Origin: Actinomycetota bacterium | Lineage (GTDB): Bacteria; Actinomycetota; UBA4738; HRBIN12 | Assembly: GCA_021325015.1 (NCBI GenBank) | Contig: JAJPHY010000117.1 | Coordinates: 1 to 35,006 of the forward strand | Length of the DNA: 35,006 bases | Direction: 5' to 3' | Shown: one piece after another, positions 1-35,006 of the stretch | Layout of the letters: each line of letters opens with the position of its first letter | Numbering within the stretch: the first letter of the stretch is position 1 | Program-made: the position numbers and the translations under genes | The notes under the pieces: model-generated | Databases searched by the model: none | The model's input: only the letters and a program-made list of their open reading frames with translations | Told to the model about the DNA's origin: nothing

Positions 1-309
<309 letters not shown>

Positions 310-705
310 GTGTCGCTCGAGGTCCACGTCGTCACGCCCGAGCGGGAGGTCTGGACGGGCGAGGCGCAGATGGTCGTCGCCCGCAGCGTCGAGGGCGAGG
401 TCGGCATCCTGCCGGGTCACGCGCCGCTGCTGGTGCGGCTCGCGATCGGAGCGCTCCGGATCCAGCGGCCGGACGGCACGTGGGAGTCGGCGGTCGAGGA
501 CGGCGGGTTCCTCCACGTCACGACCGAGGGCGGGACCACCCGGGTCGACGTCCTGGCCGAGCACGCGGAGCTGGCCCACGAGATCGACGTGCGCGCGGCG
601 GAGTTCCGCGCGGAGGCAGCGCGGCGGCAGCTGGAGGAGACCGGGCACGCCGCCGCCCGGGCGGAGCTCGCGAAGGCGCTCGCGCGGCTCGATCTGCGCG
701 GCTGA
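310..705 (+). CDS. atpC: ATP synthase F1 epsilon subunit
   Basis: A 131-residue protein of the normal length for the epsilon subunit, part of the central stalk of ATP synthase, which couples rotation to catalysis and can inhibit ATP hydrolysis. The N-terminal beta-sandwich is visible as LEVHVVTPEREVWTGEA followed by GEVGILPGHAPLLVRL, the conserved 'GILPGH.PLL' signature. The last 45 residues are rich in Ala, Glu and Arg, as expected for the C-terminal helical hairpin. The GTG start follows the atpD stop with no gap. A GGGAGG ribosome site at 296-301, 8 bases before the start, supports it. Confidence 0.95.
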   Translation: MSLEVHVVTPEREVWTGEAQMVVARSVEGEVGILPGHAPLLVRLAIGALRIQRPDGTWESAVEDGGFLHVTTEGGTTRVDVLAEHAELAHEIDVRAAEFRAEAARRQLEETGHAAARAELAKALARLDLRG

Positions 706-728
706 GTGGCCGCGCCGGCGACCCACCC

Positions 729-734
729 TACAAT
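729..734 (+). promoter_or_regulatory. TACAAT -10-like hexamer before murA
   Basis: TACAAT lies 10 bases before the murA ATG at 745 and 4 before the in-frame ATG at 739. Transcription would begin almost on the start codon, giving a leaderless or nearly leaderless mRNA and letting murA be expressed apart from the atp operon. No convincing -35 box is seen. Similar hexamers precede several other genes in the window. Confidence 0.45.
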
Positions 735-744
735 CGGGATGCCC

Positions 745-2016
745 ATGGATCGACTGCTGGTGACGGGCGGAACCCGGCTCTCGGGAAGCGTGCGGATCGC
801 GGGTGCCAAGAACTCGGCGCTGAAGCTGCTCGCCGCCTCGCTCCTGGCCTCGGGTCGGAGCGCGATCCACAACGTCCCGCGTATCCAGGACTGCCTGACG
901 ATGTCGGAGGTGCTCGAGCACCTCGGCGCCGAGGTGCGGTGGTACGACGACACCGTCGAGGTGGACGCGACGGACGTTCGCTCGGTGGAGGCGCCTTACG
1001 AGCTCGTGAGCCGCATGCGGGCGTCGATTCTCGTGCTGGGCCCGCTGCTCGCTCGGTTCGGCCGGGCGCGCGTGGCGATGCCCGGCGGCTGCAACATCGG
1101 CTCGCGCAAGATCGACCTCCACATCCGGGGACTCGAGCGCATGGGGGCGACGTTCGTGTCGGCCCACGGGTTCCTGGAGGCGGCGGCGTCCGGGCTGCGC
1201 GGGGCCGTCATCTCCCTGGACTTTCCGAGCGTGGGCGCGACCGAGAACGTGATGATGGCCGCCGTCTCGGCGCGCGGGACGACGGTGATCGAGAACGCCG
1301 CCCGCGAGCCCGAGCTGGTCGACCTCGCCGACTTCCTGATCGGGAGGGGAGCGCGGATCGACGGCGTCGGGACGCCCACGATCGAGATCGAGGGAACGGA
1401 CGGGTTCACGCCGGTCGAGCACACGGTGATCCCCGACCGGATCGAGGCGGGCACGTTCGCGATCGCGGCGTGCGCCACGGGCGGACGCGTCGTGCTCGAG
1501 GGGGCTCGCGGCGACCACCTCGACCTCGTGCTCTCCAAGCTCGCGGAGCTCGGCGCCGACGTGATCGTGACCGAGGGCGGGATCGCGGTGGGGCTCGACG
1601 GACGCGCGCGGGCCGTGGATTTCGTGACGCTTCCGTACCCTGGCTTCCCGACCGACCTGCAGCCGCAGATGATGGCGCTGCTGTCCACCGCAGACGGAAC
1701 GAGCATCGTCACCGAGAACGTGTTCGAGAGCCGGTTCATGTTCGTCGACGAGTTGAACCGCATGGGCGCGGACATCCGAACCGAGGGTCACCACGCCGTG
1801 ATCCGCGGCGTACCCCGGCTTTCCTCGGCGCCGGTGCGCGCGCTCGACATCCGGGCTGGGGCCGCGATGGTCATCGCCGCCCTCGCCGCCGACGGGGTCA
1901 CCGAGATCGAGGACATGTACCACGTCGACCGCGGCTACCAGGACCTCGAGGCCAAGCTGACGGCGCTCGGGGCCAGGGTCCGCAGGGAGCGGGAGCGCAC
2001 CCCGGCCCTGTCGTGA
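745..2016 (+). CDS. murA: UDP-N-acetylglucosamine 1-carboxyvinyltransferase (MurA)
   Basis: MurA transfers enolpyruvate from PEP to UDP-GlcNAc in the cytoplasm, the first committed step of peptidoglycan synthesis. The protein from ATG 745 has 423 residues, a normal length. It begins [20 protein letters not shown] with the substrate-binding K22-N23 pair in GAKNSALK. C116, in [16 protein letters not shown], is the active-site cysteine that fosfomycin attacks, so the enzyme is the Cys type rather than the Asp type. The frame is open back to GTG 706, but alignment with the family N-terminus and the TACAAT hexamer at 729-734 favour 745 (739 is possible). It follows atpC by 39 bases and overlaps the next gene by 4 bases. 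Confidence 0.96.
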
Positions 2017-3728
2017 CGAGGGCCCGACGCGGCGCCGCGCTCGCCCTGCTGCTCTTCACCGGTCTGCTGATCCGTCCCCCCTCGGCGGCCGCGGCGCCCG
2101 ATCGTTGGCTCGCCGTGTTCGACGTGGAGCACGCTTCGTTCGAGGACCTGCTCGCCCTTCCGAACGTGCGCCGGCTGGCCCACGAGGGCGGGGCGGGACT
2201 GATGACGCTCGATTCGCGCACGTCATTCGACGTGCGGACGGTTTGGCAGAGCCTGGCACCCAACGCGGGCGGGGCGCGTCTGATCGTTCCGGTCGCGGGA
2301 CCGAGACGGTCGGTGGCGCTTGAGGCGGCCGATCGGGAGATCGGGCGAGTGATCCGGGCGGCGTCGGACGGCTCCCGGCTCGTGACGGTTCTCATCGTCT
2401 CGACCACGTCCTCCGCTGGGATGGTCGGGGCCGGGGACGAGCTCCATCCGATCGTGTTCGCGTCGGGGCGGCACCTGCTCGCGAGCGGAGGTCCCGCCCG
2501 CGCCCTGACCTCCGACTCCACACGGCGCGTGGGGGTGGTCACCGAGCTCGATCTCGCTCCGACGATCGCCGCGATCTTCGGTGGGCGGTACCCGGGTGCC
2601 GACGACGGCGAGCCGATCCGGATCGTCGACCAACCGGCGCCGTTCGACCTGCATGTCCGGTACCTCGCGATGCGTCGGATGACGGTGCCCGTGCAGACGG
2701 CCGCCGGACTGTACGTGACGCTCGCCGGTCTGTTCGGGGTCGGAGTGCTGGCGATGCGCCGGCGCGTCGGCGCCCGGCTCGCGCGAGCGGGTGCGTGGCT
2801 CGCGATGTCGGTGCCGGCGCTCGCGGTCGGGCTCCTCGCGGCCGGTCACCTGCGGACGTTGTCGTACGCGACGGTGGTTCCGTTCGTGGTCGCCGTGACC
2901 GCGGTCGGGACCGCGGCGTTCGCGCCGCTCGCGCGCCGCGACCTGCTGCTCGCTCCCGCGGCGATCGGATGGGCCGTCCTCGCGTACTTCCTCCTCGAGG
3001 CGGCCGTCGGCTGGACGGCCGCGCTGACGCCGTTCCTGGGCGGATCCGAGCTCGACGGCGGGCGGTTCTTCGGCCTGCCGAACGCGTTCATCGGGCTGCT
3101 CGTCGGCGCCTCCCTGTTCGCGGCGGCCCGCCTTTCGAGGCTCGCTGGGACGATCCTCGTCATGCTCGTGGCGTTCCTCGCCGGCCTGCCGTTCGCGGGT
3201 GCGAACCTCGGGGGCTCGATCACGCTGTTCGCGGCGGCTGGCCTGTGGTGGGCGATCCGGCCTGGGGGCCGCTTCGACCTGCGAGGCGTGCTCGGCGCCG
3301 CGGGAGTCGTGGTGGTCGGAACCGCGATCGTCCTGCTCTCGCACCGCTATCTGACGTCGGCGCCCACGCACATCACCCGGTTCGAGGAGACGACCGGCAG
3401 GTCCCTGTCCGGGATCTGGCGGACGTTCGTCGACCGCACGCTGGTCGGCTGGCGGCTGATCCTGAGCAACCCCTTTGCGGCGATCCCGGTCGTGGGGCTC
3501 GGGGTCGCGCTGCTGGCCGTCGTCCGTCCGCCGGCGCCCGTCCGTGAGTCGCTCCGACGCCACCCGGCCTGGCGCGACGCGCTCCTCGTCACGCTTCTCG
3601 CCGGCGTCGTCGCGATCCCGGTGAACGACAGCTGGCCGGCGGCCCTCGGCCTGGCCTTCGGGCTCGGGCTTGGAGGGCTCCTGTATGTGTCTCTTGCCGA
3701 CCCAGCGGGGATGATGGGGGTCGAATGA
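2013..3728 (+). CDS. Multi-pass membrane protein with degenerate alkaline-phosphatase/sulfatase-like N-domain
   Basis: A 571-residue protein starting at a GTG that overlaps the murA stop (GTGA). Residues 1-28 look like a signal peptide: basic MTRARR, a Leu/Ala-rich core, and an AAAA cleavage region. An outer domain of about 200 residues follows. It retains a late motif typical of alkaline-phosphatase-superfamily membrane proteins ([12 protein letters not shown], then [20 protein letters not shown], where DLAPT precedes the metal-site end of the fold). The early metal/nucleophile region reads [13 protein letters not shown] and lacks the usual DG and nucleophile Ser/Thr, so it is probably not catalytic. 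The C-terminal 330 residues hold about eight to ten hydrophobic helices. It overlaps the next gene (ATGA). A cell-envelope role is inferred from the murA neighbour and the topology. Confidence 0.6.
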
Positions 3729-4486
3729 GCGACCGCGTGCCCCCCCGACCGGATCGACCCGTCGACGGCGTCGGCTCCGCGTTCCAGCGACCTCGCTCCA
3801 CCTGGCGCTGGTGGGAGGCCGTCGGCGTCTACGTCCTTGCGATCCTCGCGAGCTCGTTCGTCACGCTTCCCCTGCTGGAGGCGATCCACCCGGCCGGGCT
3901 CGCGAACCTCGTGGCCTCGGCCGCGATCGCCGTGCTGAACGTCGGGATCCTGCTGTTCTGGCTCTCACGCTTCCATCCAGAGTGGAGAGGGGCGATCGGG
4001 TTTCCGTCGAGGATCTGGCCGGAGGTTGGCGCCGGTGCGACCTTCGGTCTGGTGCTGTATCCGGTGATCGTGCTCGGGGTCGGCACGGCGATCACCGTGC
4101 TGTTCCAGGCGCTCTCGGGCCATCGGATCGAGGCGCCCCGGCAGTTGCCCGCCCATCTGTCGGCGGTCGGCGTCGGCGTCTCGGTCGTGTACGCGGTCGT
4201 CGTCGCGCCGGTCCACGAGGAGCTGTTCTTCCGGGGGATCCTGTTCCGGTCGCTCCGGGACCGGTACGGGTTCGCCGTGGGCGCCGTCGGCTCCGGGCTG
4301 GCGTTTGGGCTGATCCACTACGTTCCGGCGCCGGCGCTCGACAGCCTAATGCTCATGAGCGTGATGATGGTGACGGGGATCGCCCTTGCGTACCTGTACG
4401 ATCGGCGCGGCAACGTGCTGGCCGACATGGTCGCCCACGCGACGTTCAACGTGATCGGATTGATCCTGATCTTCGCCGTGAAGTGA
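3725..4486 (+). CDS. CPBP-family intramembrane metalloprotease
   Basis: A 253-residue membrane protein of the CPBP (Abi/CAAX protease, Rce1-like) family. The three family motifs are intact: EELFFR (E165, E166, R170), FGLIH (F194 and H198) and HATFN (H238, N242), which in this family form the catalytic and probably metal-binding site within the membrane. About seven hydrophobic segments are visible, beginning after a proline- and arginine-rich cytoplasmic N-terminus. ATG 3725 overlaps the previous stop, so translation is coupled to the upstream membrane protein. Substrates of bacterial CPBP proteins are mostly unknown; the neighbours suggest processing or protection of an envelope protein, but that is inference. 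Confidence 0.88.
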   Translation: MSDRVPPRPDRPVDGVGSAFQRPRSTWRWWEAVGVYVLAILASSFVTLPLLEAIHPAGLANLVASAAIAVLNVGILLFWLSRFHPEWRGAIGFPSRIWPEVGAGATFGLVLYPVIVLGVGTAITVLFQALSGHRIEAPRQLPAHLSAVGVGVSVVYAVVVAPVHEELFFRGILFRSLRDRYGFAVGAVGSGLAFGLIHYVPAPALDSLMLMSVMMVTGIALAYLYDRRGNVLADMVAHATFNVIGLILIFAVK

Positions 4487-4534
4487 CGGAGGTCGGGGCG
4501 GTGGGGGAATCGGTCGAGGATCGGGGGTGCGGAC

Positions 4535-4990
4535 GTGGCGGTCTTTCCGAGCGATGCGTGGTTGGCCCTGTACCGGGAGCGCATCAACGACTCTGCTGAC
4601 TACCGGGCTGCGGCGGCGGACTGGGAGGGCGACATCTCCTTCGTGTTCGAGGCGGAGCCGGATCGGGGCGTGCCGCGCGACATCTGGGCCTGGCTCGACC
4701 TGTGGCACGGCGAGTGTCGGGCGGCCCGGATTGTGGACGGGGAGGAGGGGGCCGCGGCCCGCTACGTGATCCGGGCGCCGTACACCAGATGGAAGCAGGT
4801 GCTGGCCGGCGACCTCGATCCCATCAAGGGCATGATGCAGGGCAAGCTCAAGCTCCAGGGTGACCTTCCGACCATCATTCGATACGTCCGGGCGGCGAAC
4901 GAGCTGGTGCATCTCACGATGGGCGTCCCCACTGAGTTCCTCGACGAGCAGCCGGCCCAAAGTGTCGAGGGCCGACCGGAGCACGGATGA
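4535..4990 (+). CDS. SCP2-type sterol/lipid-binding domain protein
   Basis: A 151-residue soluble protein made almost entirely of one SCP2-like lipid-binding domain. The family hallmark is near the C-terminus, at residues 92-111: GDLDPIKGMMQGKLKLQGDL, followed by a helix (PTIIRYVRAANELV). The N-terminus carries an acidic, aromatic-rich stretch (DWEGDISFVFEAE, then RDIWAWLDLWHGEC). The GTG at 4535 has a G-rich ribosome site at 4523-4527. Its stop overlaps the start of the dehydrogenase (ATGA), and a second SCP2-like gene follows that one. SCP2 domains carry acyl-CoA or lipids; the specific ligand is unknown. Confidence 0.8.
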   Translation: MAVFPSDAWLALYRERINDSADYRAAAADWEGDISFVFEAEPDRGVPRDIWAWLDLWHGECRAARIVDGEEGAAARYVIRAPYTRWKQVLAGDLDPIKGMMQGKLKLQGDLPTIIRYVRAANELVHLTMGVPTEFLDEQPAQSVEGRPEHG

Positions 4991-6027
4991 GGGCCGTCGT
5001 CTACGAGGGGGTCGGCCGGGTCGCGGTCCACTCGGTTCCGGACCCGCGTCTCGAGGAGCCCACCGACGCGATCGTCCGGGTCACGACCTCGGCGATCTGC
5101 GGGTCGGACCTCCACTTCCTCCACGGCAAGGCCCCGCTCGACCCGGGGGAGACGATCGGCCACGAGGCGGTGGGCGTGGTCGAGGCGGTCGGGCCGGAGA
5201 TCGAGCGCTTCCGCCCCGGGGATCGGGTCGTCGTGGCCTTCGACGTCGTTTGCGGCAGATGCTGGTTCTGCCGGCGGGGCGAGACGCACCTGTGCGAGGA
5301 GTTCCGCAACCTCGGCGCCGGGATCTTCGGCGGCGGGCTCGGCGGCGCGCAGGCCGAGCTCGTCCGGGTGCCCTACGCCGACACCAACCTGCTCGCGGTG
5401 CCTCCCGAGCTCGACGACGAGCGAGCGCTATTCCTGGGCGACACCCTGACGACCGGGTACTACGCGGCGGCGATCTCCGGGGTCCGGCCCGGCGAGGTTG
5501 TGGCGGTGGTGGGTGCGGGCCCGGTCGGCTTCTTCTGCATCCAGGCCGTCCGTGCCCAAGGAGCGTCCGAGGTGCTGGCGCTGGACCGCGAGCCCGACCG
5601 CCTCGCCCTCGCCGAGCGCGCCGGCGGCGCAGCGATCGACGTCTCGCGACAGCACCCGCACACGGCGGTGGCCGAGCGAACGGGCGACCGCGGGGCCGAC
5701 GTGGTCCTCGAAGCGGTCGGCAGCCCGAGCGCGTTCGCGACGGCCCTCGATGTGGTTCGTCGCGGTGGAAGGGTGACCGTGGTTGGGATGTACACGGGGG
5801 AGTCGGAGTTGGTCCCGCTCGGGGGCTGGTGGACCCGCGCCCTCGATATCCGCTTCGCGGGGATCTGCCCCGTGCACGCGTGGTGGGAGCGGGCGCTGGA
5901 GGAGCTGCTCGCCGGTCGAATGGATCCCCTGCCGATCGTCTCGCACCGGCTGCCGCTCGACCGGGCGGCGGAGGGCTACGCGCTGTTCGACTCGCACCGG
6001 GCCACGAAGGTGCTGCTCGTGCCGTGA
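4987..6027 (+). CDS. Zinc-dependent alcohol dehydrogenase (medium-chain MDR family)
   Basis: A 346-residue NAD(P)-dependent, zinc-containing dehydrogenase. Catalytic zinc ligands are C38 (in SAICGSDLHF) and H59-E60 (in ETIGHEAVG). The structural zinc site is C89-x2-C92-x2-C95-x7-C103 (CGRCWFCRRGETHLC). The Rossmann fold has VVGAGPVG and then ALDREPDR; the acidic residue after the second strand suggests NAD rather than NADP. The substrate is unknown. The closest general resemblance is to the glutathione-independent formaldehyde dehydrogenase/threonine dehydrogenase-like branch, which is a weak inference. It overlaps the genes on both sides by 4 bases, so the three are translated as a unit with two lipid-binding proteins. 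Confidence 0.9.
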   Translation: MRAVVYEGVGRVAVHSVPDPRLEEPTDAIVRVTTSAICGSDLHFLHGKAPLDPGETIGHEAVGVVEAVGPEIERFRPGDRVVVAFDVVCGRCWFCRRGETHLCEEFRNLGAGIFGGGLGGAQAELVRVPYADTNLLAVPPELDDERALFLGDTLTTGYYAAAISGVRPGEVVAVVGAGPVGFFCIQAVRAQGASEVLALDREPDRLALAERAGGAAIDVSRQHPHTAVAERTGDRGADVVLEAVGSPSAFATALDVVRRGGRVTVVGMYTGESELVPLGGWWTRALDIRFAGICPVHAWWERALEELLAGRMDPLPIVSHRLPLDRAAEGYALFDSHRATKVLLVP

Positions 6028-6437
6028 CCGTCCGGTTCGCCGACCCCGAGCCGAACGGCCTGGCGTGGATGCTGGGTCAGCTGATCGCGGCGAACCTCGA
6101 ACGTCACCCCCGCCGCCGATCGCTGTTGAAGCCCGCGGTGATCGACCTCGAGGCGCCCGACGCCGAGGTCACTGCGTCGGTGCACCTCTCGCCGGGCGGG
6201 GTGACGGTGGCGAACGACCTCGGCGCCAACGGGCGCCCCCACCTGCGGGTGCGAGCCGGCTCCGACGCGCTCCTCCTCCTCTCGTCGGTGCCGCTGCGAC
6301 TTGGGTTCCCGGATCCCCTGACCCCGGCCGGGCGGCGGGTGTTCGGCAAGCTCCTGCGGCGCGAGATCGTCGTCTCGGGCCTGCTGCTCCACCCCGGCAA
6401 GCTCCGGCGTCTGTCCAGGCTCCTCTCGGTCGTCTGA
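6024..6437 (+). CDS. SCP2-like small protein (probable)
   Basis: A 137-residue soluble protein starting at a GTG that overlaps the dehydrogenase stop. The C-terminal half has the layout of SCP2-like domains: a strand-rich part (PHLRVRAGSDALLLLSSVPL), a PLTPAGRRVFGKLLRREIVV segment and a terminal helix, LHPGKLRRLSRLL. There are no catalytic motifs, signal peptide or membrane segments. I assign the fold by pattern rather than strong identity; it could instead be an unrelated small alpha/beta protein. Flanking one dehydrogenase with two lipid-binding-type proteins suggests a carrier-enzyme set. Confidence 0.55.
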   Translation: MTVRFADPEPNGLAWMLGQLIAANLERHPRRRSLLKPAVIDLEAPDAEVTASVHLSPGGVTVANDLGANGRPHLRVRAGSDALLLLSSVPLRLGFPDPLTPAGRRVFGKLLRREIVVSGLLLHPGKLRRLSRLLSVV

Positions 6438-6475
6438 TCCGAGGCTGGGCGCTCCCCTCGTACGGTCACGGCGGG

Positions 6476-6481
6476 TACCCT
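6476..6481 (+). promoter_or_regulatory. TACCCT -10-like hexamer for leaderless meaB
   Basis: TACCCT ends 7 bases before the GTG of meaB (6489). There is no Shine-Dalgarno sequence in the short gap, and the spacing places the transcription start on or next to the start codon. This makes meaB-mutase a transcription unit separate from the upstream dehydrogenase operon. Confidence 0.5.
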
Positions 6482-6488
6482 TGCCGTC

Positions 6489-7445
6489 GTGGATCTCACG
6501 GAGCGCATCCTGTCCGGCGACCGGCGGGCGATCGCCCAGGCGATCTCGATGGTGGAGGACGGCGCCGAGGGGCTGGCCGAGATCTCCGCCGAGCTCTATG
6601 CCCACACCGGCCGCGCGTACACGGTGGGGCTGACGGGGTCCCCCGGGGTGGGCAAGTCGACGCTCGCCGGCGCGCTGGTGGGCCACGCGAGGCAGCTCGG
6701 GCTCACGGTGGCGGTGCTCGCCGTCGATCCGACCTCTCCGTTCTCGGGCGGCGCGCTGCTCGGCGACCGGCTGCGGATGCAGGAGCACGCGACCGATCCC
6801 GGTGTGTTCATCCGATCGATGGCCACGCGTGGTCACCTCGGCGGGATGGCGCTTGCGGCCCCCGAGGCGGTGCGGATCCTGGATGCCGCCGGGGCGGATC
6901 TCGTGATCGTCGAGACGGTGGGCGTGGGACAGGCCGAGGTCGAGGTTGCCGCCGCAACCGACACCACGCTGGTCGTCGTCTCGCCGGGGTGGGGCGATGC
7001 CGTGCAGGTGGCCAAGGCGGGGATCCTGGAGGTCGCGGACGTGTTCGTCGTGAACAAGGCCGACCGCGACGGGGCCTCCGCGGCCGTGCGCGACCTCGAG
7101 CAGATGATCCGCATGGGACCCCCGCTCGACTGGGCGCCGCCCGTCGTGTCGACCTGCGCGACGACGGGGGCGGGCGTCCGGGAGCTCTGGGAGGCGATCG
7201 CTCGGCACCGGCAGCACGCGGAGGCCACGGGCCGGATCGAGGAGCGGCGGCGCGAGCGGCTGGTGCGCGAGGTGGCGGCGCTCGCCGGCGAACGGATCCG
7301 CGAGCTCGTCCGGCGGCGCCTGGAGGCCGATCGCGCGCTCGTGGAGGAGCTCGTGCATCGCCGGACGGACCCGATCACGGCCGCGGCGACGCTGGTGGCC
7401 GGTGTGGCGTCGACGGAGGCCGGCGAACCGCGGGTGGAGCTGTGA
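6489..7445 (+). CDS. meaB: Methylmalonyl-CoA mutase-associated GTPase MeaB
   Basis: A 318-residue G3E P-loop GTPase that acts as chaperone for B12-dependent acyl-CoA mutases, gating cofactor loading and protecting against inactivation. Visible elements are the Walker A GLTGSPGVGKST (G50-T58), the conserved DPTSPFSGGALLGDRLRM, the switch/Walker B ETVGVGQAEVE, and the guanine-specificity NKAD. The C-terminal arm for dimerisation is present (ERRRERLVREVAALAGERI). The GTG start sits behind a TACCCT hexamer without a ribosome site. The stop overlaps the mutase start (GTGA), so chaperone and client are co-translated. Confidence 0.95.
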   Translation: MDLTERILSGDRRAIAQAISMVEDGAEGLAEISAELYAHTGRAYTVGLTGSPGVGKSTLAGALVGHARQLGLTVAVLAVDPTSPFSGGALLGDRLRMQEHATDPGVFIRSMATRGHLGGMALAAPEAVRILDAAGADLVIVETVGVGQAEVEVAAATDTTLVVVSPGWGDAVQVAKAGILEVADVFVVNKADRDGASAAVRDLEQMIRMGPPLDWAPPVVSTCATTGAGVRELWEAIARHRQHAEATGRIEERRRERLVREVAALAGERIRELVRRRLEADRALVEELVHRRTDPITAAATLVAGVASTEAGEPRVEL

Positions 7446-9073
7446 GCGCTCGCCGCTCATCCGACAGGCCGGAGGACGAGGTCGCCACGCTCTCGGGCGA
7501 GCCGGTCGCGCCCCTGTACGACGAGACGAGCGTGGCGGACCTCGACTACGAGCGCGATCTCGGGGACCCCGGCCGGTATCCGTTCGTCCGCGGGATCTAC
7601 CCGAGCATGTACCGCGGGCGCCTGTGGACGATGCGCCAGTTCGCGGGCTTCGGCACGCCGCGCGAGACGAACGCCCGGTATCGCTTCCTTCTGGCTCAGG
7701 GCCAGGGCGGACTGTCGGTCGCGTTCGACATGCCCACGCTGATGGGCCGGGACTCCGACGATCCACGGAGCGAGGGAGAGGTCGGTCGGTGCGGCGTCGC
7801 GACCGACTCGCTCCTGGATTTCCAGGAGCTGTTCGACGGGATTCCGCTCGGCGACATCTCCACGTCGATGACGATCAGCGGCCCAGCGGCGATCGTGTTC
7901 GCCTTCTTCCTGGCGACGGCCGAACGACAGGGTGTGCCGTGGGATCGGCTCGACGGAACGCTTCAGACCGACATCCTCAAGGAGTACATCGCGCAGAAGG
8001 AGTGGATCTTCCCGCCCCGCCCGCACTTGCGGCTGATCGGCGACCTGATGGAGTTCTGTGCTGAGCGAACGCCGAAGTTCCACCCGATCAGCGTGTCCGG
8101 CTACCACATCCGGGAAGCCGGAGCGACGGCCTGGCAGGAGCTCGCGTACACGCTCGCCGACGGATTCGCGTACGTGGAGCTCGGACTCGATCGTGGGCTC
8201 GACGTCGACCGGTTCGCCGGAGAGCTGTCGTTCTTCTTCAACGCCCACATCTACGTCTTCGAGGAGATCGCCAAATACCGCGCTGCTCGTCGCATCTGGG
8301 CGCACCGGCTCCGGGAGCGGTATGGGGCACGAGACGAGGCGTCGATGCGGCTGCGGTTCCACACGCAGACGGCGGGTGTCTCTCTCACGGCCCAGCAGCC
8401 GATGAACAACGTGGTGCGCACCGCGATCGAGGCCCTCGCGGCGGTGCTCGGCGGCACCCAGTCGCTCCACACCAACGCGCTCGACGAGGTCCTGGCCCTG
8501 CCGACCGAGGCCGCCGCCAAGCTCGCGCTCCGGACCCAGCAGATCATCGCGTACGAGACCGGGGTGGCCGACGTGATCGATCCGCTGGGCGGCTCGTACT
8601 TCGTCGAGGCGCTCACGAACCGGATGGAGGCGCGGGCGAACGAGGAGCTCAGGCGGATCGAGCAGATGGGTGGGGGCTCCGTCCTCGAGGGCGTACTGGC
8701 GGGCATCGAGCGCGGCTACTTCCAGCAGGAGATCGCCGACTCGGCCTTCCGGGAGCAGAAGCGCTTCGAGCGGGGCGAGCTCGTGAAGGTGGGCGTCACG
8801 AGGTACGTGGATCGCGAGGAGGAGCCGGTCGAGACCCTCGAGATCCGTCCCGAGGTCGAGGAGGAGCAACGCGAGCGGGTTCGGGTGCTGCGGGCGTCCC
8901 GCGACGACCGAGCCGCACGAGAGGCCCTCGGGCTCCTGGTCCGGGCCGCGGAGGGCGATGCCAACCTGATCCCCCCGCTCGTCGAATGCGCCAGAGCCCT
9001 CTGCACGGAGGGCGAGATCGTTGCCGCCCTGCGCGAGGTCTTCGGGGAGTACGTCGAGACGCCGCGCTTTTGA
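7442..9073 (+). CDS. B12-dependent acyl-CoA mutase large subunit (methylmalonyl-CoA mutase family, isobutyryl-type active site)
   Basis: A 543-residue TIM-barrel substrate-binding subunit of the methylmalonyl-CoA mutase family. It has no cobalamin-binding domain, so a separate small subunit must exist elsewhere. Family motifs: YPSMYRGRLWTMRQFAGFGT, SVAFDMPTLMGRDSD, GDISTSMTI, and SGYHIREAGA with H222; FHTQTAGVSLTAQQP and GGTQSLHTNALDEVLALPTE follow. The residue in RQ[Y/F]AGF is F67 and the one in IA[R/Q]KEW-type context is Q185 (YIAQKEWIFPP). Known methylmalonyl-CoA mutases have Tyr and Arg at these positions; isobutyryl-CoA mutases have Phe and Gln. This suggests a straight or branched acyl-CoA substrate without a second carboxylate. 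The gene is coupled to meaB. Automated annotation would call it methylmalonyl-CoA mutase, and that remains possible. Confidence 0.92.
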   Translation: MSARRSSDRPEDEVATLSGEPVAPLYDETSVADLDYERDLGDPGRYPFVRGIYPSMYRGRLWTMRQFAGFGTPRETNARYRFLLAQGQGGLSVAFDMPTLMGRDSDDPRSEGEVGRCGVATDSLLDFQELFDGIPLGDISTSMTISGPAAIVFAFFLATAERQGVPWDRLDGTLQTDILKEYIAQKEWIFPPRPHLRLIGDLMEFCAERTPKFHPISVSGYHIREAGATAWQELAYTLADGFAYVELGLDRGLDVDRFAGELSFFFNAHIYVFEEIAKYRAARRIWAHRLRERYGARDEASMRLRFHTQTAGVSLTAQQPMNNVVRTAIEALAAVLGGTQSLHTNALDEVLALPTEAAAKLALRTQQIIAYETGVADVIDPLGGSYFVEALTNRMEARANEELRRIEQMGGGSVLEGVLAGIERGYFQQEIADSAFREQKRFERGELVKVGVTRYVDREEEPVETLEIRPEVEEEQRERVRVLRASRDDRAAREALGLLVRAAEGDANLIPPLVECARALCTEGEIVAALREVFGEYVETPRF

Positions 9074-9103
9074 CGCCGCTTGACGCGGGCCGATCGGTCG
9101 CGC

Positions 9104-9121
9104 CGGCCCGGCTCCGGGCCG
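9104..9121 (+). terminator. GC-rich hairpin after the mutase gene
   Basis: CGGCCCGG-CT-CCGGGCCG forms an inverted repeat with about 7 usable base pairs, 30 bases after the mutase stop. There is no U-tract, so it would be an intrinsic terminator only of the weak GC-stem type seen in high-GC genomes. It separates the mutase from the zinc-uptake promoter region. Confidence 0.35.
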
Positions 9122-9131
9122 ACCTCCGGAG

Positions 9132-9187
9132 TCAAGTGCAGGTTCCTTGTATTGCAAGATCAAGTGCAGGTCCCTTTTATTGCAAGA
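9132..9187 (+). repeat. Two abutting copies of a 28-bp repeat upstream of znuA
   Basis: Units 9132-9159 and 9160-9187 agree at 26 of 28 positions (differences at unit positions 13, T/C, and 18, G/T). Each starts TCAAGTGCAGGT and ends TATTGCAAGA. The second copy runs straight into the palindrome at 9181-9194. The T/A-rich, GCAAG-bearing sequence contrasts with the GC-rich surroundings. Its place 62 to 118 bases before the znuA start suggests tandem operator sites for a metal-responsive repressor. Confidence 0.85.
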
Positions 9188-9209
9188 TCTTGCAGATACC
9201 TGATACCGT
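9180..9209 (+). promoter_or_regulatory. Candidate znuABC promoter (TTGCAA-N18-TACCGT)
   Basis: TTGCAA at 9180-9185 and TACCGT at 9204-9209, 18 bases apart, resemble -35 and -10 boxes. An alternative pair is TTGCAG 9190-9195 with TACCGA 9213-9218 (17 bases apart). Either would leave a 5' leader of about 25 to 35 bases with a real ribosome site, unlike the leaderless genes nearby. The -35 box overlaps the GCAAG palindrome, as expected for repression. Confidence 0.35.
9181..9194 (+). promoter_or_regulatory. Candidate Zur operator: perfect palindrome TGCAAGATCTTGCA
   Basis: TGCAAGATCTTGCA is its own reverse complement. Its core, GCAAG-N2-CTTGC, occurs again in the promoter of zur at 12481-12492 (GCAAGGACTTGC), at the other end of the same zinc-uptake cluster. 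A shared palindrome at both the transporter and the Fur-family regulator gene is the usual signature of a common operator. It differs from the TGAAAATGATTTTCA-type Zur box of well-studied actinobacteria. Confidence 0.6.
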
Positions 9210-9249
9210 AGCTACCGAATCGATCGTTGCCGTCCGTTGGAGGTGGTGC

Positions 9250-10221
9250 GTGCGCAGGTCGCTGGTCGCCCTCGTGCTGACGCTGGCTGGAGTGCTTGCC
9301 CCCGCCTGCTCCGGTGGGACTGGCGCGGGATCCGCGAAACTGCTGGTGGTCACGTCTGTCTCACCGATCACGGATCTCGTCCGAAACGTGGCCGGCCGTG
9401 CCGCGACGGTCGAGGGGGTGATCCCCGAGGGCGTGGACTCGCACACGTTCGAGCCAACGCCCGAGACGGCCAAGCTCCTGTCCCAGGCCGATGTGATCTT
9501 CTTGAACGGGCTCGACCTCGAGGACCCGACCCTGCGTCTTGCAGAGGCGAACAAGAAGGACGGAGCCGTGATCTACCTGCTTGGCCCCCACACGATCACG
9601 CCGCAGCAGTACGTGTACGACTTCTCGTTTCCCCGTTCCGAGGGCCACCCGAACCCGCATCTGTGGATGGACGTGGTCTACGCGATGAAGTACGTGGCTC
9701 TGGTGCGTGACGAGCTCTCCAAGGTGGACCCGTCACACGCGGCCACATACCGGGCCAACGCGGCTCGCTACCTCAGGGTGCTCGCGACCCTGAACCGTGC
9801 GATCCAGCAGGCCATCGACACCATCCCTGCTCAAAACCGAAAGCTTCTCACCTATCATGACTCGTTCGCCTACTTTGCTCGGCAGTACGGCATGACGGTC
9901 ATTGGGGCGATCCAGCCGTCGGACTTCGCCGAGCCCTCCGCTCAGGACGTGGCGCGGCTCATCGACCAGATCAGGCGGACGCACGTTCCCGCGATCTTCG
10001 GGTCAGAGGTCTTCCCGAGCCCGGTCCTGAATCAGATCGCGCAGGAGACGGGGGCTCGCTACGAGGCGAGCCTCCGGGACGACGATCTGCCGGGCAACCC
10101 GGGCGACCCCCAGCACTCCTACGTTGGGCTGATGCTGTACGACGTTCGCACGATGGTCTCGGATCTGGGAGGGGATCCAACGCCCCTGAATGCCGTTCGT
10201 TTCACGAACACCTACGATTGA
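9250..10221 (+). CDS. znuA: Zinc/manganese ABC transporter substrate-binding lipoprotein (ZnuA-like)
   Basis: A 323-residue cluster A-I metal-binding protein that captures Zn(II) (or Mn(II)) outside the membrane and delivers it to the ABC permease. The N-terminus is a lipoprotein signal: MRRS, a Leu/Val/Ala core, and LAPAC with C20 as the lipidated residue (the Pro in the lipobox is unusual). Metal-ligand regions are SHTFEPTPETAKLL, NPHLWMDVVYAMKY and YHDSFAYFARQYG, plus a late acidic EVFPSP region. No long His-rich loop is present, a weak point for zinc specificity; the Zur-like regulator next door favours zinc. GTG 9250 has a strong GGAGG site at 9239-9243. Upstream in-frame codons lack any signal sequence. 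Confidence 0.88.
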   Translation: MRRSLVALVLTLAGVLAPACSGGTGAGSAKLLVVTSVSPITDLVRNVAGRAATVEGVIPEGVDSHTFEPTPETAKLLSQADVIFLNGLDLEDPTLRLAEANKKDGAVIYLLGPHTITPQQYVYDFSFPRSEGHPNPHLWMDVVYAMKYVALVRDELSKVDPSHAATYRANAARYLRVLATLNRAIQQAIDTIPAQNRKLLTYHDSFAYFARQYGMTVIGAIQPSDFAEPSAQDVARLIDQIRRTHVPAIFGSEVFPSPVLNQIAQETGARYEASLRDDDLPGNPGDPQHSYVGLMLYDVRTMVSDLGGDPTPLNAVRFTNTYD

Positions 10222-10226
10222 CCGGC

Positions 10227-11126
10227 ATGACACGAGCGCTGGTCGAGCTCCGGGGCGTCTCCTTCACGTACGGTGAGGCTCCGACGCTGGTCGGGATCGA
10301 TCTCGAGATCTCACCCGGCGCCTTCCTCGGGATCGTGGGTCCGAGCGGTGCCGGCAAGACCACGCTCATCCGGCTGCTGGCAGGTTCGGTCAGGCCGACG
10401 GCCGGAGCCATTCGATTCGGCGATGCCGCCAACGGGAACGGCATCCGATTGGGCGTGGTTCCGCAGCTCGAGACCATCGACTGGTCGTTCCCGATCACCG
10501 TCGAGGAGGTCGTGCTCCTCGGACGCGCCGACAAGCGCTCGCTCGCTCCCTGGGCGACACGCGAGGAGAGGTTGGAGGCGCGTCGCCTCCTGAACAAGCT
10601 CGGAATCGGGGACCTCGCGCACCGGCACATACGCGCGCTCTCCGGGGGGCAGCAGCAGCGGGCGTTCATCGCCCGCGCGCTCTTCCGACGGCCGGACCTG
10701 CTCCTGCTGGATGAGCCCACGAGCGGGGTCGACGTGAAGACCCGCCACGACATCCTGCACCTGCTGCACTCGCTGAACCACGAGGGCATCGCGATCGTGC
10801 TCACGACGCACGACCTGAACGCGGTCGCCACGCACCTTCCGAGTCTGGTCTGCATGAACCGGCGCATCGTCGCCAGGGGTTCGCCCCGGGAGGTACTGAC
10901 TTCGGAGGTGCTGGCCGAGCTCTACGGTGCCGAGATGGTCGTGGTGGAGCGGGACGGGATGCTGCTCATCGGAGACGCGCCGGGCGCGCTGCGCGATGCG
11001 CACGACCCGGAGGCCCATCCGCAGGGCACGCCCCCGGCGCACTTCGGCGAGCCCGACCATCGGGCGGGCGGCAACGCCGAACCGGCTGAGCAGGGAGCAG
11101 CACCGGTCCGGAGGCAAACGGGATGA
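10227..11126 (+). CDS. znuC: Zinc/manganese ABC transporter ATP-binding protein (ZnuC-like)
   Basis: The 299-residue ATPase that powers metal import. Motifs in order: Walker A GPSGAGKTT, Q-loop region VPQLETIDW, ABC signature LSGGQQQR, Walker B LLLLDEP, D-loop region SGVD and the switch His in TTHD. After the ATPase core there is a tail of roughly 50 residues with five histidines (from DAHDPEAHPQG to FGEPDHRAGG), which may bind metal. ATG 10227 follows the znuA stop by 5 bases. A TTG at 10218 overlapping the znuA stop is an alternative start in the same frame. The stop overlaps znuB (ATGA). Confidence 0.92.
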   Translation: MTRALVELRGVSFTYGEAPTLVGIDLEISPGAFLGIVGPSGAGKTTLIRLLAGSVRPTAGAIRFGDAANGNGIRLGVVPQLETIDWSFPITVEEVVLLGRADKRSLAPWATREERLEARRLLNKLGIGDLAHRHIRALSGGQQQRAFIARALFRRPDLLLLDEPTSGVDVKTRHDILHLLHSLNHEGIAIVLTTHDLNAVATHLPSLVCMNRRIVARGSPREVLTSEVLAELYGAEMVVVERDGMLLIGDAPGALRDAHDPEAHPQGTPPAHFGEPDHRAGGNAEPAEQGAAPVRRQTG

Positions 11127-12007
11127 GCTGGCTTACGGGGCCCTGGTCCTACGCGTTCTTTCGCCACGGGCTCGTCGCGGGTGCTCTCGCCGGGGCCCTG
11201 TGCGGCTTCATCGGCGTGTTCGTGGTGCTCCGGCGAATGTCCTACATCGGCCACGGCCTGTCCCACGCGATCTTTGGGGGAGCCGTGGCGACCTACGTGA
11301 TGCAGGTGAACTACTACGTGGGTGCCGGGGTGTGGGGTCTCGTCTCCGCCCTGCTGATCACCTGGGTGGGTCGCCGTCGCAAGATCGGCGCCGATGCCGC
11401 CATCGGGATCGTGACCACGATCTCGTTTGCGCTGGGCGTTGCCCTCATCAGCCGCGTGAACCGCTTCACGGTCAACCTGGATGCGGCGCTCTTCGGCAAC
11501 ATCCTAGGCGTCCAGCCCTCGCAGATCTGGGTGCTCGTCGGCGTCGGCATTGCCAGCTTGGCGGCCGTCCTGCTTCGGTACCGGCCGCTTCTGTTCGTCA
11601 CGTTCGATCCGGAGATCGCCGACACGTACGGGGTCTCCTCGCGGAGGATGGACGCCCTGTTCTCCGTTCTGCTCGCCGCGACGATCATCTCAACCCTGCA
11701 GATCCTCGGCGTGACGCTGATCGCCGCGACGGTGGTCATCCCTCCCGTGGTCGCGCGACTGCTCACCGACTCGTTCGCCCGAATGCTGGCGCTCTCCACG
11801 GTGCTCGGAACGGTCGCGGGCGTGGTGGGGATGTACCTGTCCTTCTACTACGACATCGCGAGCGGCTCGACGATCGTGCTCGTCGCCGGCGCGATGTTCG
11901 TGGTGACGTTCGCGGGGACGGCGGCTCTGAAGCGCCGCCGGCTTCAGGCTCTGGAGTCGGCGGGCTCCACCGACGTGGTCGGTGGGGTGGGCGCGCACGT
12001 CGGCTAG
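11123..12007 (+). CDS. znuB: Zinc/manganese ABC transporter permease (ZnuB-like)
   Basis: A 294-residue ABC-3 family permease with about eight to nine hydrophobic helices. It has the conserved FVVLRRMSYIGHGLSHAIFG segment after the first helix, the GADAAIGIVTTISFALGVAL block, and the coupling region DPEIADTYGVSSRRMD, followed by LQILGVTLIAATVVIPPVVAR. These are the standard features of metal-uptake permeases (ZnuB/MntB/TroC). Start overlaps znuC. The gene ends only 2 bases from the convergent stop of zur, leaving no room for a separate terminator. Confidence 0.93.
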   Translation: MSWLTGPWSYAFFRHGLVAGALAGALCGFIGVFVVLRRMSYIGHGLSHAIFGGAVATYVMQVNYYVGAGVWGLVSALLITWVGRRRKIGADAAIGIVTTISFALGVALISRVNRFTVNLDAALFGNILGVQPSQIWVLVGVGIASLAAVLLRYRPLLFVTFDPEIADTYGVSSRRMDALFSVLLAATIISTLQILGVTLIAATVVIPPVVARLLTDSFARMLALSTVLGTVAGVVGMYLSFYYDIASGSTIVLVAGAMFVVTFAGTAALKRRRLQALESAGSTDVVGGVGAHVG

Positions 12008-12009
12008 CG

Positions 12010-12468
12010 CTACCGGGTGCGGGCGGGCTTGGGACCGGTGCGATCGACCGAGTTCCAGCACGTCTCGCAGACGCCGGAGATCGCAAAGTGCGTGAGGTCC
12101 GCATGGAACCCGTGGGTCTCCTCGATCATCGCCTGCAGCCTCGTGGCCTCCTCGAGCGACAGGTCGTCGCCGGCTCCGCATCGGGAGCATGTGAGGTGCA
12201 CGTGGCCGGCCTCCTCTGCACGGTGGTACTCCGCGCCGCCCTCCAGGTGGGCGTGCGCGAGGACCCCGATCTCCTCGAGGAGCGCGAGCGTCCGGTACAC
12301 CGTGGAGGGGTTCACGCCCGGCATCTCGCCCTGGATGCGGCGGGCGAGCGCCGTTGGGGAGATATGCCCCGGGGTGTGCATGATCGCCGAGAGGATCGCG
12401 AGGCGCTGGGGCGTCATGCGCAGGCCGCGGTCGCGAAGCGTGGACACGAGGTCGGCCGGTGCGTGCAC
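12010..12468 (-). CDS. zur: Fur-family transcriptional regulator, probable Zur
   Basis: A 152-residue metal-sensing repressor. The N-terminal winged helix includes RMTPQRLAILSAI and NPSTVYRTLALLEEIGVL, the Fur-family DNA-recognition pattern. The C-terminal part has the structural zinc cysteines, CSRC and CETC, and the His/Glu-rich sensor loop (HLEGGAEYHRAEEAGHVHL). The location, convergent with znuABC, and the shared palindrome in both promoters argue for zinc sensing rather than iron or peroxide. GTG 12468 lies 6 bases behind a TAGAAT hexamer with no ribosome site, so the mRNA is probably leaderless and autoregulated. Confidence 0.88.
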   Translation of the reverse strand: MHAPADLVSTLRDRGLRMTPQRLAILSAIMHTPGHISPTALARRIQGEMPGVNPSTVYRTLALLEEIGVLAHAHLEGGAEYHRAEEAGHVHLTCSRCGAGDDLSLEEATRLQAMIEETHGFHADLTHFAISGVCETCWNSVDRTGPKPARTR

Positions 12469-12474
12469 GAGCGA

Positions 12475-12480
12475 ATTCTA
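12475..12480 (-). promoter_or_regulatory. TAGAAT -10-like hexamer for leaderless zur
   Basis: On the minus strand the order is TAGAAT, six bases (TCGCTC), then the GTG of zur. The candidate Zur palindromes at 12481-12501 sit immediately upstream, where a repressor would block the polymerase. Confidence 0.55.
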
Positions 12481-12501
12481 GCAAGGACTTGCACCTGCAA
12501 G
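12481..12501. promoter_or_regulatory. Candidate Zur operator: two overlapping palindromes at the zur promoter
   Basis: GCAAGGACTTGC (12481-12492) has perfect 5-bp arms with a 2-bp centre. It overlaps CTTGCACCTGCAAG (12488-12501), with perfect 6-bp arms and a 2-bp centre. The first has the same GCAAG-N2-CTTGC arrangement as the palindrome before znuA. Two overlapping sites next to the -10 of zur suggest cooperative autorepression. The rest of the 185-base gap to the hydratase gene is GC-rich without clear signals, apart from the hydratase ribosome site. Confidence 0.6.
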
Positions 12502-12653
12502 AGCGCAGATCACCTCCGGCGGGCACCGCGGCTGGGTACGGGCGGCCCTTGCGATGGCGAGGCGGTCTCCGGGTCGGTCTGGAAAGATTGAGGGGAGGCG
12601 CGGTCCCGGAGCCCACGGGACGGGTCGCCGTGCGCGCGGGACCGGGAGGAACG

Positions 12654-13427
12654 GTGGCGGAGTTCGTACGGCTCGAACGACGGGGCGAGGTCGCCACGAT
12701 CAGGCTGGATCGCCCGCCCGCGAACGCGATGAACGAGCGGCTCTCCCTCGACCTGTGGGACGCGGCGCGAGAGGTGAGCGCCGACGACACGATCCGGGCG
12801 GTGGTGATCTGGGGCGGCGAGCGGGTCTTCGCCGCCGGGGCCGACGTCAGGGAGATCGCCGACCTGGGCCCGAGGGAGATCGAGCCGGTGGTCGGAGCCC
12901 TCGAGAGCGCGCTCCGGCACATCGAGGCCATCCCGAAGATCGTGATCGCGGCGATCAACGGCTACGCGCTGGGCGGCGGGTGCGAGCTCGCGCTCTGCGC
13001 GGACTTTCGATTCGCGGCGTCCGACGCCCGTCTCGGGCAGACCGAGGTCCGGCTGGGGATCGCTCCCGGCGCCGGCGGGACCCAGCGGCTTCCCCGTCTG
13101 ATCGGCCTCCAGCGGGCCCGGGACCTGATCTTCTCCGGCCGGATCGTGACGGCGGAGGAAGCGCACGCGATCGGTCTTGTGGACCGCGTGCTGGCCCCCT
13201 CCGAGGTGTACCCGACCGCGCTGGAGGAGGCCGCCCGGTACGCGAGCGGTCCCACGCTCGCGTACCGGGCGGCAAAGATCGCCCTGAACGCCGCCGCGCA
13301 GGGCGATCAGGTGCGCGGTCTGGAGGTCGAGCGGGAGGTTTTCCGCGACCTGTTCGCAACGGAGGATCAGAAAGAGGGCATGCGCGCGTTCCTCGAGAAG
13401 CGCGACCCGGTGTTCCGGCAGAGGTAG
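12654..13427 (+). CDS. Enoyl-CoA hydratase/isomerase family protein
   Basis: A 257-residue crotonase-fold enzyme that most likely hydrates trans-2-enoyl-CoA in beta-oxidation or amino-acid breakdown. The oxyanion-hole regions are visible (FAAGADVREIADLG and ALGGGCELALCADFRF), as are both catalytic glutamates of true hydratases: one in GGGCELAL and one in LGQTEVRLGIAPGAGGTQRL. Substrate chain length cannot be told. GTG 12654 is chosen because of the GGGAGGA site at 12644-12650 and fit to the family N-terminus; the frame is open further upstream to 12459, but that stretch looks non-coding. The GNAT gene follows 13 bases later. Confidence 0.92.
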   Translation: MAEFVRLERRGEVATIRLDRPPANAMNERLSLDLWDAAREVSADDTIRAVVIWGGERVFAAGADVREIADLGPREIEPVVGALESALRHIEAIPKIVIAAINGYALGGGCELALCADFRFAASDARLGQTEVRLGIAPGAGGTQRLPRLIGLQRARDLIFSGRIVTAEEAHAIGLVDRVLAPSEVYPTALEEAARYASGPTLAYRAAKIALNAAAQGDQVRGLEVEREVFRDLFATEDQKEGMRAFLEKRDPVFRQR

Positions 13428-13440
13428 TGGGGGTGCAGGC

Positions 13441-13929
13441 GTGAAGGTCAGGCGCGCGACGCCGGAGGACGTGCCGGCGCTGGTGGCGCTGTTCCAGGAG
13501 CTGGATCGGCTCCAGAGCGACTGGCGGGTGTTCACACCCCGGCCGGGGTTCTACGACGAGGTCGGGGAGAAGTATCGGCAGGCGATGGGCAACGAGAACT
13601 CCGTCGTGCTGGTGGCGGAGGACGACGACGAGGTGGTGGGAATGGCCTACGGGGAGGTTCGCATCCCCTCTCGGTTCTCCGACGAGCGGGCCCTGGAGCT
13701 CTCGGGGGTCGTGGTCCGGGCCGGATACCGGGGACGGGGGGGCGGGCGGGCGCTGGTCAGGGAAGCCGCCCGCTTCGCCGCGGACATCGACGTCGACTGG
13801 GTCGAGCTCAAGACGTTCGCTCCGAACCAGGGGGCCATGACGTTTTGGGAGGACCTGGGGTTCACCCCGCGGGTGGTCCAGCTCACGCAGGCGACGCGAG
13901 CGCTCCTCGAGCGCCTGGAGGCGGACTGA
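13441..13929 (+). CDS. GNAT-family N-acetyltransferase
   Basis: A 162-residue single-domain acyltransferase. It starts with the usual VRRATPEDVPALVALFQEL pattern. The acetyl-CoA-binding motif A is visible as LSGVVVRAGYRGRGGGRALV, with the R-G-x-G-G-G phosphate loop. The later FAPNQGAMTFWEDLGFTPR segment is the motif B 'A..FYE.LGF' element. The acceptor substrate (protein, amine or small molecule) cannot be predicted. GTG 13441 follows a GGGGG stretch at 13429-13433, and the gene is probably co-transcribed with the hydratase. Confidence 0.9.
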   Translation: MKVRRATPEDVPALVALFQELDRLQSDWRVFTPRPGFYDEVGEKYRQAMGNENSVVLVAEDDDEVVGMAYGEVRIPSRFSDERALELSGVVVRAGYRGRGGGRALVREAARFAADIDVDWVELKTFAPNQGAMTFWEDLGFTPRVVQLTQATRALLERLEAD

Positions 13930-14042
13930 GCTCGAGCCGCCCCATCTCGCCGATCGGGAACGAACCGCGCCCCGGAGGCGTTCGAATACCTGATGGCCCT
14001 GTAGCGATGGGCAGGGTCGGACGACATCCATGGAGCGTGGTC

Positions 14043-14249
14043 ATGGCTGAGGAGTCGCTCTTCCGCGGCGCCCGCGTCCGCGAGGTCCCGCGAGCCAACC
14101 GAACCTACCCCTCGGGGCGCGTGTGCGCGGCCGAGGGATGCACCACCAAGCTCTCGATCTACAACCGCTGGCAGTACTGCTGGCAGCACGAACCGGTGCA
14201 CAGCTACGTCGCGCGTGGCAAGCGCCGGTCCCGCAAGGAGGCCGCCTGA
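14043..14249 (+). CDS. Small zinc-finger protein (CCCH type), 68 residues
   Basis: A tiny basic protein with one probable zinc site: C28-x4-C33-x12-C46-x2-H49, in the context CAAEGCTTKLSIYN then CWQHE. The 'GC.T.LS.YN....C..H' arrangement recurs in small uncharacterised actinobacterial proteins. The C-terminus is strongly basic (RGKRRSRK), which would suit nucleic-acid binding. ATG 14043 has GGAG at 14032-14035. An in-frame ATG at 14007 would add 12 residues. The function is unknown; a DNA- or RNA-binding regulator is a guess. The 113-base gap before it (13930-14042) has an AATACC hexamer but no firm promoter. Confidence 0.6.
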   Translation: MAEESLFRGARVREVPRANRTYPSGRVCAAEGCTTKLSIYNRWQYCWQHEPVHSYVARGKRRSRKEAA

Positions 14250-14252
14250 GGG

Positions 14253-14270
14253 CGGGGCCCGGCGGCCCCG
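14253..14270 (+). terminator. Strong hairpin just after the small zinc-finger gene
   Basis: CGGGGCC-CGGC-GGCCCCG gives a perfect 7-bp GC stem with a 4-base loop, beginning 4 bases after the stop. No U-tract follows. It could terminate the small-protein mRNA or protect its 3' end. Confidence 0.45.
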
Positions 14271-14350
14271 CGGTCGCGGCCGGTAAAGCCCGGAGCGGGG
14301 CTCGCCGACAACCAAAGCAGGGCCGCTCCCCCCGACCGCGCCCCTCGCGG

Positions 14351-14533
14351 ATGCCAGCAGACACCGATCCGACGCCCGCCATGCGGGAGGGCGAGTGCCC
14401 CTTCTGCGAGCGGGTGGTGCTCGTGTACGAGGACCCTCCCTGCTGCCCGCTGTGCGCGTGTCCCCTGGAGGAGGTTCGGATGCGACCCCACCGGTGGCCG
14501 GGCGACCGTCCAAGGTCCTCCGACGAGCCCTAG
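14351..14533 (+). CDS. Tiny zinc-ribbon protein, 60 residues
   Basis: A 60-residue open frame with two cysteine knuckles: ECPFCERVV and, eleven residues after the first pair, CCPLCACPLEE. This is a compact zinc-ribbon arrangement. ATG 14351 is the likely start; ATG 14381 (MREGECPFC) would give a 50-residue form starting just before the first knuckle. No clear ribosome site or TAnnnT hexamer is seen for either. The four regularly spaced Cys codons in a stretch otherwise without a gene, with normal GC-rich third positions, support coding. The function is unknown. Confidence 0.45.
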   Translation: MPADTDPTPAMREGECPFCERVVLVYEDPPCCPLCACPLEEVRMRPHRWPGDRPRSSDEP

Positions 14534-14548
14534 CGGGGTCGGACCGCC

Positions 14549-14806
14549 TCAGCCGCCTGGAGGCTCGGCAGCAGATCCGCCCCGCACGACCCGGGCGGCG
14601 ATCTCACGCGCCTCCTCCAGCCGACTCCGATCCACGAACAGGCGCACGCCGAGCTCCCAGATCCGGCTGACCACTCCGGGCTCCTTGTACCACCAGACGA
14701 TCCCGGCCCGCTCGAGCTCGCCGGCGATGGCGTTCGCGTGCTCGCGCGTGAACTGACCGAGGTGAACGGTCGTCACCCCCCGATCCGAGCGCCCGTGGGA
14801 GCTCAC
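14549..14806 (-). CDS. Small uncharacterised protein downstream of pabBC (85 residues)
   Basis: A small soluble protein whose start (GTG 14806) overlaps the pabBC stop, so it is the last gene of the marR-pabBC operon. An in-frame GTG at 14776 behind GGGGGG would give a 75-residue form. The central part, TTVHLGQFTREHANAIAGEL followed by ERAGIVWWYKEPG and VRLFVDRSRLEEAREIAARV, has the alternating strand-helix pattern of DUF2007-like 'putative signal transducing' proteins, in which a residue pair lies at the end of a helix that binds ligands. The similarity is by pattern only. No catalytic motif is seen. Confidence 0.55.
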   Translation of the reverse strand: MSSHGRSDRGVTTVHLGQFTREHANAIAGELERAGIVWWYKEPGVVSRIWELGVRLFVDRSRLEEAREIAARVVRGGSAAEPPGG

Positions 14807-16572
14807 GGCACCACCACCGCCCGTCTCCAACCGCGAAGGGAGCTCACGAGGGCGATCTCGTCCGCCGTTCGCGCCGCCTCGACCGGGATCGGCCGTTCGA
14901 CCAGGCGCCCGGTCCTGAGCAGCGCGGCTCGCCGCGTGCCCGGGAGGAGACCCGACTCCACGGGCGGGGTGCACCAGACCCCGCCTTGTCGAACCGCCAG
15001 GTTGGCGATGGTCGACTCGGTGACCTCGCCACGCGTGTTCACGAGCAGCACGTCGTCGACGTCCGGCCGCCGGGAGCGTCGGCGGTCGTAGGGTTCGCGC
15101 AGGCTGGTCTTGTGGTACAGCCACACGTCGGCGGGGTCGACCGGCTCCGGGTCGATCGCCACGCGCAGCGGGGTATCCAGGACGGCCGGCATCGGCCCGG
15201 TCTCCGTGCGGACCCGGCCCGACCGGGAGAGCGCGAGCCTCACCCGCGCCGGCTCCGCGATTCCCCTCGCGGCCATCTCGAGGGCCGAGGCGATCGCGGC
15301 GGGATCGTGGCGAAAGCCGAAGTACCGTGCCGAGTCCTCCAGGCGCTCCAGGTGCTCCTCGAGGTCCGTATACCCCGTGTCCGGGCGGTGTTCGAGGGTC
15401 TCGACGAGCTCGAACTCCGGTCGGCGGGCCGTGAGCACCCGGGCCTTCGCGAGCGCCTCGTCGTGCTCGTGACGGGGGCAGGAGTCGTGCGTGATCCCCC
15501 CGCCGGTCCCGTACTCGGCGACCCCGGTCGTCGGGTCCAGGACCAGGGTCCGGATGGCCACGCTGAACAGGGCGCGGGGGCCCGTCGCGGAGGCCGGCCC
15601 AACGTACCCGATGGCGCCGGTGTAGACGCCCCTCGGGGAGTCCTCGAGATCGGCGATGATCCGCATCGCCGCGACCTTCGGGGCCCCCGTCACCGAGCCG
15701 CTGGGGAACAGGGCCCGGAACACATCGAGCAGTCCCCGGCGCGGGCCGAGCCTGGCGGCGATCGTCGAGGTGAGCTGCCAGACGGTCTCGTATCGCTCCA
15801 CGTCGAACAGGCCCGTGACCTCGACGCTCCCGGGTCGCGCGACGCGACCGAGATCGTTGCGGAGCAGATCCACGATCATCGCGTTCTCCGCGCGATCCTT
15901 GTCCGAGGCGAGGAGCGCTCGGGCCGTCCGCCGGTCCTCGGCAGGCCACCGCCCCCTGGGCGCCGTGCCCTTCATCGGCCTCACGATGATCCGGTCGCCC
16001 TCGAGCCGGAAGAAGAGCTCCGGCGAGGCCGAGAGCACGCGGTGACGCCCGAGGTCGAGGAAGGCCGAGTAACGGGCCCGCTGGGCCAGGCACAGGCGCC
16101 GGTAGAGCTCGTGCGGGTCCTCCCCGACGTGGGCGCGGAGTCGGAATGTGAAGTTCACCTGGTAGATCTCGCCGGCCGCGATCAGCTCCCGGATGCTCCC
16201 GACCGCGGCGTCGTACCGCGCGCGGTCGACCGAGGGTGCCCAGACCGGATCCATCGGTACCCCGTCCGCGGGGCGGGCTTCGAGGGGATCGAGCTCGACT
16301 CGCCGCTCGAAGGTCCCGAAGCACACGAGCGGCAGATCGAGCGGGGAGTCGGGCGCGGGTGGTCGGACGCGCAGGGCTGGGTTCAGGCCGGGCGCCGCCT
16401 CGTAGGCGACGAAGCCGGCCGCCCACAGGCCGCGCGCGGTCGCCTCCGCGACCGCCTCGATCGCAGCCGGGACGTCCGCCGGGCGGCGGGCCTCGACGAT
16501 GCCGGTCAGGCCGCGAAGGCCGAACGCGCGTTCGGCACCGGGGGTCAGGTCGTCGAACCGAACCGCCGTCAC
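14803..16572 (-). CDS. pabB: Fused aminodeoxychorismate synthase component I / aminodeoxychorismate lyase (PabB-PabC)
   Basis: A 589-residue bifunctional enzyme of p-aminobenzoate (folate) synthesis. The PabB domain (residues 1 to about 375) has the chorismate-binding motifs VRPMKGTAPRG (K201, the catalytic lysine of PabB), RAENAMIVDLLRNDLGRV, FPSGSVTGAPKVAAMRI and YGTGGGITHDS. The PabC domain (about 385-589) is a class IV PLP enzyme: the PLP lysine is K488 in WLYHKTSLREPY, and VTESTIANLAV binds the cofactor phosphate. So chorismate plus ammonia is converted to aminodeoxychorismate and then to PABA and pyruvate in one protein. The glutaminase PabA is not in the window. GTG 16572 starts 4 bases after the marR stop, and the downstream small gene overlaps. 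Confidence 0.94.
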   Translation of the reverse strand: MTAVRFDDLTPGAERAFGLRGLTGIVEARRPADVPAAIEAVAEATARGLWAAGFVAYEAAPGLNPALRVRPPAPDSPLDLPLVCFGTFERRVELDPLEARPADGVPMDPVWAPSVDRARYDAAVGSIRELIAAGEIYQVNFTFRLRAHVGEDPHELYRRLCLAQRARYSAFLDLGRHRVLSASPELFFRLEGDRIIVRPMKGTAPRGRWPAEDRRTARALLASDKDRAENAMIVDLLRNDLGRVARPGSVEVTGLFDVERYETVWQLTSTIAARLGPRRGLLDVFRALFPSGSVTGAPKVAAMRIIADLEDSPRGVYTGAIGYVGPASATGPRALFSVAIRTLVLDPTTGVAEYGTGGGITHDSCPRHEHDEALAKARVLTARRPEFELVETLEHRPDTGYTDLEEHLERLEDSARYFGFRHDPAAIASALEMAARGIAEPARVRLALSRSGRVRTETGPMPAVLDTPLRVAIDPEPVDPADVWLYHKTSLREPYDRRRSRRPDVDDVLLVNTRGEVTESTIANLAVRQGGVWCTPPVESGLLPGTRRAALLRTGRLVERPIPVEAARTADEIALVSSLRGWRRAVVVP

Positions 16573-16576
16573 GCCG

Positions 16577-17014
16577 TCAGCGTGACGCGGGCTCGGCGGT
16601 TTTGTCGAGTCCGGCGAGGACGGGTTCCATCTGCCTGGCCAAGCGAGCGAGCTCCTCGAGGTGGCGCTCCGACAGGCTCTCCAGCACCCGCAGGCCGCGG
16701 GGGGTGAGCGAGAGCCGGACAACCCGCCCGTCGACCCGGTCGCGTCGCCGCCGTATCAGCCCTGCGGCCTCGGCTCGATCCACGAGCCCCACGGCGCTGT
16801 TGTGGCGGAGCAGGAGGTAGCCGGCGACGTCGGCGATGGTCGGCCCGTTGGGATCCGGGTGTCCCCGGATGGCGAGGAGCAGTTGGTGTTGGGAAGGGGT
16901 GAGGCCGGAGGTGACCGCCTGCTCCTCGCTCCACCGGAGGAACCGCCGCAGCCCCGTTCGCAGGCCGAGGAGACGCTGATAGTCCTCGTCGGTGACGGTT
17001 CGGCTCGGCGGCAC
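16577..17014 (-). CDS. MarR-family transcriptional regulator
   Basis: A 145-residue winged-helix repressor. The pattern is typical of MarR: GLTPSQHQLLLAIRGHP, then GPTIADVAGYLLLRHNSAVG (recognition helix), LVDRAEAAGLIRRRRD and the wing RVDGRVVRLSLTPRG, with a C-terminal dimerisation helix. GTG 17014 is chosen because TACGAT lies 6 bases upstream with no ribosome site (leaderless), and the codons further upstream lie inside the palindromic operator. It is the first gene of marR-pabBC and diverges from the ClC transporter. The ligand is unknown; a phenolic acid or PABA-related compound is possible given pabBC, but that is inference. Confidence 0.88.
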   Translation of the reverse strand: MPPSRTVTDEDYQRLLGLRTGLRRFLRWSEEQAVTSGLTPSQHQLLLAIRGHPDPNGPTIADVAGYLLLRHNSAVGLVDRAEAAGLIRRRRDRVDGRVVRLSLTPRGLRVLESLSERHLEELARLARQMEPVLAGLDKTAEPASR

Positions 17015-17016
17015 GC

Positions 17017-17037
17017 GTATATCGTATAACGATATAC
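17017..17037. promoter_or_regulatory. Perfect 21-bp palindrome between marR and clc (MarR operator candidate)
   Basis: Arms GTATATCGT (17017-17025) and ACGATATAC (17029-17037) are exact reverse complements around a 3-base centre, ATA. This AT-rich island lies in a 62-base divergent gap and overlaps the -10 hexamers of both genes. MarR regulators bind such palindromes as dimers, so the site probably controls marR-pabBC and the chloride transporter together. Confidence 0.8.
17021..17026 (-). promoter_or_regulatory. TACGAT -10-like hexamer for leaderless marR
   Basis: On the minus strand TACGAT is followed by ATACGC and then the GTG of marR, the same TAnnnT-N6-start arrangement as at zur, mnmA and the EamA gene. 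It lies inside the palindrome, so bound MarR would block its own transcription. Confidence 0.45.
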
Positions 17038-17040
17038 AAT
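17035..17040 (+). promoter_or_regulatory. TACAAT -10-like hexamer for the ClC gene
   Basis: TACAAT overlaps the right end of the palindrome. Transcription would start near 17047, leaving about 30 bases of leader that contain the strong GAGGAGGAG ribosome site at 17064-17072. No clear -35 box is seen. Confidence 0.4.
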
Positions 17041-17076
17041 CACCTCCGGCCTCGCAGGAGGCCGAGGAGGAGCGTC

Positions 17077-18798
17077 GTGGAGACATCGACCCGCCGGATC
17101 GCGATGCTCTGCCTGCTGGCCGCAGTGCTCGGCCTGGCCGGTGGTGGCGCGGCGTGGGTTTTGCTCCGGCTGATCGCCCTGCTCACGAACCTGGCGCTGC
17201 TGCACCGGGTCGGCTGGACGCTCCCGTCGTTTGCGCGGTTCCATCCCGGGCCGCTGGTCGTGCCCGTGGCGGCCGCGGGAGGGCTGATCGTCGCGTTGCT
17301 CGCGAAGTGGTCGCCGGTCATCAAGGGCCACGGTATCCCGGAGGCGATGGAGGCGGTCCTCACCAGGCAGAGCCGCATCTCGCCGCGCGCGGCCGTCGCC
17401 AAGCCGCTCTCGGCGGCGATCGCCATCGGCACCGGAGGGCCGTTCGGTGCGGAGGGGCCGATCATCGTGACCGGGGGTGCGATCGGCTCGCTGATCGGGC
17501 AGATCCTTCCGGTGTCGCCGGCCGAGCGGAAGATCCTGCTCGCGAGCGGCGCGGCCGCGGGCATGGCGGCGACGTTCGGCACCCCGCTCGCCGCGGTGGT
17601 CCTCGCGATCGAGCTCCTGCTGTTCGAGTTCTCGACACGCGCGTTCGTCCCGCTCGTCGTGTCCTCGGCCATCGCCGCGGGCGTGCACTCGGCGCTGTTC
17701 GGCTCGGCTCCGCTGTTCGCCGTCCCGCCGCACGACTACGCGGGCCTGGTCAAGCTGCCGTTCTTCGCGATCCTCGGCCTTCTCTGCGGCCTGCTTGCTG
17801 CTGTCGTGACGAAAGGCCTGTTCGCGATCGAAGCCGGATACCGGCGGCTTCCCGTCTCGGAGTTCTGGCACCCGGTGATCGGCGGCGTCGCGTTCGGGAT
17901 CGTGGGGATGCTCGCGCCGAGGGCGCTCGGCGTGGGGTACGACGCCATCGGCGACGTCCTCGCGGGCAGGCTGGCGCTCGGCGCGCTCGCGGCGCTCGCG
18001 GCGGCCAAGCTGATCGCGTGGTGGCTGGCGCTTGCGTCCGGCACCTCCGGGGGGACGCTGGCGCCGCTGCTCCTGATCGGCGGCTCGTTCGGCGGCATCC
18101 TGGGAACGCTCGCCGCTCGCGCCGTCCCCGGGCTCCACCTCACCCCGGGAGCGGTGGCCCTGGTCGCGATGTCCGCGGTCTTCGGCGCCGCCACGCGGGC
18201 GACGTTCGCCTCGATCGTGTTCCTGTTCGAGCTGACCGGCGACTACCGCGTGATCCTTCCGCTCATGGTGGCGACGGTGCTCGCGACGGTCGTCGCGGCC
18301 GCGCTCTCGAGGGAGAGCATCATGACCGAGAAGCTCCTGCGACGTGGGCTCCGCGTGCACACCCGCTACGAGGTGGACGTGCTCCAGACGACCATGGTCC
18401 GCGACGTCATGACCCGCGAGGTCGAGACGCTGTCGCCGGATACGACCGTCGCCGAGGGACGACGGCGCTTCTCAAACGGTGGCCACGGGGCCTACCCGAT
18501 CGTGGACGGGCAGGGGCGCGTCGCCGGGATCGTGAGCCGAGGCGACCTGTTGCGGCTCCCGGACTCCGACCTGCTGCCGCTTCGCGAGGTGGCGAGCCGA
18601 GACGTCGTCACGGTCGGGCCGGACGACCCGCTCGTCGTGGCGCTCCAGCGGATGTTGGACGACGAGATCGAGCACCTCCCGGTGGTCCTCGACGGGCGCC
18701 TGGTCGGCATCTGCACGCGAACCGATATCCTTCGCGCGCGCCAGCGGCACCTCGACCTCGAGCGTCTCCAGCGCGGCTGGGGGACGGGGGTGCTGTGA
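17077..18798 (+). CDS. ClC-family chloride channel/transporter with C-terminal CBS pair
   Basis: A 573-residue voltage-gated chloride channel family protein. About ten or more hydrophobic helices fill residues 8-420. The selectivity-filter motifs are GHGIP (84-88, His in place of the Ser of the E. coli protein), GAEGPIIVTGG (E126 is the gating glutamate) and SGGTLAP (about 324-330). Retention of E126 fits a proton-coupled exchanger or a gated channel. After the membrane part come two CBS domains (about 450-505 and 515-565; VRDVMTREVETLSPDTTV and GRLVGICTRTDIL), which usually bind adenine nucleotides. GTG 17077 has a strong ribosome site. The gene diverges from marR across a palindromic operator. 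Confidence 0.93.
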   Translation: METSTRRIAMLCLLAAVLGLAGGGAAWVLLRLIALLTNLALLHRVGWTLPSFARFHPGPLVVPVAAAGGLIVALLAKWSPVIKGHGIPEAMEAVLTRQSRISPRAAVAKPLSAAIAIGTGGPFGAEGPIIVTGGAIGSLIGQILPVSPAERKILLASGAAAGMAATFGTPLAAVVLAIELLLFEFSTRAFVPLVVSSAIAAGVHSALFGSAPLFAVPPHDYAGLVKLPFFAILGLLCGLLAAVVTKGLFAIEAGYRRLPVSEFWHPVIGGVAFGIVGMLAPRALGVGYDAIGDVLAGRLALGALAALAAAKLIAWWLALASGTSGGTLAPLLLIGGSFGGILGTLAARAVPGLHLTPGAVALVAMSAVFGAATRATFASIVFLFELTGDYRVILPLMVATVLATVVAAALSRESIMTEKLLRRGLRVHTRYEVDVLQTTMVRDVMTREVETLSPDTTVAEGRRRFSNGGHGAYPIVDGQGRVAGIVSRGDLLRLPDSDLLPLREVASRDVVTVGPDDPLVVALQRMLDDEIEHLPVVLDGRLVGICTRTDILRARQRHLDLERLQRGWGTGVL

Positions 18799-18800
18799 CG

Positions 18801-18814
18801 GGCGCTGGGGCGCC
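18801..18814. terminator. Short hairpin between convergent clc and etfA
   Basis: GGCGC-TGGG-GCGCC, a 5-bp stem with a 4-base loop, lies in the 23-base gap between the two stops and could serve both strands. There is no U-tract. Confidence 0.4.
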
Positions 18815-18821
18815 GAAGGGC

Positions 18822-19772
18822 CTAGCCCCGGCGGCTGCGGATCTCGGCGATCACCTGCGGAACCACGGTGAGGGCGTCGCCCACGACGCCGAGATCGGCC
18901 AGGCGGAAGATCGGGGCGTCGGGGTCCTTGTTGATGGCCACGATTCGCTTGGCGCCCTTCATGCCGACGACGTGCTGGGTGGCGCCGCTGATCCCGACGG
19001 CGATGTAGACCTCGGGCTTGACCGTTCGCCCGGTTTGCCCGATCTGGTAGCTGTAGGGGACCCAGCCGGCGTCGACGACCGCGCGGCTGGCACCGACCGC
19101 CCCTTTCAGCAGGCCCGCGAGCTCCTCGAGGAGGGCGAAGTTCGAGGCCTCCTGCAGGCCCCGACCGCCCGAGACCACCACTCGCGCCTCCTCGAGTCTA
19201 GGGCCGGTGGCCGCCTCCTCGTGACGCTCGACCCGCCGAGGCCAGGGGGAGCCCTGCGGAACCGGCACCGGCTCCACGGTGGCGGTTCCCCCCGACGGCT
19301 CTGCCGCAAAGGACGTCGGTCGAACCAGCACGATCTTGGGATCCGGTCCCTCGAGGGCGACCTCGACGGTCACCGCGCCGCCGAAGATCGGCATCTGCGC
19401 CCGATCGGTCGCGGACAGGTCGGTGGCGTTGCTCATGAGGGTGCTCCCCGTGAGCGCCTGCAGGCGACCGGCCACGTCCCTGGCGTCGTGGGACGTCGAG
19501 AACAGGACGAGGCCGGGTCGGTGCTCCTCGACGAGCCCGGCGAGCGAGAGCGCGGCAGCGTGGCCCAGGGTTTCCGAAAACACGGGGTCGTCGTTCGCGA
19601 AGACCGTGCTGGCGCCGTACGCGCCGAGCGTCTCCGCCGCGGCCGTAGCTCCCGGCCCGAGCGCCACCGCGGCTACGGGGTCCCCGAGAGATCTCGCCTT
19701 GGTCAGGAGCTCCAACGCGACGGGACGTGGCCCCTCGGGGGTGACCTCTGCGTAGACGAAGACCGGGGGCAC
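18822..19772 (-). CDS. etfA: Electron transfer flavoprotein alpha subunit
   Basis: A 316-residue FAD-binding subunit of ETF, which takes electrons from acyl-CoA dehydrogenases. The C-terminal FAD domain is unmistakable: [58 protein letters not shown] followed by [12 protein letters not shown], and [13 protein letters not shown] (the alpha-ETF signature). The N-terminal half starts [10 protein letters not shown], as in the family. GTG 19772 lies one base after the etfB stop, so the two are one operon. It fits with the hydratase and mutase genes of this window in acyl-CoA oxidation. Confidence 0.96.
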
Positions 19773-19773
19773 G

Positions 19774-20541
19774 TCAGAGCACCTTGGCCTCGGCGAGCAG
19801 GTCGACGATGCGCTTCGCCGTGTCCTCGCCCGCCTGAATGACCTCGCCGGCGGCGCGCTCCTGCGCCCGTGTGAGCCCAACCACGCGCTGTGTGGGGGCG
19901 AGGGCCTCGGCCGACAGGCCGAGGTCGGCCAGGGCGAGCCGTTCGACGGGCTTCTGTTTGGCCTGCATGATGCCCTTGAGCGTGGGGTACCTGGGCTCCG
20001 GCGCGCTCCCCGTGACCGTGGCGAGCGCGGGAAGCGGCGCCTCCACGACGTCGAACCCGAGGTCGGTCGGGCGCTCGATGCGGAGCACTCCATCCTCGAC
20101 GGAGAGCGCCCTGGCAAAGGTCGCGCTCGGCAGCTCGAGCAGCTGGGCCACGGTCATCGGGACGGTCCCCGTGGATCCGTCGGTCGACTCGACTCCGGCC
20201 AGGACGAGGTCGAACGGGCGGCGTCGGACCGCCGCGGCGAGCACCCGAGCCGTGGCCAGCGCGTCGGATCCCCGGAGCGCGGGATCAACGACGTGCACCC
20301 CCGCGTGGGCGCCCATCGACAAGCCCTTGCGCAGGGCCGCGCTCGCGGTCTCGGGACCCATCGTGAGGAGGGTGACCTCTCCGCCGTGGGTCTCGACGAG
20401 CCGGAGGCCCGCCTCGACCGCGTACTCGTCGCCGGGGTCGAGCGCGCCCTCGGTTCCCTCCCGAACCACGAGGAACGCGTCGTCGAGCTCCGGGGTGCCC
20501 TGCGGGTCGGGCACGTACTTCACAAGGACCACGACGTTCAT
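19774..20541 (-). CDS. etfB: Electron transfer flavoprotein beta subunit
   Basis: A 255-residue subunit that binds AMP and pairs with EtfA. It begins MNVVVLVKYVPDPQG and has EGALDPGDEYAVEAGLRL, GGEVTLLTMGP, ALRKGLSMGAHAGVHV, LVLAGVESTDGSTGTVP, and the late YPTLKGIMQAKQKPVE, all typical of EtfB. The order etfB-etfA is the usual one. ATG 20541 has a GAGGAG site at 20546-20551; the frame extends upstream without a family match. It diverges from mnmA across 70 bases. Confidence 0.96.
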   Translation of the reverse strand: MNVVVLVKYVPDPQGTPELDDAFLVVREGTEGALDPGDEYAVEAGLRLVETHGGEVTLLTMGPETASAALRKGLSMGAHAGVHVVDPALRGSDALATARVLAAAVRRRPFDLVLAGVESTDGSTGTVPMTVAQLLELPSATFARALSVEDGVLRIERPTDLGFDVVEAPLPALATVTGSAPEPRYPTLKGIMQAKQKPVERLALADLGLSAEALAPTQRVVGLTRAQERAAGEVIQAGEDTAKRIVDLLAEAKVL

Positions 20542-20569
20542 CTCGCTCCTCGGGTCGAACGCGACAGGC

Positions 20570-20575
20570 AGGATA
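20570..20575 (-). promoter_or_regulatory. TATCCT -10-like hexamer for etfBA
   Basis: TATCCT on the minus strand lies 28 bases before the etfB ATG. The predicted mRNA has a leader of about 20 bases that includes the GAGGAG ribosome site, in contrast to the leaderless divergent mnmA. No clear -35 box. Confidence 0.35.
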
Positions 20576-20599
20576 CCCTCCGCGGCGCGGACGGCGTCG

Positions 20600-20605
20600 T
20601 AGCAT
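20600..20605 (+). promoter_or_regulatory. TAGCAT -10-like hexamer for leaderless mnmA
   Basis: TAGCAT is followed by CGTGCC and then the ATG of mnmA. The six-base gap leaves no space for a ribosome site, so the transcript should start on or beside the start codon. Confidence 0.55.
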
Positions 20606-20611
20606 CGTGCC

Positions 20612-25468
<4,857 letters not shown>

Positions 25469-25505
25469 GGCGACGCGAACGGGCGCACGCACCCCACGTC
25501 CTCAC

Positions 25506-25511
25506 TATCCT
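25506..25511 (+). promoter_or_regulatory. TATCCT -10-like hexamer upstream of the HEAT-repeat gene
   Basis: TATCCT lies in the 95-base gap after the DUF1028 gene, the only clear signal there. In-frame GTG codons at 25516 and 25531 follow, then ATG 25564 behind GGGGGA. It probably starts the HEAT/HD-GYP transcript. Confidence 0.4.
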
Positions 25512-25563
25512 GCTGGTGCGACCCGCGACCGTGCGGGGAGGGACCTTCGGCGCTGGGGGAGCC

Positions 25564-27519
25564 ATGTCGGAGGGGGAGGATCGAGCACGGGCGGCCACGG
25601 CGCTGCTCCGGCAGCTCTGGCTCGGCCTGTCGGCGTATCGCCTGTTCCCGGGAAGCGTGGACCGTCCGGGGTTCGTCGCGGCGGTGGAGCGCATCGACGC
25701 CGCCGCCCGCACCGCGCTGGCGTCCGGAGTCGTCGACGTCGAGATTCGCGGCGATCGGCTGATCCTGGGCGGGCAGGAGATCCCCAGCGACGAGCAGCTG
25801 CGCCGGCTTGCGCTCGCCTGCTTCGAACGACGGGTCGAGCGGCTGGTCGTCACGGCCGTTCCCGACGCGGAGGAGCTGAGTGGGCTGTATGCGGTGCTCT
25901 CGAGACCCGAGTCGGAGCTCTCTGAGGCTGGTGGAGCCGACGAGGCCCTGCGCGCCCTCGGGGTGACCTCCGTCTCGCTCGCCGCGATCGGACCCGCGCC
26001 GGTGGAGGGGGCGGACCACGTCCCCGACGAGCTTGCGTACCCGCCCGAGGAGCGCCCGCTGGACGCCGACGTCCTGGCCTCGGAGCTGATGGTCGAGGAC
26101 CTCCACGGCGACCCCGTCGACCAGGCGGAGACGTTGCTCTCTCGGCTCCGTTCGATCCTCGAGAGCGCGGCCGCTCCCCCCGGACGGGCGATCGACCTCC
26201 ACGCGACGGTGCACAACGTGATGAACGACCTTCCCGCGGACATCCGCCGATCGCTGGTCGAGATGCTGATCGACCACGTCCGCGATGATCCGCTGGCCGA
26301 ACGGCTCATCGGCACGATGAGCAACGCCGAGCTCACTCGGGCGCTCGTGGACCTCGGCGGCCGGGGACGCCGGGATCCCGTGGAGCTCGCCCGGCAGCTC
26401 GCGCAGGCCGGCATCCGCCAGATCGACCTCGTCGATCTCACCCGGGCGCTGGAGGCAGGGCACGAGGAGGCGGGAACGATCATCACCGGCCTCGAGCAGC
26501 TCGGGATCGACCTCGGGATGCCGGGGGCGGAGCCGGCCGCGAGCTCGGTCACCGAGATCCTCTCGGAGTACCTGTCGGCCACCGAGGCCGATGACGTTCG
26601 GGCGATGCGGACGGCCATCGACGCGACCGAGGAGCAGGCCAGGTCGGTGGCGCTGCTTGCGCTCGGCGACTACCTCTCGCTCGAGACCGATCTGGACCGC
26701 GCCGGCGAGGTGCTGGAGATCTGGATCGAGGAGGTGCGTCGCGCGCTCCGGGATCGGGATTCGCGTGCCGTGGAGACCCTGTTGCAGCCGATCCGCGAGG
26801 CGCTGCCAGTTGGGACGGACGAACGCGGACCGCTCATGGAGAGCGCCGTTCGCCGCGGTCTCGACCGGGATCTCGTCATGGAGCTCGTGGCGTCGGACCG
26901 GGCTCAGGAGCCGTCCGAAGCGGCCGACCTCCTTGCGCCGTTCGGCGATCTTGGGGTGGAGGTCCTCCTCGATCTCCTCGCGGAAGAGGAGGATCGCAAC
27001 CGGCGCTCGATGCTGCTCGCCGTCCTCCGCCGCCTGGCACGCGGACACCTCGGACCCGTCCGGGCGCGGCTCACCGACCCGCGGTGGTACGTGGTCCGCA
27101 ACGCGGTTGCGGTGCTGGGCTCGGCGTCGGGTCCGGAGGCGCTCGACGTGATCGCCCTCGCCTCCCGTCACGAGTCGGCTGCCGTCCGGCAGGAGGTGGT
27201 GACCGCCCTCGTGGCGGCCGGTGGGGCGGCCGCGGTCCCGCACCTCGCGCGCCTTGCCTCCGAGGGCGACGAGGAGGTGCGCCGGCTCGCCGTCGGGCAG
27301 CTCGGCATCCTCGTCGGGGCGGACGCGGCCGGGGCGCTGGCCGAGGTCGCGCGCAGCTCGCGGGATCGGGCGCTTCGACTGCTGGCGCTCCAGGAGCTCG
27401 CGCACCGTCCCGAGGGGCCGGCCATTTTGCGCGAGCTCGGCTCGCGGGCCTCCCGCCCCCGCCTGCCTTGGGGGCTCCGCCGCCGGGCGCGCTCCCTCGC
27501 CCGGGGGGGGACGTCGTGA
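25564..27519 (+). CDS. HEAT-repeat protein with N-terminal module shared with the next gene
   Basis: A 651-residue acidic, mostly helical cytoplasmic protein with no membrane segment. Residues 21-118 (GLSAYRLFPGS, then DVEIRGDRLILGGQEI, LRRLALACFERRVERLVV and ELSGLYAVLSRPE) appear homologous to residues 25-120 of the following HD-GYP protein. The middle (about 180-460) is a helical solenoid of unknown type. The C-terminus (about 470-620) has classical HEAT units: ARLTDPRWYVVRNAVAVLG, VRQEVVTALVAAGG, VRRLAVGQLGILVG. HEAT domains bind proteins, so it may be an adaptor of the HD-GYP enzyme. ATG 25564 has GGGGGA before it; GTG 25516 or 25531 would extend it by 16 or 11 residues. The stop overlaps the next start (GTGA). 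Confidence 0.75.
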   Translation: MSEGEDRARAATALLRQLWLGLSAYRLFPGSVDRPGFVAAVERIDAAARTALASGVVDVEIRGDRLILGGQEIPSDEQLRRLALACFERRVERLVVTAVPDAEELSGLYAVLSRPESELSEAGGADEALRALGVTSVSLAAIGPAPVEGADHVPDELAYPPEERPLDADVLASELMVEDLHGDPVDQAETLLSRLRSILESAAAPPGRAIDLHATVHNVMNDLPADIRRSLVEMLIDHVRDDPLAERLIGTMSNAELTRALVDLGGRGRRDPVELARQLAQAGIRQIDLVDLTRALEAGHEEAGTIITGLEQLGIDLGMPGAEPAASSVTEILSEYLSATEADDVRAMRTAIDATEEQARSVALLALGDYLSLETDLDRAGEVLEIWIEEVRRALRDRDSRAVETLLQPIREALPVGTDERGPLMESAVRRGLDRDLVMELVASDRAQEPSEAADLLAPFGDLGVEVLLDLLAEEEDRNRRSMLLAVLRRLARGHLGPVRARLTDPRWYVVRNAVAVLGSASGPEALDVIALASRHESAAVRQEVVTALVAAGGAAAVPHLARLASEGDEEVRRLAVGQLGILVGADAAGALAEVARSSRDRALRLLALQELAHRPEGPAILRELGSRASRPRLPWGLRRRARSLARGGTS

Positions 27520-29048
27520 GCACCCAGACGGGCTCCGAGCCGGAGATCGCGAAGGCGCGGGAGATGCTCCGTGCGCTCTCGTCGGCGCGGCAGGTGTACG
27601 CGTTGTATCCGGACGGGCATCCGAAGCGGCGCGAGGCCGCGCAGGAGCTCCTGAGTCTGGTCCTGGAGCTTCGGGAGGCCAAGGGAGGCGGTCACCCGGT
27701 CCTGTTCGTCTCCGAGGGCAACTTCTACTACGGGACCACGCTGCTCGCCTGGGAGTCCCTCACGCTGTACCGGCTCGCGCAGGCGATGGGCGATGCGGGC
27801 GTCCAGTCGCTCGAGTTCCTGCCGAACCCGACCGAGGCCGACACCGACGCCCTCGTTCGACTCCTGACCGGCGACGAGCGGGGACGGGACGTGCTCGTCG
27901 CGGTCGCGGTAAACCGCGCCGGTCCGAGCTCGCGCCCGGAGGAGCTCCAGCGCGGCATCGCCGAGCTGCTCCGCAACTACGCCGTTGGCCTCGAGCTCCT
28001 TCGCGAAACCGCCGCCCGCCTGCTCGCCGGGCGCCCCGCCGACATGGACGCGACCGTGAGACTCACCGAGCACCTCGCGGACCTCATCGCGGCCGACACG
28101 GCCCAGGCGCTCCTGCTCACCACGATCAAGTCCTACGACGAGTACACGTACCACCACATGGTGAACGTCTGCATCCTGTCGCTCGCGATCGCGCGCGCGA
28201 GCGGACTGTCCAAGGACCAGGCGGTCGTCCTCGGGATCGGCGGGCTCCTGCACGACGTCGGGAAGGTCCGCGTGCCGCAGGAGATCCTTCAGCACGACGG
28301 CGCCCTCGACGAGGAGCAGTGGCGACTGATCCAGCGTCACCCCGTGGACGGCGCCGGGTTGGTGCTGATCACGAGCCGCAACGCGTTCCACCCCGCGGTC
28401 GCCACGGTGCTCGAGCACCACGCCGCGTTCGACGGCTCGGGGTACCCGAGACTCTCTGGTCATCGAGCCCCGTCACTCGCCTCGCGGATCGTCGCGGTCG
28501 CCGACTGCTTCGACGCGATCACGAGCAAGCGGTCGTACCGCAAACCCGAGGAACGGCGCCAGGCGCTGAGCCTCATCCAGGCCGGTGCGGGCCGATCCTT
28601 CGATCCGCGTGTGGTCCGCACCTTCGTCCGGCTCATGGGCATCTTCCCCGTCGGGTCGCTCGTGCAGATCTCGACCGGCGAGGTAGGTGTGGTCGTTCGC
28701 AACCACGATCGGTTGCTCGCACGGCCCACCATCCGTCTCGTGCTGGACGCACACGGGAACGCTGCGGAGCCGATCGAGATCGACCTTGCCGAGCAGGCGG
28801 CGGACGGCTCGTTCCGGTGGACCGTCACCAGGAGCCTCGACCCCGTCGACGTGGGGATCGACATGCTGCCGCTGCTCGCGTCCGGGCGCCTGGACTCCCC
28901 GCCCGCAGCGGCGCCGCCGGGGCTGGTCCACGAGCCGGCGCCAAGCGAGGAGCCTCCCCCCGGCTACGTCGACGCGCACCACGAGGTCACGGCCGACCTG
29001 CCGGACCTGCCCGTCGACCGGGACGCCGCCCCGCCGATGCCCGACTGA
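27516..29048 (+). CDS. HD-GYP domain protein (cyclic di-GMP phosphodiesterase-type)
   Basis: A 510-residue signalling enzyme. Residues 25-120 form the same non-catalytic module as in the upstream HEAT protein (VYALYPDGHPKRREAAQELL, then LFVSEGNFYYGTTLLAW). The HD-GYP core (about 205-375) is complete: HHMVNV, LLHDVGKVRVPQEIL with H246-D247-K250, H275, and then EHHAAFDGSGYPRLSG with HH301-302 and the GYP triplet 309-311; ASRIVAVADCFDAITSKRSY with D330 follows. So c-di-GMP hydrolysis is plausible. A C-terminal beta-rich part (GSLVQISTGEVGVVVRN) often follows HD-GYP domains. The end is a Pro/Asp-rich tail. GTG 27516 overlaps the HEAT gene stop, so the pair is co-translated. Confidence 0.9.
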   Translation: MSTQTGSEPEIAKAREMLRALSSARQVYALYPDGHPKRREAAQELLSLVLELREAKGGGHPVLFVSEGNFYYGTTLLAWESLTLYRLAQAMGDAGVQSLEFLPNPTEADTDALVRLLTGDERGRDVLVAVAVNRAGPSSRPEELQRGIAELLRNYAVGLELLRETAARLLAGRPADMDATVRLTEHLADLIAADTAQALLLTTIKSYDEYTYHHMVNVCILSLAIARASGLSKDQAVVLGIGGLLHDVGKVRVPQEILQHDGALDEEQWRLIQRHPVDGAGLVLITSRNAFHPAVATVLEHHAAFDGSGYPRLSGHRAPSLASRIVAVADCFDAITSKRSYRKPEERRQALSLIQAGAGRSFDPRVVRTFVRLMGIFPVGSLVQISTGEVGVVVRNHDRLLARPTIRLVLDAHGNAAEPIEIDLAEQAADGSFRWTVTRSLDPVDVGIDMLPLLASGRLDSPPAAAPPGLVHEPAPSEEPPPGYVDAHHEVTADLPDLPVDRDAAPPMPD

Positions 29049-29091
29049 GCGGGGACGTCCGCACGCGGGCGGAGGGACCTCTCTCGCCGAC

Positions 29092-29097
29092 TACACT
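29092..29097 (+). promoter_or_regulatory. TACACT -10-like hexamer for leaderless gatC
   Basis: TACACT is followed by 7 bases (GGGCGCC) and the GTG of gatC at 29105, with no ribosome site. It gives gatCA a promoter separate from the HD-GYP operon, whose stop is only 56 bases upstream. Confidence 0.55.
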
Positions 29098-29104
29098 GGG
29101 CGCC

Positions 29105-29395
29105 GTGCCGGTCGACATCGACATCGATCACGTGGCGCGTCTGGCCAGGCTCGAGCTCTCCGACGAGGAGCGGGAGCGCTTGCGCGCTCAGCTCTCGTTG
29201 ATCCTCGAGCACGCGGCCAAGGTGAGCGAGGTGGCGACCGCCGACGTCCCGCCGACCGCGTCCGCGATCCCGCGTCCGACGGTCTTGCGTCCCGACGTCC
29301 CGACGCCCTCGATGGGACCGGAGGAGGCCCTCGCGAACGCGCCGGACCGAGAGGACGACCGCTTCCGCGTCCCGCGGATCGTGGAGGTCGAGTGA
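29105..29395 (+). CDS. gatC: Aspartyl/glutamyl-tRNA amidotransferase subunit C
   Basis: A 96-residue scaffold subunit of GatCAB, which converts Glu-tRNA(Gln) (and Asp-tRNA(Asn)) to the amidated form. The sequence has the family pattern: IDIDHVARLARLELSDEERE at the N-terminus, SLILEHAAKVSEV, and the LRPDVPTPSMGPEEALANAP segment that wraps GatA, ending in FRVPRIVE. The GTG start is fixed by the TACACT hexamer. The stop overlaps the gatA start (GTGA). Confidence 0.95.
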   Translation: MPVDIDIDHVARLARLELSDEERERLRAQLSLILEHAAKVSEVATADVPPTASAIPRPTVLRPDVPTPSMGPEEALANAPDREDDRFRVPRIVEVE

Positions 29396-30858
29396 GCGGG
29401 GACGAGCTCTGCGACCTGACGGCCACCGAGCTCCGATCCCGGCTCGTGGAGGGCGAGATCTCGCCCTCTGAGATCGTCGAGTCGTGTCTGCACCGCATCG
29501 AGGTCCTCGACGGGCAGGTCCGCGCCTTCCTTACCCCGACCCCGGACCTCGCGAGGGAGCGGGCCCGCGCGGTCGCCGAGCTCGCACGCGCCGGCACGTC
29601 TCCGGTGGCCGGCATCCCGATCGCGCTGAAGGACGTGCTGACCACGCGTGGGATCCGGACCACCTGCGGTTCCCGTATCCTCGAGACCTACGTGCCCCCG
29701 TACGACTGCACGGCCTGGGCGCGTCTGTCCGCCGGGGGCTCGATCCTGCTCGGCAAGACCAACTGCGACGAGTTCGCGATGGGCTCGTCCAACGAGAACT
29801 CGGCGTTCGGGCCGGTGCACAACCCGTGGAACCTCGACACGGTTCCCGGCGGCTCGAGCGGCGGCTCGGCCGCGGCGGTCGCGGCCGGCGAGGCGGTGTG
29901 GGCCCTCGGGACCGACACGGGCGGGTCGGTCCGGCAGCCGGCGGCCCTCTGCGGCGTGGTGGGGCTCAAGCCCACGTACGGGCTGATCTCGCGCTACGGC
30001 CTGATCGCGTTCGCGTCGTCGCTCGACACCGTCGGCACGTTCACGCGGAGCGTCCGGGACGCGGCGATGTTGCTCTCGGTGCTTGGGGGCCGCGATCCGA
30101 TGGACGCCACGAGCCTGGATCAGCCCGCCCGCGACTACACCGCGTCGCTCTCCGGCGAGGTGCGCGGGCTGCGGGTCGGCGTCGTGAGGGAGGCGCTCGG
30201 GGAGGGCGTCGAGCCCGGCGTCCGCTCCGGCGTCCGGTCGGCCATCGACCGGCTGGAGGGCCTCGGCGCGACCGTCGGAGAGGTCTCGCTCCCGCACGCG
30301 GACTACGCGCTTTCCGCCTACTACCTCATCGCGCCGTCGGAGTGCTCGTCGAACCTCGCGAGGTACGACGGCGTCCGCTACGGCCTTCGGGTGCCGGGGG
30401 AGGACTCGATGCAGATGATGATGAGGACCCGCGGCGCGGGATTCGGCCCGGAGGTGAAGCGGCGGATCATGCTCGGGACGTACGCGCTCTCGGCCGGCTA
30501 CTACGAGGCGTACTACGGACAGGCCCAGAAGGTCCGAACGCTCATCATCCGCGACTACGAGCGGGCGTTCGCCTCGTTCGACGTGCTGGTCTCTCCGACC
30601 TCGCCCACGACGGCGTTCCGGATCGGCGAGCGGACGGACGACCCGCTTGCCATGTACCTCTCGGACGTGTTCACGATCCCGGCGAACCTGGCCGGCGTCC
30701 CCGCGATCTCGATCCCGTGCGGGCTGGACGAGAAGGGTCTACCCGTCGGCCTTCAGCTCACCGCTCCCGTCCTCGGCGAGGAGCTGCTGCTCCGCGTCGC
30801 CGACGCCCTCGAGCACGAGCTCGCCTTCGACGCGGTCCCGGGGCTCGTGCGCGGCTGA
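29392..30858 (+). CDS. gatA: Aspartyl/glutamyl-tRNA amidotransferase subunit A
   Basis: A 488-residue amidase that releases ammonia from glutamine for the GatB reaction. The Ser-cisSer-Lys triad is complete: K80 (IPIALKDVLTTRG), S155 (PGGSSGGSAAAVAAG) and S179 (GTDTGGSVRQPAALCGVVGL). KPTYGLISRYGLIAFASSLD and the late FDVLVSPTSPTTAFRIGE match GatA specifically rather than other amidases. GTG 29392 overlaps gatC. The 3' end (30739-30858) overlaps the opposite-strand EamA gene by 120 bases. Confidence 0.96.
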   Translation: MSGDELCDLTATELRSRLVEGEISPSEIVESCLHRIEVLDGQVRAFLTPTPDLARERARAVAELARAGTSPVAGIPIALKDVLTTRGIRTTCGSRILETYVPPYDCTAWARLSAGGSILLGKTNCDEFAMGSSNENSAFGPVHNPWNLDTVPGGSSGGSAAAVAAGEAVWALGTDTGGSVRQPAALCGVVGLKPTYGLISRYGLIAFASSLDTVGTFTRSVRDAAMLLSVLGGRDPMDATSLDQPARDYTASLSGEVRGLRVGVVREALGEGVEPGVRSGVRSAIDRLEGLGATVGEVSLPHADYALSAYYLIAPSECSSNLARYDGVRYGLRVPGEDSMQMMMRTRGAGFGPEVKRRIMLGTYALSAGYYEAYYGQAQKVRTLIIRDYERAFASFDVLVSPTSPTTAFRIGERTDDPLAMYLSDVFTIPANLAGVPAISIPCGLDEKGLPVGLQLTAPVLGEELLLRVADALEHELAFDAVPGLVRG

Positions 30859-31800
30859 TGCCGAGTCCTCGCGGCCGGTCGCGCGGCCGGTTCCCGCGGC
30901 CACGATCAGGGCGACCGAGGCCACGATGACCACGCCCGCGGCCAGCGTTCGCACCGTGATCGACTCACCCAGGATCAGCCAGCCGAGGAACACCGCGACC
31001 ACGGGGTTCACGTAGGCGTAGGTCGAGACCAGGGACGTGCGGGCGTGCCGGAGCAGCCACACGTAGCAGGTGAATCCCACCCACGAGCCGATCGTGACGA
31101 GGTACGCGAGGGCGAGCACCGAGCGACCAGAGAACGCCTCTGGGTGCACGAGCGCCAGCTCACCGCGGACGATGCCGAGCGCGACCAGCCCGGCGCCGCC
31201 GATCATCATCTCCATCCCGGCGCCGACGAGCGGGCGCGCTGGGAGCCTCGCGCTGCGCGAGTAGAGCGAACCGGCCGTCCAGCACACCGAGGCCGCCACG
31301 GCGACGAGCAGCCCCGACAGCGGCACGCTCCGCCCGCTCGCGCCGTCGATCAGGAGCGCCGCGCCGACGAACCCGAGGACGAGGCCCGTCGCCGTCGCCC
31401 GGCCGTGACGCCGCCCGAGCAGCACGCGGTCGACGAGCGCCATCCACAGGGGCACGAGGGCGATGATCAGCGAGGCGATCCCCGACGGGATCGTTCGCTC
31501 CGCGAGCACGAGGTTGCCGTTCCCGCCGACGATCAGCCCGAGGCCGACCACCGCCGCCGAGCGCCAGTGCGCCGGCCTCGGCCGGTCCCCCTCGCGGTCG
31601 CCCCGGCGAACGGCCCACGCGTACAGGACCGCGCCCGCGAGGAGGAAGCGAATGCCGGCCGCCGTCAGTGCCGGCATGGTCTCGTTTACGACGCGGATGG
31701 CGAGGTAGGTGGTTCCCCAGACCACGTACACCGCGCCCAGCGCTCCCCACACGGCGGGGGGCACGGCCGCACGGGACCGCGACGCCGCCTGAGGGGACAT
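30739..31800 (-). CDS. EamA/DMT-superfamily transporter
   Basis: A 353-residue inner-membrane exporter-type protein with about ten helices in two homologous EamA halves: GALGAVYVVWGTTYLAIRVV ... PSGIASLIIALVPLWMALVD in the first, and LLVAVAASVCWTAGSLYSRS ... ARTSLVSTYAYVNPVVAVFL followed by GWLILGESITVRT in the second. The substrate (amino acid or metabolite) is unknown. The last 40 or so residues are hydrophilic (ATGREDSASAAHEPRDRVEG) and are read antisense to the gatA 3' end; a normal family member would stop about there. The ATG sits 6 bases behind TATCCT (leaderless). The gene separates gatCA from gatB. Confidence 0.9.
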   Translation of the reverse strand: MSPQAASRSRAAVPPAVWGALGAVYVVWGTTYLAIRVVNETMPALTAAGIRFLLAGAVLYAWAVRRGDREGDRPRPAHWRSAAVVGLGLIVGGNGNLVLAERTIPSGIASLIIALVPLWMALVDRVLLGRRHGRATATGLVLGFVGAALLIDGASGRSVPLSGLLVAVAASVCWTAGSLYSRSARLPARPLVGAGMEMMIGGAGLVALGIVRGELALVHPEAFSGRSVLALAYLVTIGSWVGFTCYVWLLRHARTSLVSTYAYVNPVVAVFLGWLILGESITVRTLAAGVVIVASVALIVAAGTGRATGREDSASAAHEPRDRVEGELVLEGVGDAEQQLLAEDGSGELKADG

Positions 31801-31806
31801 CCCCCA

Positions 31807-31812
31807 AGGATA
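31807..31812 (-). promoter_or_regulatory. TATCCT -10-like hexamer for leaderless EamA gene
   Basis: On the minus strand TATCCT, six bases (TGGGGG) and then ATG 31800. The G-run could also serve as a weak ribosome site, but its distance from the start is too short. Confidence 0.5.
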
Positions 31813-31874
31813 GGGTCACCTCGAGATCCGTCGCCTGCGTGACTCACGTTGCCGGTTACGGGTTCCCGACCCGC

Positions 31875-31880
31875 TAAGCT
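31875..31880 (+). promoter_or_regulatory. TAAGCT -10-like hexamer for gatB
   Basis: TAAGCT ends 9 bases before ATG 31890, in the 89-base divergent gap with the EamA gene. No ribosome site lies between, which again indicates a leaderless or near-leaderless mRNA and shows that gatB has its own promoter. Confidence 0.5.
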
Positions 31881-31889
31881 CACCCCGTC

Positions 31890-33377
31890 ATGGCCGGAGC
31901 GTCCACGACCGCCGTCGCGCAGGAGTTCGAGACCGTCATCGGGCTCGAGTGTCACGTCGAGCTCTCGACGACCACCAAGATGTTCTGCGGGTGCCGCAAC
32001 GAGTTCGGTGCGCCGCCGAACACCAACGTGTGCCCGGTGTGCCTTGGGCACCCCGGGTCGCTCCCGGTCCCGAACGAGCGGGCGATCGAGTACATCGTGC
32101 GCATCGGCCTCGCGCTCGGGTGCGACATCGCGCCCCGCTCGCTGTTCCACCGGAAGAACTACTTCTACCCGGACATGCCGAAGAACTTCCAGATCTCCCA
32201 GTACGACCTACCCGTGTGCGTGGGCGGTCACCTCGACGTGGAGGTCGACGAGCACGTGCGGCGGATCGGGATCACGCGCGTCCACATGGAGGAGGACACC
32301 GGCAAGACCACGCATGCGGGCGTCACCGGCCGTATCGGCCAGGCCGAGTACGCGCTCGTCGACTACAACCGCGCCGGCGTGCCGCTCGTCGAGGTCGTGT
32401 CGGAGCCCGACATCCGCTCGCCCGAGGAGGCGCGCGCCTACCTGACCGAGCTCCGGGCGATCCTCGAGGCGCTCGGGGTCTCCGACGTGCGGATGGAGGA
32501 GGGCTCGCTCCGCTGCGACGCGAACGTCTCCGTCCGGCCGGCGGGCTCCCACGAGCTCGGCGTGAAGGTCGAGATCAAGAACCTGAACTCGATCCGCTCG
32601 CTCGAGCGGGCGCTCTCCCACGAGCGCGACCGGCAGGTCGAGCTCCTGCGCGCCGGCGGGCGGCCGGTGCAGGAGACCAGGCACTTCGACGAGGAGACCG
32701 GCACCACGCACCCGCTGCGCTCCAAGGAGGAGGCGTTCGACTACCGGTACTTCCCGGAGCCCGACCTGCCCCCGCTCGAGCTCGACCCCGCCTGGATCGA
32801 GGCGATTCGGGCGACGCTGCCCGAGCTCCCGGCGGCCCGCCGCGACCGGCTGCGCAGGGAGCACGGCCTGCGGCCGGAGCAGGCGTCCATCGTGGGCTCG
32901 GACGCGCGCGCGGCCGAGTACTTCGAGCGCGCGGTGGCGCTCGGAGCCCCGGGACCTGCGGTTGCGAGGTGGATGACGCAGGACCTGGCGGCCTACCTGA
33001 ACCGCACCGGCGAGGGCTGGGAGGAGCTCGCCAAGCGGTTTTCCCCCGAGGCGCTCGCGGACCTGCTGCGCCGAAGCGAGGAAGGGGAGCTCTCCTCGAC
33101 CGGGGCCAAGGCCGCGTTCGAGCTCGTCGTGGAGACCGGCCGGCCGCTCGGCGAGGTGATCGAGGAGCGAGGGCTCCGACAGGTTTCGGACACCTCCCAG
33201 CTTGAGGCCTGGGTCGACGAGGTCATCGCAGAGAACCCCAGGCTCGTGGAGCAGTTCCGCGGCGGCAAGGAGGGCGTGCTGAACGCGCTCGTGGGCCAGG
33301 TGATGAAGAGGTCGGCGGGCTCCGCGAACCCGCAGGCGGTCTCGGAGCTCCTTCGCTCGCGGCTTGCGGAGCCGTAG
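31890..33377 (+). CDS. gatB: Aspartyl/glutamyl-tRNA amidotransferase subunit B
   Basis: A 495-residue subunit that activates the tRNA-bound glutamate by phosphorylation and accepts ammonia from GatA. The N-terminal kinase-like part starts with VIGLECHVELSTTTKMFCGC, and the zinc-binding CxCR and CPVCLGHPGSLPV cysteines follow. The GatB signature is visible as YNRAGVPLVEVVSEPDIRSP. ITRVHMEEDTGKTTH, EGSLRCDANVSV and FDYRYFPEPDLPPL also match. The C-terminal helical and YqeY-like tail for tRNA binding runs to the end (IAENPRLVEQFRGGKEGVLN). The gene stands apart from gatCA by one inverted gene. Confidence 0.97.
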   Translation: MAGASTTAVAQEFETVIGLECHVELSTTTKMFCGCRNEFGAPPNTNVCPVCLGHPGSLPVPNERAIEYIVRIGLALGCDIAPRSLFHRKNYFYPDMPKNFQISQYDLPVCVGGHLDVEVDEHVRRIGITRVHMEEDTGKTTHAGVTGRIGQAEYALVDYNRAGVPLVEVVSEPDIRSPEEARAYLTELRAILEALGVSDVRMEEGSLRCDANVSVRPAGSHELGVKVEIKNLNSIRSLERALSHERDRQVELLRAGGRPVQETRHFDEETGTTHPLRSKEEAFDYRYFPEPDLPPLELDPAWIEAIRATLPELPAARRDRLRREHGLRPEQASIVGSDARAAEYFERAVALGAPGPAVARWMTQDLAAYLNRTGEGWEELAKRFSPEALADLLRRSEEGELSSTGAKAAFELVVETGRPLGEVIEERGLRQVSDTSQLEAWVDEVIAENPRLVEQFRGGKEGVLNALVGQVMKRSAGSANPQAVSELLRSRLAEP

Positions 33378-33389
33378 CTCGAGGCCGCC

Positions 33390-34658
33390 GTGCGGGTCGA
33401 GCGCGGGGAGCCGAAGCGCTATCCCTGGTGGCAGCTGATCCTGCTCGGCATCCTCGCGATGCTCGAGGCGGTCATCGCCCGGCCGCTACGGCGGCTGTGG
33501 GTCTCGGAGGATCCGCTCGACACCTACGCGCTTGTTCACCTGTCCAGCGCGGCCGGAGACGCGTTGGTCGCGATCGCGCTCGCCGGATCGATCTTCTTCG
33601 ACATCCCCGTGGACGAGGCGAAGGTGAAGGTCGCCCTGTACCTCGCGCTCACGATGGCGCCGCTCGCGGTCGCGGGACCCCTGCTGGTACCGCTGCTCGA
33701 CCGGGCGGGCCCCAGGCGGGCGATCTCGCTCACGGCGGCGGCCGGGCGCGCGGTCGTGGCGCTGATCGCGGCGCCGCGCTTTGGGACGACGGCGCTCTAC
33801 CCGCTCGCGTTTCTGCTGCTCGTGCTCTCCAAGGCGCACGCGATCACCAAGAACGGGCTCACGATGGCCTACGCGGGCCAGGACGAAGGTCTGGTGCGCG
33901 CCAACGCCAGGCTCGGCCGGATCGCGGTCGGTGGTGCGCTGCTCGCGGCGCTTCCGGGGGTGGTCCTCCTCAAGCTCGGCGGCGCCAGGGCAGTCCTGTA
34001 CGGGGCGGCGGTCGGATACGCGGCGTGCGCCTTGCTGAACCTGCGGCTGCCGCACCCCCGGGTGTCGCGCGGCGGCGCCGAGGTCGGTCGACGGGGAAGC
34101 GTGCCGGCGCTCGCGGCGCCGGCGATCGGGGCCGCCGGGCTACGGGCCGCGAGCGGGTTCCTGCTCTTCACGCTGGCCTTCGCGCTCCGCCGAAGCGGCG
34201 AGCCGACGTGGTGGTTCGGGGTGCTGGCGGCCTGCGGAACCGCCGGCGGCCTGGGCGGCGACCTCCTCGCGCCCCGGCTCCCCACCTCGCTCCGAGAGGA
34301 GGCCGTCGTGGTGGCCTGCGTGGTGGGGGCGGGCGTCGGCGCCGTGCTCGCGTTCGCCGCGTTCTCGCTACCGGTCCTGGCCGTCTTCGGGGTCGTCGTC
34401 GGGATGTCGAGCGAGCTCGGTCGGTTGGCGTTCCAGAGCCTCATGCAGCAGCTCGCCCCCCGGGGTGCCCACGGGCGCGTGTTCGTTCGCTACGAGGTCG
34501 TGTTCCAGCTCGCCTGGGTGCTCGGGGCGCTCGTGCCCGCCATGCTCGAGGTCGCGTTTCGCGACGCCTTCTTGATCCTGTTCGCGATCTACGTGGTGGT
34601 CGGGCTCGGCTACCTCGCCCCGCAGTTCCTCGAGCGGAGGCGGACCGGGGGGGTGTAG
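33390..34658 (+). CDS. MFS-like multi-pass membrane transporter
   Basis: A 422-residue membrane protein with about twelve hydrophobic segments in two halves, the layout of the major facilitator superfamily. The loop between helices 2 and 3, PLLDRAGPRRAISLTAAAGR, is the MFS motif A position (G.L.DR.GRR) in degenerate form. It begins with a charged cytoplasmic stretch (VERGEPKRYPWWQ). The C-terminus (QFLERRRTGGV) is basic. The substrate is unknown. GTG 33390 starts 12 bases after gatB with GAGG at 33381-33384, so it is probably the second gene of the gatB transcript. Confidence 0.75.
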   Translation: MRVERGEPKRYPWWQLILLGILAMLEAVIARPLRRLWVSEDPLDTYALVHLSSAAGDALVAIALAGSIFFDIPVDEAKVKVALYLALTMAPLAVAGPLLVPLLDRAGPRRAISLTAAAGRAVVALIAAPRFGTTALYPLAFLLLVLSKAHAITKNGLTMAYAGQDEGLVRANARLGRIAVGGALLAALPGVVLLKLGGARAVLYGAAVGYAACALLNLRLPHPRVSRGGAEVGRRGSVPALAAPAIGAAGLRAASGFLLFTLAFALRRSGEPTWWFGVLAACGTAGGLGGDLLAPRLPTSLREEAVVVACVVGAGVGAVLAFAAFSLPVLAVFGVVVGMSSELGRLAFQSLMQQLAPRGAHGRVFVRYEVVFQLAWVLGALVPAMLEVAFRDAFLILFAIYVVVGLGYLAPQFLERRRTGGV

Positions 34659-34676
34659 GGGTGGGCAGGCCCCCGG
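34645..34676 (+). terminator. GC-rich inverted repeat at the end of the MFS-like gene
   Basis: CCGGGGG (34645-34651) and CCCCCGG (34670-34676) can pair in a 7-bp stem with an 18-base loop that contains the stop codon. A smaller hairpin inside the loop is also possible. No U-tract. Confidence 0.3.
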
Positions 34677-34716
34677 GGATCGGCTCGTTTGCGACGTGGG
34701 CGAGTTGCCGTTCGCC

Positions 34717-34722
34717 TATGCT
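34717..34722 (+). promoter_or_regulatory. TATGCT -10-like hexamer for the Rieske protein gene
   Basis: TATGCT lies 45 bases before ATG 34768. The predicted leader of about 40 bases carries the near-perfect AGGAGGA ribosome site at 34754-34760. It is the opposite design to the leaderless genes, and suggests strong translation. The 109-base gap before the gene holds nothing else clear. Confidence 0.4.
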
Positions 34723-34767
34723 GAGCGAGAATCTGCCGCGACACTGGCCCAACAGGAGGATTCGCAG

Positions 34768-35006
34768 ATGGCGAACTGGGTGAGGGTCGGCGAGGCCGGG
34801 GAGGTCGCCGACGGAGAGGTCAGCTCGTTCTCGGTCGGGGACCGCACGGTCGCGATCGCCAACCTCGGCGGGGATCTGCACGCGTTCGACGACGTCTGCA
34901 CGCACCAGCAGTGCTCGCTGTCGGAGGGAGAGCTGGACGGCACCGTGATCGAGTGTCCCTGCCACGGCAGCCAGTTCGACATCATGACCGGCGAGGTGGT
35001 GGAGGG
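34768..35006 (+). CDS. Rieske [2Fe-2S] ferredoxin, N-terminal part (3' end outside window)
   Basis: The first 79 residues of a small soluble Rieske protein of the type that usually has about 100 to 110 residues and serves oxygenases or nitrite reductase-like enzymes. The cluster ligands are C44-x-H46 (DVCTHQQCSLSEG) and C63-x2-H66 (IECPCHGSQFD), so both Cys-His pairs are present before the window ends. No signal peptide or membrane anchor is seen, which excludes the cytochrome bc1 type. ATG 34768 has a strong AGGAGGA ribosome site 7 bases upstream. The partner enzyme is not in the window. Confidence 0.93.
   Translation, partial: MANWVRVGEAGEVADGEVSSFSVGDRTVAIANLGGDLHAFDDVCTHQQCSLSEGELDGTVIECPCHGSQFDIMTGEVVE

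Follow-up and report, generated by a model that had tools for sequence, protein, structure and literature searches.

MarR-family repressors are classically arranged beside a divergently transcribed target gene. The fold matches of the MarR protein described here include the DNA-bound structures of MepR, CouR, MftR and PecS, and the locus shares with such classic systems a winged-helix fold, a palindromic site of approximately 20 bp in a divergent gap and probable autorepression, but differs from them in that the partner gene encodes a ClC anion transporter. This transporter resembles the ClcA Cl-/H+ exchanger of Escherichia coli and Salmonella (1kpl, 3ejz and relatives) in its Voltage_CLC domain and external gating glutamate. 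Similarly, EriC and EriC2 of Lactobacillus reuteri are bacterial ClC transporters, which according to the available passages of PMC6909576 affect internal pH and membrane potential and seem to be differently regulated, but for which, unlike the present locus, those passages name no MarR regulator. By titles and abstracts, no description of a MarR-ClC pair or of a MarR-DUF488 fusion was found in the open-licence literature.

Gene layout and encoded proteins

The window, the whole 35,006-nucleotide stretch of DNA analysed, encodes a 145-amino-acid MarR-family regulator (marR; 16577-17014, reverse strand, GTG start codon at 17014-17012), followed after a 4-nt gap by pabBC (14803-16572, reverse strand) and, with a GTGA overlap, by a gene for an 85-amino-acid protein with a sub-threshold DUF2007 match (14549-14806, reverse strand). 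Divergent from marR lies clc (17077-18798, forward strand, GTG start at 17077), encoding a ClC chloride channel/exchanger of 573 amino acids that carries a pair of CBS domains. It is directed away from pabBC and stands between this gene and etfBA, of which etfA (18822-19780, reverse strand, start approximate) matches Pfam ETF/ETF_alpha. These coordinates agree with the gene order and tight spacing described in an earlier note on this DNA, and the identities it proposed also hold: PabBC combines Chorismate_bind and Aminotran_4 Pfam domains as a PabB-PabC fusion (aminodeoxychorismate synthase I/class IV aminotransferase), while the ClC protein contains Voltage_CLC (1.2e-86) and a pair of CBS domains (3.2e-31).

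The regulator matches Pfam MarR_2 (1.7e-13; 51 bits against a cut-off of 27) and its AlphaFold model (pLDDT 92) has MarR folds as its best PDB matches, with 17-26 % sequence identity to the listed solved MarR proteins. None of the NCBIfam equivalog cut-offs was reached, the best match being HpaR (27.3 bits against a cut-off of 121.2). Among 27 genomes of the order, a close marR orthologue occurs in the genome of the window only, and none was found in viral contigs. His43 is present in 80/80 MarR relatives, which were collected with a search pattern that itself contained this residue, and in one of the eighteen paralogues from the order in which this position is covered. Histidines conserved close to the helix-turn-helix could allow MarR to act as a pH or anion sensor. 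A DUF488 domain is fused to the MarR protein in 18/80 relatives.

When aligned to ClcA structures, the window ClC retains the external gating glutamate (GAEGP against GREGP) and contains a GHGIPE motif, but has two CBS domains appended, His at the position of the GSGIP serine and Leu at the position aligned with the internal proton glutamate, E203 in ClcA numbering. This residue of ClcA is also named in the available passages of PMC6909576. The protein misses the ClcA NCBIfam cut-off of 350 with a score of 191.7 bits and, because of the Leu at the aligned E203 position, may be either an exchanger or a channel. Some bacterial ClC proteins are fluoride exporters; the window ClC might be one of these and MarR a regulator responding to fluoride or halide stress. 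However, GAEGP and GHGIPE differ from the motifs of fluoride ClCs, and there is no Rfam match, hence no fluoride riboswitch, in 13500-20500, so that this reading appears very improbable.

The palindrome and the putative promoters in the divergent gap

The 62-nt gap between marR and clc contains the candidate operator GTATATCGTATAACGATATAC (17017-17037), a perfect 9+3+9 palindrome of the structure GTATATCGT-ATA-ACGATATAC, as the earlier note had observed. Arms of at least nine bases were obtained in 6/5000 dinucleotide shuffles of the gap. Inside the palindrome lies the family core ATCGT-N3-ACGAT (17021-17033), for which the suggested genome-wide search returned a single occurrence in the 2,615,318 bases of the genome. 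Putative -10 hexamers were read by eye for marR (TACGAT; 17026-17021, reverse strand) and for clc (TACAAT; 17035-17040, forward strand), the latter overlapping the palindrome edge. From this reading we infer, as had been claimed before, that the palindrome overlaps both hexamers, although scanning for promoters yielded no sigma-70 site that included a -35 element. The marR mRNA is likely to be leaderless, because its putative -10 lies only six bases 5' of the GTG; clc has a Shine-Dalgarno-like AGGAGG shortly upstream of its start.

Conservation of marR, clc and the site

Eighty MarR relatives from named genomes were compared; they form a non-random sample, drawn by similarity rank from 441 that had been retrieved with a QHQ peptide pattern. 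That marR and clc are conserved neighbours, a point the earlier note had put forward for checking, finds clear backing: a ClC gene adjoins marR in 61/80 of these relatives, in a divergent orientation in 55, as well as in twelve of the fourteen best relatives of the phylum, with deeply different classes of ClC accompanying the same type of regulator. No ClC gene was found beside other MarR genes of the same order (0/29 loci; 1.5-kb flanks). The core is present at at least 9/10 bases in 47/55 divergent marR-clc gaps (46/55 in a second count, made between the two genes), while the upstream regions of 27 other MarR genes of the order contained none at 9/10 (best 7/10). Furthermore, the five exact TATCGT-N3-ACGATA sites in twelve other genomes all fall at the marR-clc locus. 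The link between the two genes is thus real, and many actinobacteria have the regulator-transporter pair, among them the culturable relatives Aciditerrimonas ferrireducens (L163) and Acidiferrimicrobium (L176).

Several observations count against marR and clc forming a regulatory module. No ClC gene occurs within the set distances in 19/80 relatives, where some contigs end nearby; the core falls below 9/10 in 8/55 divergent gaps; and 8/14 one-mismatch sites in the twelve genomes lie away from the marR-clc locus. One genome (G131; locus L105) has this MarR but neither ClC nor site, and the site adjoins a GPR1/FUN34/YaaH transporter gene in L171 and precedes a Pterin_4a gene in L100, rather than a ClC gene. 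The loci without ClC, one of which (L157) has a molybdopterin nitrate-reductase-type gene, revealed no single shared alternative partner. At L173 an upstream fragment was read as the start of a ClC, with no Pfam match.

The palindrome might serve self-repression of marR only, with clc merely sharing the gap. In many relatives the site is near the start of marR, and a single site in a divergent gap cannot tell which side is served. In L103 and L111, however, the two cases read in which clc and marR are co-directional, marR lies 3' of clc and the site precedes clc and not marR; the linkage also holds across different ClC classes, and pure autoregulation is therefore improbable. Because linkage and site are both conserved across distant genomes, the palindrome is very probably the MarR operator joining marR to clc.

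The locus can with good probability be regarded as a dedicated two-gene module, in which MarR would be an autoregulated repressor of the ClC gene. A MarR dimer on the palindrome would cover the likely -10 regions of both genes and abut the marR start, repressing marR and clc alike, and its release by a signal would lead to the production of the ClC transporter and of more MarR. An acid or proton load, or an anion, is favoured as this signal, with acid stress a possible context.

pabBC as a neighbour of marR

The earlier note had favoured PABA-linked feedback, in which MarR senses PABA or another benzoate, pabBC is the main target and the ClC gene is co-regulated under acid stress. The tight packing of marR, pabBC and the 85-aa gene is consistent with this, some solved MarR proteins bind benzoate or salicylate (for example 7kfs and 7kjl, both fold matches of this regulator), and the site of L100 precedes a Pterin_4a gene. 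However, pabBC does not adjoin marR in any of the 80 relatives or of 20 further loci, and fourteen family relatives have pabBC without marR or clc beside it in the stretches covered. The conserved linkage of marR with pabBC, the lack of which the note itself had named as refuting its idea, is absent in both directions, which leaves PABA feedback without support and extremely unlikely. No convincing counterpart of the L100 Pterin_4a gene emerged in the other loci, and a folate link through it was dropped.

In twelve of the fourteen family relatives pabBC is adjacent to etfA or mnmA, the contigs of the other two starting inside pabBC, and etfA leads directly into pabBC in L135, L136, L137, L144 and L148. 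The 85-aa protein is retained 3' of pabBC in three (L136-L138; 66-72 % identical by tblastn), and its gene appears to be part of the old pabBC neighbourhood. The position of marR-clc between etfA and pabBC in the window is insertion-like, in line with the absence of a close marR orthologue from the other genomes of the order that were compared, and the pair was probably acquired horizontally and would have entered as one unit at this point, with etfA marking the other edge and pabBC left behind marR as a bystander and accidental neighbour. Base composition lends no support to transfer, with the GC contents of marR (0.717) and clc (0.721) being like those of pabBC (0.732) and etfA (0.716).

With clc pointing in the opposite direction, it is pabBC and the gene for the 85-aa protein that now stand directly behind marR, with which they may be co-transcribed. 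As an addition to the module, the insertion may have placed pabBC under the marR promoter, which would matter for folate supply on MarR release. The orientation of clc, which parts pabBC from etfBA, the end of marR only 4 nt from pabBC and the lack of a terminator-like site in 16500-19000 are consistent with such a capture. However, a pabBC promoter inside marR is possible, and pabBC is divergent to mnmA in 7/14 family relatives, so that it probably has its own promoter there; the capture is accordingly rather doubtful.

Implications for ClC regulation

The tight spacing of marR and pabBC appears to be an insertion scar, and a tight operon may thus mislead on function. More tentatively, the loci might represent a wide actinobacterial ClC switch, in which a single MarR subfamily with ATCGT-N3-ACGAT as its fixed operator would govern interchangeable, deeply different ClC classes as a mobile module, with the DUF488 domain fused in one branch as sensor or effector. 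Bacterial ClC proteins serve as models for ion transport, but the regulation of their genes is little covered in the searchable literature. With a regulator that is conserved and has a defined site, the conditions under which cells need ClC would become directly accessible, because the natural signal may be found through what releases MarR.

The marR-clc locus and its palindrome

In the window, marR (16577-17014), pabBC (14803-16572) and an 85-aa gene (14549-14806) form a tight row on the minus strand, with clc (17077-18798, plus strand) divergent from marR. Domain scans identified MarR_2 in marR, Chorismate_bind and Aminotran_4 in pabBC, and Voltage_CLC and two CBS domains in clc, while the 85-aa gene gave only a sub-threshold DUF2007 match. 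The palindrome that an earlier note had placed in the divergent marR-clc gap is present, with GTATATCGT-ATA-ACGATATAC occupying 17017-17037 of this 62-nt gap, and an arm of nine was reached by 6/5000 dinucleotide shuffles of the gap. It ends two bases from the marR GTG. A TACGAT hexamer recognised by eye within the palindrome, six bases 5' of this GTG, fits a leaderless marR message, and TACAAT at the other palindrome edge, likewise seen by eye, fits a putative clc -10; no match that included a -35 came out of the promoter scan.

The 19-mer form of the site (16 specified bases, up to three mismatches) has two occurrences in the own genome (2,615,318 bases), namely the window site (0 mismatches) and one three-mismatch site, and the core ATCGT-N3-ACGAT occurs across this genome at the window site only. 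At up to two mismatches, the 19-mer was matched in 9 of 61 genomes (own and 60 relatives); the family's 16 other genomes all lack a match. When 12 genomes were searched for TATCGT-N3-ACGATA at a tolerance of one mismatch, 19 sites emerged. All five exact sites (G074, G170, G257, G140 and G060) lie at the marR-clc locus, as do five of the fourteen one-mismatch sites, with one more (G052) beside a marR without ClC and eight elsewhere. A second ClC gene of the own genome (G000:C22:28500-29939; L069) is distant (35 % identity) and has no operator core anywhere near. A further perfect inverted repeat (13230-13273; 19-base arms, 6-base loop) lies within an enoyl-CoA hydratase-like reading frame.

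Conservation of the MarR-ClC pair

No close MarR orthologue was found in other genomes of the order (27 genomes; next best match E 9.1e-10), and matches at E 1e-8 or better occur in 37/396 phylum genomes. The 14 best other MarRs are 42-66 % identical to that of the window (alignment A1) and clearly nearer than the remainder. When these and six others were taken as a first sample of 20 fetched stretches, ClC adjoined marR in 12/14 of the best relatives (exceptions L100 and L105) and in 0/6 of the others. Eight of the twelve linked loci are divergent, with near copies of the window site in the gaps of L104, L106, L107, L108 and L109, and degenerate copies in those of L101, L102 and L110. In L107, L108 and L109 the operator is present twice 5' of marR, as overlapping copies offset by 13 nt, which would fit two bound dimers.

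A larger, independent panel comprised the best 80 of 441 relatives from a scan of genome contigs with A1. Most are Actinomycetota, many of them named Acidimicrobiaceae or Acidimicrobiales, with a few labelled Acidobacteria or Thermoanaerobaculia; one member (L196) is apparently the same contig as L101 of the first sample (equal length and a 100 % identical ClC). ClC is found near marR in 61/80 of these relatives, divergently in 55; of these 55 gaps, 47 have a core with a score of 9 or 10 out of 10. When counted again within the intergenic stretch only, the figure was 46/55, with T-5, C-4, G+4 and A+5 invariant across those 46 sites. For comparison, 29 loci with different MarR genes of the order served as controls; their top core score, in 27 upstream regions (two had no recovered match), is 7. 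ClC occurs within the 1.5-kb flanks of 0/29 control loci; panel flanks are longer (up to 5 kb), and most linked ClC genes are no more than about 0.4 kb from marR. The marR-clc neighbourhood is conserved, and on comparative sequence grounds MarR-ClC is taken to be a real, conserved regulatory pair of familiar general design. No earlier description of the pair was found in the literature searched.

The linked ClCs include long CBS-bearing types (GHGIPE, GAEGPII), which differ strongly among themselves, and short types (LGxPGD, GPEAPLV). The window ClC retains the external gating glutamate of ClcA but has Leu at the ClcA E203 position, so that both an exchanger and a channel are possible.

Putative target, signal and variant loci

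In G060 (L111) and G063 (L103), the two genes share a strand, with marR downstream of clc. In L111 the site is at the start of clc; in L103, where the clc start codon is uncertain, it is either 5' of that start or directly at it. That it stays with the clc start in both argues that clc would be a MarR target and that the site would serve more than autoregulation.

The best 80 relatives include the named genera Aciditerrimonas and Acidiferrimicrobium, both acidophiles. At L171:4288-5432, this MarR type, with a near-perfect operator, has a divergent GPR1/FUN34/YaaH gene, of an acetate transporter-type family, in place of ClC. PMC6909576 describes ClC proteins as affecting internal pH in Lactobacillus reuteri. 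Together, these observations weakly favour an acid or weak-acid/anion signal for MarR. Residue 43 is His in 80/80 relatives, a count biased by the presence of that His in the scan pattern, and in 1/18 order paralogues covering the position.

Other loci of this MarR type lack ClC. L100:440-1286, where no ClC was seen, has an operator-like site 3' of marR, just 5' of a Pterin_4a dehydratase gene, and L217 and L157 carry marR beside nitrate-reductase-type genes (narH/narI by eye in L217; molybdopterin/nitrate reductase Pfam matches in L157). In 18/80 of the best relatives MarR is fused in frame to a DUF488 domain, for a total of 268-278 aa (L153, L154, L158, L161, L165, L174, L178, L181, L182, L183, L186, L188, L200, L203, L206, L218, L225 and L228), and Pfam confirmed both domains in 6/6 scanned fusions (L182, L153, L186, L228, L174 and L225). 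DUF488 occurs elsewhere in the same stretch in nine further relatives of the 80, and none was found at the 29 + 14 + 20 other loci examined. The window MarR is without this fusion, and two other contigs of its genome carry DUF488 genes. No literature on a MarR-DUF488 fusion was found by title or abstract start among the DUF488 papers listed.

pabBC and the probable marR-clc insertion

The earlier note had also tied marR to pabBC and proposed PABA feedback. Of the order's 27 genomes, 15 (counting the own genome) have a pabBC orthologue (57-64 % identity), and all 15 belong to the family of the window. The marR-pabBC linkage is absent in relatives, with pabBC beside marR at 0/20 first-sample loci and 0/80 of the best 80 of 441 relatives, and neither marR nor clc at the 14 relatives' pabBC loci; the PABA proposal was therefore dropped. 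The order etfB-etfA-pabBC is found in 5/14 of these loci (L135, L136, L137, L144 and L148), and 2/14 (L138 and L145) begin inside or near pabBC. In 7/14 (L139-L143, L146 and L147) mnmA is directly 5' of pabBC; etfBA is missing there, so the mnmA-pabBC junction would have changed more than once.

In the window, marR and clc lie exactly between etfA (23 nt away) and pabBC (4 nt away). The flanks are as in relatives, with mnmA, etfB and etfA on one side and pabBC, the small gene, gnat, ech and fur on the other, an agreement that makes a binning error unlikely. The GC contents of marR (0.717) and clc (0.721), compared with pabBC (0.732) and etfA (0.716), carry no compositional trace of insertion. 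Judged from gene order, insertion of a marR-clc unit between etfA and pabBC would be the simplest account, with pabBC as a probable bystander of marR-clc. As a consequence, transcription of pabBC may now start at the marR promoter.

Follow-up and report, generated by a model that had tools for sequence, protein, structure and literature searches.

A conserved gene pair encoding a HEAT-repeat protein and an HD-GYP protein with a shared N-terminal module, a candidate unit of cyclic di-GMP signalling

Where the control of an HD-GYP enzyme is understood, the protein in most cases has a sensor or receiver domain that can be recognised. Among described proteins, the HD-GYP phosphodiesterases PmGH of Persephonella marina (PDB 4mcw) and RpfG have their catalytic domain in common with the downstream protein of the gene pair analyzed here, and 4mcw matches this protein alone (E 4.4e-24). 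Compared with PmGH and RpfG, however, the N-terminus of our protein is an undescribed module rather than a GAF or REC domain, and the gene has an obligate-looking HEAT neighbour. Control by a separate partner protein, as we propose below, has a precedent in partner-regulated c-di-GMP enzymes, examples being H-NOX with diguanylate cyclases, or SwDGC (PMC8846402), but the partner in our locus is a HEAT solenoid for which no sensor domain is known, and one of its domains is paralogous to a domain of the enzyme. Another described HD-GYP protein, DvhD from Desulfovibrio vulgaris, is a dCache receptor that belongs to an adhesin/protease operon, and its abstract mentions no HEAT partner (PMC13090378). 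The upstream protein resembles the HEAT_2 and PBS-lyase-like HEAT proteins in having C-terminal HEAT units. It differs from them by the addition of the N-terminal module, a long helical middle region and an RWyvvR motif, and it scores far under the cut-offs of the NCBIfam models for NblB and the lyase. Our search, which covered open-access papers, turned up neither a HEAT/HD-GYP pair nor the module, and HEAT is absent from the main text of a review of c-di-GMP inputs (PMC8846402); this agrees with the initial annotation of the locus, which knew of no described system with such a layout. The components are of known kinds; what is new, as far as we have seen, is the input domain together with the fixed partnership.

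The pair is located in the window, by which we mean the whole stretch of 35,006 nucleotides that was analyzed. The genome to which it belongs is a draft assembly made up of 169 contigs, 2.6 Mb in all. Translation gave the same gene coordinates and the same overlap of four bases as the initial annotation, the overlapping bases being GTGA:

25564 to 27519, + strand: gene of the HEAT protein, the upstream member (ATG start, 651 amino acids, coordinates including the stop that ends at 27519), from translation and the Pfam HEAT_2 match (E 3.6e-10); it lies 5' of the HD-GYP gene in all pairs read
27516 to 29048, + strand: gene of the HD-GYP protein (GTG start, 510 amino acids, stop closing at 29048), from translation and the Pfam HD_5 match (E 5.4e-24)
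27516 to 27519, + strand: GTGA, the 4-base overlap of the HEAT stop with the HD-GYP start, from the sequence

The overlap is likely to result in translational coupling of the two genes. Upstream of the pair are ligA and one more gene, whilst gatC, gatA, and gatB follow downstream (names judged from the translations).

The upstream protein had been predicted to contain HEAT units, and this holds. Pfam HEAT_2 matched residues 530–613 with 40.4 bits against a cut-off of 27.7, and AlphaFold2 modelled residues 451–620 as helices, with pLDDT mostly between 85 and 94. The score above the cut-off and the modelled solenoid of helical hairpins together place the protein among the HEAT-repeat proteins. 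The motif [DEHN]xRWx[VLAF]xR, which falls within a HEAT unit, is present in 36 of 53 HEAT partners, compared with 0.2 of 53 expected from shuffled proteins. The corresponding features are:

26893 to 27408, + strand: HEAT solenoid, residues from about 444 to 615, supported by Pfam, the AlphaFold2 helices and matches to alphaRep proteins in the PDB at residues 444–603
27076 to 27102, + strand: HEAT-unit motif DPRWYVVRN, residues 505–513

A match of residues 270–317 to His_biosynth (E 9.7e-5) was rejected as a chance hit, being under the curated cut-off and corresponding to a small part of a barrel fold where the protein is helical. We also rejected an anti-phage defence system, as PADLOC returned generic HEAT and HD matches alone, and these were weak (E 3e-4 to 5e-3).

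BLASTP detected no N-terminal similarity between the HEAT and HD-GYP proteins of the window; it is blind to the similarity of their modules, for which profiles are needed. We therefore compared two sets of sequences, one consisting of relatives of the HD-GYP N-terminus and the other of the products of the genes directly upstream, which were picked by position alone. The alignment of the HEAT-side profile (19 rows) with the HD-side profile (23 rows) by hhalign gave a probability of 99.4, a P of 5.7e-21 and a score of 119.8 over 124 columns, whereas 20 column shuffles and one reversed profile scored at most 15.6 (shuffled P at least 0.05). With wider sampling (19 and 21 rows) P decreased to 1.3e-31 over 133 columns. 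The similar module that the initial annotation had noticed at both N-termini is thus confirmed, but it is longer than had been thought, with about 130 residues instead of about 95, and it also includes an end of the form '..GG....L...gv..I.v'. Its two copies in the window are:

25588 to 25983, + strand: shared N-terminal module, HEAT-type copy, residues 9–140 (module profile A6, E 1.2e-33 in its own genome; hhalign)
27549 to 27896, + strand: shared N-terminal module, HD-type copy, profile match at residues 12–127 (module profile A6, E 1.6e-35; hhalign)

AlphaFold2 predicted broadly the same order of elements for both modules (two helices, hairpin strand or strands, helix, strand, two helices, strand), with modest confidence and from few sequences. 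Pfam and NCBIfam searches with 22 module members yielded no convincing family, nor did they return anything for the N-termini of the window proteins, and a Foldseek search of solved structures with the model of the HD-type module (pLDDT 67) gave no match at E ≤ 0.001. The module therefore matches none of the known sensor or receiver domains (GAF, PAS, REC, and others) in Pfam, NCBIfam, or solved structures. A match of the mixed module profile to the BTB domain of BCL6 (E 5e-4) was dismissed as chance, since the HEAT-only profile did not give it and the HD-only profile gave it with E 0.36. Judged by its sequence, the module is an undescribed domain, present in one copy on each protein of the pair.

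Searching with the HD-GYP N-terminus as a single sequence, we identified relatives in 25 genomes among the 397 sampled from the Actinobacteria, and gene calling around these relatives almost always placed a HEAT gene directly 5'. Using the module profile in a census of three sampled phyla, we obtained matches in 62 of the 397 genomes of the Actinobacteria, the phylum of the window, in 96 of 148 genomes of the Nitrospirae (the phylum of L003) and, as one weak and partial match, in 1 of 299 genomes of a third phylum (L004, a Nitrosomonadales record). The initial annotation had named conservation of the neighbourhood as a check of its reading, and the search for the pair in other genomes finds it in two phyla, with at least 71 distinct HEAT/HD-GYP adjacencies read at the gene level (54 and 17 more), all of which have the HEAT gene first. 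Overlapping reading frames occur in 43 of the 54 pairs listed, the overlap being mostly 4 or 11 bases, with starts taken from a simple gene caller of our own. Among the best 150 listed matches per phylum there were 43 and 44 neighbour pairs on the same strand, 1.6–2.5 kb apart, and none on opposite strands. The surroundings of the pair differ, with ligA and gat genes in the window, genes for a RaiA-like protein, a response regulator and secA at L082 and L084, tatC at L003, and pilus genes at L072 (names from translations), and several paralogous copies of the pair occur within one genome. As controls, 25 other HD-GYP loci from the family to which the window's protein belongs had neither a HEAT gene nor a module gene in flanks of up to 1.5 kb. 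No fusion of HEAT and HD-GYP in one frame was seen among the proteins called. In one lineage (L082, L085, and L104) the HEAT partner lacks the N-terminal module and the pair is still kept, hence contact between modules cannot be general, and these module-less partners suggest that the solenoid alone may be enough. Many HEAT proteins, on the other hand, bear the module without having an HD-GYP partner.

In a tree of 124 modules, which has few alignment columns and many unresolved forks, the HD-type and HEAT-type labels (the latter including stand-alone HEAT proteins) required 2 changes compared with about 40 after shuffling, and the tree also leaves room for a single change. The HEAT-type and HD-type modules accordingly fall into nearly two clean clades, consistent with one old duplication. 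The distances between HEAT modules correlated with those between their HD partners across 47 pairs (Mantel r 0.83; permutation maximum 0.19), a correlation that partly reflects shared species history and hence points to joint inheritance and not to contact. The profile match, the conservation in two phyla and this co-divergence together uphold the earlier view of the pair as a conserved functional unit; two of the outcomes that the initial annotation would have taken as refutation, N-termini without significant profile similarity and an unconserved neighbourhood, did not occur.

GGDEF proteins are encoded in all 20 pair-carrying genomes that were tested, including six in the genome of the window. 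At four loci (L151, L161, L167, and L168) a GGDEF gene lies on the same strand within 50 bases of the pair; because such genes occur frequently in the genomes concerned, these adjoining cases are weak to modest evidence for a link to c-di-GMP. A natural fusion is stronger evidence: at L101 and L111 (genomes G250 and G260) a GGDEF domain, an AAA_16 ATPase and HEAT units are found together with the module on a single protein, so that the HEAT-plus-module combination that is elsewhere paired with a phosphodiesterase is here part of the same chain as a cyclase domain.

Duplicated dimer domains frequently turn into heterodimers, which makes the paralogous modules the obvious candidates for contact, and binding between the modules of the HEAT and HD-GYP proteins is plausible. 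Alternatively, the module could be a targeting or ligand domain through which the two proteins attach to a common third partner or small ligand instead of to each other. The many module-bearing HEAT proteins without an HD-GYP partner are in line with this idea, as are the two GGDEF/ATPase proteins, which show that the module can work outside the pair, but the strict adjacency, frame overlap, and co-divergence suggest a more specific role, and we regard a shared ligand as rather unlikely. We are similarly doubtful that the modules homodimerise on each protein, with HEAT and HD-GYP acting in one pathway and touching through the solenoid only or not at all. N-terminal dimer domains often control HD-GYP and GGDEF outputs, and the pair persisted in the lineage whose HEAT protein lost the module; against homodimers, both paralogous modules are retained in nearly all pairs of the two phyla.

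In the HD-GYP protein, the HD_5 match at residues 204–366 scored 85 bits against a cut-off of 27.2 in Pfam and 88 bits in the search of its own genome. Downstream of the module, the protein comprises:

27936 to 28103, + strand: two-helix linker between module and catalytic domain, residues 141–196 (AlphaFold2 helices 141–170 and 177–196)
28125 to 28613, + strand: HD-GYP catalytic domain, residues 204–366, with all seven ligands of a binuclear metal site and the GYP motif (genome search, 88 bits; alignment to PmGH 4mcw; ligands from PMC4159591)
28638 to 28865, + strand: C-terminal extension past the HD-GYP domain, residues 375–450, conserved in the family (alignment A1)
28866 to 29045, + strand: proline-rich tail with GLVHEPAPSEEPPPGYVDAHH, kept in close relatives only (alignment A1)

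The initial annotation had called the catalytic domain intact, and alignment to 4mcw agrees. Out of the eight metal ligands of PmGH, as listed in PMC4159591, seven are matched, with H189, H221, D222, H250, H276, H277, and D305 corresponding to H214, H246, D247, H275, H301, H302, and D330 of the window protein; the catalytic pair D183/K225 (Asp183 and Lys225) corresponds to D208/K250, and GYP is found at residues 309–311. The bridging Glu185 of PmGH is replaced by Tyr210 within a Y-T-Y motif, which sets the protein apart from the trinuclear E/D-T-G subgroup. By this motif the window protein falls in the Y-T-Y (Y/F) subgroup of HD-GYP proteins, which is predicted to be binuclear (PMC4159591), as its own site probably is. 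Its sequence HHAAFDGSGYP agrees with the consensus HHExxDGxGYP in all positions except E, giving HHA in place of the HHE of PmGH, and this E is absent from all 53 full-length HD-GYP members. The presumed substrate is c-di-GMP, although other cyclic dinucleotides are also possible substrates of HD-GYP enzymes, PDB 5z7c carrying the name 3'3'-cGAMP phosphodiesterase, which counts to some extent against this assignment.

In four relatives (L075, L077, L078, and L081) the HD pair is changed to YD with GYP retained. These proteins may be inactive or receptor-like, and the unit thus need not be an enzyme everywhere. Such paralogues are what one would cite for a different role of the HD-GYP part, in which it would be no enzyme but a receptor switch for c-di-GMP, with HEAT as its output partner. 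This would follow the logic of DvhD, which is reported to act as a c-di-GMP-dependent switch, possibly like the YD members (PMC13090378). Since 49 of 53 full-length members, among them the window protein, keep the HD pair and the other ligands, we consider a receptor role quite unlikely. Passive linkage, that is, co-inheritance of adjoining genes without joint function, is highly improbable even though both genes come from large and common superfamilies, given that the pair persists despite wholly changed neighbourhoods across both phyla and among several paralogous copies within a single genome, and that module-less control HD-GYP genes have no HEAT neighbour.

We favour, with some confidence, the view that the two genes form a dedicated c-di-GMP signalling unit composed of an HD-GYP phosphodiesterase and a co-translated HEAT regulator or scaffold. 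It is established at the level of sequence that the module is shared, that the active site is intact, that the pair is conserved and that its members co-diverge. The downstream protein would be an HD-GYP phosphodiesterase of the Y-T-Y subgroup, located in the cytosol, and the upstream HEAT protein would be its regulatory or scaffold partner, made from the same message just ahead of the enzyme. Both N-terminal modules would stem from the single old duplication, and they would associate with each other, the HEAT solenoid would dock on the enzyme, or both. A ligand or partner bound by the solenoid could then set the activity or the location of the phosphodiesterase via the two-helix linker. We infer physical contact between the HEAT and HD-GYP proteins and the direction of regulation, and the HEAT protein would in this way presumably tune c-di-GMP breakdown.

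More tentatively, the pair could represent a widespread class of c-di-GMP regulators in which a duplicated dimerisation module holds a HEAT scaffold and an HD-GYP protein in an obligate hetero-complex, with some lineages adding or fusing a diguanylate cyclase so that one scaffold would couple synthesis and breakdown. Our analysis reveals a large group of HD-GYP proteins in which the input domain is of an unrecognised type and the HEAT partner is fixed; the module is present in about two-thirds of the Nitrospirae genomes and about one-sixth of the genomes from the phylum of the window that were sampled. If confirmed, the module would be a new domain family and a candidate for Pfam. The conserved pair points to an unstudied mode of cyclic di-GMP control and, if confirmed, would provide a handle on this control in major environmental lineages in which it is poorly understood.

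The motif D.RWyvvRN, carried by a HEAT unit of the window's HEAT protein, was found again in 36 of the 53 partner HEAT proteins, with both phyla (Actinobacteria and Nitrospirae) represented, and is a candidate contact surface. The HD-GYP protein ends in a proline-rich tail, possibly a docking peptide.

Window 27076-27102, HEAT unit motif D.RWyvvRN
Window 28866-29045, proline-rich tail GLVHEP[AS]..E..P.GYVDtH, 3' of the HD-GYP extension

This tail is kept in the window's close relatives (L067-L069 and L071-L074; L-numbers denote loci in other genomes).

Some HD-GYP paralogues have YD in place of the HD pair and retain GYP and the other ligands; they are probably inactive or receptor-like.

L075:9086-10567 (+), YD paralogue
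L077:10875-12341 (+), YD paralogue
L078:5175-6641 (-), YD paralogue
L081:6504-7946 (+), YD paralogue

Directly 5' of the HEAT gene, many Nitrospirae pairs have a gene for a conserved protein of 90-94 aa (motif IRGKS.KA...DIAEGY..VNP.FLKPL), preceded in L003 by tatC. Examples include:

L131:3628-3912
L132:3675-3959
L143:2899-3177
L003:3921-4199

In L082, L084 and L104 the gene order is response regulator, HEAT, HD-GYP and, directly downstream, secA; in L082 and L084 a raiA-like (hibernation factor) gene precedes the response regulator. The N-terminal module common to the window's two proteins is missing from the HEAT partners of L082 and L104.

HEAT proteins of ~780-1260 aa with this module also occur without an HD-GYP neighbour (L093, L094, L095, L097, L098, L100, L102, L129 and others), some of them encoded beside genes for a low-molecular-weight phosphatase and a Sua5-like protein. 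Elsewhere, GGDEF, AAA_16 ATPase, module and HEAT units form one chain, possibly an ATPase-coupled diguanylate cyclase.

L101:4024-8193 (-), fusion protein, 1390 aa
L111:6591-10451 (+), fusion protein, 1287 aa
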